Below, piece by piece: positions 1-64,000 of a stretch of 64,000 nt of DNA. This DNA comes from Patescibacteria group bacterium (lineage in GTDB: Bacteria; Patescibacteriota; Patescibacteriia; 2-12-FULL-60-25), in contig JAQURS010000003.1 in assembly GCA_028715505.1 (NCBI GenBank), forward strand, positions 50,510-114,509, in the 5' to 3' direction. Every line of letters starts with the position of its first letter. The first letter of the stretch is position 1. The position numbers and the translations under genes are program-made. The notes below the pieces were generated by a model. That model saw nothing but the letters and a program-made list of their open reading frames with translations. It had not been told where the DNA came from and did not search any database.

Positions 1-1
1 G

Positions 2-751
2 GCAATATATTCTCTCCAGCCCGACCTGTTGGATGGAGTCACTGACCAAGAGCTGTTGGCCGCCATAGTCGGGCTCGATATGAAATCCCTGACTTCCAAG
101 TTGGGAGAGTACGGCCACGTTCGAGAGATCGAGCCGCTCAGGGAAAAGGCGGGTAGCCTAATTCATGATCAGCGGATCATTGAGAAGTTGGCAGAAACCG
201 GGCCAAGGGACGTACGTGAAGGTGCTGCCCTCTTGTTGGACGATCCCGATTGTTGGATCTTAGGGAGTGCCGAGATGGACATCGCACAGGTGGAGGCCTG
301 GGCTGAGAAGTTCTCCGTTTGGGATACTGGCCTGGTGAACAGACTGGCCCAAGACACCAAGCTGCTCTACAACCACGGAATGTTCAGAGCCTTCAAGCTA
401 AGTGGCAAGCTCACCCAGGAAGCCTACAAGGCGATCGTTGAGAAGTACGAGGCGATTACGCCTTTGAACGGGATTAGCCTCTGGCCTTTCTTGCGCGAAA
501 TCGAAGACAGGGAATTCGTGGCCGGGAAGATCAAGAAGTGGGCTGATGATCCTACGCGGGCCACTACAGCTCCGGCTATCGTTAAGCTGGTTGGCCAATG
601 CGGTGGGGAGATCAAAGCCGCAGCGGATGCCCATCAACCCCTCGACCCCAAGATTGCGTTCGTCTTGGAACAAAGCGCTAAGCTTCCAGATTATCTTAGA
701 GAAGTGTCGGAACGCGCGGTGGATCTACTCCGCCATGCTCAAGCGGTATGA
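2..751 (+). CDS. hypothetical protein, 5' end outside the window
   Basis: The frame is open from base 2 to the stop at 751, and no Shine-Dalgarno site precedes the first possible start (TTG at 29), so the gene probably begins outside the window. The 240 or more visible residues are soluble and look mainly alpha-helical, rich in Leu, Ala, Glu and Lys, without membrane segment, signal peptide or cysteine cluster. I recognise no family. It converges with the gene ending at 845, with a hairpin between them. Confidence 0.6.
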   Translation, partial: AIYSLQPDLLDGVTDQELLAAIVGLDMKSLTSKLGEYGHVREIEPLREKAGSLIHDQRIIEKLAETGPRDVREGAALLLDDPDCWILGSAEMDIAQVEAWAEKFSVWDTGLVNRLAQDTKLLYNHGMFRAFKLSGKLTQEAYKAIVEKYEAITPLNGISLWPFLREIEDREFVAGKIKKWADDPTRATTAPAIVKLVGQCGGEIKAAADAHQPLDPKIAFVLEQSAKLPDYLREVSERAVDLLRHAQAV

Positions 752-798
752 CACTGAACCCATGTTGGCAATCTCGCCTATGTGGGTCTTTTTTATAA

Positions 799-828
799 TA
801 AAAAAACGGCCAAGAGAGTCTTGGACCG
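799..828 (-). terminator. intrinsic terminator of the 845-1732 gene
   Basis: On the minus strand an imperfect hairpin (arms at 807-815 and 819-828, loop about GTC) is followed by seven T and then ATTAT. It lies just past the stop at 845. Confidence 0.7.
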
Positions 829-844
829 TCGACGGAGTGCCTTC

Positions 845-1732
845 TCAGGCTGCAGCTCCTCGCGCACGCGCTTTTTTGACCGCGCGCCGCAAGTTTCTTC
901 GTCCTCGGAAGTGTCTGGCCAAGTGGATGAGCGTCAAACCTTCCGGTGAGACGTTGGCCAGGGTCGCCACTTCCAGTTTGACGCTTCTGTCCGAGAAGAG
1001 GGCGGCGATGCGCCTCTCCTGTTCGTGTTCCAAACCGATCAGCAAGGTCCGCTCGCGACCGGCTTTTCGGCGCCAGTTTTTGAGTCCGGCTTGGGAGATG
1101 GCCTCAGCCCTTTGCATGGCCGAATAAAGTTCCTCGCCCAGGCGTCCGACCATGGCCAAGCTTGCGTTCAGGCAGAACTGGACTTTGCCCTTGCCAGGCC
1201 ATCCGATCAAAGCGCGGTACAAATCGTCCCATGCCCTTCGGAAGTCTTTGCGCCTGATCAGCCGCTCGATGCGCCTCTTCCAATAGGCGTCCGTGTTCAA
1301 GTTATTGAGGGCAATGGCATGAAGCTCGTTGGAAACGTAATCCTTGTTACGTTCCTGGTCACCGATGATGACCGCGAGGTCGTCCGGCGAGTTGATCAGC
1401 TTCGGCAGGATGTTGTCCAGGGTTAGGATGAACACCCTGTTCGACGTGAGACCCGGCGGATCGAGGGCAAATAAGTTGATCATGGCTCTCATGAACGGTA
1501 CGTGATCCCGCGTCCCCTGAGTCATAAGATCGAGGTGAAGGGCCAATTCTTCACCCAGGAAGGTAGTGGGCAGGCAGTTGATGGCGGTTGTGAGCCCGTG
1601 TCTTACGAGTGTTGTCTCGATGGCCAGTTTAGCCAAAGAGAGATCCTCGATTTCGGACAAGTCTTTGTTATCAACCGCGAACGCTACCAACGCCTTTTCT
1701 GACTCTTCTCTGCTTTCGATCGCTTCTTTCAT
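845..1732 (-). CDS. hypothetical protein, 295 aa
   Basis: An upstream in-frame start exists at 1822, but the ATG at 1732 is preceded by AGAGGCG at normal spacing and begins a natural-looking acidic sequence (MKEAIES), so I use it. The protein is soluble and helical, with a strongly basic C terminus (RRNLRRAVKKARARG) that could bind nucleic acid. No family recognised. It is a single-gene unit with its own promoter at 1811-1839 and its own hairpin terminator. Confidence 0.6.
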   Translation of the reverse strand: MKEAIESREESEKALVAFAVDNKDLSEIEDLSLAKLAIETTLVRHGLTTAINCLPTTFLGEELALHLDLMTQGTRDHVPFMRAMINLFALDPPGLTSNRVFILTLDNILPKLINSPDDLAVIIGDQERNKDYVSNELHAIALNNLNTDAYWKRRIERLIRRKDFRRAWDDLYRALIGWPGKGKVQFCLNASLAMVGRLGEELYSAMQRAEAISQAGLKNWRRKAGRERTLLIGLEHEQERRIAALFSDRSVKLEVATLANVSPEGLTLIHLARHFRGRRNLRRAVKKARARGAAA

Positions 1733-1810
1733 GGTCGCCTCTTTATCCCAAACGGGGACAGTATGAGGTGGTACTGCGTTGCAAGCCAAGTGAAAAGGGC
1801 AAGGGCACCA

Positions 1811-1839
1811 AAAATACATCAAATTTTAAAAAAGGTCAA
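1811..1839 (-). promoter_or_regulatory. sigma70-type promoter for the 845-1732 gene
   Basis: Minus strand: TTGACC (1839-1834), 17-nt spacer, TATTTT (1816-1811). The untranslated leader would be about 70-75 nt. Confidence 0.55.
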
Positions 1840-1861
1840 GCGGATCTGCTTGTTATTAAAA

Positions 1862-1891
1862 CAAAAAATCCCTTTCATTAAAGGGATTTTT
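1862..1891 (-). terminator. terminator after tRNA-Met
   Basis: AAATCCCTTT and AAAGGGATTT arms around a short loop, with T-rich tracts on both strands. It starts right after the tRNA CCA end. Confidence 0.7.
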
Positions 1892-1968
1892 TGGTGACGG
1901 GGGAGGGATTTGAACCCTCGACCTCGGGCTTATGAGTCCCACGCTCTAACCAACTGAGCTACCCCGCC
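1892..1968 (-). tRNA. tRNA-Met (CAT), elongator type
   Basis: A 77-nt cloverleaf with encoded CCA. The acceptor starts GGCGGGG and pairs with CCCCGTC, the anticodon loop is CTCATAA, and the T-loop is TTCAAAT. The normal 1-72 pair distinguishes it from the initiator tRNA at 2689. A tRNA-Ile2 that needs lysidine cannot be excluded from sequence. Confidence 0.93.
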
Positions 1969-2079
1969 GCGTTTACTCGATAACGGGCAGTATCATAACC
2001 GGTTTTTATGGCTCGCGCAAGGGGAAAAATACGGCTAAAACTAGGTATATTTTCTTAAATCTAGGAGCTTGGTCGAGGC

Positions 2080-2108
2080 TTGACAAAACGCCAATTTTAG
2101 GGTTAGCT
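2080..2108 (+). promoter_or_regulatory. promoter for the 2151-2606 gene
   Basis: TTGACA (2080-2085), 17-nt spacer, weak -10 TTAGCT (2103-2108), about 40 nt before the start codon. Confidence 0.5.
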
Positions 2109-2150
2109 TGGATCACTTGGCTGTAGCCATTTCGATGGCGGAGGTGCCAC

Positions 2151-2606
2151 ATGGGCAAGATCGTACATTTGGAAAGCTGGCGTAAACGGCCTCTAAGTCG
2201 TTATAGGTATCGGTCACTGCCGACTAGTCTGAGTTCTCTCTGGTTCAAGAAGCATGGATCGTTCCGAGCCAGGGTCAACAAGTTAGGCGCGCTGGTTCTG
2301 GAGCATAACGAAATAAGCTCCATTCCAAATTCTGTGATCAAGGATCTCCTTCGTGCGGAGATTTGTTACTACGGCACGGATGACTGGTTGGAAACCCACC
2401 ATTCATTCAAGTCTTGGTTGGCTAAGGGCGAACCGATCCTCAAGTTCGTCGATCGCACGTCATTCGGTCAAAAGGTGCCGCTCGAAGCGACTCAAATCGG
2501 CATCTTTGTTCCCGGGGACGATGAACCCATCGAGATTTGCATCATCAGCCAGATCAACGATGAACGCAAGAAGCTGGTCCAGGCTAAGTCTCACTCAGGC
2601 GGTTGA
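2151..2606 (+). CDS. hypothetical protein, 151 aa, faint chorismate-lyase/UTRA-like pattern
   Basis: GGAGGTG lies 7 nt before the ATG. The pattern L-x-x-L-x(5)-GSFRARV, then LLRAEICYYGTDDWLETH, then DRTSFGQ recalls the order seen in UbiC-like chorismate lyases (hydrophobic helix, GSLTxRL, a W-preceding strand, L-G-x-T-P-L-G). The match is weak and the fold is a guess; a lyase function should not be assumed. The gene is a single unit with its own promoter, just outside the left end of the integrated element. Confidence 0.6.
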   Translation: MGKIVHLESWRKRPLSRYRYRSLPTSLSSLWFKKHGSFRARVNKLGALVLEHNEISSIPNSVIKDLLRAEICYYGTDDWLETHHSFKSWLAKGEPILKFVDRTSFGQKVPLEATQIGIFVPGDDEPIEICIISQINDERKKLVQAKSHSGG

Positions 2607-2640
2607 AGCGCGTCGCTCGGCCGCTATTTTGTTTTAAGGA

Positions 2641-2670
2641 TTGACACAATCGTCAAACATATGGTATTTT
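2641..2670 (+). promoter_or_regulatory. promoter of tRNA-fMet
   Basis: TTGACA (2641-2646), 18-nt spacer, TATTTT (2665-2670); the tRNA starts 18 nt further on. It lies on the chromosomal side of the integration site, so expression of the tRNA survives integration. Confidence 0.75.
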
Positions 2671-2688
2671 GAGGCGCAACAACAACGT

Positions 2689-2764
2689 CGCGGGGTAGAG
2701 CAGTTGGCAGCTCGCCAGGCCCATAACCTGGAGGTCGTGGGTTCAAGTCCCACCCCCGCAACCA
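2689..2764 (+). tRNA. initiator tRNA-fMet (CAT), integration site of the element
   Basis: A 76-nt cloverleaf starting CGCGGGG and ending CCCCGCAACCA. The unpaired C1-A72 is the initiator hallmark, and the anticodon loop contains CAT. The last 26 nt (2739-2764) recur exactly at 12162-12187, marking the integration site. The gene therefore remains complete, with its present 3' end joined to the element. Confidence 0.96.
2739..2764 (+). repeat. attachment site, tRNA-proximal copy (26 bp)
   Basis: These are the last 26 bases of tRNA-fMet, identical to 12162-12187. The bases immediately before (T vs C) and after (ACAC vs AGTA) differ, which sets the core limits. Confidence 0.9.
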
Positions 2765-2770
2765 ACACAG

Positions 2771-2801
2771 AACACACCGATAACGCGGTGTGTTTTGTTT
2801 T
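2771..2801 (+). terminator. terminator after tRNA-fMet
   Basis: AACACACCG and CGGTGTGTT arms around ATAACG, followed by TTGTTTT. It belongs to the element, since the original chromosomal terminator now sits at 12191-12220. Confidence 0.8.
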
Positions 2802-2836
2802 AATTACGTTAATCAAGCCAAAAGAGTGATCCTTCT

Positions 2837-3952
2837 TCACTTGGGGCAGATTTCGATTTTAGCGAGTAGACTTTCCAGGTTGACGCCAGGTTGACAAATT
2901 TTAAACGCCTCCCTTTTTTCGGCTTTCTCTAAAACCTCTACTGCTGATTTGAGTGCCGATGGAGCTAGATGGGCGTATCGCATGGTCATTATTATGCTGG
3001 AGTGTCCCATTAATTCTTGGACGGTGTTCAACGGGACGCCCTCACTGACTAATTGAGAGGCGAAGGTGTGGCGCAGGACGTGCCAGCCTATGAGGCGTAT
3101 TTTTGCCTTTTTACAGGCTCGATGTATCGCGTTCTCGGCGATCTTGTAGGATAACGGCGTCCCGTCTCCTCGGTGGAAAACGAGCCCCTTACCTTGTCTG
3201 CGCTCGTAAATCATTCGGCATAACTCGTCGGTGATTGGAATGAATCGGATCTTGTTATTTTTAGGCGTCCCTTTAATCCCTCTCACTATTGAGTGCCTGA
3301 CGCAGATAAGTTTGCGGTCAAAATCCACATCCGACCATTCGAGGCCAAACAATTCTCCAAGTCTCATGCCGGTTCTTAAAGCCATAAAGATCATCTCCCT
3401 CCACTTCGGTTCATCGCAATTTTGGACCAGAGACACGCTTTCAACCGGTGATAGGAAATCGAAACGTTGAGACTCGGCTTTAAGCTTTACTATTTTCGGC
3501 AACTTTTCCAATTTTCCCCATTCATGAGCGACCCGGAGACAACGCGATAGAATCGTAAGGTGATTATTTACCGTTTTCTTGGATAACTTCATGGATAACT
3601 TGGAGGCTTTGTATTCTTCCGTTAGCTTGGAATCTATAAGCCCAAGTTCTACTTGGCCGAAAAACGGATCAAGATGATTTCTCAGAATCGATTCCTTGGT
3701 CCTAATCTCAGATGGTTTATTGGCAGCTTTAGCTGAGGTCTCGAACCACTCGCGGGCGAAATCCCGAAATAAGACGTCTTCTCCTAACGTCGATTCTCGT
3801 TCAATATCTTCACCATTCGCCAGCCGGCGTCGTAATAACGCTTCATATTCCTGGGCCCCAATCTTTGAATTCGACGGGCTCCTCTTGCGGATCCTTCTGA
3901 GATCGTGTTGGAAATCAACCCACCACGATTTTTTAATCTTTCTGACTCCCAT
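2837..3952 (-). CDS. int: tyrosine recombinase (phage-type integrase)
   Basis: Site-specific recombinase for integration at and excision from tRNA-fMet. It has an N-terminal core-binding domain (about residues 60-150) and a C-terminal catalytic domain with Arg193 (RTGMRLGEL), a Lys in the following hairpin (NNKIRF), His291-x-x-Arg294 (HVLRH), a second His in ELMGH and nucleophile Tyr326 (MRYAHL), so the catalytic set is complete. I use the ATG at 3952 (371 aa). The open frame continues to 4045, but that extension overlaps the excisionase heavily. The gene points toward the tRNA and its start lies within the end of the excisionase gene. Confidence 0.95.
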   Translation of the reverse strand: MGVRKIKKSWWVDFQHDLRRIRKRSPSNSKIGAQEYEALLRRRLANGEDIERESTLGEDVLFRDFAREWFETSAKAANKPSEIRTKESILRNHLDPFFGQVELGLIDSKLTEEYKASKLSMKLSKKTVNNHLTILSRCLRVAHEWGKLEKLPKIVKLKAESQRFDFLSPVESVSLVQNCDEPKWREMIFMALRTGMRLGELFGLEWSDVDFDRKLICVRHSIVRGIKGTPKNNKIRFIPITDELCRMIYERRQGKGLVFHRGDGTPLSYKIAENAIHRACKKAKIRLIGWHVLRHTFASQLVSEGVPLNTVQELMGHSSIIMTMRYAHLAPSALKSAVEVLEKAEKREAFKICQPGVNLESLLAKIEICPK

Positions 3953-4214
3953 ATCCGGCGTCTCTTTTAGACTTTTCAAGGCATTCCAAAACGTCCTTTT
4001 TCTTAAATAACAGCTTTCGACAAACTCGGTAGACGGGCAGGACATTCCTGGCTATCAGCCGATGGATGCTTATTTGGGAAAGCCTTAAGAAATTAGCGAC
4101 TTCCTTCAGATTGAGGAGTTCTAAATCTCCATTTAAAGATAAATTGGCGGTTTCTGACATATCTTTTTGTTGTCGAGGAGCGCCAACCGACTGATTTTGG
4201 GTATTTGTGAACAT
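3933..4214 (-). CDS. excisionase-like helix-turn-helix protein
   Basis: A 93-aa protein whose C-terminal two thirds read as a MerR/excisionase-type domain (HTH_17): LNLKEVANFLRLSQISIHRL, then RNVLPVYRV and LLFKKKDVLECLE, i.e. HTH, wing and strand. Such proteins bend attachment-site DNA and steer the integrase toward excision. It overlaps the integrase start by 20 bp, suggesting coupled translation. A shorter start at 4160 is possible. A pair of direct repeats upstream (4251-4281) could be its operator. Confidence 0.8.
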   Translation of the reverse strand: MFTNTQNQSVGAPRQQKDMSETANLSLNGDLELLNLKEVANFLRLSQISIHRLIARNVLPVYRVCRKLLFKKKDVLECLEKSKRDAGYGSQKD

Positions 4215-4250
4215 AACAGATAATTAAAGAAAGAGTAAGGGTAAAAATAA

Positions 4251-4281
4251 TTTTCTTCATATAAAAATATTTCCTTCATAT
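4251..4281. repeat. two direct repeats upstream of the excisionase gene
   Basis: TTTCTTCATAT (4252-4262) and TTCCTTCATAT (4271-4281) are spaced by 19 bp, close to two helix turns. An operator or recombination-factor site is a guess from position. The rest of 4282-4401 holds only an imperfect inverted repeat, CCCATAAA ... TTTATGGG (4304-4337), without a clear T-run. Confidence 0.4.
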
Positions 4282-4401
4282 TGAAACCGCGCCGGGTCCG
4301 TGTCCCATAAACACCTCAAATTTTCTTGTTTTATGGGGGCTAGGAGGTTAGTTTTTCTTACTTCATCGTCTAAATGTAGGCGAGTACGTCTTTACGGTGT
4401 C

Positions 4402-4596
4402 TCATTGTTTTTCAGCGGGTTTTTCCGGGGGATTTTTTGAATCTTCTTGTTCTGAGGGAGCCTTGGGTTTTTTACCCCTACGAAAGCCCCAAAGCGCGCA
4501 GTCTTTTGAAGGACAGAGTTTAACCTCCTTCATTTGGCCGCACATGCAATCGAGGCACTTGAGTCTGATCGCCTTTAATGGTGTTAGTTTTGGCAT
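4402..4596 (-). CDS. small Cys-rich putative zinc protein, 64 aa
   Basis: The pattern LKAIRLKCLDCMCGQMKEV then CPSKDCALW, followed by a basic and Pro-rich tail, is one I associate with small proteins of phages and integrated elements (LKAIR-x-x-C-x-x-C ... C-x(4)-C-x-L). Four or five cysteines suggest a zinc knuckle. No function is known to me. The start overlaps the end of the HTH gene by 13 bp, so the two are cotranscribed. Confidence 0.75.
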   Translation of the reverse strand: MPKLTPLKAIRLKCLDCMCGQMKEVKLCPSKDCALWGFRRGKKPKAPSEQEDSKNPPEKPAEKQ

Positions 4597-5366
4597 AAAA
4601 GATTGTTATAAGTGAGGACAAATTCATTTTTCTGTATCCAATCATAAATCTTAACGTAATTTTTCAGCACTAAGGTGGGTGAAGCAGCAATGGGGAAGTA
4701 GTCATAGTCGGGTGATTTTTCAATAATTTTAATTAGCCTTTCAATATCCCCCCCTTCCATTTCTAGTTCTAAGAGCTCTTCAGCCGCTTTCAGCTCGCGG
4801 TTGTATTTTTTTTCCGAGCGGGGAGAACGACCGCAACACTCTCGGCCGAGCGCTGGACTTAACTCAAAAAATTTGAATAACAATTCTTCAGCGATGGATT
4901 GATTCGGGGTCGAGCTATGTTTCGACAAAGATATACCCCCAAACTCTTCCCCTTCGTAAGGGGAAGGGGGTTTGGTTATTTTTTCTTCTTTTTTAACTCG
5001 GTTCTTGTTAATGGTCTCGTCCGCCTGCTGTACGCCCTCCGTACGGGTGGTATCTATATCATCAGGGCAGTCGTGGATCTCCCAGTTCCAACGTCCAAAC
5101 CGTCCATCCGCCGATCGCAGGTGCTCCTTTGTGATCCACTTCATTTTGATGAGTTCTGCTCTGCCGCGCTTTACCCGACCAACACCAAACCCAATTTCTT
5201 TAGCTTGGGTACGAATCGATGGGAAACAATCACCGGTGCGGTTGTTTTTATGAGCGGCGAAATTATGAAAAACTAACTTGGCCTCTAAAGATAACGAGGG
5301 GTCGAGATCGATTCTTCGGGGACACTTGTACCAGCCACGAATTTTTTTGTTTTTCATATTTTTCAA
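4584..5366 (-). CDS. helix-turn-helix protein, possible replication initiator of the element
   Basis: A 260-aa protein. Residues 15-100 match the HTH_36-type winged helix of phage and plasmid replication proteins: RIDLDPSLSLEAKLVFHNF, then CFPSIRTQAKEIGFG, then a basic helix and wing. The middle part (about 130-145) is low-complexity and contains a translated palindrome (4939-4975). The C terminus (160-260) is acidic and helical. Replication initiator or regulator is inferred from domain and position at the divergent control region. No ATPase or relaxase motif is present. Confidence 0.7.
   Translation of the reverse strand: MKNMKNKKIRGWYKCPRRIDLDPSLSLEAKLVFHNFAAHKNNRTGDCFPSIRTQAKEIGFGVGRVKRGRAELIKMKWITKEHLRSADGRFGRWNWEIHDCPDDIDTTRTEGVQQADETINKNRVKKEEKITKPPSPYEGEEFGGISLSKHSSTPNQSIAEELLFKFFELSPALGRECCGRSPRSEKKYNRELKAAEELLELEMEGGDIERLIKIIEKSPDYDYFPIAASPTLVLKNYVKIYDWIQKNEFVLTYNNLLCQN
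4939..4975. repeat. GC-rich palindrome inside the HTH gene
   Basis: CTTCCCCTT and AAGGGGAAG arms around CGT, extended by CCAAAC and GTTTGG. In the reading frame it gives PSPYEGEE. Similar C-run/G-run palindromes are at 17280-17324 and 21100-21141, and a shorter one at 7210-7230. Confidence 0.6.
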
Positions 5367-5843
5367 TTCAAAAAGACGATTCGCCTCTCGACGACGATGT
5401 GGTCTTACGATAAAAACCGCGATTTTCGCGGCTTTTTTCTAATTCCTTACTTTGTCAGTCAATACGAAATGAAGAAAAAAGCTCGCAAGATCTTTAGAAT
5501 GAGATTTTTATACTTCATTTGGGCCACCTATGAGGCTACCGAATTCTACGTTGGTCTTATTTTATCTGGTTTTAACAGGCGTGTCAAATCTTCAAAACAA
5601 AAAGCGGGTAGTAGTTAAACTCTCAATGGATAGATTTCAAAACCGTCTTGAAAAAAAAGAAGCCAGTTCCTTATCCCGGGTCCTAGTTTACTGACCTTGG
5701 AGTCCCTAGGAACCACCCCCCGGCTACTCTAATATAGCTTTACTTTTTTCCGGAACCTCTCTGGTTCTAAGGTTAGCCCATAAGGAGTCGATTATGAGGC
5801 GCTTTTTAGCTTATTTTAGGCCTTTTATTCATTTTCTAAATAT
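5367..5843. other. divergent control region of the element, no convincing gene
   Basis: This 477-bp AT-rich gap separates the two divergent arms. It holds a hairpin with T-runs on both sides (CCGCGA ... TCGCGG, 5416-5438) and a second hairpin, GGAACC ... GGTTCT, near 5753-5770. An open frame at 5397-5618 has no start signal or recognisable content. Promoters for both arms, and possibly a replication origin, would be expected here, but I see no iterons. Confidence 0.45.
5416..5438. terminator. bidirectional terminator-like hairpin
   Basis: A six-bp stem CCGCGA/TCGCGG with A5 before and T6 after can work on either strand. It lies about 50 nt upstream of the minus-strand HTH gene, so it may attenuate or insulate rather than end a gene. 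Confidence 0.5.
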
Positions 5844-6164
5844 ATGTCAGAGTCAATCACGTGCGTTCGATTACCTAATACCAAAACAAAATACACGGGT
5901 TCTAGAATCACCTACGAGATGGTCAAACGACAGATAGAGCAGAGGTTTGGTCAAGAGATGGCAGATAAATACGATCCTCTTGTGTCTGTCCGTCCATTTC
6001 AGGACTGGATCAAGCTGGGTTATAAGGTTAAACAAGGCGAGAAGGGATTGAGATCACTCATCTTCTTGGAGAGGCGAGACGAAAAGAATGGAATCACCAG
6101 GAGATTTCCAAAAGTCATCTGGCTCTTTCATGAATGCCAGGTCGAATCACTTAACCAAAACTAA
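5844..6164 (+). CDS. ArdC-N-terminal-like small protein, 106 aa
   Basis: The stretch W-I-K-L-G-Y-K-V-K-Q-G-E-K-G followed by strands ending LFHECQV resembles the N-terminal ssDNA-binding module of ArdC antirestriction proteins (W-x(4)-G-x-x-V-x-K-G-E-K-G ... F-x-x-x-Q). The metalloprotease part (HExxH) of full ArdC is absent. It opens the right arm and is followed 3 nt later by the next gene. No Shine-Dalgarno site is seen. An antirestriction or ssDNA role is inference. Confidence 0.6.
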   Translation: MSESITCVRLPNTKTKYTGSRITYEMVKRQIEQRFGQEMADKYDPLVSVRPFQDWIKLGYKVKQGEKGLRSLIFLERRDEKNGITRRFPKVIWLFHECQVESLNQN

Positions 6165-6166
6165 AT

Positions 6167-6355
6167 ATGAACTCAAATACGTCACTCATGGAGCATGAAA
6201 AGCAGTTGGACATAAATTCCTACCAGGCTACAGCTCATCCAACCGGCCAGGCCTCTTCTTGCCACCATAGGTTTGTGAGACATCGGATCATTGATTGGGA
6301 ACATGGGAGGGTTTTGACCATCTATTTCTGCTCTCTTTGTGGTGAAGAAAGATAA
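6167..6355 (+). CDS. small putative zinc-binding protein, 62 aa
   Basis: The C-terminal half has CHHRF and then CSLCGEER, an H/C and C-x-x-C arrangement typical of a single zinc ribbon. The N-terminal part is polar and probably disordered. It starts 2 nt after the ArdC-like gene. No specific family recognised. Confidence 0.6.
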   Translation: MNSNTSLMEHEKQLDINSYQATAHPTGQASSCHHRFVRHRIIDWEHGRVLTIYFCSLCGEER

Positions 6356-6364
6356 TCTAAACAT

Positions 6365-6664
6365 ATGAATCAAATTCCAAACGCGGTCATAGCCCCTTTA
6401 GCTTCTTTGGGGGTGAATGGTAGCAATCAGCTCTTTTTGGTCAGCATAAGGCCCATTAGGCATGAAAATGAGCTTAAATACCAAGCTACTAGCCAGGAAG
6501 AGACTCCCAAGGGGCAAATGACCGTCAAGCAGAGAAGGTTAGTGGTTCAACTCATTTCTCGACACTTCTTTGATCGAAAAGAGAGGGATGCTGAGCTACT
6601 AAAAATCGAAGGGTTCGATAAGGCTGATGCTGATGCCTACATTAAAAACCTGATAAGCCGTTAG
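6365..6664 (+). CDS. hypothetical protein, 99 aa
   Basis: Soluble. The N-terminal half looks beta-rich, while the C-terminal half is helical and charged (KQRRLVVQLISRHFFDRKERDAELL ... DKADADAYI, only in part quoted). It is the third gene of the short operon starting at 5844, and a terminator follows. Function unknown. Confidence 0.6.
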   Translation: MNQIPNAVIAPLASLGVNGSNQLFLVSIRPIRHENELKYQATSQEETPKGQMTVKQRRLVVQLISRHFFDRKERDAELLKIEGFDKADADAYIKNLISR

Positions 6665-6670
6665 GGGTAG

Positions 6671-6709
6671 GAGGGGGTTTCTGTCCTATGGGCAAAGGCC
6701 CCCTCTTTT
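6671..6709 (+). terminator. terminator of the 5844-6664 operon
   Basis: GAGGGGG (6671-6677) pairs with CCCCCTC (6699-6705), followed by TTTT. Confidence 0.6.
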
Positions 6710-6743
6710 GACTTTCTTTGTTAATAGAGGCATATTTATAAAC

Positions 6744-6912
6744 GTTCCCATCATCATGGGGACTCAATCAGACAATTTATAGCCTAAACCGTCCTTTGGG
6801 CGGCATGGCATCAAGACCCTACCAAGATACTGAACCCGTCGTTCAGCGTCCTTGGTAGGGCAGTACTCCGAAAGGTGTACGGGCGATCGAAAGATTGCCG
6901 GCTGGCGGCGGG
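6744..6912 (+). ncRNA. candidate structured RNA, orphan
   Basis: At least five hairpins lie in a row in the gap between two genes. (1) GT-CCCAT/ATGGG-AC, 6744-6763. (2) CCGTCC/GGGCGG with loop TTT, 6789-6803, flanked by CCTAAA (6783-6788) and CATGG (6804-6808). (3) A long hairpin, 10 bp (6817-6826 with 6851-6860) plus 6 bp CTGAAC/GTTCAG, loop CCGTC. (4) GTACTCC-GAAA-GGTGTAC, 6863-6880. (5) GGCGATC-GAAA-GATTGCC, 6882-6899. The flanks of hairpin 2 nearly match the 11-nt GAAA-tetraloop receptor (CCUAAG/UAUGG), and hairpins 4 and 5 carry GAAA loops, so a tertiary fold is plausible. I do not recognise an Rfam family. Strand is assumed from the neighbours. A replication or transfer origin is an alternative. 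Confidence 0.6.
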
Positions 6913-6944
6913 CTTTGTGTTTTTAATAACTTCACTCAATTTTT

Positions 6945-7856
6945 ATGATGAACTTGCTTGAAAGAATAAGACCCTACTTTAGATTGTCCATCTTACTAAT
7001 TCCATTTTTAACATTCGCTGGGTGCGGCAGCTCTTTAGACTCTCCTGTTGCTTTGGATAACTATAAACAACCGCTACAGATCGGGAATGATCAGACTAAC
7101 TCAACAATGCCCTCGATTGAGCAGCAACCGACCATGGATACTCAAAATCAAGAAGAAAAGGATAAGGCTTGCACCGAGCAAGTTGGCCCAAGTAGATATA
7201 TTCAGAACCCCCCTTCTTTAGGGGGAGGAGCTTACTGTGACTGTAATGAAGGTTACACATGGGATGTGAAGACACTGCATTGCTTACCCAAAGATAATGA
7301 CGGGAGTCAGATAGTAGGTACTTACGACAATTCAACTAATAAGGGGAATGGCGAGTGTACGAGTTTTGAATATTCTCGATGGAATAATTGTTCCGTCGAT
7401 GGGACGCAATATAGGCTCATAACCAAGACCTATCCCACGGATAACTGCTCTGGGGGCAATCCTGTTCAGCAGAGAACATGCGAATATACGTTGACCGATT
7501 TTGGTACCGCAGAAGATTTATTTAAAAAAATGGAGAACCAACTTCTATCAGATCCGGGACATCTTGTTAGTATGGAATATCGGACTGGTGAAGATAATAA
7601 AGATATAGCTAACACGGAATGGTTTATAACTAAAGATGGCTATTACTCTATTCGTCATGTGATTAAAAATGCCAGCGGCCAGATAGCTAATATTGTTCAG
7701 ATGTGGGATACGAATGGTGATTTTAGGCCGGAGTTTCTTTCGGCCAACAACGGCCCGATGCAAAAGATGGATATGAGTCAGCCAAGTGATCAAGACATGG
7801 TTTTGCTTTGGGGTGTTTTGAATACCATTTTTGGCTCCTTTTTACTCAATTCTTGA
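6945..7856 (+). CDS. secreted lipoprotein with EGF-like and TSP1-like Cys modules
   Basis: A lipoprotein signal peptide runs to the lipobox LTFAGC. About residues 77-110 form a short Cys module (YCDCNEGYTWD ... LHC). About 130-185 read as a thrombospondin type-1-like unit (ECTSFEYSRWNNCS-x-DGTQ-R ... C-x-GG-x-P-x-x-x-R-x-C). The C-terminal 110 residues are an unrecognised domain. Residues QNPPSLGGGAY come from a short G/C palindrome. It is probably anchored at the cell surface; adhesion or recognition is inference. A second ATG is at 6948, and there is no clear Shine-Dalgarno site. Confidence 0.75.
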   Translation: MMNLLERIRPYFRLSILLIPFLTFAGCGSSLDSPVALDNYKQPLQIGNDQTNSTMPSIEQQPTMDTQNQEEKDKACTEQVGPSRYIQNPPSLGGGAYCDCNEGYTWDVKTLHCLPKDNDGSQIVGTYDNSTNKGNGECTSFEYSRWNNCSVDGTQYRLITKTYPTDNCSGGNPVQQRTCEYTLTDFGTAEDLFKKMENQLLSDPGHLVSMEYRTGEDNKDIANTEWFITKDGYYSIRHVIKNASGQIANIVQMWDTNGDFRPEFLSANNGPMQKMDMSQPSDQDMVLLWGVLNTIFGSFLLNS

Positions 7857-7860
7857 TAGT

Positions 7861-8019
7861 ATGAAAAATGAAACATATATCGGAATAGGTTTAGGTAACC
7901 TTATTGCCGCAATACTTTCTTGGTCGGTCAACCAGTCTGTTCTTTTGGGGTTGGTTCACGCTTTATTGGGGTGGTTCTATGTCATCTATTGGATAATTTA
8001 TTACAAGCTAATCATATGA
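7861..8019 (+). CDS. small two-helix membrane protein, 52 aa
   Basis: Almost entirely two hydrophobic helices: IGIGLGNLIAAILSW-SV-NQS, then LVHALLGWFYVIYWIIYY. The S-W-x-x-N-x-S ... H-x-x-x-G-W-x-Y-V-I-Y pattern occurs in small proteins of phages and plasmids as I remember them. The ATG at 7861 is 4 nt after the previous stop; the upstream in-frame start at 7831 would overlap that gene. Its TGA overlaps the next ATG (ATGA arrangement). Function unknown. Confidence 0.65.
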   Translation: MKNETYIGIGLGNLIAAILSWSVNQSVLLGLVHALLGWFYVIYWIIYYKLII

Positions 8020-9137
8020 GCTTTAAGACATTTGTCATTTTATTGGCTGGGCTAGTATTTTGCCTACCAGTCCCGTCCCTAGCATCAGGTCTCGTCTCCA
8101 ATCTCCAAGGTCACATTCTCCTCCAAGTCGAACAAAGGGGAGAGGCTTGGTACGTCAATCCCAAGGATCAAAAGAGGTATTACATGAAGGATGGTCCGAC
8201 GGCTTATGAGATGATGAGGAAGTTTGGACTAGGCATCACTGATAGTGACCTTAAGAAGGCTCAGGAAGGGGATAAAACTCTCCTAGGGCGCATTAAGGGC
8301 CAAATAGTGCTTCAAGTTCAAGCTCATGGCGAGGCTTTTTACGTCCATCCTGACAGTTTGACTCTCTATTACCTTAAGGATGGCGAAGCTGCTTACACCT
8401 TAATGAGAGAAAAGAGCCTAGGGATAACTAATGCCAATCTGGGGCTTATTCCTGCCGGACAGATCGTCGTACAAACCCCTACAGCTACTCCTCTTGCCGC
8501 TGTTTCGACTCCGACCCCAACGCCGACCTATACGGCTCAGGTCGCTACCCCGGCTCCCACTCCCGCTCCGACCACTTCCGTGCCAGAGCCGGCCGTGGTT
8601 TTGCCTTATGGGCCAGCTGCTAATTCGAATCCAGCAGTTTCAAATACATCAAACAGATCAGCATCTTCAAGCCAGGATCTGCAACAACAAATAGCTGACC
8701 TCCAAAATCAGGTCGATACCTTAAATAATCAGCTCAACCCTCCGCCACCTCCACCTCCGCCGGCTGAGCCAAAGCCACAAATACTGTCTTTGACGACTCA
8801 ATATTTGGTATACCCACCGGATAGATACTTTGTTTCGTGGAATACGGCTAATACCATAGCTTGTGAATCGCATCGGTCATATTGGGTAGATACCTTCACT
8901 CCTTCTTCAACACCGGTCTTTTTGCCAGAACCGAAAGAGAGCGATGTCGTTAAGCAGCTTAAGAATATGTTGGTTGGGTATCAGACTTCGATGTATCTGA
9001 ATTCTAGCTACGCTGGTCGTACTTACGACAATTTTGACCAGACGTGGACGCTTTGGTGCATAAATAAGGCCGGAGATGTCACTAAGAAAACCTTAACAGT
9101 GCCTGCCAATACTCCTAACCCTTATGCCTCCCATTAA
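8016..9137 (+). CDS. secreted surface protein with two Trp/Tyr wall-type repeats
   Basis: A 373-aa protein with signal peptide (FVILLAGLVFCLPVPSLASG). Two repeats of about 60 aa follow (about 30-90 and 92-150), each with G-x-I-x-LQVE/QAHGEAWYV/FYV-x-P ... YY-x-KDG-x-AY-x-x-MR ... LGIT, a module very common in Patescibacteria surface proteins. A Thr/Pro-rich linker, a short coiled coil (QDLQQQIADLQNQVDTLNNQ), a Pro-run and a C-terminal domain with two cysteines complete it. Start 8016 is chosen because the signal peptide begins there and it overlaps the previous stop; the frame is open further upstream. A role in binding host cells or wall is inference. Confidence 0.85.
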   Translation: MSFKTFVILLAGLVFCLPVPSLASGLVSNLQGHILLQVEQRGEAWYVNPKDQKRYYMKDGPTAYEMMRKFGLGITDSDLKKAQEGDKTLLGRIKGQIVLQVQAHGEAFYVHPDSLTLYYLKDGEAAYTLMREKSLGITNANLGLIPAGQIVVQTPTATPLAAVSTPTPTPTYTAQVATPAPTPAPTTSVPEPAVVLPYGPAANSNPAVSNTSNRSASSSQDLQQQIADLQNQVDTLNNQLNPPPPPPPPAEPKPQILSLTTQYLVYPPDRYFVSWNTANTIACESHRSYWVDTFTPSSTPVFLPEPKESDVVKQLKNMLVGYQTSMYLNSSYAGRTYDNFDQTWTLWCINKAGDVTKKTLTVPANTPNPYASH

Positions 9138-9195
9138 TCCCGAGAGCGTCAAATTCCTACAGGCGGTTAAACGGAAGGTGGTGGAGCCACACGGG

Positions 9196-9402
9196 ATGAG
9201 ATATTTAGTTGTGGCCTCACTTGTTCTTACCCTTTTTGGCTCTGGCTGCTCTAATGACTCTAGCCAGGGCGCCTATTCCAGCGGATCTGGCAGCCGAAGC
9301 GGTTGCTGTCGAATCTGCAGCAAGGGTAAGGCTTGCGGCGACTCGTGTATATCTAGAAATTTGACCTGTCACAAGTCCGTTGGATGCGCGTGTGATGGAT
9401 AG
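9196..9402 (+). CDS. small Cys-rich lipoprotein, 68 aa
   Basis: Lipoprotein signal MRYLVVASLVLTLFGSGC, then a Ser/Gly linker and a compact Cys module, GCCRICSKGKACGDSCISR ... CHKSVGCACDG. This K-G-K-x-C-G-x-S-C-I ... C-H-K-x-x-G-C-A-C module recurs in small bacterial proteins, but its function is unknown to me. The ATG at 9196 is chosen over the in-frame one at 9124 because it begins the signal peptide and avoids overlap with the previous gene. Confidence 0.75.
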   Translation: MRYLVVASLVLTLFGSGCSNDSSQGAYSSGSGSRSGCCRICSKGKACGDSCISRNLTCHKSVGCACDG

Positions 9403-9461
9403 CTCTCTTGACAGGAACAAATAACGGCAACACAATGGGGCATTAACTCCTTTTTCAGGAT

Positions 9462-10058
9462 ATGGATCCGACGAAGGATTTCAGCCATTTCATTGCTTAT
9501 TATCTCCCAGGCGCCCTATCGGCACTGGTTTTTTTGCTTTTTAGCTCATGCCTGGTTGGTCGTAATTTGTTAGCTGATTTCGGATCAAATATCGGGGCGT
9601 ACGCCATAATTTTTTTAATAGGAGGTAGCGTACTCGGCCTGATTCTAGACGAAGCGCACCATCTTTGGCTGGACCCTTATTATGAAAAGAGTTGGGCAAA
9701 GAGCAATAATTGTGATATCGGCTCTATACAAAATGAGCCTGATTTTATGGTCAGTGCTAAAGATTTTGGTTTACCACTTTACCAGCAGCTACTCGAAGAG
9801 CAATACTATTATTACGAGTTTGATGTGAATATCGCCGTAGCACTGACTCTCCTTTCAATTGCCGCCCCGATTTATCTTTACACCTTTTCATTGGTTTTGA
9901 ACTGGGCTGCCCTGAGTCTAACATTCTTGATCCCGCTCATCTTGGGAATAATTTCATGGAAATTCGGTGCGAAAACTTATCAGGACTTTTACACTATATC
10001 CGTCGATCTTATCTCAACCGTCGATCCAGATTACTTAAAACGTATTAAGAAACTTTAA
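9462..10058 (+). CDS. integral membrane protein, 198 aa
   Basis: Four hydrophobic segments: about residues 13-31, 42-62, 123-143 and 148-168. A soluble loop of about 60 residues separates the second and third; it is rich in acidic and aromatic residues and starts with EAHHLWLDPYYEKSW. No family recognised. The position within the right arm suggests membrane cargo of the element. Confidence 0.7.
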   Translation: MDPTKDFSHFIAYYLPGALSALVFLLFSSCLVGRNLLADFGSNIGAYAIIFLIGGSVLGLILDEAHHLWLDPYYEKSWAKSNNCDIGSIQNEPDFMVSAKDFGLPLYQQLLEEQYYYYEFDVNIAVALTLLSIAAPIYLYTFSLVLNWAALSLTFLIPLILGIISWKFGAKTYQDFYTISVDLISTVDPDYLKRIKKL

Positions 10059-10064
10059 ATTCCT

Positions 10065-10220
10065 ATGAGCAATTTCAATATCCGACAAAAAAGAGGACCT
10101 GTGCGTAGCAGGCCATCCAATGCTCCGCGCCAAACTCCTTCAAGTGCGACTCCCAACAATTCGCCACAAATACCAATTCAGAATGCCCCCCAGAAACCAC
10201 CCGAAGTACCAAAAAAATAA
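10065..10220 (+). CDS. short Pro/Asn/Gln-rich basic protein, 51 aa
   Basis: An ATG 6 nt after the previous stop opens a 51-codon frame ending TAA 2 nt before the next ATG. The product (MSNFNIRQKRGPVRSRPSN ...) is basic at the N terminus and rich in Pro, Gln and Asn, probably disordered. Tight spacing on both sides supports a real cotranscribed gene. Function unknown. Confidence 0.55.
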   Translation: MSNFNIRQKRGPVRSRPSNAPRQTPSSATPNNSPQIPIQNAPQKPPEVPKK

Positions 10221-10222
10221 CT

Positions 10223-11131
10223 ATGGGCACCTCGTCTAACGCCAGGGCTCTTTTTGATAAATTAAATCCCGATTACATATCCGCAGAGATGGTAGGTAAA
10301 GAATTCGAAAACAACTGGCTAGAATGTAAAATTAAGGAAGGCAAAGACCCTAATGGATTGGATGAATCTGATAAATCACATTTTGCAAAGGCTTTATCTG
10401 GATTTGCAAATACATCGGGAGGCGTTTTGATTTTTGGTCTCAACGCGAGGAGAAAGGATGGAATCGATATAATCCAATCTGTTGAACCTATAAAGAACAT
10501 GGCAAAGATTGAATCAGCGCTGCGAGAACAAGAAAGTCGCTTAGTAGAAAGAGCTGTTTTTGGCGTGGAATATAAGGCAATCCCGATGGATGGCGATCAA
10601 GGATTGATTGCGATCTTTATCCCTGAAAGTGCCAGACTCCCACATAGGAGTATGAAGGATAGGCATTTTTATATCCGTGCAGGTGGGACATTTCAGGCAC
10701 TAGACTTGAATATCATTGAGGACCTTTTTTCAAGGAGACTACGACCTAAACTAGAATTCATTTTAAGGCCATTGGGTGGAAATGAATTCATGGTTTGTTT
10801 GGCCAACCCCGGGGAAGTGACCGCGAAAGATCCTCATGTTGTCTTTCGTATTCCGGATCATTTTAACACTACTGGGTATGAACTCGATGGGAACACGCGC
10901 CTTCATACTTGGGTACAAATAAACGATTATAAGGGTCAAAAAGGTCGATTTTTAGCATTTCAAGATGGCATCAATAGACCGGTTCACCCATCATCTGAAA
11001 TCCAATTATTACAGTTAAGATACGATTTAAACAAACCTTCAGTTCCCTATTTCTCCATTGAGTACCATCTTTCAGCGGAAAATATGCCACAGGTTGATGG
11101 ATCTTTTGAGGCTCTTGTCCTCAAAAAATAA
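10223..11131 (+). CDS. Schlafen / AlbA_2 (AAA_4-type) DNA-binding domain protein
   Basis: Residues 25-165 match the Schlafen AlbA_2 domain: NNWLECKIKEG, SGFANTSGGVLIFGLNAR, and YIRAGGTFQALDL near 155. The C-terminal 130 residues are a beta-rich domain I cannot name. The family binds or cleaves nucleic acid and often occurs next to defence genes. Two bases separate it from the HEPN/Abi_C gene, so the two are one transcription unit. An anti-phage role is inference from domains and location in an integrative element. Confidence 0.8.
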   Translation: MGTSSNARALFDKLNPDYISAEMVGKEFENNWLECKIKEGKDPNGLDESDKSHFAKALSGFANTSGGVLIFGLNARRKDGIDIIQSVEPIKNMAKIESALREQESRLVERAVFGVEYKAIPMDGDQGLIAIFIPESARLPHRSMKDRHFYIRAGGTFQALDLNIIEDLFSRRLRPKLEFILRPLGGNEFMVCLANPGEVTAKDPHVVFRIPDHFNTTGYELDGNTRLHTWVQINDYKGQKGRFLAFQDGINRPVHPSSEIQLLQLRYDLNKPSVPYFSIEYHLSAENMPQVDGSFEALVLKK

Positions 11132-11132
11132 T

Positions 11133-11984
11133 ATGTCAAACGATCAGATCCAGATTCCACATTCTGTAATTGTAACTACTGCAAGTGTACTTTCCATTCA
11201 CTATACTAATCGTGAGATTGATACTCTTTTTCCGGAGTTAGGTTTTCCGGGTGAATCCCCCAAAGATGCTGGAAATAAGGCAAATAAAATTTTGGTTTGG
11301 TTAAAGAGGTTGAATAAGGAAAAACCGGAAGAGGCTTTTGATATTCTTGGGAAAGCCCTTGAAGATCTTATGGAGTCTGAGCCAATGTATCTCTTTGATG
11401 AAAGTAATATGTCGCAAAGATTAGAGGCAAGGAAGAGAATCAGGACGGTTCTTGGTAACAATGGTATGGAATATGTTAAAGGAGGTAAAGTCTCGAGAAT
11501 TGGCCAGCCGTCTCTTTTGACTAAAAATTTAAACCAAATACTCTTGACTCGTGATTTGTCTTCTCTAAAGAAAGAGTTCGATCGATCTGTCGATTTGTGC
11601 GAAAAAGACCCCGAAGCTGCTATTACGGCGGCCTGCGCGATTCTGGAATCGTTCTGTAGGGTTTACATAGAAGAGAATGGCCTGGAAATGCCGGCCGATA
11701 AGACTCTGATAACTCTATGGGCTTTGGTAAAAAAGCAGCTAGGTATGGATCCAAAGCTGTATGATGGGGATGATAATTTGAGATGTATCATCCAGGGATT
11801 GGGTTCGGTGGTTCAGGCTATAGCAAAAATAAGGACAGAAAGAGGTTCGGCTCACGGTAGGGGAAAGGCGATTTACAGAGTGAGTGCTAGGCATGCCAGA
11901 CTGGTTGTAGGAGCCGCTCATATCTTAACGACATATCTTTTGGAATCTTGGGAAAGAAAGAAGGTAACTGAACCTCCATTTTAA
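11133..11984 (+). CDS. abortive-infection family protein with C-terminal HEPN (Abi_C) domain
   Basis: A 283-aa protein. Residues about 165-275 follow the Abi_C pattern: AACAILESFCRVYIEENG, then LRCIIQGLGSVVQAIAKIR, then RTERGSAHGRG (Arg234 to His241, the R-x(4-6)-H of HEPN RNases), then RHARLVVGAAHILTTYLLE. The N-terminal part (HYTNREIDTLFPELGFPG, KANKILVWLKRLNKE) resembles the helical region of AbiJ-like proteins. Predicted to be an RNase toxin of an abortive-infection system. The start 11133 is used because it directly follows the previous stop; the frame is open to 11058. Confidence 0.8.
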   Translation: MSNDQIQIPHSVIVTTASVLSIHYTNREIDTLFPELGFPGESPKDAGNKANKILVWLKRLNKEKPEEAFDILGKALEDLMESEPMYLFDESNMSQRLEARKRIRTVLGNNGMEYVKGGKVSRIGQPSLLTKNLNQILLTRDLSSLKKEFDRSVDLCEKDPEAAITAACAILESFCRVYIEENGLEMPADKTLITLWALVKKQLGMDPKLYDGDDNLRCIIQGLGSVVQAIAKIRTERGSAHGRGKAIYRVSARHARLVVGAAHILTTYLLESWERKKVTEPPF

Positions 11985-12161
11985 GCCATTGCCTGTTAGC
12001 CTATTCCCAAAATCGGTTGACGCTCCGTTGACATTTAAGAGTTAAATTTAGTTAGTTTTAGAACAGAACAGGTGACTTAAGATTTTTGTGTTTTTGGCCA
12101 GGTTCACTGTCTTTATTGACTTTTGGCCTAACTTAAGGCTAAACGCTCGTTGGCTAGAAAC

Positions 12162-12187
12162 GGGTTCAAGTCCCACCCCCGCAACCA
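12162..12187 (+). repeat. attachment site, distal copy (26 bp)
   Basis: Exact copy of the last 26 nt of tRNA-fMet (T-arm through CCA), without a 5' tRNA half. It marks the far end of the element. The interval 11985-12161 before it holds no gene or repeat that I can see. Confidence 0.9.
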
Positions 12188-12190
12188 AGT

Positions 12191-12220
12191 AAAATAGCCC
12201 TTCAAACGGGCTATTTTATT
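12191..12220 (+). terminator. original chromosomal terminator of tRNA-fMet, displaced
   Basis: AAAATAGCCC and GGGCTATTTT arms around a six-base loop, then ATT. It directly follows the distal attachment site, where the tRNA terminator would be before integration. Confidence 0.75.
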
Positions 12221-12258
12221 AATACAAACATCCCCTTGTCTTTAACCTGAATGACCAT

Positions 12259-12267
12259 TACTATATA
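12259..12267 (+). promoter_or_regulatory. -10 region of parAB, near-leaderless
   Basis: Overlapping TACTAT (12259-12264) and TATATA (12262-12267) end 8-11 nt before the ATG at 12276. No Shine-Dalgarno site is visible. Confidence 0.45.
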
Positions 12268-12275
12268 GGGCGGTT

Positions 12276-13052
12276 ATGGCTCGCATAATCGGTATTGTTA
12301 ACCAAAAAGGAGGAGTGGGGAAAACCACTACGGCTGTTAACTTAGGCGCTTATTTAGCTGACCTGGGAAAGTTCGTTTTGATAGTCGACCTTGATCCGCA
12401 AACCAACGCCACTTCGGGCATTGGCATAGACCACCGCAATATCGAGCGCAGCGTTTACGAAGCGATTCTCGGCAAGGCTTTGATGAGCGAGATCGTCCAG
12501 CCGACCATGCACGAAACTCTGCGCATCGCCCCCGCCAACTCTTCGCTGGCCGGTTTGAACGCCGAGCTGCCGAACATGGACCGGCGCGAATACAAACTGC
12601 ACGAGGCTTTGCGCGAAGTCCGCAATAATTACGATTACATCTTGATTGATTGCCCGCCGACTTTGGGCTACATAACCTTAAACGGCATTGTCGCTTCCGA
12701 TGAAATTTTAATCCCGGTCCAGGCCGAGTATTTCGCGCTCGAAGGCTTGGCCGACTTGCTGCAGACTTTGAATTTAGTTAAAGAAAGATTGCGTCCGGAC
12801 ATCCAGATTTTGGGAGCCGTGCTCACCATGTACGACAAACGGACCAAGCTCTCGAACGACGTCTTGCAAGAACTTTATAAATATTTTCCGAATAATATTT
12901 TCCGTTCCGTTATCCCGCGAAGCGTGCGTTTGGCTGAAGCCCCTTCTTTTGGCCGTTCGATCGCCGCTTTCGATCCAGAGAACATGGGCGCCAAAGCCTA
13001 CGAAAGGCTGGCTCGCGAAATTATGGGAACCGAAGCCTTTGTGAGAACGTAA
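12276..13052 (+). CDS. parA: chromosome partitioning ATPase ParA/Soj
   Basis: A 258-aa P-loop ATPase with deviant Walker A (KGGVGKTT, residues 11-18), Walker A' (DLDPQTNATSG) and Walker B (YDYILIDCPPTLG). It loads on DNA and moves ParB-bound origins. Length and motifs are complete, and it is followed 12 nt later by parB. It directly borders the integrated element, so the pre-integration order was tRNA-fMet then parAB. Confidence 0.95.
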   Translation: MARIIGIVNQKGGVGKTTTAVNLGAYLADLGKFVLIVDLDPQTNATSGIGIDHRNIERSVYEAILGKALMSEIVQPTMHETLRIAPANSSLAGLNAELPNMDRREYKLHEALREVRNNYDYILIDCPPTLGYITLNGIVASDEILIPVQAEYFALEGLADLLQTLNLVKERLRPDIQILGAVLTMYDKRTKLSNDVLQELYKYFPNNIFRSVIPRSVRLAEAPSFGRSIAAFDPENMGAKAYERLAREIMGTEAFVRT

Positions 13053-13064
13053 ACAGACAAAAAT

Positions 13065-13997
13065 ATGATGTTGAATAAAAGACCGTCGGGTTTAGGCAGG
13101 GGTTTGGGAGCTTTGATTCCGCCTAAGCAACCCGTTTCGCAACCGTTCGACGTCTCTGAAACGGATCAAGCGCCGGCGGATGAAGAACAGTTTACTCAAC
13201 CCGAATCAAGTATTTTGGAATCGATCCATCGGATCCCGGTCGAGATGATCGTGCCCAACCCGCACCAACCGCGTGAGCATTTTGACCATGCCGCGTTGGA
13301 GGATTTGGTAACCTCAATTAAAGAACACGGTATTTTGCAACCCTTGGTCGTTTCGCCTTTGCCGGACGGGCGCTATGAGCTGATCGCGGGCGAGCGCCGG
13401 TTGCGCGCGGCCAAGATAGCCGAGCTGCCAAGCGTGCCGGCCATCATTCGTTCAGTTACCGAACAGCAGAAATTGGAGCTGGCCATCATCGAAAACGTCC
13501 AACGCCAAAACCTCAACCCCATCGAGGAGGCGAGAGCTTACGTGCGACTGCGGGATGAGTTCAATCTTACTCAGGACGAGATAGGCGAGAGGGTCGGCAA
13601 GAGCCGCCCACAAGTCGGCAACATCCTCCGCTTGCTCCAACTTGAGCCGGAAATACAAGGGGCCTTGGCCCAGGAAAAAATTTCGGCTTCCAATGCCAGG
13701 ACTTTGCTTTCCATTCCCGAGAGGGAAGACCGCTTGGCGCTTTTCGCGCGCATGTTGGACGGAAATTTTACGGTCAGGCAGGCCGAAGAACATATTCCTA
13801 AAGAGCACCGCCGCTTCAAAGTCGTTGATCCCAATCTTTTGGACATTGAATCCAGGCTGCGCGGGTTCTTTGGTTTGCGGGTAGCTGTCAAACGCCAGCC
13901 GAACGGTCATGGTGAAGTAAAAATAGCCTTCGAAAACGATGAAGACCTGAACAATATCGTCAACCGCGTATCCGCTACGGGCGAAGTCGAACTTTAG
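13065..13997 (+). CDS. parB: chromosome partitioning protein ParB/Spo0J
   Basis: A 310-aa protein. It has an N-terminal peptide RPSGLGRGLGALIP (the ParA-stimulating type), a ParB/Srx CTPase domain with NPHQPREHF and GERRLRAAK, a central HTH domain (LTQDEIGERVGKSRPQVGN) and a C-terminal dimer domain ending in NIVNRVSATGEVEL. It would bind parS sites near the origin; I did not find a clear parS copy in the window. It converges with rel with 1 bp between the stops. Confidence 0.95.
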   Translation: MMLNKRPSGLGRGLGALIPPKQPVSQPFDVSETDQAPADEEQFTQPESSILESIHRIPVEMIVPNPHQPREHFDHAALEDLVTSIKEHGILQPLVVSPLPDGRYELIAGERRLRAAKIAELPSVPAIIRSVTEQQKLELAIIENVQRQNLNPIEEARAYVRLRDEFNLTQDEIGERVGKSRPQVGNILRLLQLEPEIQGALAQEKISASNARTLLSIPEREDRLALFARMLDGNFTVRQAEEHIPKEHRRFKVVDPNLLDIESRLRGFFGLRVAVKRQPNGHGEVKIAFENDEDLNNIVNRVSATGEVEL

Positions 13998-13998
13998 A

Positions 13999-15534
13999 TT
14001 ATTTTGTCTTTTTCCTAATCGCGGCGGGAATCACTCCCTTGATCCAATTGGCCAATCCGGCGCGGGCGTACTGCCGGATTTTTGCTTTGGCATGGCGCGT
14101 CTTGGCGAATTTCAACCAATCGGGGTTGGGTCCCTTGCGGCTCTTGTCGGTCACGATCTCAACAATGTCGCCGCTTCGAAGCGTCTGGTCCAGGGGATGA
14201 ATGATGCCGTTCACTTTGGCGGCTGAACAGGTATTTCCGATGTCGGTATGGATATGGTAAGCGAAATCAATAGGCGTCGACTCCTCGGGCAAGTCGATCA
14301 CGTCGCCTTTGGGCGTATAGACGAAAATGCGGTCGCGGAAAACGTCCAACTTGAGTTCCTCGAGCGAATCTAAAAATTCCTGCTTGTCTTTAACTGTATT
14401 TTGAAGCACGGACAGCTGGTTGATCCATTCGATTTCCTTTTCGGCGTCGATCAGCCTCTTTAAACCCTCGGCTGCCATCTTTTTGCTTTTCGCCTCGTCG
14501 TAATTCCAATGCGCGGCGATACCGAACTCGGCCGATTCGTGCATTTCGGGCGTGCGCAGCTGGAACTCCACGATTGAACCATGGTCGTAAAAGACAGTCG
14601 TGTGCAGCGACTGGTAACCGTTGGGCTTTGGCTGAGAAATGTAATCCTTAATGCGGCCCTTAAGCGGCGTCCAGCGGCTATGAATTATGCCCAGGGCGGC
14701 GTAGCAATCGGCCGTGGTCGGCAAAATACAACGAATGGCCGTGAAGTCGTAAATTTTTGTGATGTCGCGTCCGTATTTCAATAGCTTGCGATACAAAGAG
14801 TAGAGATGTTTGTACCGTCCGTGAATGTCGATGAATAAAATGCCGCTGTTATAAAACTCATCCTTGGTCTGGTCGATGATTTTCCGGATGGCCGGCTGTT
14901 TGTTTTGCGTGGCCTTGGTGGCGAGCTCCAAAGTGAAGTCGTATTCCTTGGGCAGGACGTACCTGAAAGCGGCGTCTTCCAAACGGCCTTTAATTTCGTT
15001 CATGCCTAGGCGTCCCGCTATCGGGGCGTAAATCTCAAGGCTTTCCAAAGCGATGCGGTAGGCCTTTTTCTGAGGCATGGAATCCAGGGTCTGGAGGTTG
15101 TGCAAACGGTCGGCGAATTTGATGATGATGACCCGGATATCGTTGGCCATGGCCACGAACATCTTGCGCAAGTTTTCGATGTAACGCTCCACGCCGCGGT
15201 ACTTGATTTTACCGACTTTGCTGATGCCGTTCACCATGCTGGCGATGTCTTCGCCGAATTTTTCTTGGATTTCTTCCAAAGTCACGGTCGTGTCTTCCGG
15301 AACGTCATGCAACAGGGCGGCCGCGATGACCGGATCCGGGGCATGCATTTCGACCAAGATCATGGCCGCGTTCAGGGGATGTTGGATGTAAGGTTCGCCG
15401 GACATTCTCTTTTGGCCTTTGTGCGCCGAATCGGCAACGGCAAAAGCGCGTTCAATCAGCTTGACGTCGGCATCCGGCCGTATAGCCTTGACCTGCGCTA
15501 TTAGGTCGTTGAGCGTAAAAAGCCCCGTGTTCAT
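13999..15534 (-). CDS. rel: bifunctional (p)ppGpp synthetase/hydrolase, Rel/SpoT type, short form
   Basis: An N-terminal HD hydrolase domain carries His52, His76-Asp77 and Glu80-Asp81 (LLHDVPEDT; the usual form is HDVVEDT). The synthetase domain has KIYDFTAIR and RIKDYISQPKPNGYQSLHT. A TGS domain follows (DRIFVYTPKGDVIDLPEESTPIDFAYHIH). The protein ends soon after TGS at 511 aa, so the ACT/RRM regulatory domain of long Rel is missing. Both active sites look intact. It makes and degrades the stringent-response alarmone. A -10-like GATAAT lies 11 nt before the ATG. Confidence 0.93.
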   Translation of the reverse strand: MNTGLFTLNDLIAQVKAIRPDADVKLIERAFAVADSAHKGQKRMSGEPYIQHPLNAAMILVEMHAPDPVIAAALLHDVPEDTTVTLEEIQEKFGEDIASMVNGISKVGKIKYRGVERYIENLRKMFVAMANDIRVIIIKFADRLHNLQTLDSMPQKKAYRIALESLEIYAPIAGRLGMNEIKGRLEDAAFRYVLPKEYDFTLELATKATQNKQPAIRKIIDQTKDEFYNSGILFIDIHGRYKHLYSLYRKLLKYGRDITKIYDFTAIRCILPTTADCYAALGIIHSRWTPLKGRIKDYISQPKPNGYQSLHTTVFYDHGSIVEFQLRTPEMHESAEFGIAAHWNYDEAKSKKMAAEGLKRLIDAEKEIEWINQLSVLQNTVKDKQEFLDSLEELKLDVFRDRIFVYTPKGDVIDLPEESTPIDFAYHIHTDIGNTCSAAKVNGIIHPLDQTLRSGDIVEIVTDKSRKGPNPDWLKFAKTRHAKAKIRQYARAGLANWIKGVIPAAIRKKTK

Positions 15535-15545
15535 AAGGCAAACAC

Positions 15546-15551
15546 ATTATC
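15546..15551 (-). promoter_or_regulatory. -10 box of rel, near-leaderless
   Basis: GATAAT on the minus strand ends 11 nt before the ATG at 15534. No Shine-Dalgarno site is present. Confidence 0.45.
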
Positions 15552-15578
15552 AACGAAAAACGAAAACGAGTCAAAACC

Positions 15579-17189
15579 TTACGTGAGTTCCTGTTCTTTT
15601 TCCCTTTTAAGAGTACCGATTGTACCCAACGGGACAGCCTCTTTGACCAGGGCGATGATTTCAGGCCTGGAAAGTTTGGTTGGGGTCACGCCTTCGGGGC
15701 TTATCCCTCCATTTTGGATGGAGTTAGCCGCGTTGTCATAATACCACTCTTCGATCTCCGCCAAACGGCCGGCCGACATCAGAGCCGATTCGTCTACCTG
15801 TAATTGAATGCCTTTCTTATCCGCTTCTGACAGCCTGATGACGGCGATTAGGGGCCGCAAGTCGATGCTCCTAAGTTGTTGAGTCACGATGTTGGTATGG
15901 CCGCTTACCCGGCGTTGGATTATTAAATCGATTTTTTTAGCGGCCCGTAAAAATCCGGCCATGGCAATGTTTTCCGTTTCAATGAAAGCCGCTTTCAGTT
16001 CGGCCGAACCTTGGCGCAAATCGAATTTTTCAATCTTACCAGTTTGTTCCAGTTTTTCGAGTTCTTGGGGCAGCTCAACTTGCCGGCGTTTTTCCTCGCG
16101 CACGTGCAGATCGATAATTTGCTCGATTAAATCCAAGGCTTTTCTAGGGTCGCTCGCGTACTCGCGGTTGGCGTTCATGATAATGCCGGAAAGCCCGAAA
16201 GCCCGGTCGAGCGGATCGACGCTGACAGTGCCTTTGCCTTGCAAATCGTCTCGCTTGGCCCAAGCCAATAGTTTTTTCAAAGTCACGTCGTTTTCAACGC
16301 CGAGATAACGGGCGACGATGGTAGCAGCGCATTCCGTCCTCTTGCCCAACTGTTCATTCGCCAAATGGTGGTCGAACTCGCCGCCCAGGTCGATCGTCAA
16401 GTAACCTTCGGCTTCAAGCTCCTTGGCGGATTTTCCTCCAGGCAGGGAAGTCCAGAAGACCACTTTAGCCTGGTTGACTCCCGGGAAAAGTTTTTCGCCG
16501 AAATTTTTCAAAATGTAAAAGCTGGCAGCCGTGTCGGCCTGGATTTTAGGGAACATGGCTATGGTGTGGATGGCCCGAGCCGTCCGAGGTTGGTTGTCGG
16601 GTGATTGTTTGGGAGCCGTGGTGTTCGTAATCTCCACAAAACCATCTTCTTCCCCTTGCCAAACGTATTTGCGGAATTGCTTGCCGTCATTACCCACGAA
16701 AACCAGCCGGCCATTGGCTTGAAAAGGATTATTCATCGGCCAGCTTCTGGGTTTAGACTTGCTGAACGGGTCGGGACCACCGACACTTAAATGCAAATCG
16801 TCGCAATTCTTATCCGGCGTGTAGATGGGGAATTGGGCTAAAAAGTCTTTGAGGAAAAAAGCTTGCGGCGCGCTGTCCGGATCCGGGGAAAAATACACGT
16901 ACCGGCCCTGTGGTTGGTCGACGACGCCGTAACCATCAAAATTAAAATCAGCCTTTTGCAAGCTCTGGCCGTATTTTTTTTCGGCTTGCTTTAAGGCTTC
17001 CGACAATTCGTAAAGATTGACGTCTGGAAAATAAGCGACCGTCACGTGGAATTCCGGGGCTTTTACCCTTTTTTCGATCCCCGCCTTGCGCAAAGTTTGC
17101 ACGCTGGGCTGCTGTTCGATTAGGTCGTAGGGGAGGTCGTATCCCAACCAACTGTTATTGAAATCATTGATGTTGTTCTTGGTGGGCAT
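15579..17189 (-). CDS. fusion of 2H phosphoesterase-like and DHH-like hydrolase domains
   Basis: A 536-aa protein. Residues about 25-175 show the paired H-x-T/S signature of the 2H (RNA ligase/cyclic phosphodiesterase) fold: FHVTVAYF (His48) and DDLHLSVGG (His133). Residues about 205-420 contain MFPKIQADTAASFYIL and IDLGGEFDHH (Asp273-His274-His275), with LLAWAKRDDLQGKG and DPLDRAFGLSG. This looks like a DHH or MYG1-like metal-dependent phosphoesterase, but I cannot name its family. The C terminus is unassigned. An RNA 2',3'-cyclic-end or nucleotide-processing role is inference. The stop is 45 bp from the rel start, same strand. Confidence 0.65.
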   Translation of the reverse strand: MPTKNNINDFNNSWLGYDLPYDLIEQQPSVQTLRKAGIEKRVKAPEFHVTVAYFPDVNLYELSEALKQAEKKYGQSLQKADFNFDGYGVVDQPQGRYVYFSPDPDSAPQAFFLKDFLAQFPIYTPDKNCDDLHLSVGGPDPFSKSKPRSWPMNNPFQANGRLVFVGNDGKQFRKYVWQGEEDGFVEITNTTAPKQSPDNQPRTARAIHTIAMFPKIQADTAASFYILKNFGEKLFPGVNQAKVVFWTSLPGGKSAKELEAEGYLTIDLGGEFDHHLANEQLGKRTECAATIVARYLGVENDVTLKKLLAWAKRDDLQGKGTVSVDPLDRAFGLSGIIMNANREYASDPRKALDLIEQIIDLHVREEKRRQVELPQELEKLEQTGKIEKFDLRQGSAELKAAFIETENIAMAGFLRAAKKIDLIIQRRVSGHTNIVTQQLRSIDLRPLIAVIRLSEADKKGIQLQVDESALMSAGRLAEIEEWYYDNAANSIQNGGISPEGVTPTKLSRPEIIALVKEAVPLGTIGTLKREKEQELT

Positions 17190-17279
17190 AAGTTGGGAAA
17201 TTGCTTGGCTGATTTATCGTTTTAAATCATCCGAGTAATTCCCTAACATTTTATACTAATTTTGCAAAGAATGCTTGTA

Positions 17280-17324
17280 CCTCCCCCCGAAGCCTCGTCA
17301 AGTTGTGACGGGTACGGGGGGAGG
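17280..17324. repeat. long GC-rich palindrome downstream of the 17362-18348 gene
   Basis: CCTCCCCCCG (17280-17289) pairs with CGGGGGGAGG (17315-17324), with an inner imperfect stem (CCTCGTCA / TGTGACGGG). No T-run follows on the minus strand. The rest of 17190-17361 shows nothing else. Confidence 0.6.
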
Positions 17325-17361
17325 CGAGCAAGGGAAGGAGCATTGGGTGGGACGAAGGAGC

Positions 17362-18348
17362 TCAGGTGACGAAGATGTAGGACTCGTTCCGGTCCGGGCC
17401 GAATCGGCGCATCTTGCCGCCACGCCTGGCCATTCTCTGGAGGAGCTTGCCGCGGTTTTCCTCCATCTGCTCACGCGCCTTCTGCCGATCCTGGCGCGAA
17501 TCGCTCTGGGGATCGACGCGCGCTATCCTGGCGACCGTGATCTCGTCAACGTACTCCTTCGGATCGAGCTTGGGATCCACCGGGTAAACGTTGATCGAGT
17601 TGAACTCGTTGTAGGTCATCTCCTCCATGACTTCCAACGGGAGCTCCAGGAACTGGCGGGGTGAAAGCTTGTCCGGATCAGCGAGTTTGTCCTCGATGGC
17701 CGGATCTTTCTCCAGCACCAGCTTACGGGTTTCCGGATCGAGCTTCTGGAAGTCTTCGAGAGACATGGGCTCGAGCTTGGTCGCCACCCGCAAGTTGATC
17801 TCCATGACTCCTCGAAGTATGCCATCCTTGTCCGGAACGACGTGGGTCGTGACCGGCACATCGTCCTTCACGATCGGTTGGCCGTTGGGATCGAGCACGG
17901 GGACATTCACGCAATGGATGTGGCAGCCCTGATGGGTTGCCGTGTAATTGGGCAGCCCATCGATCGCGCCTTCTGCTTCCTCAAACCGTGTATTGACTCC
18001 AAGCTCCAGCGCAGCGCACGGCGTGACGTACCGACGGTACTTGGTGACCAGAAGTACTTGCTGCCTCGGCGGGACGTCGGATTTCGCCGAACCGTACAGG
18101 AAGATCGACAAGTTGTGACGGTAGGGCTTGACGCCCGCCTTCACGTCCGGGTCGTCCGGGTCGGCGTTCACGACGATGTAGGCCGGACCTTCTTTGTCGC
18201 TGTCGTCTTCTTCGGAATCCTCTGTCGCGGGCTGGGCCGCGTCGAATTCCTCGAGCACAGCCTCCTTCTGATCGGCCGGCACATCGGCCATGTGCTCTTC
18301 CACGAGCGAGTTGACGTTGACGGGCTTGTCGTTGTTTTCTTCCGACAT
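17362..18348 (-). CDS. hypothetical acidic protein, 328 aa
   Basis: The ATG at 18348 has GAAGAGG 5 nt upstream and is used instead of the upstream start at 18444. Residues 1-60 are acidic and likely disordered. About 60-200 look beta-rich (PAYIVVNADPDDPDV, HNLSIFLYGSA, QQVLLVTKYRRYVTP). The C-terminal part is helical and ends with a basic stretch (GKLLQRMARRGGKMRRFG). No family recognised. It is a single-gene unit with a strong promoter and a leader of about 150 nt containing a perfect 12-bp palindrome. Confidence 0.65.
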   Translation of the reverse strand: MSEENNDKPVNVNSLVEEHMADVPADQKEAVLEEFDAAQPATEDSEEDDSDKEGPAYIVVNADPDDPDVKAGVKPYRHNLSIFLYGSAKSDVPPRQQVLLVTKYRRYVTPCAALELGVNTRFEEAEGAIDGLPNYTATHQGCHIHCVNVPVLDPNGQPIVKDDVPVTTHVVPDKDGILRGVMEINLRVATKLEPMSLEDFQKLDPETRKLVLEKDPAIEDKLADPDKLSPRQFLELPLEVMEEMTYNEFNSINVYPVDPKLDPKEYVDEITVARIARVDPQSDSRQDRQKAREQMEENRGKLLQRMARRGGKMRRFGPDRNESYIFVT

Positions 18349-18374
18349 GGCAAACCTCTTCTCTGTCTTGTTCG

Positions 18375-18386
18375 GGACACGTGTCC
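18375..18386. promoter_or_regulatory. 12-bp perfect palindrome in the leader of the 17362-18348 gene
   Basis: GGACACGTGTCC lies 27 bp upstream of the ATG and downstream of the predicted start site. An operator for a dimeric regulator is possible; none is identified. Confidence 0.4.
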
Positions 18387-18501
18387 ACAGACAGCCTGGT
18401 TGACGTCCAGGTCTTTGTAATGAGTCAAAGAGCGCCCGTGGCACTCGGTTTCACAAAATTGAGTCCCAAACCCATAAAGCCACGCAAGTCTGGGATGTGT
18501 C

Positions 18502-18530
18502 AATGTAGCATAAAAAAGCCATTTTGTCAA
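18502..18530 (-). promoter_or_regulatory. promoter for the 17362-18348 gene
   Basis: Minus strand TTGACA (18530-18525), 17-nt spacer, TACATT (18507-18502). Confidence 0.65.
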
Positions 18531-18619
18531 CCGTTTAGACCTAGTATTGGCGGTATGAATTGGAGAGTTTTGAACAGATTAAATTTAGCTCAACCTAGGG
18601 AAGAATCATCCGTCGTGCT

Positions 18620-18625
18620 ATAATT
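18620..18625 (+). promoter_or_regulatory. consensus -10 box, near-leaderless, for the 18635 gene
   Basis: TATAAT ends 9 nt before the ATG at 18635, so the transcript would start within a few bases of the start codon. No good -35 is visible. Confidence 0.6.
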
Positions 18626-18634
18626 GTTCGGATT

Positions 18635-21085
18635 ATGGCCAATGAATGGAAACGCTCACTTTTAGCCATCAAAGAGCAGATGGCCGCCGAAGCTGACCCC
18701 AAACCCGAGCTCAAAGTAGTATCAAATATCGAGCCGGAACCGGTTGAGCAAGCTCAGGTTTTAGTATCCGAAGAACAAAAAAGCGATGAAAACAAAAAGA
18801 TATCTGACATCAGGGAATTGATTGCTGAAGGGTCTAAAGTCAAGCAAATCAAGAAGCCTAAGGTCCAAGAGAACAAGCAGCCGATTACTGATATCGAAGG
18901 GGAGTTAGTAAAGTTGAGGGGAGACTTAAAGGAGGCGCAAGGGAGCAAGAAAAGCAATATCGAGGATACGATCTCCCTGCTGGAAAAAAGGTTAAAAAGG
19001 CGTCAGAGACTTTTGAGTAAGAAAGTTGAATCCGAAGAAACCAGAAAAAAGCGTGAGGATCTTGAAACCCAGAAGCTAAGGCTTGAGAGTCTTATCAAAC
19101 AGGAAGAATCGGTGGATCCCGAAGAGTCGAAAGATCCTGATAAAATGTATATCGCGTCAGTACAGAAGCAGTTAAAAGGCGTTGAGCGACAATTAAAGGA
19201 TTTAAATAATCCTTCTGAACTCGAAACTCAAGTCGCGGACGAGCCGGTTCAAAAAGAAGAACCAGAGGCAAAGATCACAGAGAAAGAAATTAAAGAAAAA
19301 ATTTCTGAATTAGCCACGGAGGCCATGGGTTTGCTTTTTACTCCTCAAGAATTGAACGAAGAGATCGCGTTAAATGTCTTGGCTGATAAAAGAAGGATGG
19401 CCGAGGATTTAATAGATAAATTTGGTGAATTGCCTGAAGCGATTTATTCAAGCGAGCAACGGGAAGATCTCGAGAGGGCGGTGACGGACTATGCCTCTGA
19501 TTTTCTGAATAAGGCTTTTAATGACCGCAATAAAATGGGTAAAGGTTTGTTGAAGATTAAACCCGAGGAGTATGACGAAAACGCTGAAAAATTGAAATCG
19601 GCTCTGGAGAAACTAACGGGCAAGGTGATTGAAAATTCCAAAGAACAAAAACAGGAAGAAAAATCAGAAGAGAGAAGCCCTGAAATCCTGTCGCCAGGAA
19701 TCCGTTTCGTACAAACCAAAAATGGATTCAGGGCTGAACCTACAAGAAGAGAAGATAAAGTCGAAGAAAAGAGGGATTGGGAGGCTGAGAGGCAAAAGAT
19801 AATGGAAGAAGTGGCTAAGATGGAAAAAGAGCCAGAAAAATTCGGAGGCATTAGAGTCGAATCTAAAGTTTTAGAGACGCTTCGGCCCAAAGTTGAAGAA
19901 CAAAAATTGGCTGAGGAACCGGAACTGGTTGATGAACCAAAGGTTGAGAAAAAGCCCGAACCTGAACCGGAAATCGAAATCCCAGTTATTTTTGAAGAAG
20001 AGGCGCCAGCCAAGATTGAAGAACCGATTGTCCAACGAGCAGAGCCCGTCCAGCCTCGAGCCGTTCTCGAATATCCAGCCCAGCCGGAGTATTGGCAAAC
20101 AAAAGCGGCGCTCGAGTTTAGGTTGGATAAAATAAAAAACCAACCCATTGATCAATGGTTGGAGGAATATGGTCAACCCGGGGTTTTTGATCAAAATTCT
20201 TGGGACAAATTATTGGTTAATAACGAGAACGGGGTTAACGAGAAGAAGCGCCTGCATGACTTAAAGTACAATCAAACTCTTTACGCTTTGGAAGATTTGA
20301 AGTATCGGGAAACGATCAGGCAGATACATTTTCAAATCAATAACATCGAGAAGGGATTGGCTGGTTTTTCTCCGGAGCAGGCGCAGGTTAAACTAGCCTC
20401 TTTGCGGGAAAGTGAGAAATCAAATCTTTTGGAAATTAACGGTCTCGAGGGCTTAAGAAAGAAGGATGGAGCCGAAGAGAAAGCTTTATTGGGAACGGCT
20501 CAAAAAAGAATAGCTTCAATTAAACCCGAAAATCCGGCCGAACCCACGGAAGAAGAAGTCGCCTTAATGGGCCAGATGATTGAAGTCAATAATAAAATCA
20601 AGGAAGTGGAAAAAGAGTTGCAACAAAAGAGGGAATTGATGCCGCAAGCCATGGGGGTGAGGGGCATGGGTTTGGAGGGGGATGAGGAAAATCTTAAAAA
20701 GGCGGAAAGGATCATGAAGCATTACCAGGGCATAAAAGAGCTCGAAGGCAAATTGGACGAGTTGAAAACAGGCAGGAGCGTTTTGAATGAAAAGGTTGAG
20801 AAAGCAAAAGACGATCCGAAAAATGCCAAAGAATCAAATTTTAAAGACAAAGCAAAAAAAGTGGCCATCGGCACGGGCGTGGTGGTTGGAGGCGGTTTAG
20901 GGGTGTACGGATATTTGAAAGCCAGGCTGTACCACTTCGCCGCCTGGATATTGCCGACGAGAGGTCTTGAGTTTCTGATGAAGTTTACCGGCGACCCGGG
21001 AGGCTCCTTCAGAAAAGCTTGGGGTGAAATGGAAAAAGCGGATCCGTCGAAGCTATTCAAAAAAGAACAACCTAAAAAGGAATAA
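18635..21085 (+). CDS. large coiled-coil protein with C-terminal membrane segment
   Basis: An 816-aa protein dominated by charged heptad-like helices (Lys/Glu-rich, about residues 40-230, 310-440 and 560-720), with Pro/Glu linkers. Near the C terminus one hydrophobic Gly-rich segment occurs (VAIGTGVVVGGGLGVYGYL, about 750), followed by an amphipathic part. No enzyme motif is seen. It may be a membrane-anchored structural or scaffold protein; that is inference from composition. It converges with topA across a palindrome. Confidence 0.7.
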   Translation: MANEWKRSLLAIKEQMAAEADPKPELKVVSNIEPEPVEQAQVLVSEEQKSDENKKISDIRELIAEGSKVKQIKKPKVQENKQPITDIEGELVKLRGDLKEAQGSKKSNIEDTISLLEKRLKRRQRLLSKKVESEETRKKREDLETQKLRLESLIKQEESVDPEESKDPDKMYIASVQKQLKGVERQLKDLNNPSELETQVADEPVQKEEPEAKITEKEIKEKISELATEAMGLLFTPQELNEEIALNVLADKRRMAEDLIDKFGELPEAIYSSEQREDLERAVTDYASDFLNKAFNDRNKMGKGLLKIKPEEYDENAEKLKSALEKLTGKVIENSKEQKQEEKSEERSPEILSPGIRFVQTKNGFRAEPTRREDKVEEKRDWEAERQKIMEEVAKMEKEPEKFGGIRVESKVLETLRPKVEEQKLAEEPELVDEPKVEKKPEPEPEIEIPVIFEEEAPAKIEEPIVQRAEPVQPRAVLEYPAQPEYWQTKAALEFRLDKIKNQPIDQWLEEYGQPGVFDQNSWDKLLVNNENGVNEKKRLHDLKYNQTLYALEDLKYRETIRQIHFQINNIEKGLAGFSPEQAQVKLASLRESEKSNLLEINGLEGLRKKDGAEEKALLGTAQKRIASIKPENPAEPTEEEVALMGQMIEVNNKIKEVEKELQQKRELMPQAMGVRGMGLEGDEENLKKAERIMKHYQGIKELEGKLDELKTGRSVLNEKVEKAKDDPKNAKESNFKDKAKKVAIGTGVVVGGGLGVYGYLKARLYHFAAWILPTRGLEFLMKFTGDPGGSFRKAWGEMEKADPSKLFKKEQPKKE

Positions 21086-21099
21086 AAAAACGCAATTGA

Positions 21100-21141
21100 C
21101 CCCTCCTAACCTCCCCTTGGTGTAAGGGGAGGCAGGTGGGG
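21100..21141. repeat. GC-rich palindrome between convergent genes
   Basis: CCTCCCCTT and AAGGGGAGG arms around GGTGT, with outer CCCCTCC and GGTGGGG arms. It fills the gap between the 816-aa gene and topA and may also terminate transcription. It is of the same kind as 4939-4975. Confidence 0.6.
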
Positions 21142-23370
21142 TTATTCAAGTTCAATGCTGGCTTTGTATTTACACTCCTCATTCGGGCAGTAAATGGTTT
21201 TGCCTTTTTTGAGCAAGGTAGGATAACCGCATTTGGGGCATGCTTCGCCGGTCGGCCTGTCCCAAAAAGCTTGGTCGCAATCCGGATAGCGGGAGCAGGA
21301 GTAGAAGAGCTTGCCTTTCTTTGATTTTCTTTCCAAAATCCTGCCCTCCTTGCATTTGGGGCAAGTGATTGGGTTTCCGTTTTGGTCATTAACTGGTATT
21401 TCAATGTTGACTATCGTTTTGCATTCCGGATAGCGGGAGCAGGCCAGGAACGGTCCGAACCGTCCGGTCTTTTTGACCATGGGCGCGCCGCATTTGGGAC
21501 ACTTCTCATCCGTGGGTTCGGGTTTGGGCGGGGCGGCTTCGCCGGGCAGGGGACGGGTGTTCTTGCATTCAGGGTAACCGGAGCAAGCCAGGAAACGTCC
21601 AAAACGTCCGCGCTTCACGACCATGGGCTTGCCACAAAGGTCGCAAACCTCGCCTTCGGCGTCTTTTTGCGCTTGCTGTTCCATCTCTTTTTCTTGCGCC
21701 TCGAGCTGCTTATGGAAAGGCCCATAAAAAGCTTCCATGAGCGGTTCCCAACGGATAACGCCTTCGGCCACGTGGTCCAAGGACGACTCCATGCGGGCCG
21801 TGAATTCAAGGTCGACGATGTCCGGGAAACGCTTGATAAGGATGTCGTTCACGTCAAAAGCGATGGGCATGGGCTTCAGCCGTTTCTTTTCGTCGCGTTC
21901 AACGTAACCGCGCTCAATGACCGTGGAGATAATCGAGGCATACGTACTTGGGCGGCCAATGCCGTCTTCTTCCAAGGCTTTGACGAGCGTGGCGTCGCTG
22001 TATCTGGCTGGCGGCTCTGTAAAATGCTGCACGCCTTCGATTTTTTGCGCGTTCAATTTGTCGCCTTCGTTGATTTCGGGAAGTGATTTGTCGTTTTCCT
22101 GATCCGGATAAAGTTTGAGGTAACCCGGTTCAATGACTTGCTGTCCAGTGGCGCGGAACATGAATCGGCCACCTTCGATATCCACGCGTGTGGCATTCAA
22201 AGTCGCGTCCGGCATTTGGGTGGCCACGGCGCGTTGCCAGATCAAAGTATAAAGTTTAAGCAAACCGGTATCCAAAAACGCTCTCAAGCTTTCCGGCGTG
22301 CGAGTAGGATCAGTCGGACGGATGGCCTCGTGCGCCTCTTGCGCGCCTTTCGATTTTGTCTTATAGGTCCTGGCGGTTTCGAGGGCGTAAGCGTCGCCGA
22401 AAGTCTTTTTGACGTAATCCTTCGCCTCTCCCAAAAACTTTTGTGAAAGGTTGACGCTGTCCGTGCGCATGTAGGTGATCAAACCGGTGTGCCCTTCGGA
22501 GCCAATCTCAATGCCTTCGTAGAGTTTTTGGGCCAAAGTCATGGTCTGTTTGGCCGAAAAACCCAAACGGTTGTTGGCGTCTTGCTGCAAAGTTGAGGTC
22601 GTGAAAGGCGGAGGAGGGGATTTTGACTTCTTCTTTTTTTCGATGGCCGCGGCGGTCCAATTCTGAGTTTGGCATTCGGCCAGAAGCTTGTCGGCCTCTT
22701 CCTTATTTTTAATCTCCATCTTGTCCAAAGCCTTACCGTCCATGGCGTGCAATTTGGCTTCCAAAGTTTCTTTCTTGAGATTTTCAAACATACCTTCCAA
22801 GCTCCAGTACTCCTCGGCTTTGAAGGCTTGGATGGTTCGTTCGCGTTCGACGATCAAGCGCATGGCCACGGATTGCACGCGTCCAGCTGAAAGCCCGCGC
22901 CTTACGTGGCGCCACAAAAACGGCGAGAGCTGGTAACCGACCAAGCGGTCCAAAATGCGGCGCGCCTGCTGGGCCTCGACTAACTTCATGTCGATCGGAC
23001 GCGGAGCTTCGAGCGCGTTAAGCACGGCTTCCTTGGTGATTTCATGGAAGGTGATGCGTTTGGCCAATTCCGGATTTTTTTCCAAAACCTGGGCCAAATG
23101 CCAACTAATAGCCTCTCCTTCGCGGTCTTCGTCAGTCGCGAAGTAGATTTCTTTGGCTTTTTGGGCGGCTTCTTTTATCTCCTTGACCCTGGCTTTATGA
23201 TCCGGGGGGATGACGTATTGTGGTTCAAAATTGTGTTCAACGTCGACCCCGAGTTTTGATTTGGGTAGGTCGCGGATATGCCCGATGCTAGCCAGAATTT
23301 TGTAATCCTTACCCAGGAAACGGCTCAGTGTTTTGGCCTTGGTGGGTGATTCGACTATAACTAACTTCAT
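21142..23370 (-). CDS. topA: DNA topoisomerase I
   Basis: A 742-aa type IA topoisomerase that relaxes negative supercoils. The Toprim domain starts at VIVESPTKAKTLSRFLG and includes TDEDREGEAISWHL. The active-site region is GLITYMRTDSVNLS with the catalytic Tyr. The C terminus has four zinc-ribbon units (CDLCGKP ... CSGYPEC; CPKCGAP ... CSRYPEC; CPKCKEG ... CSRYPDC; CPKCGYP ... CPNEEC). Family-typical length. A TATGAT box lies 11 nt before the ATG. Confidence 0.97.
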   Translation of the reverse strand: MKLVIVESPTKAKTLSRFLGKDYKILASIGHIRDLPKSKLGVDVEHNFEPQYVIPPDHKARVKEIKEAAQKAKEIYFATDEDREGEAISWHLAQVLEKNPELAKRITFHEITKEAVLNALEAPRPIDMKLVEAQQARRILDRLVGYQLSPFLWRHVRRGLSAGRVQSVAMRLIVERERTIQAFKAEEYWSLEGMFENLKKETLEAKLHAMDGKALDKMEIKNKEEADKLLAECQTQNWTAAAIEKKKKSKSPPPPFTTSTLQQDANNRLGFSAKQTMTLAQKLYEGIEIGSEGHTGLITYMRTDSVNLSQKFLGEAKDYVKKTFGDAYALETARTYKTKSKGAQEAHEAIRPTDPTRTPESLRAFLDTGLLKLYTLIWQRAVATQMPDATLNATRVDIEGGRFMFRATGQQVIEPGYLKLYPDQENDKSLPEINEGDKLNAQKIEGVQHFTEPPARYSDATLVKALEEDGIGRPSTYASIISTVIERGYVERDEKKRLKPMPIAFDVNDILIKRFPDIVDLEFTARMESSLDHVAEGVIRWEPLMEAFYGPFHKQLEAQEKEMEQQAQKDAEGEVCDLCGKPMVVKRGRFGRFLACSGYPECKNTRPLPGEAAPPKPEPTDEKCPKCGAPMVKKTGRFGPFLACSRYPECKTIVNIEIPVNDQNGNPITCPKCKEGRILERKSKKGKLFYSCSRYPDCDQAFWDRPTGEACPKCGYPTLLKKGKTIYCPNEECKYKASIELE

Positions 23371-23381
23371 AATTCAGTATG

Positions 23382-23387
23382 ATCATA
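23382..23387 (-). promoter_or_regulatory. -10 box of topA, near-leaderless
   Basis: TATGAT on the minus strand, 11 nt before the ATG at 23370. Confidence 0.5.
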
Positions 23388-23475
23388 CGCCCCAAGTCTT
23401 TGCAGAAGGGCATATATTAATGTAGAGGAAGATATCAAAAACAGACGGAATCGTCAAAACCCGTCCCTCTCCAAG

Positions 23476-24612
23476 TTAAGATTTTTGGCTAAAAGGCTGG
23501 ATTAAAAGCTGTTTTCCGCGATTGGTGATCTGGTAAATCTGCGGCTCAGTCTCTTCCAAGGCGTCCATCATCTCCAAAGTCGTGCAAGTGGCGCCGATAA
23601 CGGCCGGGGAGGAGTTGAGAAGACGGGTCAATTCGTCCACGTGGATGGGCGTGCGACAAAGGTCCAAAATCCTCCTTTCCTCATCCGTGGCCGGACGTTC
23701 CGGCGCGCTCATGACCGGAACGGACGCGTTGGCCAAAACATCGCGGCCAGAAGTGCAGATCTGCGCGCCTTGGCGTAAAAGCTCGTGAGTGCCCACGCTG
23801 CCGGGGCTCGTGATCGGGCCGGGCACCGCGAAGACATCTCGGTTTTCGTCCAAGGCTAGTTTAGCCGTAAGGACCGAACCCGAGTCGGCTCCGGCTTCCA
23901 CGACTACCACGGCTTGCGCCAAAGTCGCGATCAATCTATTCCGTTGGGGGAAATGTTGTCTTAGGCTTGGCGTGCCCGGAGGATATTCGCTCATTAAAAC
24001 TCCACCGCTCAATAAAATTCTCTCAGCCAGAGGAACGTTACTGGAAGGGGAGAGTGATTTTTTATCCAATCCACCGCCCAAGACGGCGACGGTCTGAACG
24101 TTTGCGTCCAAAGCGGCTTGGTGGGCGCAAGCGTCGATTCCCAAAGCCAAGCCCGAAACAATGCCCGCGTTGGCCTGCGCCAGTTCGGTCACGATTTGAG
24201 CGCACGCCCTTTTGCCGTACGCGCTCATTTTGCGCGTGCCGACGACGGCCACCCAAGGCCGCCTCGAAATCGTTCCGCCGCGCCAGAACAAGGCCGCCGG
24301 CGGAGTCGAGCTTTGCCTAAAAGCTTGCGGATACAAAAGATCCCAGGGCAGGACAAAATCAATCCCATCCTGGGCCAGCTTGTCCGCCAAATCTTGCGGG
24401 TTGATGGTTTCGCGCCATTCGACGAAATCTTTGGCTGAGTTTTCACTGATGCCGGCCTTAATCAAAGCGGCCAAGTCGCTTTCAAGGGCTTCTTTCCCGC
24501 GGTGCTCGCCAAAATATTTTTGAAGCCGGTCCAGGCTTTTGGGGCCGAATTTTTCAAACCAAGCGCACGCGAGCCAGCCGAGGCGCGAATTGTCTAACGT
24601 CGGGTGTTCCAT
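23476..24612 (-). CDS. dprA: DNA processing protein DprA
   Basis: A 378-aa protein that binds incoming single-stranded DNA and loads RecA in natural transformation. It has an N-terminal SAM-like helical part, a Rossmann core with WVAVVGTRKMSAYGKRAC, GIVSGLALGIDACAHQAAL, MSEYPPGTP and FPQRNRLIATLA, and a C-terminal winged-helix domain (HVDELTRLLNSSPAVIG). The start overlaps the pth stop by 19 bp. Together with comF (36633) it suggests DNA uptake. Confidence 0.94.
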   Translation of the reverse strand: MEHPTLDNSRLGWLACAWFEKFGPKSLDRLQKYFGEHRGKEALESDLAALIKAGISENSAKDFVEWRETINPQDLADKLAQDGIDFVLPWDLLYPQAFRQSSTPPAALFWRGGTISRRPWVAVVGTRKMSAYGKRACAQIVTELAQANAGIVSGLALGIDACAHQAALDANVQTVAVLGGGLDKKSLSPSSNVPLAERILLSGGVLMSEYPPGTPSLRQHFPQRNRLIATLAQAVVVVEAGADSGSVLTAKLALDENRDVFAVPGPITSPGSVGTHELLRQGAQICTSGRDVLANASVPVMSAPERPATDEERRILDLCRTPIHVDELTRLLNSSPAVIGATCTTLEMMDALEETEPQIYQITNRGKQLLIQPFSQKS

Positions 24613-25163
24613 GTGTTCATGGAGGCTTCAAGTCCTTTGATTATCCAATCAGCCATGGCTCCCGCCGCGTCCTCGATCGTTTGCGCGATCGATTCCGCTT
24701 CTTTGCCTTTGGGCTTGGTCAAAACCCAGTCTTTGCCGGCTGACTTAGTTTTTGGTTTGCCGACCCCAATCCTTAGCCTGGCAAAATCCACATCCGGCAT
24801 CATCTCCTGAATCGATTCAAGCCCATGGTGGCCGCCGGCTTTGCCGCCCTCAGTGAAACGCATGGAACCGGGATCCAAATCCAGCTCGTCTTGGATTATC
24901 AGAATATCCTTGGGTTTAATTTTATAATACTTCGCGAGAGACGAAACGGAATGCCCGCTCAAGTTCATGAAAGTCATGGGTTTAGCCAGCAGGACGGGCG
25001 AATCGTCGATCGTCACCTTAGCCGTCTTGGCTTTATGTTTAGTCTCGGTTTTCCATTTGGCCCCGTTGGCTTCCGCTAAAGCGTCAACGGCTAAAAAGCC
25101 CACGTTGTGCCGCGAACCCTCGTACTCTTTGCCCGGATTTCCCAGGCCTACGACTAATTTCAT
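24594..25163 (-). CDS. pth: peptidyl-tRNA hydrolase
   Basis: A 189-aa bacterial Pth that recycles peptidyl-tRNA. Motifs: LVVGLGNPGKEYEGSRHNVGF with the catalytic His, KPMTFMNLSG, IQDELDLDPG and GGHHGLESI. The ATG at 25163 begins the conserved N terminus; the frame is open to 25265, which would run into der. Third gene of the LCP-der-pth-dprA operon. Confidence 0.96.
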   Translation of the reverse strand: MKLVVGLGNPGKEYEGSRHNVGFLAVDALAEANGAKWKTETKHKAKTAKVTIDDSPVLLAKPMTFMNLSGHSVSSLAKYYKIKPKDILIIQDELDLDPGSMRFTEGGKAGGHHGLESIQEMMPDVDFARLRIGVGKPKTKSAGKDWVLTKPKGKEAESIAQTIEDAAGAMADWIIKGLEASMNTWNTRR

Positions 25164-25173
25164 AATAACTAAA

Positions 25174-26595
25174 TCAATATCTTCCAGCTCTCCGGCCGAT
25201 GGGGCGCTTGCGTTTATGCTGGCCGGGGACTTGTTTGACTGGCCGAGTGTCGTTCTCAATATCAAAGACGATAGGCGTGCCTTCGAATCCGAATTTTTCC
25301 CTGATGCGCCTTTCGAAAAATTTTAGCCAGGCCTGGTGGACGGCTGATTTTGATCCGCGCACGGTCATCTTGAAGCGAGGCGGATTGGTGGCGGTTTGGA
25401 TCACCGATGAGATGTAAGGCGTCTCGGAACCTTTGGCCGCCCGCGGCCGCTGTCTGGCGATGGCCTGCTTGAGAAATTTATCCAAAGCGTTATCTTCGAT
25501 GATGCGTTCGCGTTCGTCGCGGATTTTAAGGGCGATGTCCAAAATGTCACGGACGCGCTGGCCTTGTTTGGCCGATATGAACACGAATGGCGCCCAATCA
25601 AGGAAGGGTAGTGATTGCCTGACTAAATCCTCGTAAGTTTTGGCCGTCTTGGTATTTTTATCGGTCACTAAATCCCATTTATTGACGGCAATAATCAATC
25701 CCCGGTGGGCCTCCTGAAGGATTTCGGCCAGGTGCTTATCCTGTTTGCGGGGATCGTCCGTCGCGTCGACCACCAAAACCGCCACGTCGGCCCGCGACAA
25801 AGCCTGGCGGTTCCTTTCGACGCCTTCTTCCTCCAGCCTTTCCGTAATGCGCGCCCTTTTGCGCATGCCGGCGGTGTCAACCAAAGTAATGGGATGTCCC
25901 CGCCAAACAAAACTCGTGTCGAGCGGTTCGCGGGTCGTGTGGGCGACGGGGGAGACGATGGCCCTCTCTTCTCCCAAAACGGCGTTCATGAGAGATGATT
26001 TGCCCACGTTCGGGCGGCCCATGATCACTATCCTAAGTTCCGATTCCTTTTCGCTGTCAATCGGCGGTTTCCCAAGTTTTGTTAACTTTTCGACCATGAT
26101 ATCCAACAGGTCGCCCAAGCCCCTGCCTGAAGCCGCGCTGATGGGGATTGGTTCGTCCAACCCAAGTTTCCAAAATTCACCGGACGCCGCCGTGCCGAGC
26201 AAGGCGTTGCGGTCCGTTTTATTGGCCACAAGCAGGATCTTTGAATTAAGTTTTTTGGCTTGCTTGGCGAACTGGACGTCTTGCGGCAACAAACCCGCCT
26301 GCACGTCGACTAAAAATAACACCAAATCGGCTTCCTTGATGGCCAGCTCAGCTTGTTTTTTTATGCCTTGGCCGATTTCCGTTTTTTCCACGTCCATGCC
26401 GCCCGTATCGACTACGTTAAAAATTTTGCCCCGCCATAAGCACGGGGCGTAATTGCGGTCGCGGGTGGTGTGCGGCACGCTGGAGACTATGGCCCGTCCG
26501 GTTTCCGTTAAACGGTTCCAAAGCGTCGATTTTCCGACGTTAGCCCGCCCAACGATGGCTACAAGCGGTAAATTACGGGTTTTGGGAAGTGTCAT
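25174..26595 (-). CDS. der: ribosome assembly GTPase Der (EngA)
   Basis: A 473-aa protein with two consecutive GTPase domains: first GRANVGKST, DTGG, NKTD; second GRPNVGKSSL, DTAGMRKR, NKWD. A C-terminal KH-like domain and a basic tail rich in Lys and Arg follow. It acts in 50S subunit maturation. The start overlaps the end of the LCP gene by 23 bp. Confidence 0.96.
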   Translation of the reverse strand: MTLPKTRNLPLVAIVGRANVGKSTLWNRLTETGRAIVSSVPHTTRDRNYAPCLWRGKIFNVVDTGGMDVEKTEIGQGIKKQAELAIKEADLVLFLVDVQAGLLPQDVQFAKQAKKLNSKILLVANKTDRNALLGTAASGEFWKLGLDEPIPISAASGRGLGDLLDIMVEKLTKLGKPPIDSEKESELRIVIMGRPNVGKSSLMNAVLGEERAIVSPVAHTTREPLDTSFVWRGHPITLVDTAGMRKRARITERLEEEGVERNRQALSRADVAVLVVDATDDPRKQDKHLAEILQEAHRGLIIAVNKWDLVTDKNTKTAKTYEDLVRQSLPFLDWAPFVFISAKQGQRVRDILDIALKIRDERERIIEDNALDKFLKQAIARQRPRAAKGSETPYISSVIQTATNPPRFKMTVRGSKSAVHQAWLKFFERRIREKFGFEGTPIVFDIENDTRPVKQVPGQHKRKRPIGRRAGRY

Positions 26596-28039
26596 AACTT
26601 GGATTGATGAGGCCTAAACTTGAATCGCCGAGCACGACCAGGATTTCGGTTGAGGTCGAATCCAGAGTTTCGGCCGTCATATACTGCCCGTAAACCACTG
26701 GATGTCCTTTAGTTTCGGTCGGGGTTGCCGCCGAAACGTCCGCGTCCAGGATCTTTTTCAGCCTGACAAGCTCAGTTGTTTTTTTGCCGCCGGTCAGGTC
26801 GAAAAGGATCGTGCGTTCGTAGCCGCGGTGCGAGGCGTTGCCGATGCTGGAGACTTGGTAACCTTGTTTTTTAAGTTTTTGCGAGACTTGGTAGGCGTAA
26901 CCTTCGTATGTCGTTCCGTTTTTGATTTCGAGCGTGGCTTGCGTTTGGGCCATCAACTGTTTTGCCGCTTCTTCTTTGGTGAGGAACGGATTATTGGCGA
27001 TGCTGCGGATTTCGGACCAGTCCGGTTTGCGGGGAAAGAGCATGTAAGCCCCGCCCACGTTGGCCGGCACCAGCTCGCCGTCAGGCGCGTCGGTCAAAAC
27101 GCGCATCTCGATCTTGTCGCGGTCGATCTGCGAAGCCAAGGGAGCGTATGAAATCATGTCCCAGCTGGAAAGGTCGGTTTGGATGTGGCCGGAAAGAATG
27201 TTGAGCATGTCTCCGATCTTTTTTGGATTAGCCAATGTACCGAGCGAGAAAAGTTTTTCCCTGACCGCCTGGATCACCAATTGTTGGCGTCGGCTGCGCG
27301 CGAAATCAGAACCTTCGCCGTTGTTGCCGTGGCGCGAGCGGACAAATTCCAAAGCCCTGGCGCCGTCCATGTGAGCCTCGCCTTTTTGGAAGCTGATAGT
27401 GCGCCAACCGCCGTTCTCGTCCACCGGAAAGGAATTATCAGTGAAAGTTTTTTCAACGGTGATGTCTACGCCGCCCAAAGCGTCGATGAATTTGGCGAAC
27501 CCGTTGAAATCGACGCGCACGACGTGATCGATATGGATGTTCAAAAGTTCACCGACGGCTTCACCTGTTTTTTCGGCCCCTTGCCCCGGATTGGAAGATT
27601 CCAGCCAGGCGTTTAAGCTGTTGATTTTTTCAAAACGGCCGTTGCCAAGCGGATAAGCCAGGTCGCGGGGGATGGACAACATGGCCAAGCGGTTCTGTTT
27701 AGGATCAAAAGTCGCCAAGATGATCGTATCCGTGAGTTGCGGGCCATCATGCCCAGCGCCGCCTACGCCCAAAAACAGGAAATTAACCGGTTCGCCCGAG
27801 ACTTTGGTCGTGCCGGGCGAGCCCATGGCAAACCGCGTAATCTCGGCAATGCCCGGGAGGTTAACGACCTCGGCCAAAACATTGGTGCCTTTGGCGGACG
27901 CGCGATAAGAAGCCGCGGCCCCGACGGTAGCCAGTAATCCTACGATTAAAGCAAAAAAAACTGCAATAATTGCCGTTTTTCTTCGAGCTACCTTCTCTGA
28001 AGAGTAGGGCAGCAGATCAACCGAAATAGGTCCCTTCAT
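26573..28039 (-). CDS. LytR-CpsA-Psr (LCP) family glycopolymer transferase
   Basis: A 488-aa membrane-anchored protein: an N-terminal helix (TAIIAVFFALIVGLLATVGAA) and an extracellular LCP domain with NFLFLGVGG, LTDTIILATFD, SIPRDLAYPLG and ALEFVRSRHG ... DFARSRRQQ (the Arg/Asp residues that bind polyprenyl pyrophosphate). A LytR_C-like domain follows near 370-440 (LEIKNGTTYEGYAYQV). It would attach glycopolymers to the wall. The ATG at 28039 is preferred to the TTG at 28045. TATCCT lies 8 nt upstream (28053-28048), fitting the near-leaderless type. Confidence 0.9.
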   Translation of the reverse strand: MKGPISVDLLPYSSEKVARRKTAIIAVFFALIVGLLATVGAAASYRASAKGTNVLAEVVNLPGIAEITRFAMGSPGTTKVSGEPVNFLFLGVGGAGHDGPQLTDTIILATFDPKQNRLAMLSIPRDLAYPLGNGRFEKINSLNAWLESSNPGQGAEKTGEAVGELLNIHIDHVVRVDFNGFAKFIDALGGVDITVEKTFTDNSFPVDENGGWRTISFQKGEAHMDGARALEFVRSRHGNNGEGSDFARSRRQQLVIQAVREKLFSLGTLANPKKIGDMLNILSGHIQTDLSSWDMISYAPLASQIDRDKIEMRVLTDAPDGELVPANVGGAYMLFPRKPDWSEIRSIANNPFLTKEEAAKQLMAQTQATLEIKNGTTYEGYAYQVSQKLKKQGYQVSSIGNASHRGYERTILFDLTGGKKTTELVRLKKILDADVSAATPTETKGHPVVYGQYMTAETLDSTSTEILVVLGDSSLGLINPSYDTSQNP

Positions 28040-28135
28040 GTCCAATTAGGATATCAGAGAAATATTCAAGAGACAAGGAACGAACATCGGCGGTTAGGTT
28101 GTGGATTAATCGGAGTCTTAGGGCCGTTTTTGTGC

Positions 28136-28141
28136 TATAAT
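28136..28141 (+). promoter_or_regulatory. consensus -10 box of the T4SS-like operon, near-leaderless
   Basis: TATAAT ends 10 nt before the ATG at 28152. It drives the row of six or seven genes ending at comF. Confidence 0.6.
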
Positions 28142-28151
28142 TCCCGATAAG

Positions 28152-31100
28152 ATGCCTATTTGGAGGAGAATTTTTAAAGTCAGGCAAGGGAAAGGGTCAC
28201 TTTTCGCCTTTTGGCGCTCAATTTTGCTGCCGAAAAAACAAGACGATATTAAACAAGGTGTTTCAAACGTGACGCGCGGTTCGTCGAGAAAGCGCTTCGC
28301 GATCACTTCCGTTATCGTGGCCGGCGTTTGCATTTTCTTTATCGCTTTTCCGGCACACGCTGACGCGGCATATGAATTAGTCAACTGGATCGTAGCCATC
28401 TTCACGAAGATCCTGGTCTACATCATGGAACTGCTTTCCTATATTTTGCTTTTCCTTTTGGATTACCTGATTCAGGTCGTGCAGATTAATACTTTCGTCA
28501 ACGCGGCTCCCGTGCGCATCGGTTGGCCGCTCATCCGCGACACGGTCAACATGTTTTTCATCGTGGTCGTTTTGGTTTCCGCCTTCGCGACCATCATCGG
28601 CCAGCCCAAGGAGTTCCATTACAAGTCCATCTTGCCCAAGCTCTTGGTGATGGCCGTGCTCATTAACTTTTCAAAAACCCTGATCGGTTTGATGATCGAT
28701 TTCTCTCAGGTGATCACCCTCACCTTCGTCAACGGATTTAAGGACGCGGCCGGCGGAAACTTCATCAACGCTTTGCACCTGCGCGAAGTCATGAACATCG
28801 AGACGAGCAAGGGCTCCGTGGTCACGGTGGAAAATGGGACCATGAAGATCAACGCCGCGGCCGCCCAGCAAGCCGACGTCTACCAGATTTTTAACATGAT
28901 GCTGGCGGCCATTTTTGGCATATGGATCCTTTCGCTCTCGATCACGCTGGTCATCATCATGTTAGTGTTCTTTTTGGTCCGCATCATTATCCTTTGGTTC
29001 CTGCTTATCACTTCGCCGGTCATGTTCTTTGCCTGGGCTTTGCCCGGCAAGATGCAGAAATCCTTCAGCGCGTTTACGGACCAGTGGTGGCAACGTTTGT
29101 CCACGGCTTTGATCGGCGGGCCGACCATGGCTTTTTTCCTCTGGCTGGCTTTGGCCATGGCCCAGGCCCAGGGCGGAGCCGATTCTTTGACCGGCAGCGG
29201 CCAGAACGCACTTTATAAGGGACCGAGTGCTGAGGTTAAAAGCAATATTGAAGGATTGAACCAACAGGGCGGTTATGGAAATAAGATCGTTTCAACCGAC
29301 ATCGGCACGCCGGAAAATTTGGCCAATTTCATCATCATGGTGGCCTTTATGCTCTTGGGCGTGCAAGTGGCCGTCCAAGCTTCCAACTCTCTGGCTCCCA
29401 AGTTGGGTGACTTCGCCAAAGCGATTGGCAGCCAAGGCGGAGGCATGGGCATTGGCGTGGCCGGAACCGTGGCTGCCGGCAGGTTGCTTGAAAAGGGAGT
29501 GAAGGGAGGAGCGGGTGCCATCAACGAACGTTATGGTTTGACTAATCGCATGGCCGGAGCCGTCGCGAGGTCGGGTATTCCTATGACAAAAGGCGCCCGA
29601 GTCAGTTTGATGCAGCATGCCGCCGCGCCCGTCAAACGTGGTTTGAAGAAGTCCGAGGAATTAAAGGCCGCGGTCGCGCACGAAAATCCTTTAGAACAAG
29701 AAAAGTTTTTCAGGACAATGGCCAAATCGGGCGATGTCGCGACCAGCATGGGTGGCAACTTGGGTTTGGCTTCATTGGCTGGGAGTTCGCTGTATGCTAA
29801 GAATTTACAAAAATTAAACGAGGATGAGGCGAGGGCGGAAGTCACGTCATCTCAGGCCTATAAGGATAAATACGGGACCGGTCCGTTAAACGACGTGCAG
29901 AAGAAAGAGGTTGACGCCCAGGTTGAATCCTTGGCTCGCTTGAAGGCTGATAAAAAGATTACGGGCATGCAGGAAGAATCCAAAGCTTTCGCCGAAAAGA
30001 CTAACAACACGAAACTGCTCGACGAGATCAACGAGATGAGGACAAAAGATCCGGGCAAGCAAGAAAAGGTAGGCGACGTGGAATCATTGGTGGCCAAGGT
30101 ACTGACTGATCCGCATGGGCACACCAAGATGAAGGATGACGCCATGATGGATAGCGCGACTTTCTTGTCCACCATGAAGCAAATGGGCTGGATGGATAAG
30201 AACGGCGATTTGACGGTCTCTGAAAGCGATGAAAAGTATAGGGAATTCATGCGCGGCCGCCAAGGCCAGCACGCGAAGGCTCAACTCGATTATATTCGCA
30301 ACTCCAAAGACGGCAGGGAGAATGCCAAGATCTTGCTTGATTCCAGTAAATCAGAAGAAGATCGTCAGAAAGCAAGATATACGGTCGTGGCCGCTAAAGA
30401 CGGGAAAGGTTATTCGGTCATCAACCCGTCTGGTCAAGCTTCTTACCTTAATATGGGCGGCCAGGCGGACACTCGAACGGAAATACTCGAGAACGTGAAA
30501 GATCAGGGCACGGAGCGGGCATCCGAACTTGTTGGAAATTATGAAAATGAATTAAGAGGCATTAACAAGACCGTTACTGACACTGGCGTCAGGTACAACA
30601 ATCAACGCATCCGCATGGCAGCCCAGAATCTGCACGTCATTAATACCCATCAGGGCACGGAAGGCGGAGATATTAGACAAGGCAGAATGGCCGAGATGGT
30701 GGCCAAGAACCAGATTTCTTATAAGGCATTATTTGATATTAACGACCAGGGTCAATTCACCGGTCCGAAAGCCGAGCAGAATCAATCTGATTTTGGCGCC
30801 ATCATGAAATCCAGCTTGGCGGGCGCCAGAACGGCTACTAATCCTGAAGCCGCCGCCAAGCATATCGAAGTAATCGCCAGCATGTCGGAAGCCGCTAAGA
30901 ATTCCGGCGGTCAAGCCTTAACGCAAATGACCGAAGCCGTTCAGGGCGACTTGCAAGGGCTTAAGCACGCGTATGACAACAGCGGTCCGACCCAACGCGC
31001 TTCCATAGCGGGCGCCATAAAGAAGGTCGGAGCCGAAGCCGACGCGGGTGAGGTCAAGCAGAAATCCGTTTCAGGAACAGGCACTATTAGCGATGAGGAA

Positions 31101-31229
31101 AGAATGCGGGTTAAATTCAAGGGAGAGATCGCCGCTAAAAAGCCGACGGGAGCTACCAAAGAAGATCGTGATCACGAAAGGTCAGCTATCCAATTCGCCA
31201 GGAATCTCCTCAGGGGAGAGAAGGGATAA
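28152..31229 (+). CDS. VirB6/TrbL-like polytopic membrane protein with long soluble tail
   Basis: A 1025-aa protein. The N-terminal 430 residues have about seven or eight hydrophobic segments (e.g. FAITSVIVAGVCIFFIAF, YIMELLSYILLFLLDYL, MFFIVVVLVSAFATIIG, ILWFLLITSPVMFFAWAL), the layout of the inner-membrane channel subunit of type IV secretion systems. A Gly-rich segment leads into about 570 soluble, helical residues that I cannot assign. It heads the operon with PrgI and VirB4, which supports the VirB6/TrbL reading. Confidence 0.75.
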   Translation: MPIWRRIFKVRQGKGSLFAFWRSILLPKKQDDIKQGVSNVTRGSSRKRFAITSVIVAGVCIFFIAFPAHADAAYELVNWIVAIFTKILVYIMELLSYILLFLLDYLIQVVQINTFVNAAPVRIGWPLIRDTVNMFFIVVVLVSAFATIIGQPKEFHYKSILPKLLVMAVLINFSKTLIGLMIDFSQVITLTFVNGFKDAAGGNFINALHLREVMNIETSKGSVVTVENGTMKINAAAAQQADVYQIFNMMLAAIFGIWILSLSITLVIIMLVFFLVRIIILWFLLITSPVMFFAWALPGKMQKSFSAFTDQWWQRLSTALIGGPTMAFFLWLALAMAQAQGGADSLTGSGQNALYKGPSAEVKSNIEGLNQQGGYGNKIVSTDIGTPENLANFIIMVAFMLLGVQVAVQASNSLAPKLGDFAKAIGSQGGGMGIGVAGTVAAGRLLEKGVKGGAGAINERYGLTNRMAGAVARSGIPMTKGARVSLMQHAAAPVKRGLKKSEELKAAVAHENPLEQEKFFRTMAKSGDVATSMGGNLGLASLAGSSLYAKNLQKLNEDEARAEVTSSQAYKDKYGTGPLNDVQKKEVDAQVESLARLKADKKITGMQEESKAFAEKTNNTKLLDEINEMRTKDPGKQEKVGDVESLVAKVLTDPHGHTKMKDDAMMDSATFLSTMKQMGWMDKNGDLTVSESDEKYREFMRGRQGQHAKAQLDYIRNSKDGRENAKILLDSSKSEEDRQKARYTVVAAKDGKGYSVINPSGQASYLNMGGQADTRTEILENVKDQGTERASELVGNYENELRGINKTVTDTGVRYNNQRIRMAAQNLHVINTHQGTEGGDIRQGRMAEMVAKNQISYKALFDINDQGQFTGPKAEQNQSDFGAIMKSSLAGARTATNPEAAAKHIEVIASMSEAAKNSGGQALTQMTEAVQGDLQGLKHAYDNSGPTQRASIAGAIKKVGAEADAGEVKQKSVSGTGTISDEERMRVKFKGEIAAKKPTGATKEDRDHERSAIQFARNLLRGEKG

Positions 31230-31232
31230 ACT

Positions 31233-32972
31233 ATGCCAAAGGTTTATTCTTCTTTCAGCGATTTGCCTGAGAATATCCAGAATTTTTTGTTGCACGACGC
31301 GGACGCTGTTTTTAACGATTTGATTGACTCTTACAATCTTCCGGAAGACGGTTATTTTGACGGCATCGACGCACCGATTTTGGATTCAGTCATGGGACTT
31401 GCGACTTTTGAGCAGGCTTTGGCCAGAATTGGCGGGTACCTGATGGCTAATGTTAAAGATAGGCCTGCCCAGCAAGACATACTGGTCCGACTTTTGAGTC
31501 AGGTTTTTTGGCCCTTGCGCGACGTTTACGGCAACGACTTGATTGGATTCCTACAAGAAGAAAAAGTTGATACTTCCGGTTGGACTCAAAAAAAGATTCT
31601 GTTCAAACCGCTCTCTTACAACGGAGCCGTTTCCGAGCTGGTCAATCATTTAGGTTTATACTCTTCCGGCCAGCAGGAGAGGACCAAGTTAAAGGATTTG
31701 CTGGTCAGTTTTGTTAAAGGGGTGCGCGTAGCCGATCAACTTAAAGAGATCATGGTTCGCCCAGCTGAAATGGGCGGGCTTGGATTTGACCAAAAGATGG
31801 CCGATAAAGCAGTTAATTTCATAAAGGAATTGAACCAGACGGTAAAAATATTGGACGAGAAGTCTTATTCGGATTACTTGGCTTCGGAAATGCAGCCGGC
31901 TAGAACTCAAGAACTAAAAGACGTGAATATCCCAACACAGGAAGTCGATCAACAGATTGAAACCATCAAAGCCAAGCTGCCGCCTCCCCCCAGGGCTATA
32001 ACCGAATTGGATAAGGCGGTTGCCGCCACTTTGGAGAGGATCCCAAGCAAACCCACGGACGAATATTTGGCAAACCGTTTACAAAACGTGATTTCGTCGC
32101 GCCTTCGCGACGTGCGCAACTCCTCCGAACTGCTTGGTTTGCTGCAACGTGATTCAAAAGTTGGAGGCATGGGTTTGGACAAGGCCGCCGCAGATGATAT
32201 GTCGAAAATCATTGAGACTTCATACGAAGAATTTCGACAGAAGATTGAATCCGAAGAGAAAGGTAAGTTGGAAGTCCAGTTGACCGAGCAGAAAAAGAAA
32301 ATTGAAGAGAAGCGGAAGAGGGAAGCAGAAGAACACGCCAAATGGTACGAGGAAAAAATAAAGAAACGGCAAGCGGGCGAAGCGGAAACCAAGCAGGTGG
32401 CCGAAGCCATAAAGAAGGGTTTTGAAAGTAAAATTGCCGCCCATCCGGTGGATTTGAAAAACGCGGCCATCGAGAAAAAGCAATTCGGGGAATTGGTGCC
32501 CGCCCCAGCGGTTAAAAAAATCCAAACTCAGTTATCAAAACCGCAGGAACAGGCGAAAACCGTCAAAGTTTCTACCGTTACGGCCGCGGCCGCCAAAATC
32601 CCCAGCTTGCGGGTCGACGGCGTGCAACGCGTGAGCGCGGCGCCTAAGCTCTCCGGCTTGGCCGACGAAGTGGGTGGTATGACCCTTCAGAGTTTCAGAC
32701 GTCTGGCCAAAACCCCGCAAGAAGCGGCCGCCAAAATGAAACAGAGGTTTGACACGCTCGGAGAAGAAGGTTTTGAGCAAAAGACGACGGCCATAAAGGC
32801 CTGGCAAAGGTCCCCGCTTATGAAGATGTATTTGGATTTGGTGACCCAGAGCTTTAAGGCCGGCAAGCCGATCGTTGAAATCGCTGAAGAACGCCGCAAA
32901 GCGGGGGAGGACACTTTGACCCGGGACGAAGTCGAAGTCCTGATTGATTTAAACAATAACCTGCACTACTGA
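31233..32972 (+). CDS. hypothetical soluble protein, 579 aa, in the T4SS-like operon
   Basis: No membrane segment or signal. The N-terminal 230 residues are helical (PENIQNFLLHDADAVFNDL; EMGGLGFDQKMADKAVNFI). Residues about 270-330 echo part of that (KVGGMGLDKAAADDMSKII), so an internal duplication is likely. A charged coiled coil follows (about 330-395), then an Ala/Pro-rich linker and a C-terminal helical region. It sits 3 nt after the VirB6-like gene and 1 nt before PrgI. A cytoplasmic partner of the secretion machine is inference. Confidence 0.75.
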   Translation: MPKVYSSFSDLPENIQNFLLHDADAVFNDLIDSYNLPEDGYFDGIDAPILDSVMGLATFEQALARIGGYLMANVKDRPAQQDILVRLLSQVFWPLRDVYGNDLIGFLQEEKVDTSGWTQKKILFKPLSYNGAVSELVNHLGLYSSGQQERTKLKDLLVSFVKGVRVADQLKEIMVRPAEMGGLGFDQKMADKAVNFIKELNQTVKILDEKSYSDYLASEMQPARTQELKDVNIPTQEVDQQIETIKAKLPPPPRAITELDKAVAATLERIPSKPTDEYLANRLQNVISSRLRDVRNSSELLGLLQRDSKVGGMGLDKAAADDMSKIIETSYEEFRQKIESEEKGKLEVQLTEQKKKIEEKRKREAEEHAKWYEEKIKKRQAGEAETKQVAEAIKKGFESKIAAHPVDLKNAAIEKKQFGELVPAPAVKKIQTQLSKPQEQAKTVKVSTVTAAAAKIPSLRVDGVQRVSAAPKLSGLADEVGGMTLQSFRRLAKTPQEAAAKMKQRFDTLGEEGFEQKTTAIKAWQRSPLMKMYLDLVTQSFKAGKPIVEIAEERRKAGEDTLTRDEVEVLIDLNNNLHY

Positions 32973-32973
32973 T

Positions 32974-33405
32974 ATGCCCGGCCAGTTTATTGTTCCGCAA
33001 TTCATCGAAAGCGAAGACAAGATCATCGGCCCGATCACGGTGAGACAATTTTTAATCTGCTTGGCTGGAGCGGGTGTTTTATTCGTGGAGTACAAAGTTT
33101 TGGAAACGGCTTATTTTATATTTGCCGCTTTGATAACCGCGGCCGTTTTCGGGGCGTTCGGCTTCCTCAAAATCAACGGTCAGCCTTTCCATATATTTTT
33201 CTTGAATTTCATGCAGACACAGGTAAGACCCCCGCTCCGCGTTTGGAACAAGAACGCCGTCGTTCAAATGGGGCAGGAAAAGATCATCGGCCTGCCGACC
33301 GTCGAAGAAGCAACCAAGAAGCCACGACCCAGCTCCACTAGGCTTAGGGAGCTCGCGCTGACCGTAAACACGGGCGGCGTCTATAAGCCTGAAGACCAAC
33401 CATAA
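32974..33405 (+). CDS. PrgI family protein
   Basis: A 143-aa protein with the PrgI pattern: QFIVPQFIESEDKIIGPITVRQFL, two membrane helices (LICLAGAGVLFVEYKVL; AYFIFAALITAAVFGAFGFL), then INGQPFHIFFLNFM. PrgI proteins lie next to VirB4 in Gram-positive and Patescibacteria conjugation-like loci and are probably VirB3-like membrane parts. The spacing of 1 nt on both sides shows tight coupling. Confidence 0.9.
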   Translation: MPGQFIVPQFIESEDKIIGPITVRQFLICLAGAGVLFVEYKVLETAYFIFAALITAAVFGAFGFLKINGQPFHIFFLNFMQTQVRPPLRVWNKNAVVQMGQEKIIGLPTVEEATKKPRPSSTRLRELALTVNTGGVYKPEDQP

Positions 33406-33406
33406 T

Positions 33407-34087
33407 ATGCAAAGCCAGAAGCTAACCAAATCAAAGCCGGGCGTGCCGGCCCAAAGCTACTTGAACATCGCGGAGGTTAAGGAAGACGTGGTGGTGCTGA
33501 AAGACGGCACGTTGCGTTCGGTGCTGCTCGTTTCGAGCATCAACTTCGCGCTCAAATCGGAAGACGAGCAAAACGCCATCGTTCAGGCTTACATGCAGTT
33601 CTTGAACTCGCTGGATTTCCCGGTCCAGGTGGTCATCCAATCGCGCCGCATGAACATCGACGAATACATGTCCAAACTCAAGGAAGCCGAGATGGTGCAG
33701 AAAAACGAACTGCTTCGCAACCAAATCATCGATTACCGGTCGTACGTGCGCCAGTTGGTCGACTTGGCCGAAATCATGCAAAAGCGTTTTTACCTGGTCG
33801 TCCCTTTTGATCCGACTTACGAAGGCAAAAAGGGTTTCATGGACAGGGTCAACGGCATTTTCTCGCCGCTCATGACCATCCATCTCACGGAAGAGAGGTT
33901 CAAGACCCACCGGAGTGCGCTTATGCTGCGCGTCAACAACGTCATTTCTGGTTTGCAGGGCATGTCGTTGAACGCCGTGATGCTCGACACGCAAAGCCTG
34001 ATTGAACTTTATTACACGGTTTACAACCCCGAGCTTTTCGAAACGCAGCGCATGACCGAAATCGGCAAGCTCCAAATTGAAGGATAA
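33407..34087 (+). CDS. TraC-like domain protein preceding VirB4
   Basis: A 226-aa protein with VKEDVVVLKDGTLRSVLLVS, INFALKSEDEQNAIVQAYM, FLNSLDFPVQVVIQSRRMN and a later YLVVPFDP. This matches the small TraC-like domain protein that commonly precedes VirB4 in these loci. It has no Walker motifs. A role in the ATPase base of the secretion machine is inferred from association. Confidence 0.85.
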   Translation: MQSQKLTKSKPGVPAQSYLNIAEVKEDVVVLKDGTLRSVLLVSSINFALKSEDEQNAIVQAYMQFLNSLDFPVQVVIQSRRMNIDEYMSKLKEAEMVQKNELLRNQIIDYRSYVRQLVDLAEIMQKRFYLVVPFDPTYEGKKGFMDRVNGIFSPLMTIHLTEERFKTHRSALMLRVNNVISGLQGMSLNAVMLDTQSLIELYYTVYNPELFETQRMTEIGKLQIEG

Positions 34088-34092
34088 AAAAT

Positions 34093-35994
34093 ATGGCATT
34101 CCAAACTTCCGAACAAAAGAAGCTCGACGCGTCCAAGCTGGCCGCGGGCGGCATCAAGCTGGTCAAAGGACCTAGCGCCGATGAGCTTAAAAAGAAGCAG
34201 AGCGAGGAAAAAACCGCCCTGGAAGAGGAGCGGATATATCGTCGCGGCGTGGCCAGCATCAAAGACTTGATCGCGCCTTCGGCCATGAAGGTGGAGGCCA
34301 GTTTTATTTCGCTTGGCTCGGTTTACGCCCGCACCATCTTTATCGTGACTTATCCGCGTTACGTTTCGGTCGGCTGGGCATCGCCCATCATCAACTTGAA
34401 CGCCATGATGGACATCGCCATGTTTTTCTACCCCATCAAATCCGACGTCATTTTGAAGCAATTAAAAAAGAAAGTGGGTATTTTGGAAGCCAATATCAAC
34501 ATGAAGGCCCAAGAAGGGAAACCGCGCGATCCACAGGAAGAAACGGCGCTCCGCGACATTGAACAGTTGCGCGACGACCTGACCCAGGGCATCGAGCACT
34601 TTTTCCAATTCGCCTTTTACACGACCTTTTATTCGCCGTCCAAGGACGAGCTGGAACGCCTCTCGTCTTCCGTCGAATCGACTTTCGGATCAATGTTGAT
34701 CTACACCCGCCGCGCTTATTTCCAGGCCGAACAAGGTTTCAACTCCACCATGCCTTTGGGTTTGGACGAGCTCATGATCACTTTTAACATGAGCACGTCG
34801 CCCATTGCCTCGTCTTTTCCGTTCACCTCGGCCGAGCTGACCTCTGACGAAGGGATTTTGTACGGCGTTAATCGCCATAACAATTCGCTCATCATCTTCG
34901 ACCGTTTTTCGCTCCAAAACGCCAACATGGTCATCTTCGCCACTTCCGGCGCCGGCAAATCATACACGGTCAAACTTGAGGTTTTGCGCTCCATGATGCT
35001 TGGCGTGGACGTGATCGTCATCGATCCGGAAAAGGAATACAAATATTTGTCCGACGCGGTCAATGGCACTTACATCAATATTTCGCTTTCGTCTGAATCG
35101 AAAATTAACCCGTTTGATTTGCCGCGGCCCATGGGAGGCGGGGATACTTCGGTTGAGGACATCATCCGAAGCGCGGTCATCACTTTGAAAGGCTTGCTCC
35201 GCCTAATGCTCGGCAAGGTCAGCGTGGCCGAAGATTCCATCCTTGACCGGGCTTTGCTCGAAACTTTCGCCAAGAAGGATATCGTACCCGGCGTCGACCT
35301 CTCGGCCGTCGAAGTCCCGATTTTGCAAGACTTCCAGGATATTTTGGAAGGCATGGAGGGGACCGAAGATCTCGTGGTCCGCCTTAAAAAATACACCGAG
35401 GGCACTTTTGCCGGGCTTTTGAATTCGCCGACCACGGTGCGCATGAACAACCAACTGGTCGTCTTCTCGGTTCGCGATTTGGAAGACGAGCTGCGTCCGA
35501 TCGGCATCTACACCATCGTCAATTACATTTGGAACCAAGTCAGGTCGGAGCGCAAAAAACGCATCCTGGTCATCGACGAAGCCTGGTGGCTCATGCAATA
35601 CGAGGATTCGGCCAAATTTATCCACGCTTTGGTCAAACGCTGCCGCAAGTATTACTTGGGCGTCACCACCATTACGCAGGATGTGAACGACTTTTTGACT
35701 TCGCCTTACGGCCAGGCCATCGTGACCAACTCGTCCATGCAGCTTCTGCTTAAGCAAAGTCCAGCCTCCATCGACCTGGTTGCCCGCGTCTTTCTTTTGA
35801 CGCAATCCGAGAAATATCTGCTGCTCGAGTCCGGCAAAGGCGAAGGTATTTTCTTCGCGGGCGCCAAACACGCGGCCATCCAAGTCGTGGCTTCTTACGC
35901 CGAAGACCAGATCGTCACGACCGACCCGCGCCAGCTCTTGAAGATAGAAGAGGAGAAAAAGAAATTCGCCGAATCAACCCAACCTCAAACGTAA
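34093..35994 (+). CDS. virB4: VirB4/TraC-family secretion ATPase
   Basis: A 633-aa protein. The N-terminal VirB4 domain includes SVYARTIFIVTYPRYVSVGW. Walker A is at about 283-290 (TSGAGKSYT), the DPEKEYKYL region follows, and Walker B is near 491 (ILVIDEAWWLM), then TQDVNDFL. It energises pilus assembly or substrate transfer. GAAGGAT lies upstream of the ATG. The N-terminal VirB4 region is present within this gene, so it is not the second half of a split gene. Confidence 0.93.
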   Translation: MAFQTSEQKKLDASKLAAGGIKLVKGPSADELKKKQSEEKTALEEERIYRRGVASIKDLIAPSAMKVEASFISLGSVYARTIFIVTYPRYVSVGWASPIINLNAMMDIAMFFYPIKSDVILKQLKKKVGILEANINMKAQEGKPRDPQEETALRDIEQLRDDLTQGIEHFFQFAFYTTFYSPSKDELERLSSSVESTFGSMLIYTRRAYFQAEQGFNSTMPLGLDELMITFNMSTSPIASSFPFTSAELTSDEGILYGVNRHNNSLIIFDRFSLQNANMVIFATSGAGKSYTVKLEVLRSMMLGVDVIVIDPEKEYKYLSDAVNGTYINISLSSESKINPFDLPRPMGGGDTSVEDIIRSAVITLKGLLRLMLGKVSVAEDSILDRALLETFAKKDIVPGVDLSAVEVPILQDFQDILEGMEGTEDLVVRLKKYTEGTFAGLLNSPTTVRMNNQLVVFSVRDLEDELRPIGIYTIVNYIWNQVRSERKKRILVIDEAWWLMQYEDSAKFIHALVKRCRKYYLGVTTITQDVNDFLTSPYGQAIVTNSSMQLLLKQSPASIDLVARVFLLTQSEKYLLLESGKGEGIFFAGAKHAAIQVVASYAEDQIVTTDPRQLLKIEEEKKKFAESTQPQT

Positions 35995-35997
35995 ACT

Positions 35998-36636
35998 ATG
36001 TTATTCGACCGCCGCCGCATGGCGCTTTTCCTAATCGGTTTCGGAGTCTTGTTGCTGGCTTTTGGGATTTGGATCCTGGCCGGCATGCTTTGGCCCAAAA
36101 AACCGGCTGATACCACCGGCAACCGCGAACCGCAAGCCATCCAAAGGGATATTAAACCTCAACCGCAGACCATCGCCCTCGTGCCAAAGGTCCAAGGCAC
36201 GAGCACGGCCGAGCAAGTTAGTGCCCAAAAAGTTTCCGACCTGCAGGAAGCCAAACGAATGGCCGAATCGGTCGTTGCCCGCATGGGCTCCGGCACGAGC
36301 CAAGACGGATTTTTGGGATATGACGACGCCATGCAAAGCGGGACGTCAAATTTCCAGGCGTATTTGAAGGCAGAACAAGCCAACCTGCGGGCCCAGCATC
36401 CAATCTCAGGGCCGCTTTACGGCATAACGACCAGGGCCGTGGCCTCCAGTGTCACTGAAGGCGATGAAGGATCAGATAAAATCGTCGTGAAAGTTCAATC
36501 TCAAAAAGTAGAAGACGCGGGAGACCGTTCCAAACCAACCAACATCATTTACGAAGTGGCGACCGTTACGTTCCAAAGGCAGCCGGGAGGCCGGTACCTG
36601 GTTAGCGACATAAGATTCTCGCCCGCCAACCTGTGA
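35998..36636 (+). CDS. membrane-anchored hypothetical protein, 212 aa
   Basis: One N-terminal helix (MALFLIGFGVLLLAFGIWILAGMLW, quoted in part) with the rest outside or in the periplasm-like space. A Pro/Gln linker (about 40-65) and a C-terminal domain follow (SDKIVVKVQSQKVED, IIYEVATVTFQRQPGGRYLV) that looks like an NTF2 or small beta domain. It follows VirB4 by 3 nt, which suggests an accessory part of the machine. Its stop overlaps the GTG start of comF. Confidence 0.7.
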   Translation: MLFDRRRMALFLIGFGVLLLAFGIWILAGMLWPKKPADTTGNREPQAIQRDIKPQPQTIALVPKVQGTSTAEQVSAQKVSDLQEAKRMAESVVARMGSGTSQDGFLGYDDAMQSGTSNFQAYLKAEQANLRAQHPISGPLYGITTRAVASSVTEGDEGSDKIVVKVQSQKVEDAGDRSKPTNIIYEVATVTFQRQPGGRYLVSDIRFSPANL

Positions 36637-37289
36637 TCCAGGAGTTGAAGCAATGGGCTTTGGGATTTTTATTCCCGTCTTTTTGCGTTTCATGCCGCAC
36701 GTCCGGGGAGTGGTGGTGCGAAGACTGCCGCCAAAGCGTTCAAAAAAACACGGATCAAATATGCCCCGCGTGTCTTTCGATGGGCGATCATGAATGCGCT
36801 GGGACATTACCTTTCAAACAAGTTTGGTCACTTGGTTATTACCATGACCCTAAACTCCGGTCGGCTATCACTGCCTTAAAGTTCAATGGCACGTCGGCTT
36901 TGAAAGACGACCTTCGGAAGTTCGTATCGGATCGTTTGCCGGTTTTGCCGGAAGGCGCGGTTATGATTCCCATGCCATTAGCTGAAAAGCGTCTCAAAGA
37001 GAGGGGATTCAACCAAGCCGAGTTGATCGCGGCACTAATCGGAAATTTTAGGACGGATTGCCTCATCCGTTCCGTTCATCGCGACCCGCAATCATCCATG
37101 GCGCATGATTTGGTAGAACGCGGAATGAATATCAGACATTGCTTCAAGACAGTTGGAGACGTTCCAAAAAATATCATCTTAATTGATGACGTTATCACGA
37201 CCGGCGCCACGGCAGCCGAGGCCGCTAGGGTCCTCCTGTCCGCCGGCGCTGAAACGGTTTCTGTTTTGACGCTTGCAATCGGGGCATAA
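36633..37289 (+). CDS. comF: ComF family phosphoribosyltransferase-like protein
   Basis: A 218-aa protein with an N-terminal zinc part (CVSCRTSGEWWCEDC ... CPACL), then a PRTase fold with MIPMPLAEKRLKERGFNQAE and the PRPP loop IILIDDVITTGAT. ComF proteins are needed for DNA uptake in competent bacteria. The GTG start overlaps the previous stop by 4 nt, so it is the last gene of the T4SS-like operon. Confidence 0.9.
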   Translation: MIQELKQWALGFLFPSFCVSCRTSGEWWCEDCRQSVQKNTDQICPACLSMGDHECAGTLPFKQVWSLGYYHDPKLRSAITALKFNGTSALKDDLRKFVSDRLPVLPEGAVMIPMPLAEKRLKERGFNQAELIAALIGNFRTDCLIRSVHRDPQSSMAHDLVERGMNIRHCFKTVGDVPKNIILIDDVITTGATAAEAARVLLSAGAETVSVLTLAIGA

Positions 37290-37294
37290 GAGGT

Positions 37295-37321
37295 TTGACA
37301 TTTGAAAATGGCGGGTATAAA
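37295..37321 (+). promoter_or_regulatory. promoter for the 37340-38095 gene
   Basis: TTGACA (37295-37300), 15-nt spacer, TATAAA (37316-37321). The short spacer is unusual. Confidence 0.5.
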
Positions 37322-37339
37322 AGGTTACGGGAGGAGAAA

Positions 37340-38095
37340 ATGGACCTTGAACAAGTGAATTTTCCTTTAATGCTGATCCGGCGCATCCGTATCAGCCGAG
37401 CTTTGGGCCGAGAAAGATATCGCCAGAAACTACAATACTGGAAACAAGACAAAGAGATTCTGGAGATCGCCAAGCGGGAACCATGCGCGTGTTCCATGGC
37501 TATCGTATTCGGCTTGGCAGGCTCCGGGCAACTCGACGTCTGGATAGATCCTGGTTTTAAACCCAGTTGTGAAGACCCGGACTCCATACACTATGAGTTG
37601 CATGGAAGTTTGCAAAAGTATCTAAAAAACATCCTTGGCAAACTACCAGAGTTCCGTGCGATGATAGACCGCAAGGAGTATATTTCCAGCGCGGTTTACG
37701 GCTACGCAAATGGCACGAGGCTCCTGGCGCTGGATAGTGCGAGTCTTTCCCCGGAGGTTCCGAGGGCATTATTCAGGGAAGTAGGCCTGCAAACTCCTCT
37801 GGCTACTGAGTTGCTTAGCATGGTGACACGCTACAGATTCAGTGGTTTTCACGGCGGAAGAGAGGCATACGGAGGGTTTGGCTGGGTATGGTGCCGCGGT
37901 ACGAAGGCCGATCTTGAGGAAGACGGGTTCATCATCCCTTCATTTGATGAGTTGCGGCAAGATAGTTATCTGTGGTTGGTGGCCAAACGGCACAACTTAT
38001 CGTATTCCAGCTACCTGCGGTTTCGTTGCCGGGCTTTGTCCGCCCACGCTGCCAATCAAAGCTGTGACTACGAAAGCTTGATAAAGGAAATGTAA
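37340..38095 (+). CDS. hypothetical protein, 251 aa
   Basis: GGGAGGAG lies just before the ATG at 37340, which I prefer to the upstream start at 37295 because that one overlaps the -35 box. The protein is soluble with an N-terminal basic helical part (LIRRIRISRALGRERYRQKL) and scattered aromatic residues (FSGFHGGREAYGGFGWVWC). No family recognised. Single-gene unit with hairpin terminator. Confidence 0.65.
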   Translation: MDLEQVNFPLMLIRRIRISRALGRERYRQKLQYWKQDKEILEIAKREPCACSMAIVFGLAGSGQLDVWIDPGFKPSCEDPDSIHYELHGSLQKYLKNILGKLPEFRAMIDRKEYISSAVYGYANGTRLLALDSASLSPEVPRALFREVGLQTPLATELLSMVTRYRFSGFHGGREAYGGFGWVWCRGTKADLEEDGFIIPSFDELRQDSYLWLVAKRHNLSYSSYLRFRCRALSAHAANQSCDYESLIKEM

Positions 38096-38104
38096 CACCC
38101 ACTG

Positions 38105-38130
38105 ATCTCCGGAAGTACCGGAGATTTTTT
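38105..38130 (+). terminator. terminator of the 37340-38095 gene
   Basis: ATCTCCGG and CCGGAGAT arms with loop AAGTA, then TTTTTA. Confidence 0.85.
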
Positions 38131-38158
38131 ATGGCGGTGTTAAACTTTCGTAAAAGAA

Positions 38159-38181
38159 TAAAAAATAGCTCGTTAAGAGCT
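38159..38181 (-). terminator. terminator of the 38230-38466 gene
   Basis: Minus strand AGCTC/GAGCT stem followed by ATTTTTTATT. Confidence 0.7.
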
Positions 38182-38229
38182 TTGAGAAGGAGACGCTTTG
38201 CGTCAGTTGTCCCGTCCGCCTGGGTTCGG

Positions 38230-38466
38230 CTATTCGACTTTTGGCGGGATGGAACTGTAGCGATCCTCGTCATCGGAAGGGAATCCGCGGTCAAAGGACG
38301 GTACCTTGGGAGGCGGCGGCAGGCGATCATGATCGAGGGTGGGATGCTTTTCGTGCCATTTTCTCAGCGACCAGCCTATTTGGATGCCTATCGCGAGCAC
38401 GCCGAGTGCCAGGAGAATGCGCCAAACCGTGAGCGTTAAAATCTGGTCTAGATTGGCAAAGTCCAT
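38230..38466 (-). CDS. small membrane protein, 78 aa
   Basis: AAGGAGG lies 5 nt before the ATG at 38466. One transmembrane helix (ILLALGVLAIGIQIGW) near residues 17-35 is followed by a polar Pro-rich tail (DRLPPPPKVPSFDRG). No family recognised. A promoter and terminator frame it as a single-gene unit. A longer frame on the opposite strand is less credible. Confidence 0.65.
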   Translation of the reverse strand: MDFANLDQILTLTVWRILLALGVLAIGIQIGWSLRKWHEKHPTLDHDRLPPPPKVPSFDRGFPSDDEDRYSSIPPKVE

Positions 38467-38492
38467 GTTTGCCTCCTTCCCGGTTGCCACGG

Positions 38493-38521
38493 AATTTAGC
38501 AGGCTAAAGATTAACAGTCAA
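38493..38521 (-). promoter_or_regulatory. promoter for the 38230-38466 gene
   Basis: Minus strand TTGACT (38521-38516), 17-nt spacer, TAAATT (38498-38493). Confidence 0.6.
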
Positions 38522-38542
38522 TAATTGGGAAGATGTTCAAAT

Positions 38543-38573
38543 AAAAAAGGCTTCGTCCATGGGACAAAACCTT
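38543..38573 (-). terminator. terminator of the 38580-39905 gene
   Basis: Minus strand AAGG-TT-GTCC and GGAC-AA-CCTT arms with small mismatches, then TTTTTTATTT. Confidence 0.65.
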
Positions 38574-38579
38574 ACTGAG

Positions 38580-39905
38580 TTACGGATCGGCATCCGTTAT
38601 TGTAAATAGTGGTTCGCCGGATTGCTGCTCACTGCCGCGTTCGTATTGTCTAACGAATGTAAAGCCTGTCTGTGGTTCGCGACGGAACGTTTCAAGCGCC
38701 CGAGTTCGCGCTTCGGGCGACGCATGATATCCATCCGGCAGGCGACGGAACCGCGGTCGTATGATGCCGCTTCCACTGCTGCCGCCATGGCGCGTCCAGG
38801 TACCGGAGTTGGTGCGACCGGTCACGCCCATCACTATCATCCAGACGGCTCGTACGGCCACGAAGGCCAGTAATCTATCAGACCATGTGAACATAGAGTC
38901 GGGTTCGTTAGTCCGACCGATTGCCGCGAGGTCGTTCGGTTCGAGATTGATTTCGAACAACCTTTCACTGCCGCCAATACGACGCTGTATGAACGTGGCG
39001 CGAAAACCGGGGAACGGTTCGCGTGGTTCGAAGCGTATACGACGCAATCCCGACTCGCGCAACGCTGGAATCGAGACTCTCACGCAATCGAGCCCTCCGT
39101 CGCGTAATCCCCACACAGGTTCTAGCATCATCTCAAGCCACATATCCTCATACGCCGAGCTGTAGGCTGCCATTTGCTCCTGCAGTTCGTCGCACAATTG
39201 GATAAACCGTTCATCTCGTGCGGCTATCGTTTCGAACCAACGCCCAAGATGCTGACCGGTCCATTCAACCAAGTCGTCAGGTGCCGGGAACCGATACGAA
39301 GCCGATTCTCCAGTTTGGCCTAAGAAGTTGTAACTGTCTCCCACTTGACTGTATGGCACCACCGAGTAAGTAAAATCGCCCATCGAGAATGATTCGGCGA
39401 TTTCACGGAAGAGATCGGTGTTTCCCGTTAGATGCATCTGTCGGAGGATGTTTGTCCAAGTGTGGGTATGATTTCTGGCCGATGCCTCCATCAATACCAT
39501 AAGGGCAAATAATCCACCATTACCATGTTGACTGTAATCGACCGTCACGTTTCTAGGCTCGATAACCTCCAAGAGTCGTTCGATGGTTGCGCAAGACGTC
39601 TCGAGCTCATCCGGGTAGCTACCCAAGCTTAAAACCACTAAACTCCTGAAATTGTCCTTGCCCGTGGATATAAACTCATCGAGTACCGAATCAAGGCGAC
39701 CAGCCGGCAAAGAGCGCGTGATGCGTCGTACGTCGGCTATGAGGGATCGAATATGTCCTGGCGGTTGAGAGACGGCAACTTCGATCAGGCTGTACAAGTA
39801 TTCCACTGTCTCAGCCGTGTCACGAAATAGGTTCTTATGAATGCGACCAAGTCGGTTGGCATTGTTTTGCCGGATTAGTCTAATCCATTGTTTCCTATCC
39901 GCCAT
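38580..39905 (-). CDS. hypothetical protein, 441 aa
   Basis: The ATG at 39905 has AAAGGTG upstream; an in-frame GTG 9 nt earlier is an alternative. The first 160 residues are helical (Arg-rich start, then repeats such as ETVEYLYSLIEVAVSQPPG and LVVLSLGSYPDELETSC). The middle is mixed and the last 100 residues are basic and Gly/Ser-rich (GRTNSGTWTRHGGSSGSG). No family or catalytic motif recognised. A TTGACA at 40004-39999 with a poor -10 (TTGAGT) may be its promoter. Confidence 0.65.
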   Translation of the reverse strand: MADRKQWIRLIRQNNANRLGRIHKNLFRDTAETVEYLYSLIEVAVSQPPGHIRSLIADVRRITRSLPAGRLDSVLDEFISTGKDNFRSLVVLSLGSYPDELETSCATIERLLEVIEPRNVTVDYSQHGNGGLFALMVLMEASARNHTHTWTNILRQMHLTGNTDLFREIAESFSMGDFTYSVVPYSQVGDSYNFLGQTGESASYRFPAPDDLVEWTGQHLGRWFETIAARDERFIQLCDELQEQMAAYSSAYEDMWLEMMLEPVWGLRDGGLDCVRVSIPALRESGLRRIRFEPREPFPGFRATFIQRRIGGSERLFEINLEPNDLAAIGRTNEPDSMFTWSDRLLAFVAVRAVWMIVMGVTGRTNSGTWTRHGGSSGSGIIRPRFRRLPDGYHASPEARTRALETFRREPQTGFTFVRQYERGSEQQSGEPLFTITDADP

Positions 39906-40006
39906 GGTGTTCACCTTTCAATGTGCGGGCCTTTGACTAATTCTATTAATCTTAGTTTTAGGCTGGAATGACAAAACTCAACCATTTATGGGCGGTTTTG
40001 TCAACG

Positions 40007-40033
40007 TAAAAACCGGTCGCTAAGCGATCGGTT
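40007..40033 (-). terminator. terminator of tRNA-Ser(GCT)
   Basis: AACCGGTCGC and GCGATCGGTT arms with loop TAA; T-runs occur on both strands. Confidence 0.75.
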
Positions 40034-40038
40034 TTATC

Positions 40039-40131
40039 TGGCGGAGAGGGAGGGATTCGAACCCTCGCGGGGCTTTAAGACCCCCTAGGAGATTAGCAAT
40101 CTCCCCCCTTCAGCCTCTTGGGTACCTCTCC
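40039..40131 (-). tRNA. tRNA-Ser (GCT)
   Basis: A 93-nt class II tRNA: acceptor GGAGAGG/CCTCTCC, discriminator G, encoded CCA, anticodon loop TTGCTAA, long variable arm (TAGGGGGTCTTAAAGCCCC). Confidence 0.94.
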
Positions 40132-40240
40132 GTGTTAATTTGGACGCCTGAAGGATATCAAATCGTGATGTTTAAGGCAAGATTTTGCTACAGACCGTTC
40201 TAATTCGAATCTCAATATATCCAGCCTGAGCCTTTTGAGA

Positions 40241-40257
40241 TATAATTCGTGCATAAT
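40241..40257 (+). promoter_or_regulatory. -10 region of the flavoprotein operon
   Basis: TATAAT (40241-40246) and CATAAT (40252-40257) precede the ATG at 40263 by 16 and 5 nt. Confidence 0.45.
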
Positions 40258-40262
40258 GTAAT

Positions 40263-41174
40263 ATGCCCAGATTAAAATTTACGGATGCTGAGTTAAAGCG
40301 GAAGCTGGGCGTCGACCAAAAGACGCTGGACCGCTTTAAGGCCGTTCGCCAGGCGGCCATAGAAGAAGCCAAAAAATTGGATCGCAAGGGCACGGCCATG
40401 AAAGTTCTGGGCATCTCCGGTTCGGCGCGCGAAGAAATGGGCATGGCGCAAGAAGAATCCAATTCAGAGAGGCTTTTGAAAGTTTGCCTTAAAGATTGCC
40501 AAAACCTGGGGGCTGAAACCGAACTTGTCCAGCTCCGGAAATACAATATCCAGCATTGTAAATGCTGTTATTCCAGCGTCAATACGCAATGCCACTTTTA
40601 TTGCTCGTGTTATCCCAAAGGCACTCCTCAAGGCGATGACATGAGTAATTTAATGTACGACAAAATTCTTGGAGCCGACGCCATAATTTTTGCCACACCG
40701 GTGAATAACTTTAAGATGTCGACTTTGATGGCCGCATTCATCGACCGGTGCATCAGCCTTGATGGCAGCTTGCAACCGGCGGATCCCAAATCGCCAAAGG
40801 ACAAAGCCCTTAACGTCAAGCACATGAAGTTCATCGAGCTTACGGCCGATGACGGCATGCCGGGTTCCGGGTTTGTGCGGCGCTTTTCCAATAAAGTCGC
40901 GGGTATCATCACGACGGGTCACGAAGAGGGAGCATCCATGGTTATCAGCAGCCTGTTCATGACGCTGAATAATTTTGGCATGATTTTCCCCCCATTTTCA
41001 CACATGTATGCCATGTCATCGGTTTGCTATCCGACTTACGCGGACAAGCCGATAGTAACTGGGGAATGCTACGAAGATGAGGTTGGATTATTGGCACAAA
41101 ACGTAATGACCGGCGTGAGGTTGGCGCGATCCGTCAAAAGTTCGGATTGGAAAAATGATTACCAAGCAAATTAA
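40263..41174 (+). CDS. NADPH-dependent FMN reductase-like flavoprotein with Cys cluster
   Basis: A 303-aa protein. After an N-terminal helical extension of about 45 residues, the flavodoxin-like fold starts with MKVLGISGSAREEMGMAQ (FMN phosphate loop). A Cys cluster follows near residues 100-118 (HCKCCYSS, QCHFYCSCYP), then ADAIIFATPVNNFKMSTLMAAFIDR. The cluster recalls iron-sulfur flavoproteins but the spacing differs; a metal site is possible. Probably a cytosolic redox enzyme with unknown partner, in an operon with the Cys-rich gene that follows. Confidence 0.8.
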   Translation: MPRLKFTDAELKRKLGVDQKTLDRFKAVRQAAIEEAKKLDRKGTAMKVLGISGSAREEMGMAQEESNSERLLKVCLKDCQNLGAETELVQLRKYNIQHCKCCYSSVNTQCHFYCSCYPKGTPQGDDMSNLMYDKILGADAIIFATPVNNFKMSTLMAAFIDRCISLDGSLQPADPKSPKDKALNVKHMKFIELTADDGMPGSGFVRRFSNKVAGIITTGHEEGASMVISSLFMTLNNFGMIFPPFSHMYAMSSVCYPTYADKPIVTGECYEDEVGLLAQNVMTGVRLARSVKSSDWKNDYQAN

Positions 41175-41184
41175 TCATAATCAT

Positions 41185-41403
41185 ATGCCAGTAACAAATT
41201 CAGAAGCTAATGTGGCCAAATGCGTATGCGGCAATTGTCCATCTTATAACGCCTGCATGGGCGGTCAGAGCGAAAAGCTATACTGCGCCATGGGTAAAAC
41301 CGCGTGCGAACTCGAGCACAAGGGTTGCGTATGCGGGGATTGCCCGGTTGAGCAGGAAAACAAGCTGGAGAGTGGCTTTTATTGCGGCCACGGCGCGGCC
41401 TAA
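41185..41403 (+). CDS. DUF2769-like Cys-rich small protein, 72 aa
   Basis: Cys-rich pattern KCVCGNCPSYNACMGG ... LYCAMGKTACE ... CVCGDCPVEQEN ... FYCGHG, which fits DUF2769. Ten cysteines suggest bound metal or an Fe-S cluster. The start at 41185 is used because the frame opening at 41155 would overlap the flavoprotein gene. Its position suggests a redox partner of that flavoprotein (inference). Confidence 0.75.
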   Translation: MPVTNSEANVAKCVCGNCPSYNACMGGQSEKLYCAMGKTACELEHKGCVCGDCPVEQENKLESGFYCGHGAA

Positions 41404-41426
41404 GAAAACACAAGGTATCCTTCATA

Positions 41427-41466
41427 CCCAGTCAGGCCTAGGGGACTATGGCGATTTTTTATTTAC
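41427..41466 (+). terminator. terminator, first copy of a repeated hairpin
   Basis: A hairpin region with core CAGGCCTAG and end GGCGATTTTTTATTTA; nearly the same sequence is at 42152-42192. Confidence 0.6.
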
Positions 41467-41602
41467 GAAATTAATAATAGTTTGACTCATCGTTTACCTG
41501 GCCAAATACTTGAACCCAAGGGGATACAGTTTACCGTTTTTGAAGAGGGGAAAGAGTATAGTTTTTGACTTAATAGCCCCCAAAGCCTATATGATTTTAG
41601 TA

Positions 41603-41631
41603 TTGACTCATTCTGTTTTACGTGCTTAAAT
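41603..41631 (+). promoter_or_regulatory. promoter for the 41677-42144 gene
   Basis: TTGACT (41603-41608), 17-nt spacer, TTAAAT (41626-41631). Confidence 0.55.
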
Positions 41632-41676
41632 CGCAAGAGTTCAAACTGCTGTTTTCACTCCAAGAGGGAGGTTCGC

Positions 41677-42144
41677 ATGTCATATCGATGCTTGTTCCTA
41701 GCGATCGTTGCTCTGCTCTTCTCCGTTGGCTGTAAGGACACTTCGGCCGAAGAAGCCCGTAAGGACATTTCCGAAGCGACGGGAAATGCCATGGTTGTCT
41801 GCATCGAGATGGATTCCGATGTGGGAGAAAGAATTGTTCAAGATTTGAGGGTTAACGGTAATGGGAGGCTCCACACTTTCTTCAAGATTCACGACAGGAC
41901 CTACTGCCGGAAAAACACGCTCGGGGAATTCGCGCGCTACTCGTTTTTTGGAAAACGAGAGATCAAGCGCTTGACCCTTAGCTACATGGCGGATAAGCCG
42001 CACGAGCTCCGGACCGTGGAGATCCCTTTGAACCACGGCATGTATGAGTTCATGGCGGGTGCTAACCCCCACATGCCCGTCATCGACGTCGCTCCTCGCA
42101 CTTCGGCGGATCCGGTTCTCCTTCCGCCCGGGATCCCCAGGTAA
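41677..42144 (+). CDS. lipoprotein, 155 aa
   Basis: AGAGGGAGG precedes the ATG. The lipoprotein signal ends LLFSVGCKD. The mature part is mixed alpha/beta with two more cysteines (VVCIEM, TYCRKN) and ends in a Pro-rich tail. No family recognised. Single-gene unit with its own promoter and terminator. Confidence 0.75.
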   Translation: MSYRCLFLAIVALLFSVGCKDTSAEEARKDISEATGNAMVVCIEMDSDVGERIVQDLRVNGNGRLHTFFKIHDRTYCRKNTLGEFARYSFFGKREIKRLTLSYMADKPHELRTVEIPLNHGMYEFMAGANPHMPVIDVAPRTSADPVLLPPGIPR

Positions 42145-42151
42145 ACTTATT

Positions 42152-42192
42152 CGCCGAGCCAGGCCTAGCCGACTACGGCGATTTTTTATTTA
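42152..42192 (+). terminator. terminator, second copy of the repeated hairpin
   Basis: CGCCG/CGGCG stem around a region containing CAGGCCTAG, then ATTTTTTATTTA. It shares core and tail with 41427-41466. Confidence 0.7.
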
Positions 42193-42198
42193 TGTGAC

Positions 42199-42227
42199 TT
42201 GATTATTCCTTAAATATCAGTAAGATT
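42199..42227 (+). promoter_or_regulatory. promoter for the formyltransferase-like gene
   Basis: TTGATT (42199-42204), 17-nt spacer, AAGATT (42222-42227). Confidence 0.45.
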
Positions 42228-42269
42228 ACGGCAGCTCATTGACCCAAACCCGTACCAAGGAGCCGGGCC

Positions 42270-43013
42270 ATGTTGAATGGAAAGCTGCGCATCGCACTTT
42301 TGATTTCAGGCGGAGGGACAACGGCCCGCGAGATCCTACGGGCTTGCAAAGTTGGTCGGTTGCCTCACGTCGAACCAGCGTTGGTAATCGCGAGCAAGCC
42401 TGAAGCTGGCGGTATCCAGAAGGCCTTAGCCGAAGGCATGGATACAAAGGATGTGATCGTCATCCGGCCGGAACGAGGTAACCCCGGTTCGCCCAAGTTC
42501 GGAGACGCGATCCTGAAAGCCTGCCGCGAACGCGAAGTACAGTTCATTGGCCAGTACGGTTGGTTGCCGGTTACGCCGCCTAACGTCATCGAGGCCTACC
42601 GCGACATGATCGTGAACCAGCATCCCGGTCCGCTCGACCCGGCTCGTCCGGGCATGGATTTCGGAGGCCCTGGCATGTACGGGCGCCGCGTCCATTGCGC
42701 ACGACTCTACTTTGTCCGATTGGTTGGTCGGGATTTTTGGACTGAAGCGGTTGTCCACCGTGTCACTCCCGAAGTTGATCGCGGAGCTGTGCTCAATGCC
42801 GCCAGAGTCGAGATCCTGCCAAAGGATGACGTGATTTCGCTTCAAGAACGCGTCTTGCCGGTTGAGCATCAAGGAACAATCGATGCCCTCGGAAGGTTTT
42901 CCGAGAGCCAAGTCACGGAGATCCAACGGGAAAAGCCCTTGATCGCCAGGCATGAGCTCGGCTATCTGGAAGAAGCGAAAAAGATAGCCATTGCTCTCTG
43001 GCCGAACGGCTGA
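42270..43013 (+). CDS. PurN-like formyltransferase family protein
   Basis: A 247-aa protein with the formyltransferase N-domain: IALLISGGGTTAREIL at the start, VNQHPGPLDP with Asn116 and His118, and VHRVTPEVDRG with Asp170. These match the catalytic Asn/His/Asp of glycinamide ribonucleotide formyltransferase. The loop around the HPG (DPARPGMDFGGPGMYGRRVH) is longer than in PurN. No purine pathway gene is nearby and the gene has its own promoter, so the substrate may differ. AAGGAG lies before the ATG. Confidence 0.75.
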   Translation: MLNGKLRIALLISGGGTTAREILRACKVGRLPHVEPALVIASKPEAGGIQKALAEGMDTKDVIVIRPERGNPGSPKFGDAILKACREREVQFIGQYGWLPVTPPNVIEAYRDMIVNQHPGPLDPARPGMDFGGPGMYGRRVHCARLYFVRLVGRDFWTEAVVHRVTPEVDRGAVLNAARVEILPKDDVISLQERVLPVEHQGTIDALGRFSESQVTEIQREKPLIARHELGYLEEAKKIAIALWPNG

Positions 43014-43022
43014 TAACTCTCA

Positions 43023-43045
43023 AGGCACGCAAGTGCCCTTTTTTT
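43023..43045 (+). terminator. terminator of the formyltransferase-like gene
   Basis: GGCAC/GTGCC stem with loop GCAA, then CTTTTTTT. Confidence 0.75.
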
Positions 43046-43128
43046 ATTGCGTCGTCGTCCGTGTAAAAAAGCAATTTATCGTAAATAATGGTATGGATCG
43101 GGGAGCGCGTCAAGGTTTGCACTGGGGA

Positions 43129-44091
43129 TTAATTAAGGGCCTTTTGCGGTCGTTTATGGGCCGCTTGATAGACTTTTTTGAAATAAGTTGGCATGAAAGC
43201 CTTGTATTTATTGAAAATCGGGTTTGGCAGATACTGGACAGACCTGATCACCTTTCGACATTGAACTGAACCGCAAGTGCATCGGACGCGCCATCGAGGA
43301 TCAGCCTCAGTAATTGAATCGTCAATTAATATCTCTTCGTCGGCTTTGATGGAACGCATGGCGACAACCTGGACTTTTTTGCGCAAACCCACGTTTGGTT
43401 TGCAGGAATGGCGCATTGACCACCAAGGGTTGTATCGCAAAGGAATCATCCAAAGATTGTATCCAAGCCCTAGCCATTTGAAGCCGATTTTATAATCAGG
43501 AGCTTTGGAATAATTTATGATAGGTCCTTTCACGGTAAAAAGCATCTCGCCTTTTTTAATTAATTTTTTTGCGAAAACAGCAAGTTTTTTATCTTTAAGT
43601 TCTCCCACGTAAACTTTTTGTTGCAGATATTCTTTACGTAAAAATGGTTGGATGTAATTTTGATATTTTCGAAAAAGTCTTTCGGGCAAGTACTGGATGC
43701 CTCGTATTACGCCCCGGCAAGAAGGGGAGTGACAACGGCAATGAATTTTCCATTGAGTTGATGATCCTTCGGTACAGGAATAATCAATAGTTATCTCTTC
43801 CCCAGCTTTAATCGTACGAAGAGCTACGACCATTGTAGTTCCTTTTAATATGGCATTTGGTTCGCAAGAGTGGTTAAGGAAGTTCCAAATATCGCCACGA
43901 TCCATTATTCGCCAAGTGTTATGTCCAATATTGAACCAGTTCATTCCAATGCGCGGGCCGGGTGGGGACGGGAATTTAATCGTTGCGCCTTTCAGCTTAA
44001 GTAAGATTTCGCCTTTTTTAAAACTTCGTTTGGCGAAGACCCCCCGTCCGGCGATGGGGGAAGATTTAATAACTAGCCAGTTTTTTTCCAT
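43129..44091 (-). CDS. protein with two tandem SET domains
   Basis: A 320-aa protein. Domain 1 (about 1-135) has GRGVFAKRSFKKGE, NFLNHSCEPN (about 68-77), GEEITIDYS and a post-SET Cys group (HCRCHSPSCRGVI). Domain 2 (about 155-300) has AVFAKKLIKKGE, SMRHSCKPN, DEEILIDDS and CTCGSVQCRKVI. In domain 2 the NHS Asn and the DY Tyr are replaced (RHS, DD), so it may be inactive and bind instead. SET proteins are lysine methyltransferases that use S-adenosylmethionine. The start is 1 nt after the MFS stop, same operon. Substrate unknown. Confidence 0.85.
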   Translation of the reverse strand: MEKNWLVIKSSPIAGRGVFAKRSFKKGEILLKLKGATIKFPSPPGPRIGMNWFNIGHNTWRIMDRGDIWNFLNHSCEPNAILKGTTMVVALRTIKAGEEITIDYSCTEGSSTQWKIHCRCHSPSCRGVIRGIQYLPERLFRKYQNYIQPFLRKEYLQQKVYVGELKDKKLAVFAKKLIKKGEMLFTVKGPIINYSKAPDYKIGFKWLGLGYNLWMIPLRYNPWWSMRHSCKPNVGLRKKVQVVAMRSIKADEEILIDDSITEADPRWRVRCTCGSVQCRKVIRSVQYLPNPIFNKYKAFMPTYFKKVYQAAHKRPQKALN

Positions 44092-44092
44092 T

Positions 44093-45367
44093 TTACGATT
44101 TATGTCTTAGCCGGTGGGGTTTAAGCGGTAAATCAGGCATGGGAAGGACGCTCGAAGGCTGGCCCCGCGTCATGAATTGATAGATTACCCAAACCACGAA
44201 AATAGGCAACGCTCCCGCCGCGATCGTCCAAGTCGGGCCGTAGATTTCATAGACGACTCCGGCGACCATGGGGCCGATGGCCCAACCGAGGTCGTCGAAG
44301 AGATTAATGACGCCGGCAATCGCGCCGTCGCTCGCGTGATTCCTGTCCAAAGCGTGGAGCCAGGACCAAAGCGAAAGGCCGGCCATTTCATCGCCCGTAG
44401 TGGCCAGAAATCCGAAAATCAGGAATAGCCATCCGAAGTTGAATCCAAGAAGCAGTCCGGAAACCGCGAAGATAAGAAGCCCGAAAAAAACTAGCACTCT
44501 TTTGTTGGCTTTATCAGCCAGGTTTCCAAGCAGGAATCCCAGTGAGACGACGGCGAAATCAAAAATTCCCAAACCCAAACCCAACAAACCGCCTTGGGCC
44601 TGGTGCGCGATGACAAGCGGCACCACGAACCAGATAATTCCGTAAAAAGTCGAAGCCGCCAGGTTAAGTAATAGGAGCATGGAGCTGGCGGGGTTAAGTT
44701 GCTTCATGGTCTTCAACAAGGTCGGAATGTAATGGCGTTTGATGTAATAGTGTTGGGTCGGGATCTTCATCTCAGCATGGACCGAAGCCGTGTCCTTAGG
44801 GCAGAAGAAAAGCATGAGCAAGGCCACGCACAAAATCGCGAAGAGGATGAAGCCAATCTGTTGGGGAGCCATGAAGAGGGCGAATGGCAAAACAGCCGTT
44901 GAAAGCACGACGCCGATCGATCCAAAAACATCGCGCCAAGAGATGAACCAGCCCGCGTGGACCTTAGGAGCTTGCGAAAGGATGTAGGCGTTGATTCCAG
45001 GATTGAAAAAAAGCCAGCCCATGGTGCTCATGATCAGGCTCAATACGTAAGTCGTGCGCGAGAGCCCTAACATAAAACAGACCGCCGCGATCAGGAACAT
45101 GATCGTGGTGAATTTAAGCAACTTCAAATAACCATAACGGTCGAGCCAATAACCGGCTGGCACGTCCAAGAGCAACTGGACAAAAGCTCCGCCGCCGATT
45201 AATAGCCCGACGGCCCAAAGAGGCAAAAGTTTTTCGCCGAGCGGAGAGATGACCGAAAAATGCAGACCGCCTCCAAATTTGAAAAAGATCAGGAAGATCC
45301 AAAAGGGGAGGAAACGCCAAAAGATATGCGAAGAAAAGATCTTTTTCGTATTGAATGAGCCGCTCAT
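44093..45367 (-). CDS. MFS transporter
   Basis: A 424-aa protein with about 12 hydrophobic helices. DVPAGYWLDRYGYLKLLK carries the loop 2-3 motif (G-x-x-x-D-R-x-G); a second-half counterpart is LLGNLADKANKRVLVFFG. Substrate not predictable. Operon partner of the SET protein. A TATAAT box lies 11 nt before the ATG. Confidence 0.85.
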   Translation of the reverse strand: MSGSFNTKKIFSSHIFWRFLPFWIFLIFFKFGGGLHFSVISPLGEKLLPLWAVGLLIGGGAFVQLLLDVPAGYWLDRYGYLKLLKFTTIMFLIAAVCFMLGLSRTTYVLSLIMSTMGWLFFNPGINAYILSQAPKVHAGWFISWRDVFGSIGVVLSTAVLPFALFMAPQQIGFILFAILCVALLMLFFCPKDTASVHAEMKIPTQHYYIKRHYIPTLLKTMKQLNPASSMLLLLNLAASTFYGIIWFVVPLVIAHQAQGGLLGLGLGIFDFAVVSLGFLLGNLADKANKRVLVFFGLLIFAVSGLLLGFNFGWLFLIFGFLATTGDEMAGLSLWSWLHALDRNHASDGAIAGVINLFDDLGWAIGPMVAGVVYEIYGPTWTIAAGALPIFVVWVIYQFMTRGQPSSVLPMPDLPLKPHRLRHKS

Positions 45368-45378
45368 AATCGACCTGT

Positions 45379-45384
45379 ATTATA
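45379..45384 (-). promoter_or_regulatory. -10 box of the MFS-SET operon, near-leaderless
   Basis: TATAAT on the minus strand, 11 nt before the ATG at 45367. Confidence 0.55.
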
Positions 45385-45390
45385 TGCAAA

Positions 45391-45417
45391 AAACCGCCTT
45401 AACTCAAGCGGTTTTTT
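45391..45417 (-). terminator. terminator of tRNA-Arg
   Basis: ACCGC-CTT and AAG-CGGT arms with loop AACTC, flanked by A- and T-runs on both sides. Confidence 0.65.
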
Positions 45418-45420
45418 ACG

Positions 45421-45497
45421 TGGTGCGACCAGGACGATTTGAACGTCCGACCTCCTCCTTCGCAGGGAGGCGCTCTATCCAGCTGAGCTATGGCCGC
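45421..45497 (-). tRNA. tRNA-Arg (GCG)
   Basis: A 77-nt cloverleaf, acceptor GCGGCCA/TGGTCGC, encoded CCA, anticodon loop CTGCGAA, T-loop TTCAAAT. It reads CGC with an unmodified G34, which is unusual since most bacteria read CGN with ACG. Confidence 0.9.
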
Positions 45498-45508
45498 TTA
45501 CCTTCCTT

Positions 45509-46015
45509 TTATATCCGGAACAGCCGCCCAACGATATCAGAAAAATGCTCATCGCGCAAGACTAGGTTCTCGGGCAGGTATTTAAGCAGATGCTGGCGGA
45601 TGGCGATTGGGTCTTCGCCTTCCAAAAACACCTTAAGCCGGGGCTTGAAGCTGTATTTACGCTCTAAATAGAGGACTTTGGTAAAAGGAGGGTGATAGAT
45701 GATGGAAAAATTGTGGATTTTATCGAAGGGCACGAAATTACCGTCCATGACAATGCCATTTGGGCCAATTTGGACTAATACATGGTTTGGCGCCTCGTTG
45801 CCGGCCAACATCAATATCACGGCGCTGATCAGGATGATTAAGGCGAACAAGTAATTGGCCGCCCAAATGCCGTAAATCACGCAGGCCAGGGTCAATAAGC
45901 TCACGACCAAGTACCAATTAGGCGTCCTTTCGTGATGCTCGTGTTCGGGCATTTCCCAAACAAAAAGATCCTGCGATTCCGCGATCTTACGCAAAGTTTC
46001 AGGCGTGTAAGCCAT
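45509..46015 (-). CDS. small membrane protein with PH-like domain, 168 aa
   Basis: An acidic, His-rich N terminus (EMPEHEHHERTPNWY), two adjacent helices (LVVSLLTLACVIYGIWA; LFALIILISAVILMLAG), then a beta-rich C-terminal domain (VLVQIGPNGIVMDGNFVPF, NFSIIYHP, LKVFLEGED) like bacterial PH domains. Such proteins are frequent in Patescibacteria. Function unknown. Confidence 0.75.
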   Translation of the reverse strand: MAYTPETLRKIAESQDLFVWEMPEHEHHERTPNWYLVVSLLTLACVIYGIWAANYLFALIILISAVILMLAGNEAPNHVLVQIGPNGIVMDGNFVPFDKIHNFSIIYHPPFTKVLYLERKYSFKPRLKVFLEGEDPIAIRQHLLKYLPENLVLRDEHFSDIVGRLFRI

Positions 46016-46023
46016 ATGGGATC

Positions 46024-46029
46024 ATTATA
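46024..46029 (-). promoter_or_regulatory. -10 box of the 45509-46015 gene, near-leaderless
   Basis: TATAAT on the minus strand, 8 nt before the ATG at 46015. Confidence 0.55.
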
Positions 46030-46055
46030 ACATAGTTGAACAGGATCCGCAGTCC

Positions 46056-46084
46056 TCGACAAAAGCGGGCTTTTAGGCTAAGCT
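46056..46084 (+). promoter_or_regulatory. promoter of tRNA-Ser(TGA)
   Basis: TCGACA (46056-46061), 17-nt spacer, TAAGCT (46079-46084), 17 nt before the tRNA. Confidence 0.5.
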
Positions 46085-46101
46085 ACGCACACAATTTGTC
46101 A

Positions 46102-46191
46102 GGAGAGGTGGCAGAGTGGTCTAATGCACCGGACTTGAAATCCGGCGTGGCCGCAAGGTCACCGTGAGTTCGAATCTCACCCTCTCCGCCA
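46102..46191 (+). tRNA. tRNA-Ser (TGA)
   Basis: A 90-nt class II tRNA: acceptor GGAGAGG/CCTCTCC, discriminator G, encoded CCA, anticodon loop TTGAAAT, long variable arm (CGTGGCCGCAAGGTCACC). Confidence 0.95.
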
Positions 46192-46229
46192 AAAGCAAAA
46201 GGACCGGTGCAGCTGGTCTTTTTGCTTTT
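46192..46229 (+). terminator. terminator of tRNA-Ser(TGA)
   Basis: AAAAGCAAAA-GGACC and GGTC-TTTTTGCTTTT arms around a short loop; it starts at the base after CCA. Confidence 0.7.
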
Positions 46230-46292
46230 GTGGGTGGGATTCGAAGGGACCTGGCTTGCCTTTGGGAAATTCGCAGATTAAAATGGAAACAT

Positions 46293-46799
46293 ATGCCAAA
46301 ATACATGGAGAATCCTTCAATACCGCAAATAGCTGACCAGGAACCTCATCATGATGAGAACTCTGGCGATAAAACGCGAATGTCATTTGATGAAATACTA
46401 GAAGGCTTCAGATCCTCTTTTAAATCTTGGGAAATCGAGGCTGTTGATTATTACCTTGATGATGATCCGCTCAAATCACAAACTGAAGCCATCATTAGCG
46501 CCTTTAAATTCAAGAAGTTCGACCGTTTTCTCAACCCCGAAACCCGCATGTTCGAAAAGCCTGATGAGGAATGGATAAAGGATGAGATTTTTAATATCAG
46601 GTATCCCAATGCTTTAGGCCATCCGCAAAAAGGTCATTTCGCCGTGGTGGCAGATTCAGTGAACCCAATTGGAAAGGTGACTGGTTTCGGGTGGGTCGAA
46701 TCTTTCGAGGACAAGTATGATGCCGAACGCTGCGCGTACATCATTCGTCGGATCAATCCCGCGCACAATCCCGCGGTCGTGGACAATTCAGAATGGTAA
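46293..46799 (+). CDS. hypothetical protein, 168 aa
   Basis: The ATG at 46293 (or 46305) is used; the frame is open to inside the tRNA. The N terminus is polar and His-rich (IADQEPHHDENSGD). The middle is helical (FDEILEGFRSSFKSWEIEAVDYYL, quoted in part). The C-terminal half has beta-type segments (GHFAVVADSVNPIGKVTGFG). No family recognised. Confidence 0.6.
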   Translation: MPKYMENPSIPQIADQEPHHDENSGDKTRMSFDEILEGFRSSFKSWEIEAVDYYLDDDPLKSQTEAIISAFKFKKFDRFLNPETRMFEKPDEEWIKDEIFNIRYPNALGHPQKGHFAVVADSVNPIGKVTGFGWVESFEDKYDAERCAYIIRRINPAHNPAVVDNSEW

Positions 46800-46840
46800 G
46801 GCTGAATAATCTCAAAATTACTGATATTCGTAGTTAAATA

Positions 46841-46883
46841 AAAAACCCGTGACAGGGGATGGCGAGGGTGCCGTTGTCACGGG
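46841..46883 (-). terminator. terminator of the 46903-47283 gene
   Basis: Minus strand CCCGTGACA and TGTCACGGG arms (9 bp perfect), then TTTTTTATTTA. Confidence 0.8.
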
Positions 46884-46902
46884 CGATGAGATTGCCGAGC
46901 TT

Positions 46903-47283
46903 CTAGAGCTTGAGGACGAACGTTCCTTTGGACTCCGTCAACCTGCCAGACTGGCCATGCGTTGTGCAGCCGAGAGCTTCGGAGACCCGGCCCGGTCCAT
47001 TGAACACGTCGCCGTTGATGCTGATCTTTTTGACCAAGATGCAGCCACCGGCGTCCATGCCGTCTCGACACGCGATGAGAAAGAGGATTCCCCCGCGGTA
47101 CCTGGGAAGGTAGACGCCTCCCGGTTGCATCGAGATGATCGGGCTGTAGAGCGGAGTGTCGTTATCGCTGCGAGAGTAACCCTTTGCCTCGAGGATTTCG
47201 GCTTCCAAGCCGCCGATACGTATTTTCTTACCGACGGCCGACTTGGCTGCGCTGACGAAATTCTGATGGAAAAAAGCATTCAT
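46903..47283 (-). CDS. short methylpurine-DNA-glycosylase (MPG)-like protein, 126 aa
   Basis: The order of motifs resembles the AAG/MPG fold: AKSAVGKKIRIGG, then AEILEAKGYSRSDND (the position of ETEAY-x-G-x-x-D), MQPGGVYLPRYRGGILFLIA (the position of GG-x-Y-V-Y ... G), CILVKKI and GPGRVSEALG (the position of GPG-K-L-x-x-A-L-G). It is much shorter than the usual 190-200 aa, and the catalytic Glu context and the later Arg are altered, so it may be a diverged or non-catalytic base binder. AAGGAG precedes the ATG. It neighbours the HTH-repeat and SNF2 genes. Confidence 0.55.
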   Translation of the reverse strand: MNAFFHQNFVSAAKSAVGKKIRIGGLEAEILEAKGYSRSDNDTPLYSPIISMQPGGVYLPRYRGGILFLIACRDGMDAGGCILVKKISINGDVFNGPGRVSEALGCTTHGQSGRLTESKGTFVLKL

Positions 47284-47319
47284 TTGGTGCTCCTTGTGTG
47301 GGTCTGTTGGTGCTGCTCT

Positions 47320-47348
47320 GGATTACACCAGATATGCGGTTTTGTCAA
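47320..47348 (-). promoter_or_regulatory. promoter for the MPG-like gene
   Basis: Minus strand TTGACA (47348-47343), 17-nt spacer, TAATCC (47325-47320). Confidence 0.55.
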
Positions 47349-47351
47349 TAT

Positions 47352-47381
47352 AAAAACGCGCCTCGAGAGTCTCGACGCGCG
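47352..47381 (-). terminator. terminator of the HTH-repeat gene
   Basis: Minus strand CGCGCGTCGAGA and TCGAGGCGCG arms with a short loop, then TTTTTATATT. It ends 3 bp from the -35 of the next promoter. Confidence 0.75.
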
Positions 47382-47385
47382 TGAG

Positions 47386-48903
47386 TTAGCGAAGGAGCTT
47401 AGTGAAGGCAGAAGTGCTGCCGCTTTGCTTGAAAGCCGCGACCGCACTCGTGAACCTTTGTTCCGTCCAGCGGGTAGTGATCGCCTTCCAGAGATCGTCC
47501 GACACGATGTCCTTGCGCTTCTTCCGAAGCACCTTCAGGACCTTGGCCATGACTGGCGCGTGGCTCGTAAGGACGGCCTTGGCGACTGGGTGGGCGGGAC
47601 GCTTTTTGGCAATCAAGTCGGCGCAGACTCGTTGGAGGTCTGAAAGGGAATAGAAGAGCTCGAGTCTGCCAACGTGGGTTTTAGCATAGAGTTTCCGACA
47701 GCTGCTAGCTCGCTTGGTTACGGTTTGCGCGTTTACTCCTAAAAGCTTAGCCAAGGGGATTCTCAATCCCCAAGTTTCTCCACCAAGCTTGAAATACCCA
47801 GTTCGGTTGGCCTGAGGCGCATTTAAGTAATCGCTACAAGCCTTCGTCACATCGGAAAGAGGGTAGAAGGTTACAGGTCGTCCTTTGTTTGTTTTTCCGA
47901 CCAGTTTTCTACATGAACCGATTTTTTCAGCAATCCTTTGCCTATGTAGACCCAGTCGTTTAGCCAATGCTATTTTCGTTCCCCATATTTCCCTGCCATG
48001 CTTAAAGAATCCAGTCCGGTCGGCCAGTGGGGCGTTCAAGAGTCCCTTGCAGGCTCTCTTTATATCCGAAAGTGCATAGAAAGCGGCTTGTGCTCCTCTG
48101 GGATCGATTCCGGTACGAGAACGGCAGGTAGGAGCATGCTTGTATATGCACTGACTACAAAGCCGTAATTTCCGGGAAAGCGAAGGTACCGTTCCCCATA
48201 CCTCACCATCGATTTTAAAGAAGCCGTTACTCTTCGCTTGAGGAAACTTCTTAAGTAGTGACGCGCAGGTTTCTCTTACATCGGACAGTGCATAAAAGGT
48301 TTGAGGTCGGCCACTACGATCGAAGGCTACTCGCTGCCTGAGCTCACGCGCTTTTTTTTCAATTGGCTTTCTTCCAATTTTCAGAGACTCGCAGATCGCG
48401 TACAGAGTTCCCCATTCTTCATTCTCTAGCGATATGAAGCCATCCTTACCGGCTTTGGGCAGGTCTTGTTTGAAGACGGCGCAGGCTTTTTCCATATCCG
48501 AGAGAGAGTAAAAAACAACATGGTTGCCCTGGTTCACTCTGCCCATTAGATGTCTACATTTCTTACGATTTCGAGCCACAGGCTTTCCGCCAATCTCCAA
48601 CTTTGCGGCTATTGCGCTAACAGTACCCCACGCCTCACCGTCAGCCACGAAGAAACCGCTTTTATCTGCCTGCGGCAAGGGCTCAAGTAGCTTTTTGAAC
48701 TCGTCCAGCTTTCCGGATTTCTCGAATCGCTTAAGGGCCCGTTCCAAGTCGTTTGCAGACCAACGCTGGAGAATGTTCTCCCAGAGTGAGTCGCTGGTGA
48801 TATCCCGGTGCGTTTTTCGAAGTGCACGAAGCACAGCGACAAGGCGCGGCGCTTGCTTGACCAAATCCTCTCGGGAGAGGCTGGTCTTCTTGATGTTGAT
48901 CAT
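47386..48903 (-). CDS. protein of five HTH-like repeats with matching end domains
   Basis: A 505-aa protein; the ATG at 48903 has AAGGAGAGG upstream. Residues about 76-433 are five repeats of about 72 aa, each with GFF-x(4)-GE-x-WGT, a helix pair like an HTH (IALAKRLGLHRQRIAEKI), CRKL-x-GK, GR-x-x-TFY-x-LSD and AC-x-x-L. N-terminal (about 10-75) and C-terminal (about 445-505) domains resemble each other: VAVLRALRKTHRDITSDSLW and AKVLKVLRKKRKDIVSDDLW. This is a modular array with caps, probably nucleic-acid-binding. I know of no described family. It is divergent from the SNF2-methyltransferase gene across a shared 200-bp promoter region. Confidence 0.75.
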   Translation of the reverse strand: MINIKKTSLSREDLVKQAPRLVAVLRALRKTHRDITSDSLWENILQRWSANDLERALKRFEKSGKLDEFKKLLEPLPQADKSGFFVADGEAWGTVSAIAAKLEIGGKPVARNRKKCRHLMGRVNQGNHVVFYSLSDMEKACAVFKQDLPKAGKDGFISLENEEWGTLYAICESLKIGRKPIEKKARELRQRVAFDRSGRPQTFYALSDVRETCASLLKKFPQAKSNGFFKIDGEVWGTVPSLSRKLRLCSQCIYKHAPTCRSRTGIDPRGAQAAFYALSDIKRACKGLLNAPLADRTGFFKHGREIWGTKIALAKRLGLHRQRIAEKIGSCRKLVGKTNKGRPVTFYPLSDVTKACSDYLNAPQANRTGYFKLGGETWGLRIPLAKLLGVNAQTVTKRASSCRKLYAKTHVGRLELFYSLSDLQRVCADLIAKKRPAHPVAKAVLTSHAPVMAKVLKVLRKKRKDIVSDDLWKAITTRWTEQRFTSAVAAFKQSGSTSAFTKLLR

Positions 48904-48937
48904 GAACCTCTCCTTGGTTGTCGATGAACAGTATGTA

Positions 48938-48966
48938 AACATAGCCAAAAATTGAGTTTTTGTCAA
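48938..48966 (-). promoter_or_regulatory. promoter for the HTH-repeat gene
   Basis: Minus strand TTGACA (48966-48961), 17-nt spacer, TATGTT (48943-48938). Confidence 0.65.
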
Positions 48967-49014
48967 GGATGCTCAGTTACGAAAAATTATCTCGATATGT
49001 GAGCCTTAATGTGA

Positions 49015-49043
49015 TTGACATTTAGGCTAAGACATGCTAAAAA
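49015..49043 (+). promoter_or_regulatory. promoter for the SNF2-methyltransferase gene
   Basis: TTGACA (49015-49020), 17-nt spacer, TAAAAA (49038-49043). It is back to back with 48938-48966, 48 bp apart. Confidence 0.6.
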
Positions 49044-49100
49044 AGGCCGTTAGGCAATTTGGCCTGACACGCGGTCTTTACAGTCAAACAGGAGGCTTCC

Positions 49101-52100
49101 ATGGCATCTCTCAAAGAGCGACCGGCATCGATTCGTTTTCGAGTCGCGAGCGATCTGAATCGGGAGATGCTGAGAGGCATCACCGATCCAACGGAACGGC
49201 GCGAGTTCATCAATGACTTGCGCGAGCATGAGTGGGTGGTTTTTGCGCCACAGCAGATAGATTTCGAACGTTTTGAAGACCTGCTCCAAAAAGACAAGCG
49301 CCTTCGGGCTTACCTCGAGCGCGAAACAGACCCGGTTCTCATTGCCGAATTCCTAACGCGCAATTACCCGCACATCTTCCTGAGCATCGAGCACGTCTTC
49401 GAGATCTACACGGATTGGAAGATCCGCAGCATGAGATCTCACGGATATTGCCCGGGCGAACGTGAAGAATGGCGCGCGCCAGACCATCTACTCACCGCGC
49501 TTCGCGATTCCGAGCTCATGATGGTTGCAAGGCGATGGCTGCGTAAGGAAATAAAACACCTGAACGCTGACCCTAAGGGTACTTTGGCGGAAGTGCAACG
49601 TAAGCTACGGGCGGAAAAAAACCCCAAGCAACGTAAGCTGCTCGAGCACCTTGGCGGACTCATGAAGAACCTGCTGCAGGAACGGTATCCTGAGTTCAAC
49701 CGGGAGATCGTTAAGGGTTTGCCTTTCCCGAGCATGCATGTCCGTCATTGGATCAACCAAATCCAAGAACGGGGCAACGCGTTGCTCGTCGGAGACGTGG
49801 GAACCCAAAAAACATCGGCGGCCGTGGTCGGACTTGAGCGGCTTGGCCGAAAGGCCGTGATCGTTGTATGTCGCTCGTACGCGGCCGATATGTGGGCCGA
49901 TGAGATCAAACGGTACTATCGCCAGACGATGGACCCGTTGGTTATCCACGGAGCGGACGAATACGAAAGCCTGAGACGCATGAAGCCGTCTGATCTCCGA
50001 CACCGTCGGTTTGTCATCGTCGGCTACGGAGGAATCCAGAACGGCTTTGAAAACGGCGAGGACGAAGGCACGTACGGAGAACAGCTCACGGACCTGCTTT
50101 GCGCGATGAAGCCGGACGCCCTCATAATCGACGAGGCACACGCCATCAAAGGCATCGGCGATCGCAGCCGAAGGGTCTTGAAGATCGCGCAGCTGCCGAG
50201 CGTCCGCAACCGCGTGATGCTATCGGCTACTCCGTTCGAGAATCACCCAAATGAGATGGCGCATCTTGCGACCCTGTTGGACCCGCAGGCGTTCCCGACG
50301 GAAGAAGTATTCCTCGCCATGTGCCACGACAATCCCAGGATTTTCTTCGGGCTGATGTCCCAGCGCATGTGCGATTACTTCGCACAAGAAGACGTCCTCG
50401 ACCTGCCGCCGACCAATCTGGATATTTACCGATTTTTTCCGACGGTAAGACTGGAATGTTCGGCGGACATCAAGCGCATCCATTCCGCGATTCTGGACGA
50501 CGGTTCATGCGAACCGCGTCAAACGGTTTTGCGGCTCATGCAATTCCTTTCCGTGCCGTACGCGGCTCGGGATTGGTACCCGAGCATGAAGGATGCTGAT
50601 TGCTTCCGTGACCCGTTGGCAAATCCCAAGTTGGAGCATCTGCGCCGCGAAGTGGCCGAACGGATTAAGACCGGCAAGGTCGTCATCGCCAGCGGCATCT
50701 TCGCAAGTGGGATTACCCGAGCCATGGATCAGAAGGACGGTGATCCGGAGGTCGACGAGATCGCTTCGCTTTTTGAGCGATGGTTCCCGGACAAAGTCCT
50801 CCGCATCGACGGTTCGACAAAAACCGGCGACGCGATCGACGGAAGAAAAGCAATCCAGGCGCGATGGCGAAACGATCCCGATGCGCGCATCCTGATCGCT
50901 TCGGTCCCGGCAACGTCCGAGAGCCTGAACTTCACGCTGCGGCGAATTCCGGGCAGAGTCGAAGGGATTACGATCTACTATCTGGCTCAGCCTTGGAAGC
51001 CCACGCAATACCTCCAGTTCAACGGACGGTTCCGCCGACCCGGCGCGGAAGTGCCGGTGGAAGTATTTTCGCTCATCGTGAACGGCACGGCCGATGAAGC
51101 CCTGCTTGAACTCAATGAACGGAAATGGCGGAATTTCCTCATCGGCGTGCACGGCATGCCCATCATGACCGAAGAGGAAGACGCGCTCGAACGGGCTACT
51201 TTCAAAAAGCTCGTGCTCACGCCGAACAGTTGGCTGCGCATAGCTTTCGATTGGATGCTCGGCTTGGGCGAAGAAGGCATCCGCCGGTTCCTTGGAGGGA
51301 ACTTGCGGGAGTTGCCCGTGGCTGAAACCCTGGCAACTTATTACCTTCAGACGGAAGATCGCGGAACTTCAGGACATGTCTCCCGCCTTATCGTGCCGAT
51401 TCTCAAGCGTTGGCGTGAGACTGGCACGATTCGGGATTGGGAAGATGTCCTTGACGTGGGCTCCGGTCCCCTCATTCTGGAAAGAAAGTTGAACGCGCCG
51501 CTTCATGCCATCGAGATCAATCCCAAGATGGTTGAAATCGGCCGTGCGCATTCTTACCAGGGTGGGAAAAACGCGATCGTCGGCGGGGCATCCCGGATGC
51601 CAGAGGCATGGTCTGGCAAGTTTTCCCTAGTCGTCGCCTCATTAATCATGGATCTGACGAGCCGCAAGATCCCCAAGGACGGCGGCTTTGCGGAACGTGT
51701 GAAAGTCCTTCAAGAGATCCATCGTGTCCTTCAACTCGACGGACTCGCGTGGGTCATCCTGAAGGAAAAATGCTTTGACCGAGGAAGCTTCGAAACATTC
51801 TTGAGTATTCTGAAGCATTACGGTTTTGAACCGGTCGAGCCGTGGTGCAACCGAATCGAGGCCGTTGACCATCGCACGCATCATTTTGCGGTGTGGTCGC
51901 TCTTGCTGCGCAAACGGACCGAGCTTCATGACGCAAACCCGCCCGGTCCACTCTTTCTCTACGAGCTTTCGGGGGAGAGGAGCGTTCGCAAGCGGACAGG
52001 CGTGCGATCTGTGCAAACGACTGCAGAGCCTTCACAGGTCGTTTTGCACGAGAAGTTCGCCATCCGTGATGCGGCAGGCGATCTGCTTTCCGTAGAAATG

Positions 52101-52346
52101 GTGACGGATGTGGTCGAACCGCCAGGCGCGGGCATTGAGAAACTGCATGCTGGATTGGTCAAACATTTCAGCATTCGGAATCGTATGCTCGCGTCGAGAT
52201 TACGACAGGAATTGGAACGTACCCGTCCGCGATCCTTGAACGAACTTAAAGATGTTTGGAAAGGCCTTCGGAAATACGGCGATATTCCTCGGATCAGCTG
52301 GGCTGGGCTGAGCGAATTCGCCCGTTTGTACTTCCAAGTCGGCTGA
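49101..52346 (+). CDS. SNF2-type helicase fused to class I methyltransferase, 1081 aa
   Basis: AACAGGAGG precedes the ATG. Residues 1-205 are an unassigned helical N-terminal domain. About 205-660 form a SNF2-like helicase: motif I GDVGTQKT (231-238; Gln replaces the usual Gly), II DEAHAIKG (344), III LSATPFENHP (374), V region IASVPATSESLNF and VI QFNGRFRRPG (about 637). About 760-900 form a Rossmann methyltransferase with motif I VLDVGSGPLILE (about 783) and acidic motif II HAIEINPK. The motif IV place reads VVASLIMDLTS, not NPPY, so an N6-adenine or N4-cytosine DNA methylase is not indicated. Residues 950-1081 are unassigned. A chromatin-like remodeller that also methylates, perhaps for defence, is inference. 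Confidence 0.85.
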   Translation: MASLKERPASIRFRVASDLNREMLRGITDPTERREFINDLREHEWVVFAPQQIDFERFEDLLQKDKRLRAYLERETDPVLIAEFLTRNYPHIFLSIEHVFEIYTDWKIRSMRSHGYCPGEREEWRAPDHLLTALRDSELMMVARRWLRKEIKHLNADPKGTLAEVQRKLRAEKNPKQRKLLEHLGGLMKNLLQERYPEFNREIVKGLPFPSMHVRHWINQIQERGNALLVGDVGTQKTSAAVVGLERLGRKAVIVVCRSYAADMWADEIKRYYRQTMDPLVIHGADEYESLRRMKPSDLRHRRFVIVGYGGIQNGFENGEDEGTYGEQLTDLLCAMKPDALIIDEAHAIKGIGDRSRRVLKIAQLPSVRNRVMLSATPFENHPNEMAHLATLLDPQAFPTEEVFLAMCHDNPRIFFGLMSQRMCDYFAQEDVLDLPPTNLDIYRFFPTVRLECSADIKRIHSAILDDGSCEPRQTVLRLMQFLSVPYAARDWYPSMKDADCFRDPLANPKLEHLRREVAERIKTGKVVIASGIFASGITRAMDQKDGDPEVDEIASLFERWFPDKVLRIDGSTKTGDAIDGRKAIQARWRNDPDARILIASVPATSESLNFTLRRIPGRVEGITIYYLAQPWKPTQYLQFNGRFRRPGAEVPVEVFSLIVNGTADEALLELNERKWRNFLIGVHGMPIMTEEEDALERATFKKLVLTPNSWLRIAFDWMLGLGEEGIRRFLGGNLRELPVAETLATYYLQTEDRGTSGHVSRLIVPILKRWRETGTIRDWEDVLDVGSGPLILERKLNAPLHAIEINPKMVEIGRAHSYQGGKNAIVGGASRMPEAWSGKFSLVVASLIMDLTSRKIPKDGGFAERVKVLQEIHRVLQLDGLAWVILKEKCFDRGSFETFLSILKHYGFEPVEPWCNRIEAVDHRTHHFAVWSLLLRKRTELHDANPPGPLFLYELSGERSVRKRTGVRSVQTTAEPSQVVLHEKFAIRDAAGDLLSVEMVTDVVEPPGAGIEKLHAGLVKHFSIRNRMLASRLRQELERTRPRSLNELKDVWKGLRKYGDIPRISWAGLSEFARLYFQVG

Positions 52347-52366
52347 CCAAGCACCTTCCTTATGGT

Positions 52367-52391
52367 CGCATCCCCAGATGCGGCTTTTTTA
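52367..52391 (+). terminator. terminator of the SNF2-methyltransferase gene
   Basis: CGCATC/GATGCG stem with loop CCCA, then GCTTTTTTATTTA. Confidence 0.8.
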
Positions 52392-52463
52392 TTTACAAAA
52401 CTATACAATACCTTGCAGGGCACTAATGGGTCGCGTATCTTTTTCCGCCAGAGGGCATCAAAA

Positions 52464-52490
52464 TAAAAAATAGCGACTAGAGGTGTCGCT
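52464..52490 (-). terminator. terminator of the dipeptidase gene, overlapping its end
   Basis: Minus strand AGCGAC/GTCGCT stem, then ATTTTTTATTTT. The stem includes the stop codon and the last codons. Confidence 0.65.
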
Positions 52491-53628
52491 TTGGAATGTG
52501 GCCTTTCTTCATCCGGTAGTCTTTCGAGAAGGCGAGGTTGGTTCGGATCCAAGTCTTGGCGTTTTCGGCCAGGACTTTTCGGATGTGTTCGTCCGAAAAA
52601 TGGAACCGGCCAGCCAATAGGTCGCCCAAGCGCGAGCAGACTTCCTTGGGATTCTTCATCCCAATCAGGAAAGAAGGCGGAACCCCGCCGAAATCGGCGC
52701 CAATAGCCAGCGAGTCGATCCCGTGCGGGAACTGAGCCAGGCGGTCGATCGTCTCGGCCAGTTGATCCTGGTTCTGGAAAAAAGGACGCGAGACGCCTAG
52801 ACCGACGATGCCACCCAGGCTCATGAGGCGCTTGATTTCGATGTCCCTGAGCCCGCGTTTTTCGGCTTTGTCCGCGAAGGCGGGATCCTTGGCGATGGCT
52901 TCGGATGGCGCCCCGTGGGTGTACGCAATTTGCGAACCCTTCGCGTAGTCCTCGGCGTAGTCGAGAATATCCACGCGCGTCTGCGGAAGGGAGTGCGCCA
53001 GGTCGACTATCAGGCCGTTACGGATTATTTGGTCGACCGCGTAGTAGCCGTACGGCGTCAGGCCGTCTTCGGCCAAAGGCGTATGGTATCCGTACTGGAT
53101 CCCGAAGATCCTGACGCAGTTCATGACGAGCGATCCCACCATGGAATCGATGTCATATTCGTTCAGGGTCTTAACCCCGTCGAGCAGATGAAGGCCCTCG
53201 ATGGAGACGACGACTGAGGTGGCCGCCGAATCGGCGATGTCTTTGCCGCGTTGGACCAAGCGCACGCCGTCCAGCGTCCAACGCGCGACCATCCAGGCCG
53301 TTTCCTCAGCGACCTTCTCCATAGCCGTCCTGTCAAGCTTGTTCCATTCGTCGTAGATGCTGGCCACCACGAATCCGTATTGGTCTTTGACGGCCCAGCC
53401 TACGAGGGTTTCGTAGGCTTTTTCCGACATCCCAGCCCCGGTTTCGTAGGCAGCCTCGCAGTCCTCTTGCTCGACTCCGAACTGGAGCATTCTTTGCAGG
53501 ACAGAGTGTTCACCGTTCCGCCCGATGTCAGGGTAAAGATCCGGGTACTGGCTGTACTCGCATTCTTGTTGCCGCTGGAACGGAAGTCTAACGTCGTCGT
53601 GCAGTGAAGAGAGCTTGAGTTCACTCAT
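52477..53628 (-). CDS. membrane-dipeptidase-like (M19) metallohydrolase
   Basis: A 383-aa protein with the M19 signature order: HDDVRLP at the start (counterpart of the H-x-D metal pair), VVVSIEGLHLL with the bridging Glu, a GLTPYG segment, LIVDLAHS and AYTHGAPS with metal His, and LAIGADFGG. No signal peptide is seen, so it is probably cytosolic. Peptide or D-amino-acid dipeptide hydrolysis is the family function; the substrate here is unknown. GGAGGAAGG precedes the ATG at 53628. Confidence 0.85.
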   Translation of the reverse strand: MSELKLSSLHDDVRLPFQRQQECEYSQYPDLYPDIGRNGEHSVLQRMLQFGVEQEDCEAAYETGAGMSEKAYETLVGWAVKDQYGFVVASIYDEWNKLDRTAMEKVAEETAWMVARWTLDGVRLVQRGKDIADSAATSVVVSIEGLHLLDGVKTLNEYDIDSMVGSLVMNCVRIFGIQYGYHTPLAEDGLTPYGYYAVDQIIRNGLIVDLAHSLPQTRVDILDYAEDYAKGSQIAYTHGAPSEAIAKDPAFADKAEKRGLRDIEIKRLMSLGGIVGLGVSRPFFQNQDQLAETIDRLAQFPHGIDSLAIGADFGGVPPSFLIGMKNPKEVCSRLGDLLAGRFHFSDEHIRKVLAENAKTWIRTNLAFSKDYRMKKGHIPKRHL

Positions 53629-53751
53629 TCCTTCCTCCTACGGGGCACTTAAGAGGATATTTTGAAAAAAGTCAAGAATCTGAGCAATAAAAATAGACCC
53701 GCACACGAGGTCAGATGGTTTGATTTGTGTTTGGGTCTGAGTAGGGGGGGG

Positions 53752-54120
53752 CTAGGCGGAGAGATCGAGCTGACTGGGTCGGAATCCGAGCGATCTCCAG
53801 ATGATTGGAAACGACTTACATCGCCGGTGGAGCGCCCAGAAATCAGCGGCCAGTTCGGGCGACCGGCCCGGAATATCCAGGCGATCGCCGATCTCCTTGA
53901 ACAGGAAAGTGAGCTCCTGGGAATTGGTGCCGTGTTTCAAGTAGGACCGGGCTCGTCCGATCTGGACGATGCCGCAAGCGTCGCCGCAGATTTCGAAGAA
54001 ACAGTTAGCCAGCGTGAGGCTTTCATGGACGGTCGGAAGCAGGTTCTCAAACGTGCCTACGGACAAGGCGAGATTCAGTTGACGCTTTTTGGCGTCGGTT
54101 ACCAACTGGGCTAATTCCAC
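53752..54120 (-). CDS. hypothetical protein, 122 aa
   Basis: A GTG start at 54120 with CAGGGGG upstream. Soluble, mainly helical; three cysteines (ANCFFEICGDACG) in the middle and a basic Trp-containing C-terminal part (AADFWALHRRCKSFP). No family recognised. The opposite-strand frame at 53662-54114 is less natural. Confidence 0.55.
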   Translation of the reverse strand: MELAQLVTDAKKRQLNLALSVGTFENLLPTVHESLTLANCFFEICGDACGIVQIGRARSYLKHGTNSQELTFLFKEIGDRLDIPGRSPELAADFWALHRRCKSFPIIWRSLGFRPSQLDLSA

Positions 54121-54260
54121 TATTGCCCCCTGTAGTTGAGGTTGAAAGTTACGAGTTGACCCTATTCTACTACGGACGTAGTGCAGGTAAACCCACGATG
54201 TGGATAAGCTATTTATCAGAATCCAGCGCTCTTGTCTAGAGCTCAGGTGCGTGGCACCCT

Positions 54261-56345
54261 ATGTTTATGCTTGCCTGGAAGGATCCCGTCACCTACATCC
54301 ACGGCCTGACCGCCCAACAGAGGCGGGTTTTAAAACAATTGGAAGTTGAAACAGTAGGGGATTTGCTCTCAATCCTTCCCAGGCGTTACGACGACTATTC
54401 GAATTTGGTGAAGATCGCTTACATGCCGATCGGCGAGCCGGTCACGCTTAAAGTAAAAATCAAGCAACTTAAAAAACTCCCGACTTTCAGGCGGCGCTTT
54501 GTCATGATCCGCGGCTTACTGGAAGACGATTCGGGCGCGGTCGCGGCCACCTGGTTCAACCAGCCCTGGATGCTCGAACAACTCAAGCCTGGAGATGAGG
54601 TTTACGTCTCGGGCGTGGCCAAGCGTCACCCCCGTTTTGGTTTGGGATTCGCGAGTCCGCTTTGGGAGCCGGCTAACGCGGAGACTTTGGCGGCCGGCAA
54701 TATCGCGCCGGTTTATCCGTTGGTGGGCCAGGTGACGCAAAAGACCTTGCGCAAGATCATGAAAGCCGCGGTTGACGATCTCTCGGATATAGAGGATTCG
54801 ATGCCGGTTGAAATATTGGCCAATCAGCACTTGCCGATACTCATTGACGCTTTGCGTCTCGTGCATCGCCCGGCCATAGCTGAAGACGCTGAGAAGGGGA
54901 GAAGCCGTTTCGTTTTTGACGAAGTTTTTTTCTACCAACTCGCTTTGCGTCTGGCGCGCAATGAGGCTGATTTGGGAGGCGCGCCGCAAATTAAATTCGA
55001 CGAAGCTTTTGCTAAAAAATTCGTGGCGCAACTTCCGTTCGAACTCACGCCCGACCAAAAGCGCGCGGCTTGGTCCGCTTTCAAAGATCTTGAGCAAAGC
55101 CGCCCCATGCGGCGCCTGGTGCAGGGCGACGTGGGATCAGGCAAAACGGTTGTGGCGGCTTTTTGCGCGGCCATGGTTTACCGCGGCGGACTTTCCACTG
55201 CTTTCATGGCCCCGACCGACATCCTGGCCAAGCAACACGCTTTAACTTTGCAGAGATTTTTTAAACCCCATCACATCCCCGTACTACTCGTCACTTCATC
55301 CACCAGATATCTTGATGAAGGCGGAGAGATAACTAAACTTTCCATCCAGGAAACTAAAAACCGGCTGGCGGCCGGCCGAATCGTGGCCGTGGGCACACAC
55401 GCGCTTCTCGAGCGGGATCAATGTCCGTCCGACTTGGCCTTGGCCATCGTGGACGAGCAACACCGTTTTGGAGTTGCCCAACGCGAGGCCCTGACCGTGC
55501 TGGAACGCCCCGACAAAATGGTGCCGCATTTGCTTTCCATGACAGCCACGCCCATTCCACGTTCGTTGGCTATGACGCTCTTTGGCGATCTGGACGTTTC
55601 GACCATCAAGACTAAACCAGCCGGCCGCCAGCCAGTTACGACCCGCATCATGGTCGGGGAGACGGGACGCAATCTGGCTTATCAAGCCGTCAAAGAGGCG
55701 GTTCGTCGCGGAGAACAGGCCTTTATTGTCTGCCCGCTCATTGATCCTTCGGACAAGCTCGGTTCAAAAAGCGTGGAAGAGGAGATCGTCCGCTTGCGCA
55801 ACGGGCCGCTCAAAGGCTTGAAGCTGCTCGCCTTGCACGGAAAATTATCGGCCGTCGACAAGGATCAGGCCATGAATGATTTTAAAGAAAAGAAAGCCGA
55901 CGTTTTGATCGCGACCACGGTGGTTGAAGTCGGTGTCGACATCCCGAATGCCACCATCATGCTGATCGAAAGCGCGGAGCGGTTCGGACTGGCCCAACTC
56001 CACCAACTCCGCGGCCGTATCGGACGCTCCGACAAGCCTTGCGTCTGCCATCTCATTGCCACGGATGAAGACGCGGACATTACTCGGCTTAAGGTCCTCG
56101 AACGCACGACCGACGGGTTTGAAGTCGCGGAAGAGGATTTGAAGATTCGGGGCAGCGGCAACTTGCTTGGTTATGAGCAAAGCGGACGGAGTTTGTTCAG
56201 GTATGCCCGTTTTACCGACGTGGGCATCATGTCTCAGGCCCGCGATCAGGCTTTGGAAATATTGAAAAATGATCCATTGCTGAAAAATAATCAGACGCTT
56301 CGATCAAGAGCCGAAGAAGTCAGGCAGACGGCGCATGGGGAATAG
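54261..56345 (+). CDS. recG: ATP-dependent DNA helicase RecG
   Basis: A 694-aa protein with the RecG layout: an N-terminal wedge/OB domain (GLTAQQRRVLKQLEVETVGDLL; YDDYS), then SF2 helicase domains with GDVGSGKT, DEQHRFGVAQRE, SMTATPIPRSL, ATTVVEVGVDIPN and LHQLRGRIGRSD, and a C-terminal TRG-like segment (GFEVAEEDLKIRGSGNLLG). It remodels stalled forks and branched DNA. Its TAG abuts the radA TAG with no gap. ATG 54261 and 54267 are both possible. Confidence 0.96.
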   Translation: MFMLAWKDPVTYIHGLTAQQRRVLKQLEVETVGDLLSILPRRYDDYSNLVKIAYMPIGEPVTLKVKIKQLKKLPTFRRRFVMIRGLLEDDSGAVAATWFNQPWMLEQLKPGDEVYVSGVAKRHPRFGLGFASPLWEPANAETLAAGNIAPVYPLVGQVTQKTLRKIMKAAVDDLSDIEDSMPVEILANQHLPILIDALRLVHRPAIAEDAEKGRSRFVFDEVFFYQLALRLARNEADLGGAPQIKFDEAFAKKFVAQLPFELTPDQKRAAWSAFKDLEQSRPMRRLVQGDVGSGKTVVAAFCAAMVYRGGLSTAFMAPTDILAKQHALTLQRFFKPHHIPVLLVTSSTRYLDEGGEITKLSIQETKNRLAAGRIVAVGTHALLERDQCPSDLALAIVDEQHRFGVAQREALTVLERPDKMVPHLLSMTATPIPRSLAMTLFGDLDVSTIKTKPAGRQPVTTRIMVGETGRNLAYQAVKEAVRRGEQAFIVCPLIDPSDKLGSKSVEEEIVRLRNGPLKGLKLLALHGKLSAVDKDQAMNDFKEKKADVLIATTVVEVGVDIPNATIMLIESAERFGLAQLHQLRGRIGRSDKPCVCHLIATDEDADITRLKVLERTTDGFEVAEEDLKIRGSGNLLGYEQSGRSLFRYARFTDVGIMSQARDQALEILKNDPLLKNNQTLRSRAEEVRQTAHGE

Positions 56346-57692
56346 CTAGCTTAGAGCCTCCCTCACCGTTTTGCATTGAACGACCTCGATGCCCGCGGGC
56401 GGATTTTTGAGCGTGGGACAGACGACAGTTTTGAATCCCATGCGGGCTATTTCTTTAATGCGGAGTTCGGGCAAAGCGACCGGGCGGAGCTCGCCGGTCA
56501 AACCAATCTCGCCGAAAAACGCCGTTTTCGGGTCATTCGGTTGGTTTTTGACTGCGCTCGCGATGGCGGCGGCTAAAGCCAAGTCTGCTCCCGGGTCGCG
56601 AACCGAAAGGCCGCCGGCCGCGTTGGCAAAAACGTCTTTGTCGTAAACTTGGATGCCGGCGTGCCTCGTCAAAACCGCGAGTAACATGTTTAAACGCGAG
56701 GCGTCCAAGCCGTTGGCTTTGCGGACTGGGGCGCTGTAGCCCGCGGCCGTCACCAAAGCTTGCAACTCAACCAAAAGCGGACGGCGGCCTTCGAGCATGG
56801 CTCCGACGGCAGAGCCGGCGGCGGCCGCGACCCGGGCATCCAAAAGCGCGACTGAAGGGTCGGTTATGACTTTCAAGCCTTTTTCATCCATGTCCAAGAG
56901 CGCGGTTTCGTCCGTCGATCCGAAGCGATGTTTGATGGCGCGGAGGATCCGGAAACGGTGCAATTTATCGCCTTCCAAAGAAAGAACGGTATCAACCACG
57001 TGCTCTAAAACTCGCGGACCCGCAATATCTCCGTCTTTTGTCACCTGACCCACGAGAATGATTGGGACGCCGGTTTTTTTAGCGGCTTGCGTCAAAAGTG
57101 CGGCGCAAGCTTTGACCTGTGAAACATTGCCTGCCTCGCCCGAAGCCTGCTCGGTCGTCACGCTCTGGATCGAATCAATGATGGCCAAATCAGGCTTGGC
57201 CGCTTCGATGGTGGCGGCGACCACCTCGGCCCTCGTATCATCAAGATAGCTCAAAGTATCTGAGACGTTTTGCGTGAGGCGAGTCAACCTGAGATGAATC
57301 TGGGCGGGGGACTCTTCGCCTGTAACGTATAAAACTTTTTTTCCTCCTTGCGCCAGAGCCAGGGCAACCTGCGAAAGCAATGTCGATTTGCCCATGCCCG
57401 GTTCGCCCGCGAGCAACGTGGCCGATCCCTGGACCAAGCCGCCGCCAAGAACAAGATCTAATCCTTGAAAAGCGGTCGCGAGATTCGGTTTGACGGAGTG
57501 GTGATCCAACTCGGAAAAATTTTTGATCTGCCCAGGGGTCGATCGTACTATGTGCTCGGTATTCTGAACTTCCGGAATAGTCGGTTCCTTTCCGATTGTT
57601 CCCCAGGCGCCGCAACTTAAACAACGCCCTGACCACTTGGGGGATTGGGCGTCGCAATTGGAACAGACGTAAACCAGGCTCGTCTTAGTCAT
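56346..57692 (-). CDS. radA: DNA repair protein RadA/Sms
   Basis: A 448-aa protein with a zinc finger (CSNCDAQSPKWSGRCLSCGAWG), a RecA-like ATPase (GEPGMGKSTLL, ATIEAAKPDLAIIDSIQ), the RadA motif as KHRFGSTDE (usual form KNRFG) and a C-terminal Lon-protease-like domain. It extends D-loops in recombination and supports transformation, fitting dprA and comF in the window. TAGTAT lies 6 nt before the ATG. Confidence 0.96.
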   Translation of the reverse strand: MTKTSLVYVCSNCDAQSPKWSGRCLSCGAWGTIGKEPTIPEVQNTEHIVRSTPGQIKNFSELDHHSVKPNLATAFQGLDLVLGGGLVQGSATLLAGEPGMGKSTLLSQVALALAQGGKKVLYVTGEESPAQIHLRLTRLTQNVSDTLSYLDDTRAEVVAATIEAAKPDLAIIDSIQSVTTEQASGEAGNVSQVKACAALLTQAAKKTGVPIILVGQVTKDGDIAGPRVLEHVVDTVLSLEGDKLHRFRILRAIKHRFGSTDETALLDMDEKGLKVITDPSVALLDARVAAAAGSAVGAMLEGRRPLLVELQALVTAAGYSAPVRKANGLDASRLNMLLAVLTRHAGIQVYDKDVFANAAGGLSVRDPGADLALAAAIASAVKNQPNDPKTAFFGEIGLTGELRPVALPELRIKEIARMGFKTVVCPTLKNPPAGIEVVQCKTVREALS

Positions 57693-57724
57693 GACGGTAT
57701 ACTAACCATCCGACAAACCCCCGT

Positions 57725-59563
57725 CTACAGGTCGTTCATGGCGTAGATATACTTGAAACCGCCGGTGCAAAGCCCGTTAAAATAGTTGGCCATGGAAGAT
57801 TTAACCTGTATTCCGGGACCTGCCCTGAATTCCGCCTGTCCTTGCCAATTCAAGAAAACAGCAGTGCCCTGGTTAGGATCCTGCGCGGGTCCTCCGGATT
57901 CGATGGTTTCAAAAGGCAAACCCATTTTGCCCACGTATAAGAACATGTGGGGGATGGGCGCGCCTTTACACATGAACTCGATGGTGGATCCGAATGGAAG
58001 GCTGGGTAAAACATTGCCGAGGAATTCCTCTTTGCTCAAAGCAAAAGCCGTGTAACCGGGTAAGAGAGTTCTTTCGCAGATCGCATCATCTCGGGTGTCC
58101 GCATTGCAACCCTCACTGTTACATGAGACGGTTTTTTTTGTCTTTTTATTGACACACTGAATCACTTCAACCGCCGAGCGGACTGGTTGTCCATCCTTAA
58201 ATTCGCTTTCGGCCACTGCCTGCGCCTGAACTTTGTAGACTACAGAGGCGTTGTGCTTGATACCGGCGCAACCCAAAGCTAAGCCTACGAATCCGCTGCA
58301 ATCCGCCCCGAACAAATCGTTGCATTTTATGGGGCAAACGTAATATTTCGTGAAGTCGGTCTTCAAAGCGTTGTAGCAAGGGCCTTTGTTCCTGTTTTTT
58401 TGCGCGTCAGCCAAAATGGTATTGCCTTTTAGATCTGAATTGGAAAGATTAATGCCTTCACTGCTCGAGCAGCTGCCTTTGGCAGGCGTCGAGTCAAAAG
58501 AAAAATCTTCAGGCAGGCCGCAAGCCTCTTTGGTTTCTTTGGACAACCAACCTTTAGCTCCCAATAAACAGAACAAATGTCCCGTAAAAGGCGTCGCGAC
58601 TTTGATGGTGCTACCGTAGCCGGTTCCGCCTCTGACGTAGACCGAGCCGTAAGGCCGAGCTTCTTTGGCCCAGGCCTCGACCACTGCTTTTAAAGCTTCT
58701 TTCGTTCCACCGCCTTTGCAGGCCGCTTTCATCCTTGTTCCGGAGCCTCTGGCTTCGGGATGTTTCATGGCCGGGCATTCCTCGGTGCAAATGACGTCCG
58801 TAGGTCCGCTGCCCGTATCGGAATAACCCGTCGAAAAGGCAAAGGGTTCGCTTTTGACGATTGGGACCATGATCGACGGTAGAGTCGTTAAGTTAGGGTT
58901 GATGTTAGCCAGGATCACGTAAGCGCCTAGGACCAGGGCCAAGCCGATCAGCGCGTCTTGAATAATCACTTTAGCGTCTTTAATTTTTGCTCCGGTACCT
59001 GAGAGGATGTAAGAAATTCCACCGTAGACCAGGACCACGGCCGCGGCCACCAGGGCGATGCCGATTAAGTATTTCTGAAAACCCGCCACGTATTCGGCCA
59101 GGAAAGGCACGTAAGCCACGCCCTGGTCCCTGTAGACGGGGGAGAGATTAACGCCGGGAATGGGAATATTGAGCGTAGGCGCCGCGTCGCTGGGGTTGGT
59201 GGGGGTCGTTCCGCTTTTGGTACCGGGTTTTTTCGGCAAGCTCGCGAAATTGAAACTGTTGCTTTCGACCGGCGAATTGATGCAGATGCCGCTCGCGTTG
59301 CCCTGCGAAGCTTGGGAACAAGTTGGAGCGCTGATGCAATTCGAGGCTTTGAGGCCGGCGTCAGGCGATTGTTTCAGGGTTGAACAATCTAAGCCCGAAG
59401 GGTAGTTGATGCAAAATTTTCCGTTAACGTCGGGATGCGTGCAGACGCAACAATCCGCGCTTGCCACCAGAGGAAACAAAAGAATGACCGCCAGGCTGAG
59501 CAGAACGGCTAATGGCGCGGTCCGGCTTTTATGATTTGGCGCTTTGAGCTTTGCACGTATCAT
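57725..59563 (-). CDS. VirB2-like pilin segment fused to NlpC/P60-like hydrolase
   Basis: A 612-aa protein: an N-terminal helix/signal, a Cys module (DCCVCTHPDVNGKFCIN ... CSTL), then two helices typical of VirB2/TrbC pilins in Patescibacteria (YLIGIALVAAAVVLVYGGISYIL; IIQDALIGLALVLGAYVILANINP, quoted in part). The C-terminal half contains GADCSGFVGLALGC (Cys422) and PHMFLYVGKMG (His539), the Cys and His of NlpC/P60 peptidases. Local wall cleavage for the secretion machine is a likely role (inference). The start overlaps the end of the upstream paralog by 35 bp. Confidence 0.8.
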   Translation of the reverse strand: MIRAKLKAPNHKSRTAPLAVLLSLAVILLFPLVASADCCVCTHPDVNGKFCINYPSGLDCSTLKQSPDAGLKASNCISAPTCSQASQGNASGICINSPVESNSFNFASLPKKPGTKSGTTPTNPSDAAPTLNIPIPGVNLSPVYRDQGVAYVPFLAEYVAGFQKYLIGIALVAAAVVLVYGGISYILSGTGAKIKDAKVIIQDALIGLALVLGAYVILANINPNLTTLPSIMVPIVKSEPFAFSTGYSDTGSGPTDVICTEECPAMKHPEARGSGTRMKAACKGGGTKEALKAVVEAWAKEARPYGSVYVRGGTGYGSTIKVATPFTGHLFCLLGAKGWLSKETKEACGLPEDFSFDSTPAKGSCSSSEGINLSNSDLKGNTILADAQKNRNKGPCYNALKTDFTKYYVCPIKCNDLFGADCSGFVGLALGCAGIKHNASVVYKVQAQAVAESEFKDGQPVRSAVEVIQCVNKKTKKTVSCNSEGCNADTRDDAICERTLLPGYTAFALSKEEFLGNVLPSLPFGSTIEFMCKGAPIPHMFLYVGKMGLPFETIESGGPAQDPNQGTAVFLNWQGQAEFRAGPGIQVKSSMANYFNGLCTGGFKYIYAMNDL

Positions 59564-60989
59564 AGTGTCTTTGCTTTATGTCCAGTAGATTTTTGACTCT
59601 CGAACAAGGAATGCCGGCCGAAGACGAGTCTTGGCAACCGGCCCAGGCTTTGAAGACGCTCATGGGATCACTGACCGGATCGCCACCAGGCTTGCCGCCT
59701 TTCCAAAAGGCCCCGGATGAGAGCAAGGCATCGATCTGTCCTTGCTCGGTTACAAGTTCGGCCACCGTGAAACAACGACCGTTGACCGTGTAACCGCGCC
59801 AACCGTTCGGACATTTGGGCGAATTTGGGAAAATGGTCAGGCCGCCCCCGAAACCGTGAGAAAATCTCCAATCGATTCCAAAATCAGGCGGGCTGCCAAA
59901 CTGGGGCGCGTCGTCGTTTTCGACGATTTTACCGGTGCTTTGGACCCTGTAAGAGGCGACGCGATGGCATTCGTCTTGGGCGCTCGTGCAACTGCTGGGC
60001 ATGGTTGGAATATCCGCTTCAAAAGCCTTGCCCGAGTAGTACTTGCGGCTGCGTAATAAATCAACCCTGGATTGGGGCAAGACGTTGGCGCGCCCGGCGT
60101 ACCAATTTTCGTCGTGTCCGACGATCATCTTGCCTCCGGATTCGGCCATGAGCACCGCCCAAGCAATGCATGGGTCTATTCCTCTTTTAGCGGCTTGTTT
60201 TTTTACCTCATTCAACATTTCGGCCGGGGTTGGCATGTTGCGGTCCGCTCCGAGCAGGGAAGCGGCGGCCGAATATTGGTCGCCGGACAGGATGGAAAAA
60301 GGCTGGGGCTGAATATTCTTTAGTTTTAAGGCTCCGAAGTTGGCCGTGTTGGGATTCATGTTCGCCAAGATGACCGTGGCGGAAAAAATTAAAACCAGGC
60401 CGATCAAAGCGTCTATGATGACCTTCTTTCCTTCTTGCACTTTTAAGCCCGTGCCGGAGAGTAAATAAAGCCATCCGCCGTAAACCAGCATAATAGCCGC
60501 TGCCACCATGCCCAATCCAATGAGCAAGGCTTGGAAAGCTTGGACGTACTGGGCGAACATGGGAACGATTGTCTCGCCCGAGGCGTCCGTATAAGGAGCG
60601 AAAAACGTAAGGCCGGGGATGGGAATATTCAGTTTGAAATCCAAAGTTTTGGGAGCGGGAGGCGATTTAGCTTCTTTGTAACCGGGCAGCGAAGACAGTT
60701 TAAAACTTATTTCGTCGGCCGGCTCGCTCAGGCATTGCCCGGCCGGTATTTTTTTGCAGGGATTGGCACTGACGTCTTTGGCGCAGGATGAGGCTTTGAC
60801 GTCGGCGTTGGTCGAATTATTTAAGCTCTCGCAAGCTGTCTGGACATTCTGCAGGCAAAACTTGCCGCTTTGCAGCGAAGGATGCGAGCAGATGCAGCAA
60901 TTGCCGGCCGCGAGAACAGGGGATGACCAAGCCAAAAGGGCGGCCGTCAGCGCGGCCGCTCGGACCAAGGCTTGGCTGGAATGGCGCAT
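59529..60989 (-). CDS. VirB2-like pilin segment fused to lytic-transglycosylase-like domain
   Basis: A 486-aa paralog of the next gene in its first half: signal peptide (ALTAALLAWSSPVLA), Cys module (NCCICSHPSLQSGKFCLQN), two pilin-type helices (LLIGLGMVAAAIMLVYGGWLYLL; IIDALIGLVLIFSATVILANMNP, quoted in part). The C-terminal half has GIDPCIAWAVLMAESGGKM with Glu283 in the position of the lytic transglycosylase acid, and several Trp/Tyr-rich stretches. So two wall-cleaving chemistries are attached to the same pilin-like base in one operon. Confidence 0.8.
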   Translation of the reverse strand: MRHSSQALVRAAALTAALLAWSSPVLAAGNCCICSHPSLQSGKFCLQNVQTACESLNNSTNADVKASSCAKDVSANPCKKIPAGQCLSEPADEISFKLSSLPGYKEAKSPPAPKTLDFKLNIPIPGLTFFAPYTDASGETIVPMFAQYVQAFQALLIGLGMVAAAIMLVYGGWLYLLSGTGLKVQEGKKVIIDALIGLVLIFSATVILANMNPNTANFGALKLKNIQPQPFSILSGDQYSAAASLLGADRNMPTPAEMLNEVKKQAAKRGIDPCIAWAVLMAESGGKMIVGHDENWYAGRANVLPQSRVDLLRSRKYYSGKAFEADIPTMPSSCTSAQDECHRVASYRVQSTGKIVENDDAPQFGSPPDFGIDWRFSHGFGGGLTIFPNSPKCPNGWRGYTVNGRCFTVAELVTEQGQIDALLSSGAFWKGGKPGGDPVSDPMSVFKAWAGCQDSSSAGIPCSRVKNLLDIKQRHYDTCKAQSAKS

Positions 60990-60992
60990 GTC

Positions 60993-61697
60993 TTAATAAC
61001 GGAGATGGGTGAGGGCCGACCGAATGATGGAACTGCTCGAAGCGCTTTGGGCCGGGAAAACTTGTGTGCCCACGAAAACGAAGGGGGCTTTGTCTATGCC
61101 GTCGCCCCTCGCCACGTAAATCTTTTGCTTGAGATAATCCCTGATGTTTTTGTCGCTGCGGCAGTTGTAAAGCAGTTTTTCGCTGGTTTCCAGTTGTTGC
61201 GAAAACATTTCCATGGTTCTTTTGTCGACTTTAGGCACGCTAAGCATGAGGAGGTGCGCTTGCCACATATCGTCGATCAGGCGCGAGCATTCGGAAAAAA
61301 CGGCCGATTCGAATGAGATGTCGTTGTCATCGGTCGTGGCGGGCAGGTAATACCAAACGAAACGGACTTTGCCTTGTTGGTTCCTGGCCCAATTTTCCAG
61401 TTCCCTTGCCAGGGCATTGGATTGGGGATCGGCATAATCGCCGTAAAAAGAGATGCCTATCGTCGAAGAGATTGAACCTATGACCAGCGCGTCGGTGGCC
61501 AGGAAGGCGGGTGGCTTGATTTGTTCGTACGGTACTTTTTTAGGTTCGATCTTTTCCAACACGTCCTGAGGCGGAGAGCCGCTTAAAAAATAGTCCTTCT
61601 TATTGTGGTACCAATTCCATCCCATGGACGCGACCAGGATCAGGCAGGCCGCCGCCAGGATGGAAATGGCAATCCGTTCCTTATTAAGCCATGACAT
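60993..61697 (-). CDS. thioredoxin/DsbA-fold membrane-anchored protein without CxxC
   Basis: A 234-aa protein: one N-terminal helix (ISILAAACLILVASMGWNW), then an extracytoplasmic domain with SSTIGISFYGDYADPQSNAL, where DsbA-like proteins have F-x-D-Y-x-C-P-x-C, and a later KAPFVFVGTQVFP with the usual cis-Pro region. The catalytic cysteines are replaced by DPQS. A non-redox chaperone or assembly factor is likely (inference). 3 nt upstream of the pilin-transglycosylase gene. Confidence 0.7.
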   Translation of the reverse strand: MSWLNKERIAISILAAACLILVASMGWNWYHNKKDYFLSGSPPQDVLEKIEPKKVPYEQIKPPAFLATDALVIGSISSTIGISFYGDYADPQSNALARELENWARNQQGKVRFVWYYLPATTDDNDISFESAVFSECSRLIDDMWQAHLLMLSVPKVDKRTMEMFSQQLETSEKLLYNCRSDKNIRDYLKQKIYVARGDGIDKAPFVFVGTQVFPAQSASSSSIIRSALTHLRY

Positions 61698-61698
61698 A

Positions 61699-62934
61699 TC
61701 AATATTTCAAGTTATAGCTGTAAAGTTTACCGGTGACTGCGTCCGTGAAAATCAATTTGGAATGGTCTTGGCTCAAAACAGGCTGGCTGACCGGATGGTT
61801 TTGGTCCGGCGCGCTAATTTTTTTGGAGAGCCCCGTTTCAAGGTTGATGTAATAAATATCGTCAGGTACGTCGCTGAAGCGGCTTTCGTCGTAACCGGCT
61901 CCGGCCGGCAAGTCGATGGGCACGGCGCAAAAAATTTCCGTGTCGTTGCTCCAGACGCATTTGTCGGCCCAAGTCATCAAATTTAGTTTTTGTCGGTTTT
62001 TACCGATATCCTGCCCCGAAGCGTCTGAAACCCAGAGCATGGGCTTATTGTTATCCCTTTGGTGGTAAACGCTGTAGAGCAGGCTTTTGCCAGACGTCGA
62101 CCAATTCGGCACGAAACCGCGGCCAGCTACGGTCAAGGCTTTATAGTTTTCGTGGTTTTTGCCGAGTAAGTAAATTTGTTCCGCGTTGTCGGCTTGGGGA
62201 GCGCCCGTCCGCGAGAAAGCGATGACTTGGTTGTTGGGCGACCAGCTTGGTATGACGAGATCGGCATTCTGTCCCATGTGGTAAACGGCCGTGGCTCCGT
62301 TGCCGTCCGGTTCGGAGGTGATCAGGAACCGGTTGCCTTCATCGAGGCCTATGCTCTTGGCGACCACTTCGTTGTCTTGAGGGGCGAAATCAAAATCCGT
62401 CCAGTGGGAAGGCAGGGTGACCTGGCTTTGGTCCTCAAAGTTGTAATAAATGTTGCTGCCATCAGGGAAGCCCAAAATGGCTTCGTCCGAACTGTTGCCC
62501 CAACTCACGTTGTCCACGTTAACGAACTGCTTTTCCGAAAGAAGCGTTAAGGTACCATCATCGTTGATGCGGTAAAAACGTCCGTCTTCAGGATTGTAGT
62601 AACGCGTCCCGCCTTTGGACGAGGGACTGACGGCTTGCGTTACGGCGTCGCGGAGCAAGGTGACGTCGCCTTGGGTTTGGCCGGCTTCGGCCGTGCCTGG
62701 TTCGGTGGCAGCTGATGGCAGCGTGGAACTGCCCGGTTCTTGGCTTGGCGTCGTCGCCCCCCTTTGGCCTGAACTGCCCAAAGTGCCCGCGAGTTCTTCC
62801 GGAGTTTGGACTTCGACGGGAGGCGCCGTGGGCCTGAAGAAAAAATAATAAAGGGCGTAGCCCGTACCGATTGAAAAGATTATGAAAAAACCTATAAACA
62901 ACAACCGTTTCGATTTTTCACTCAGGGTGATCAT
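61699..62934 (-). CDS. membrane-anchored TolB/WD40-like beta-propeller protein
   Basis: An N-terminal helix (LLFIGFFIIFSIGTGYALYYFF), a Pro/Ser/Gly-rich linker to about 100, then repeated four-strand blades (e.g. LVIPSWSPNNQVIAFSRTG, RGFVPNWSTSGKSLLYSVY, PVLSQDHSKLIFTD). I place the start at ATG 62934 because a TATAAT box lies 7 nt upstream; the frame is open to 62970. A scaffold or sensor outside the cell is inference. The stop is 1 nt from the next gene. Confidence 0.75.
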   Translation of the reverse strand: MITLSEKSKRLLFIGFFIIFSIGTGYALYYFFFRPTAPPVEVQTPEELAGTLGSSGQRGATTPSQEPGSSTLPSAATEPGTAEAGQTQGDVTLLRDAVTQAVSPSSKGGTRYYNPEDGRFYRINDDGTLTLLSEKQFVNVDNVSWGNSSDEAILGFPDGSNIYYNFEDQSQVTLPSHWTDFDFAPQDNEVVAKSIGLDEGNRFLITSEPDGNGATAVYHMGQNADLVIPSWSPNNQVIAFSRTGAPQADNAEQIYLLGKNHENYKALTVAGRGFVPNWSTSGKSLLYSVYHQRDNNKPMLWVSDASGQDIGKNRQKLNLMTWADKCVWSNDTEIFCAVPIDLPAGAGYDESRFSDVPDDIYYINLETGLSKKISAPDQNHPVSQPVLSQDHSKLIFTDAVTGKLYSYNLKY

Positions 62935-62941
62935 AAGGAGC

Positions 62942-62947
62942 ATTATA
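62942..62947 (-). promoter_or_regulatory. -10 box before the beta-propeller gene, near-leaderless
   Basis: TATAAT on the minus strand, 7 nt before the ATG at 62934. It may be an internal promoter of the second T4SS-like operon. Confidence 0.5.
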
Positions 62948-62977
62948 TAACTTTGAAGGTCTAAAACCAAGTTTTAA

Positions 62978-63979
62978 TTAAAGATGGATATTGAAAGCGT
63001 TTACGATGCTCAAGAATACGCCGAACATGGATACCACTATCAAGGCAACGAGTACTAGGGGTAGCATGAGGGAGCTGATTACGGAAACGGGGATCAAGAT
63101 ATCCGCCAGGATGGTAATTCCATCTTTGACCTGCGATAAGGTTTTCTCAAACGGCAAGGCGCCTTCCCCGGGTTTTTGCTCAAACATGGGTATCTTGCCG
63201 TCGGCCACGTGCTTGTTAATCAGGTCGATGTTCCACTCCGCCCAGAGCGTGAAAATCGGGACGATGGATTCGCTGGCGCCTATTTCGCCCACGTCAAAAA
63301 GATTTTTGAAAGTCTGCTTGGCTTTGTTGAGTTTTTCGAGGCGGTCTTTAAAATCTTGGACCTTCTGTTGCATCTGCTGGCCCTGCAATCTCTGGTTCGC
63401 CTGATTTGAGAGCAGCTTCAAAGCCATGCTAACTTCATCCGTTTTGCCAGGCGCGCCTGTTTCGCTTGGCCTCTTTGCTTTAGAAGCCTCGGGCTGTTCT
63501 TGGGTTTTGCCGGCCTGCGCTTGGCGGGATTGCGCTCCCATGGCGGACGGCGCCCCGGTCAATTGTTCTTCGGCCAGCGCGGCCTGCTTTTGTTTAGCTT
63601 GAAATTGGGAAAGCATCTCGACGTCGCTCGCGGGCGTGCCGCCTTCTTCCTCGATTTCTTCATCCTCCGGCTCGGTCGCCATTGAACCCGGGCCGAGGTA
63701 CTCGGGCTCGGACATGGACGGTCGGCGTTGTTCGAGGGGATTATAAAATTGCCCGAACTGGACGGGTAAGGCCGGCGTGCCCTCTTCGGAGCCGCCCAAC
63801 TCCGATTCAAAACCACTGCTGCTCAAACCTAAACCTTCCTCCTCCGGCAAACCTTCGTAATTCCTCGCCCGTTCCCGCCAGGCTTCATTTTGCGCGGCAT
63901 GCAAATCCATGGCCTTGGTCAGAGGTGGCTTGATTTTTTGTGGTCCGAGTTTTGTAGCGGCTTGCGCTTGGCGCGCCAT
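62978..63979 (-). CDS. hypothetical membrane protein, 333 aa, first visible gene of the second T4SS-like operon
   Basis: TAGGAGG lies 5 nt before the ATG. The first 180 residues are polar, acidic and Gln/Ala/Pro-rich and probably disordered. A coiled coil follows (QQMQQKVQDFKDRLEKLNKA), then a soluble helical part and two C-terminal hydrophobic helices (GITILADILIPVSVISSLML; VLVALIVVSMFGVFLSIV). No family recognised. The operon may begin outside the window. Confidence 0.75.
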   Translation of the reverse strand: MARQAQAATKLGPQKIKPPLTKAMDLHAAQNEAWRERARNYEGLPEEEGLGLSSSGFESELGGSEEGTPALPVQFGQFYNPLEQRRPSMSEPEYLGPGSMATEPEDEEIEEEGGTPASDVEMLSQFQAKQKQAALAEEQLTGAPSAMGAQSRQAQAGKTQEQPEASKAKRPSETGAPGKTDEVSMALKLLSNQANQRLQGQQMQQKVQDFKDRLEKLNKAKQTFKNLFDVGEIGASESIVPIFTLWAEWNIDLINKHVADGKIPMFEQKPGEGALPFEKTLSQVKDGITILADILIPVSVISSLMLPLVLVALIVVSMFGVFLSIVNAFNIHL

Positions 63980-64000
63980 ATTTCCTCCTAAGTTACGTCT

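Follow-up and report, generated by a model that had tools for sequence, protein, structure and literature searches.

Here, we report that a noncoding interval of the window (the whole 64,000-nt stretch of Patescibacterial DNA analysed), bounded by the end of one gene at 6664 and the start of the next at 6945, almost certainly encodes a LOOT RNA (Rfam RF03000), and that LOOT very probably is the leader of the gene that follows it. The fold extends beyond the Rfam model by a covarying helix between the P2 loop and a 3' tail, and in many relatives strands of the RNA could pair with copies placed at the downstream start site. Scanned against Rfam with cmscan, the window matched LOOT at 6781-6899 (+) over the full length of the model (1-121 of 121) with 74.4 bits against a gathering cut-off of 46.4 (E = 3.8e-12). 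LOOT was the sole non-tRNA family matched in the window, and it alone was reported over 6600-7000 at E up to 1, where no c4 model matched. The window RNA is a new member of an already known family, to which Rfam gives the type 'Gene; sRNA'. The 169 nt from 6744 to 6912 fold at -70.5 kcal/mol (z = -4.83), and 0 of 200 shuffles were as stable. Coordinates are collected in Table 1.

Table 1. Features of the LOOT locus and its element, in window coordinates.
Feature	Position	Strand	Basis
Integrative element carrying LOOT, ~9.4 kb	2739..12188		27-bp exact repeat of tRNA-Met 3' end (2739-2765, 12162-12188)
Promoter-like TTGACT-17-CATATT, best promoter match upstream of this LOOT copy	6708..6736	+	Consensus scan, 9 of 12
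Conserved start-site box ACAATTTAT	6772..6780	+	Match to ACAATTTAA box
Extended LOOT RNA including 3' tail	6777..6926	+	Own covariance model R1, 120.6 bits (partly by construction, because the window copy is a training row of R1)
LOOT RNA core, P1-P4	6781..6899	+	Rfam RF03000, 74.4 bits
P1 with 11-nt GAAA receptor: CCUAAA 6783-6788 / CAUGG 6804-6808, A.C for the usual G.U	6783..6808	+	Read from the letters; barely varies among relatives
P2, with outer strands a (6817-6826) and a' (6851-6860) that vary between loci and an apical hairpin at 6830-6846	6817..6860	+	Folds in 128/129 relatives
b, P2 apical loop strand pairing with 3' tail	6835..6842	+	9 covarying pairs
P3 with GAAA loop 6870-6873	6862..6880	+	GAAA in 125/129; helix covaries
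P4 with GAAA loop 6889-6892	6881..6899	+	Helix covaries; loop variable
b', 3' tail strand (6905-6912 with 6835-6842; U6914 with A6833)	6905..6914	+	Covariation; outside Rfam model
U-rich tract after tail, terminator-like	6914..6924	+	Direct reading
First gene after LOOT: 303 aa putative lipoprotein	6945..7856	+	Starts 18 nt after extended model
SLFN_AlbA_2 protein, then Abi_C/AbiJ-like protein (later element genes)	10223..11984	+	Pfam 8.1e-12 and 4.9e-17; PADLOC AbiJ 4e-17

The original prediction, made from the letters of the window, had proposed a noncoding RNA whose fold includes a GAAA-receptor contact and possibly a pairing of a loop with the 3' flank, and had left its class unnamed. The family match, the covariation in 44 relatives and the invariant GAAA and receptor letters support this reading, with the loop pairing as a pseudoknot, and give the class as LOOT. 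All five hairpins that it listed in 6744-6912 are present in the sequence. The first of them (6744-6763), however, is located 5' of both the LOOT model and the conserved ACAATTTAA box, was not seen in relatives and falls outside the family. In five relatives (L053, L067, L084, L089 and L108) a small additional hairpin separates the ACAATT box from P1; its place differs from that of the 6744-6763 hairpin.

The genome of the window (1.07 Mb) holds a single LOOT copy. LOOT was found in 11 of the 57 genomes of the relatives set, the window's own genome counted in. Of 379 genomes sampled from the phylum, 83 carry it, and one genome can have as many as seven copies. One exact pattern run over 84,980 species genomes returned 88 stretches, 80 of which were taken as loci (L133-L212); its confident matches are labelled Uhr-, Levy-, Yanofskybacteria and the like, or simply 'bacterium', which points to Patescibacteria, and the search outside this phylum was not exhaustive because the pattern was built from Patescibacterial copies. 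Candidates from Kangiellaceae, Poribacteria, Chromatiales, Halobacteria, Alcaligenaceae, Gammaproteobacteria and Rhodoferax were rejected, having no model match or fewer than 21 bits. No full LOOT was found in viral contigs, where the same pattern matched two contigs only: one is a group I intron, and the other has promoter-like letters and P1 alone. The counts below refer to set 1, from which a 21-bit opposite-strand match in L062 was left out, and to set 2, from which 20 of 82 loci were left out (duplicate contigs, non-matches, short or cut matches). Covariation was read from a sequence-only alignment with flanks of 44 of the 45 A1 loci, L014 having been dropped as a near copy of L007.

The four-helix layout of LOOT was found across the family: P1, P3 and P4 covary in the 44-locus alignment, and P2 is present in 128/129 RNAs. 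The outer strands of P2 vary between loci yet match within each locus, the strand a pairing with its own a' at -17.4 kcal/mol against -4.6 kcal/mol for mixed pairs (128/129). Beyond this layout, RNAalifold by itself joined the P2 loop to the 3' tail, i.e., outside the Rfam model, which stops before the tail. This loop-tail helix (b with b') has nine pairs, every one of which is changed on both sides among the 44 loci; 97.2% of its cells are paired, compared with 44-57% when the strands are slid, and its covariation score was reached by 0 of 500 shuffles. At one pair, G-C occurs 16 times, C-G 15, U-G seven and A-U six, and the pair is never broken. The pairing that had been proposed for the window, CCGTC (6836-6840) with GGCGG at 6904-6908, is real and covarying, but its register was three bases off, as the helix uses the second GGCGG (6907-6911).

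These pairs also bear on the possibility that what is conserved is a DNA feature, i.e., an origin of transfer or replication, or a site at which the element recombines. The location of LOOT in integrative elements would suit such a feature, and an origin had been named beforehand as an explanation that would undo the RNA reading. However, 91 of 396 loop-tail cells are G.U, and 97% of the cells are paired on the RNA strand compared with 76% on the complement; a transfer or replication origin is disfavoured because these G.U pairs would be A.C mismatches on the other strand. A GAAA loop with its receptor is an RNA contact, promoter-like letters precede LOOT and a gene follows it, and the ends of the element (2739 and 12188) are away from LOOT. 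We regard the DNA explanation as very improbable.

The strands CCTAAA and CATGG had been recognised as the 11-nt tetraloop receptor with A-C in place of G-U, and the CCUAA/AUGG core is indeed near-invariant in relatives. Receptor strands CCUAA-A/C-AUGG occur in 37/67 rows of set 1, with C/U at the variable position in 14 and C/C, C/A or G/C in a few; set 1 alone counts here, because set 2 was chosen by receptor letters. Both GAAA tetraloops that had been pointed out are present in the window, but P3 alone is conserved as GAAA, in 125/129 LOOT RNAs; the P4 loop (n = 129) is GAAA in 46, another GNRA in 59, UNCG-like in 13 and something else in 11. P3 is the likely docking loop because its GAAA is kept while the P4 loop varies, and its conserved letters suggest that it likely docks into the P1 receptor. 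In the part of a receptor study drawn on here, 98 receptor variants were chosen as wild-type-like, including those with A-C, C-A or C-C for G-U and a UACGG form, and A-C and C-C variants were treated as GAAA binders (PMC11381326). A group I intron on an IMG/VR contig (L131:8733-9031, minus strand) carries CCUAAAC...GGCAUGG, i.e., the A.C receptor variant of LOOT.

The gene after LOOT lies on the LOOT strand in 60/66 loci of set 1 and 56/58 of set 2 (five contig-edge cases excluded), which gives 116/124 overall (P = 1e-25 against one half), and it starts a median of 25-30 nt after the tail; the genes before LOOT are on mixed strands (25 plus, 40 minus). About 12 nt before the receptor, the ACAATTTAA box scores at least 8.5 of 12.5 in 63/66 loci, and in many loci TATAAT-like letters stand 7-13 nt before it. 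The window copy keeps the box but has no good TATAAT at that spacing, and the promoter scan is weak alone, with three sites in 500 bases compared with 0.6 expected. Downstream, at least five T in 7 nt follow the tail in 120/129 LOOT loci; the consensus scan of the window found one terminator-like site, at 6895-6911, compared with 0.6 expected. A GC-rich inverted repeat with T's at 6671-6705 of the window is likely the terminator of the upstream gene and would separate the transcription unit of LOOT from that gene.

The promoter-like letters of its own, the U tract and the sRNA type in Rfam would fit a small RNA that stands by itself, with its 3' end at the U tract and its action elsewhere, the next gene having its own promoter and being a neighbour by chance or through shuffling of mobile modules. 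The short distance to a same-strand gene, however, leaves little room for another promoter, and the strand a2 described below abuts or overlaps the start codon. We consider a free-standing RNA somewhat unlikely, and leadership of the next gene remains our preferred reading.

As for what LOOT would lead, the putative lipoprotein of the window has no Pfam or PADLOC family, and among 56 other relatives homologues of it were found in three, as short partial matches alone. An N-terminal membrane segment is predicted in 72/119 first genes compared with 109/631 other ORFs. Family scans of 116 first-gene proteins (3 of 119 were left out) gave seven DNA methylases, three D12 methylases, four staphylococcal-nuclease homologues, superinfection-exclusion PHROGs, one Imm_superinfect and one Lipoprotein_Ltp. 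In some loci a candidate reading frame starting from conserved AUG letters in P1 runs through LOOT.

In many loci two further strands lie downstream of the tail: b2, which comes after the U tract and can pair with b', and a2, which repeats a and adjoins the start codon or overlaps it. At cut-offs of a score of 9 or more for a2 and -14 kcal/mol or better for b2, a2 was found in 17/66 loci of set 1 (1.35 expected) and 10/60 of set 2 (1.05 expected), and b2 in 35/66 (13.6 expected) and 26/60 (10.7 expected); none of 5000 permutations per set reached the b2 counts, in controls that ignore kinship among loci. Position supports this, as among 116 loci 27 copies of a2 fall in the first 120 nt after LOOT compared with 1 to 4 in each of four other windows of sequence, and b2 stands next to the tail in 57 compared with 6-12 elsewhere. 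In total, a2 occurs in 27/126 and b2 in 61/126 loci as candidate partners at the downstream start site (L051 and L057 have both), and neither is clear in the window, where the tail pairs downstream at -9.0 kcal/mol (a weak b2) and the sole a-like copy, AAGACCCTAC (6968-6977), is within the gene. With no clear a2 or b2 in this copy, the fold, the leader position and the tail alone apply to the window. The order of the strands, a b a' b' b2 a2, is such that a' and b' can pair backward within LOOT or forward over the start codon; in a nested model of 128 loci the best fold has P2 in 72 and the paired tail in 56.

Neither a2 nor b2 reaches the cut-offs in 24/66 loci of set 1 and 33/60 of set 2. 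This share of about half would suit a passive role for LOOT, as a 5' scaffold lending stability or a boost to cargo messages in foreign hosts, with a2 and b2 as relics of local duplication, and a compact 5' fold on cargo of diverse kinds points the same way. In many loci, however, b2 directly follows the tail and a2 lies at the start codon, and a passive scaffold leaves the match of a2 and b2 to the locus-specific a and b unexplained. The locus L177:600-4300 has three tandem units of ~0.9 kb, each with promoter-like letters, a P1-only LOOT remnant and a gene, followed by a complete LOOT. The remnants resemble what a deletion from a to a2 would leave, and leaders of this kind would also suit a scaffold. 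We hold the scaffold to be improbable. Competing downstream pairings around a tertiary-contact core, with conservation at the receptor, the GAAA and an A-rich joining strand, may instead suggest a ligand- or protein-sensing leader, riboswitch-like, in which tail, b2 and a2 would be the expression platform. Besides the receptor, the GAAA and the A-run there are few conserved unpaired letters, so no pocket is obvious, and the cargo genes share no pathway; we consider a sensing leader unlikely as well.

The reading that we favor, with confidence about evenly balanced, is a family-wide leader-plus-switch, i.e., a leader RNA with its own promoter that uses alternative pairing to control the cargo gene it precedes; for control of LOOT by alternative pairing as such, our confidence falls somewhat below even. 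In this scheme LOOT would be made from its own promoter and would form the 5' leader of a mobile element's first cargo gene. The RNA would fold compactly, with the P3 GAAA docked in the P1 receptor and b paired with b' just before the U tract, and the b/b' helix with the following U's would end some transcripts early. In many relatives a' and b' may then leave a and b and pair with a2 and b2 downstream. Such pairing, whether in cis or between a terminated LOOT RNA and a sister message, would hide the start. The pairing of a with a' should win over that of a' with a2 unless disturbed, because it is local, and b2 cannot affect termination itself because it is made after the U tract. One detail fits less well: the unpaired A's preceding a are repeated in 20/27 a2 copies, and simple antisense pairing does not need them. 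Promoter use, termination, start masking, action in trans and the direction of control are what we infer from these patterns.

LOOT of the window lies inside an element integrated at tRNA-Met, as the integrase (Pfam 1.9e-33) adjoining the tRNA-Met repeat, the direct repeats and an empty site in a relative show; in this relative (L223), the tRNA 3' end joins sequence like the right flank directly (60 nt, 83%, E 2.6e-12). A further stretch (G000:C2:172514-172581) is 90% identical to the tRNA-Met 3' half plus downstream flank and may be another tRNA-Met or an old attachment site. Within the element, the AbiJ-like/Abi_C gene (11130-11981) and the SLFN_AlbA_2 gene upstream of it are possible defence cargo. 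The protein at 8019-9137 is surface-like, has a repeated GEAWYVNP-type motif and no Pfam family, and shares 36% identity over 148 aa with the gene directly after LOOT in L193. Across Patescibacteria, a recombinase or terminase marker was found near LOOT in 45/60 regions compared with 0/20 controls (Fisher P = 9e-10), the controls being hand-picked at round coordinates in the same genomes and the marker queries coming from LOOT regions. Of these 60 regions, 39 have serine recombinase genes near LOOT, seven tyrosine integrase genes and 11 terminase-like genes.

In the literature searched no function was found for LOOT: the passages of the Rfam 14 and Rfam 15 papers that show it as an example and add two covarying pairs to it, respectively, give none. 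The literature drawn on included PMC7657543, PMC7779021 and PMC11701678. The extended fold, the leader position and the start-site mimics were not found in this literature either, and some of this may already stand in the founding paper (Weinberg 2017) or its supplement. The tail helix, the place before cargo genes and the copies of start sites suggest a testable job: LOOT may control the cargo of mobile elements, superinfection-exclusion proteins and methylases among it, in Patescibacteria, a group in which experiments on phages and on gene control are few.

Among known systems, c4 of phages P1 and P7 is a structured antisense RNA whose strands a' and b' pair at the ribosome-binding site and set specificity, according to the parts of the sources drawn on (PMC5320573, PMC12197685). 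LOOT resembles c4 by analogy in having two variable strands, a' and b', that would be able to pair near a start site; it differs in fold, cargo and host, and no c4 family match occurs here. c4 and its target are transcribed from one promoter. By extension, LOOT could be a c4-like immunity RNA of Patescibacterial mobile elements, with a and b as a private code that matches the start site of its own cargo, such that the RNA of a resident element would silence the same cargo in an incoming sister element and not in elements of other codes. We rate this idea as doubtful; if it were true, genes of superinfection and lysogenic conversion would be under code-specific control by RNA, in a lineage whose phage biology is hardly known. 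GOLLD and ROOL, like LOOT, are structured bacterial RNAs; neither was matched in the Rfam scan of the window. Both are linked to phages and are far larger than LOOT. LOOT as described in Rfam shares with the window the P1-P4 layout, the receptor letters and the GAAA loops, but it is without the 3' tail or loop-tail helix and is filed as an sRNA, whereas here it is the probable leader of the next gene. Finally, the 11-nt GAAA receptor of group I and group II introns has the same CCUAA/AUGG core with a strict GAAA partner; it has G.U where LOOT has A.C in the window and most relatives, and also C.U, C.C, C.A or G-C. The LOOT family provides 11-nt receptor variants from nature that correspond to ones tested in vitro.

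Follow-up and report, generated by a model that had tools for sequence, protein, structure and literature searches.

A SNF2-methyltransferase fusion, a glycosylase-fold protein and a capped repeat array in Patescibacteria: candidate parts of a modular DNA-targeting machine

Gene content of the locus

The window, i.e. the whole stretch of 64,000 nucleotides analyzed here, comes from a Patescibacteria group bacterium. Three open reading frames that a sequence-only reading had singled out were all found where that reading had placed them, namely a SNF2 ATPase fused to a class I methyltransferase, a protein with helix-turn-helix (HTH) repeats, and a short protein resembling methylpurine glycosylase (MPG, or AAG). 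The features are listed below, where G220 is the genome whose fusion came out closest in the genome search, and wHTH stands for winged HTH.

46828..46885, minus strand: terminator-like hairpin CCCGTGACA/TGTCACGGG with a long loop, then TTTTTT (by eye, limits approximate)
46903..47283, minus strand: MPG/AAG-fold protein, 126 aa, C-terminal tail of its relatives absent
47386..48903, minus strand: putative DNA-binding array protein of 505 aa, with five wHTH repeats between N-cap and C-cap
47389..47580, minus strand: clade A cap module at the C-terminal end, predicted to have five helices (block pLDDT 86-97)
47599..48669, minus strand: five tandem wHTH repeats, whole block
47599-47811, minus strand: wHTH repeat R5
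47812-48024, minus strand: wHTH repeat R4
48025-48237, minus strand: wHTH repeat R3
48238-48453, minus strand: wHTH repeat R2
48454-48669, minus strand: wHTH repeat R1
48676..48879, minus strand: clade A cap module at the N-terminal end, a homologue of the C-caps found on G220 array proteins
48904..49100, no strand: divergent intergenic region between array gene and fusion
49101..52346, plus strand: SNF2 ATPase-class I methyltransferase fusion, 1081 aa
49791..49814, plus strand: altered Walker A, GDVGTQKT
51333..52025, plus strand: Methyltransf_11-type domain, with SAM-binding motif VLDVGSGP at 51447-51470
51630-51662, plus strand: motif IV region VVASLIMDLTS, no NPPY-type motif

The array gene and the MPG-like gene share a strand, the array gene being the upstream one, with 102 bp between them, and the hairpin, terminator-like by eye, would close this transcription unit. 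In full, the array reading frame spans 47386-48966 on the minus strand; the likelier start is the ATG at 48903, which comes with a ribosome site (GGAGAGG) and a match resembling -35/-10 boxes. The corresponding promoter-like sequence (TTGACA-17-TATGTT) is found in the divergent intergenic region, together with an AGGAGG ribosome site before the fusion gene. The trio does not form a compositional island, as its GC content of 0.49-0.58 is like that of its surroundings. An M19 peptidase was rejected as a fourth member, since neither eight genomes of the same genus nor the other loci had a homologue of it. A recG gene, named by eye from its sequence, lies near the window copy.

The SNF2-methyltransferase fusion

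A SNF2 ATPase and a class I methyltransferase share one gene. The SNF2 half of the window protein matched SNF2-rel_dom (E 6e-15), the best PDB match of the fusion-family profile was Sulfolobus SNF2/Rad54 (3e-13), and the methyltransferase half matched Methyltransf_11 just over its cut-off. The SWI2/SNF2 helicase motifs, with Walker A and B and the motif VI arginine among them, are present (DEAH, SATPFEN and QFNGRFRR), Walker A having the altered form GTQKT. The P-loop is altered as the sequence-only reading had noticed, with Gln in place of Gly before Lys in the window and Tyr in place of Gly in clade B. Every relative whose sequence spans the P-loop has either GTQKT or G[ST]YKT, which makes the alteration a family feature rather than an error.

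An NPPY motif had been reported missing from the methyltransferase, and VVASLIMDLTS indeed stands at motif IV. The adenine-methylase motif [DN]PP[YF] is absent in the window and the relatives lack PP[YF], the only matches being of the Methyltransf_11 type. A DNA amino-methylase identity was rejected, there being neither motif nor profile match, and the PDB sequence relatives of this half are SAM methyltransferases whose names do not mark them as DNA methylases. The suggestion that the fusion might fall throughout its length into a known non-defence family was checked as well, and no known family matched it from end to end.

Co-occurrence, distribution and transfer

The fusion was found at ten loci, all in Uhrbacteria and related Patescibacteria, and is patchy within the class (7/381 genomes). 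Far from co-occurring rarely, which had been named as grounds for dropping the proposal of a system, it had an MPG-like gene nearby in all seven loci that could be assessed given contig ends, and none of these seven carried a fusion alone. In five (G037, G010, G321, G342 and G005) the MPG-like gene lies 66-499 nt downstream of the fusion, i.e. within 0.5 kb, while in G220 it belongs to the same cluster. Likewise, MPG-like matches in a 38-genome panel fell in the four genomes that had strong SNF2-methyltransferase matches and in no others (chance 1.4e-5). The two genes are demonstrably linked.

The repeat-array protein was found at three of the seven assessable loci, which counts against the interpretation preferred below. 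G010, G005 and G321 have small tail-bearing proteins of no assigned fold in its place, and G037 has neither. The link of the array protein to the system is drawn from a shared cap module, rather than from an orthologous repeat array. That the window genes are merely chance neighbors would fit the lack of a full orthologue of the window array protein at other loci, and the opposite strands of fusion and MPG-like gene in the window. It is contradicted by the co-occurrence and shared caps, for the fusion and MPG-like gene already, and we consider it highly improbable.

The fusion tree is at odds with taxonomy, and an AU test rejects grouping of the fusion with the same-genus copy (p 1.3e-6). Within the genus, the site of the locus, next to tRNA-Ser, is variable. 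Horizontal transfer of the locus is suggested by these sequence comparisons. Among neighboring genes elsewhere, an AbiE pair and PDC-S01 were found within the G220 cluster, and a DpdB/DndB-like gene adjoins the G321 copy, with a homologue of it adjoining the G342 copy; this context speaks for a role in conflict.

Pairing of SNF2 and methyltransferase domains occurs in phage and defence proteins. The phrog_62 DNA helicase, which we take to be the DarB family, matches aa 39-675 of the fusion (3.5e-35). This match speaks for a module by which a mobile element would counter restriction or protect itself, kin to the DarB-type SNF2-methylase polyvalent proteins, as does the typical occurrence of methylase-coupled SWI2/SNF2 ATPases in phages and conjugative elements (PMC5512222). 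However, the partner in DarB-like proteins is an adenine methylase (PMC5512222), which the methyltransferase of the fusion is not. Moreover, searches of 50,697 phage records, of 72,556 plasmids and of viral contigs gave no homologue, which led us to reject phage or plasmid carriage, and neither integrase nor phage gene was seen among the window neighbors scanned. The mobile-element explanation appears quite unlikely.

The MPG-like protein

The resemblance of the shortened gene to MPG, proposed from the sequence, was upheld through its relatives. Pfam gave the window protein itself only E 0.01, while the G220 relative scored 54.2 bits (cut-off 27). The AAG fold was predicted by an AF2 model of a relative, L033, that shares 50% identity with the window protein (Z 12.6 and rmsd 2.3 A over 113 aligned residues against human AAG 3uby_B). 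A truncated or frameshifted tail was rejected, as reading three frames downstream revealed none. The short, tail-less form is probably genuine, because of this and because the terminator-like hairpin follows. The missing tail itself counts against the preferred interpretation.

The position of the catalytic Glu125 of human AAG is occupied by Lys34 in the window protein (codon 47182-47184), Gln in G037 and G005, Asp in G321, and Glu in G010, G342 and G220. Human AAG with the E125Q substitution keeps DNA binding, with excision activity absent (PMC5363859). These residues bear on a DNA-damage (alkylation) response, in which the MPG-like protein would sense damaged bases, SNF2 clear or expose them, the methyltransferase signal or regulate, and the arrays tether the system to chosen loci. 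The AAG fold, the Glu retained in three genomes, and repair genes close to some copies (recG in the window, uvrB-like genes in G010 and G037, all named by eye) are in line with such a response. The Lys and Gln residues argue against it, as do the patchy occurrence and discordant tree, unusual for housekeeping repair, and repair genes that vary by locus. Overall, we regard a damage response as unlikely.

Array proteins, caps and tails

The five HTH-like repeats with similar end caps noticed in the sequence stood up to analysis. Each repeat had i-E <= 1.8e-32 with a profile made from the repeats themselves, and the two caps, both predicted to consist of helices only, are 40% identical. The repeat model has two helices and a two-strand wing, i.e. 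wHTH topology (mean pLDDT 94.5), with Xis, pSK1 Par, BldC and MerR regulators prominent in PDB fold lists (Z up to 5.6). This predicts a MerR/excisionase-like winged HTH, as a fold class only.

The two window caps together matched the G220 C-caps (hhalign E 9.5e-10; reciprocal hmmsearch i-E 4.9e-6). This clade A cap ends eight G220 array proteins, which are built from another repeat family than that of the window, and is also found on the G220 MPG-like protein and on a two-capped 530-aa array protein. In the G220 array proteins p2-p6 the caps are 66-79% identical and the arrays 25-34%, so that caps are constant and arrays variable. Clade B fusions come with a tail of their own, which MPG-like proteins, HNH-repeat proteins and small proteins have in common (i-E 6e-9 to 2e-4); the idea that the small tail proteins also share the N-terminal domain of the fusion was rejected, as no match turned up. 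Throughout the 381 class genomes, strong cap or tail matches were confined to genomes with the matching fusion clade, i.e. G000 and G220 for the clade A cap (E<1e-8) and the five clade B genomes for the clade B tail (E<1e-6). Cap and tail resemble each other in helix order in two models, but the hhalign matches are of low probability (E only 0.01-0.07), so that sequence does not establish their homology, a point against the preferred interpretation.

A regulatory or chromosome-organizing remodeller could also use such arrays, placing the SNF2 motor at promoters or the origin region while the methyltransferase modifies a protein. The Methyltransf_11-type domain, which has no base-methylase motif, and its PDB relatives suit this, and the G220, G321 and G342 copies are near a tig-dnaA-like region (gene names by eye). 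On the other hand, the origin-side position is found in one family (f46) only, other loci being different, and the multiplication and divergence of G220 arrays, together with horizontal transfer, better fit a role in conflict. A remodeller seems to us a rather unlikely explanation.

Interpretation

As the best explanation, to which we give an even chance, the locus would encode a DNA-targeting machine of several subunits, spread by horizontal transfer, in which the specificity subunits can be interchanged and which probably serves in conflict with foreign DNA. Its target would be double-stranded DNA, on which the SNF2 half of the core protein would translocate, while an array of wHTH or HNH-type repeats would bind a chosen sequence. 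The MPG-like subunit may flip or read a base, several members, including that of the window, probably without excision. The shared, clade-specific cap or tail would dock on the core protein and so assemble the subunits, and the array would be a specificity subunit open to exchange, in the manner of HsdS in type I restriction-modification. The methyltransferase would give the output by marking DNA or a partner protein, and the likeliest use would be conflict with foreign DNA.

The sequence-only reading had envisaged a recognition, modification and remodelling system, an interpretation supported in part. Recognition and remodelling fit the wHTH/HNH arrays and the SNF2 motor. Modification would fall to the methyltransferase, which is of the Methyltransf_11 group without a base-amino-methylase motif. 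The absence of a nuclease, also remarked upon there, agrees with our Pfam and PADLOC scans, in which no nuclease or other obvious killing effector turned up among the neighbors tested; this counts against the conflict machine, as does the lack of a PADLOC match in the window neighbors scanned. More tentatively, and with some doubt, we propose a modular, DNA-targeting immune or epigenetic machine whose core recruits exchangeable specificity arrays and a glycosylase-fold base reader via the common cap, a single genome being able to hold a repertoire of arrays (eight in G220). If true, this would amount to a DNA machine made of protein alone that can be addressed by sequence, with arrays of small wHTH/HNH repeats that are swappable by nature, and a repair glycosylase recast as a non-cutting base reader, and would give the fusion testable partners (cap-core docking).

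Comparison with known systems

The view that the trio matches no known system holds for known defence or repair systems. No PADLOC family was found in the ten window neighbors scanned, the MPG-like and array proteins having no match, and we found no paper on such a gene combination in the open-licence literature. With AAG/MPG (Pur_DNA_glyco PF02245) the likeness is one of fold, and the G220 member exceeds the Pfam cut-off. In contrast to AAG, the catalytic Glu is not conserved in the window family, Tyr159 and the His136 loop are absent by alignment, and relatives of the window protein add a C-terminal cap or tail. The homing-endonuclease-associated HNH_repeat (PF18780) has its like in the array proteins of G220 and G342. 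Three of those in G220 scored 49-54 bits against a cut-off of 26 and two more just below it, at 25, but here the repeats are capped or tailed, with no HNH nuclease attached. The window array had no Pfam match to PF18780, its MerR/excisionase-like repeat being different.

DarB-type SNF2-adenine methylases of phage P1 and conjugative elements also combine SNF2 ATPase and methyltransferase in one chain, but the fusion lacks the adenine-methylase motif, has extra subunits, and had no copy in the phages and plasmids searched. DISARM, Dpd and BREX were rejected, as only the SNF2 core matches, with DrmD and DpdE far under their cut-offs. DISARM shares a SNF2-type ATPase, a methyltransferase and a patchy locus, and DrmD matches the helicase core weakly (E 2e-8 to 4e-8). 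The DrmD score of the fusion is, however, 31.9 bits (cut-off 950), its methyltransferase has no base-methylase motif, and drmA, drmB (DUF1998) and drmC (PLD) were found neither by PADLOC in the ten neighbors scanned nor by Pfam. AAG-fold and array subunits are, to our knowledge, foreign to DISARM. Type I restriction-modification differs in its HsdR nuclease and HsdM-type methylase, HsdR, HsdM and HsdS having no PADLOC or Pfam match in the three proteins or the scanned neighbors, and in using HsdS target-recognition domains where wHTH/HNH repeats would serve here. In outline the machine would nevertheless work in the same way, as a motor and a methyltransferase served by exchangeable specificity subunits, the joining parts of which are constant and the recognition parts variable.

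Gene layout and core protein

The window comes from a 1.07 Mb genome in 28 contigs, and the three genes that a sequence-only reading had placed at the locus were all found there:

46903-47283 (-), MPG-like gene (alkyladenine glycosylase, AAG/MPG, fold)
47386-48903 (-), HTH-repeat array gene
49101-52346 (+), SNF2-methyltransferase fusion gene

The array and fusion genes are divergent; the roughly 200 bp between them hold a promoter-like match, and the ribosome sites there are good. The MPG-like gene shares the strand of the array gene across a gap of 102 bp and is followed by a terminator-like hairpin, as read by eye from the sequence.

The fusion combines a family-specific N-terminal region, a SNF2 ATPase (6e-15 in Pfam; in the PDB, 3e-13 for the profile against Sulfolobus SNF2/Rad54) and a C-terminal class I methyltransferase (Pfam Methyltransf_11). 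Its core sample is ten sequences: the window copy, six from genome searches and three (L031, L034 and L036) from a genome-contig scan, the last three ending at contig ends just past or within the fusion, where downstream neighbors could not be assessed. All ten are from Uhrbacteria or unnamed Patescibacteria, relatives with the SNF2-methyltransferase/MPG gene set being named Candidatus Uhrbacteria or Patescibacteria, and searches of phages, plasmids and viral contigs gave zero matches. The P-loop is indeed altered, as had been claimed, in every sequence covering that stretch: the fusion tree has two branches, clades A and B, and their Walker A motifs read GTQKT and G[ST]YKT, respectively. Since the remaining ATPase motifs are retained, the protein should not be taken to have lost ATPase activity. 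In the methyltransferase the SAM motif is normal and, again as claimed, an NPPY-type motif is absent. Because its closest solved relatives by sequence are methyltransferases without DNA methylase in their names, base methylation could at best be inferred.

Directly upstream of the fusion, 4/4 loci of one subclade hold a gene of 609-765 aa, with no family assigned, a possible further subunit:

L026 4439-6421
L027 380-2332
L034 6428-8257
L036 5977-8274

Array proteins and shared end modules

The window array has the five HTH-like repeats previously noted, each of 71-72 aa. The last, modelled together with the C-terminal cap, is a predicted winged HTH (mean pLDDT 94.5; built on a shallow alignment, as was the MPG-like model below), and the nearest structures (excisionase, pSK1 Par, BldC and MerR regulators) have modest Z and indicate fold class only. 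Elsewhere, genome G030 fuses a SF2 (ResIII-type) helicase to three copies of this repeat type (L028 4760-6871, -).

Both window caps share homology with the cap at the C-terminus of HNH-repeat (PF18780) proteins around the fusion in genome G220 (hhalign E 9.5e-10; hmmsearch reciprocal), and the repeats between caps belong to different families in the two. G220 has eight capped array proteins, seven in the fusion cluster and one on another contig; one is double-capped, like the window protein, and the MPG-like protein of G220 also bears the cap. A distinct tail in clade B ends MPG-like proteins, the HNH-repeat array of G342 and small proteins of G010, G005, G321 and G342. Among 381 evenly drawn genomes of the class, strong cap matches are confined to G000 and G220, and strong tail matches to the five clade B genomes. 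No other evidence argues as strongly as this that the parts form one system, in which cap or tail would join subunits to the fusion core. In G220 arrays p2-p6, cap identity is 66-79% and array identity 25-34% (by global alignment, where out-of-register repeats pull the figure down somewhat); constant caps with variable arrays are the pattern that would be expected for exchangeable recognition subunits. Of the seven assessable loci, four lack the repeat-array partner or have small tail proteins in its place.

G220 contig C9 (L066 1064-7737) encodes a reverse transcriptase (PADLOC RT_XIII-like, 2e-45), then an ATPase and, downstream, a large gene, which together resemble, by eye, a MoxR/VWA pair, and last a capped HNH-repeat array protein. 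It is possibly a second conflict locus with the same cap module.

The MPG-like protein

Co-occurrence was borne out in a 38-genome panel, where MPG-like matches appear in exactly the four genomes with strong fusion matches. In G037, G010, G321, G342 and G005 the gene sits downstream of the fusion, at a distance of 66-499 nt; its place in G220 is as follows:

L065 3763-4485, MPG-like gene, end of the fusion cluster

The G220 protein exceeds the Pfam MPG cut-off (54.2 vs 27). The G037 protein, 50% identical to that of the window, gave a predicted model (mean pLDDT 80.8) that aligns structurally with human AAG (Z 12.6, 113 residues). The column of catalytic Glu125 holds K in the window, E in G220, G010 and G342, Q in G037 and G005, and D in G321. 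Given this variability, and as human AAG E125Q binds DNA with excision absent (PMC5363859), the window protein is probably a base-flipping reader; excision activity is possible for some relatives.

Phylogeny and genomic setting

The split between clade A (the window, G220 and L031) and clade B is fully supported. A tree uniting the window copy with that of G005, from the same genus, was rejected (p 1.3e-6), and so was one uniting the three copies from the same family (p 8e-5). The observed tree could also result from an old duplication followed by many losses; because the presence of the fusion is patchy, transfer would be the simpler explanation. The interval from recG to tRNA-Ser/DUF5673-like is variable in the window genus, and 4/4 other members read hold other genes and no trio gene:

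Window 46016-54260 and L083-L086, variable interval, recG to tRNA-Ser/DUF5673

Its contents include a SWIM-SNF2 helicase (G001), ABC-transporter-like genes (G008), another gene (G005) and one small gene (G006). A Peptidase_M19-like gene at 52477-53628 (-; Pfam 2e-14), without homologue in eight same-genus genomes, probably belongs to the same variable spot as the trio. Near the locus, 43129-44091 (-) encodes a tandem double SET-domain protein of 320 aa (Pfam SET 4.5e-25, two stretches). The protein at window 59529-60989 (-) has a T4SS_pilin match (PF18895).

Proposed mechanism and relation to defense systems

Alongside the observed gene linkage, shared caps, predicted folds and a tree at odds with taxonomy, we propose a likely order of events, each action of which is inferred. 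The array would bind its own site on DNA, cap contact would place the SNF2-methyltransferase core onto the DNA, and ATP-driven movement would permit scanning or remodelling; a base would then be flipped or sensed by the MPG-like subunit, and DNA or a partner marked by the methyltransferase. Besides an AbiE pair, the G220 fusion cluster also holds a candidate defense ATPase, PDC-S01; a DndB/DpdB-like gene is present in G321 and has a homologue in G342. No nuclease was found, in keeping with the sequence-only reading, so if this is a defense system, it may act by marking, blocking or recruitment instead of cleavage.
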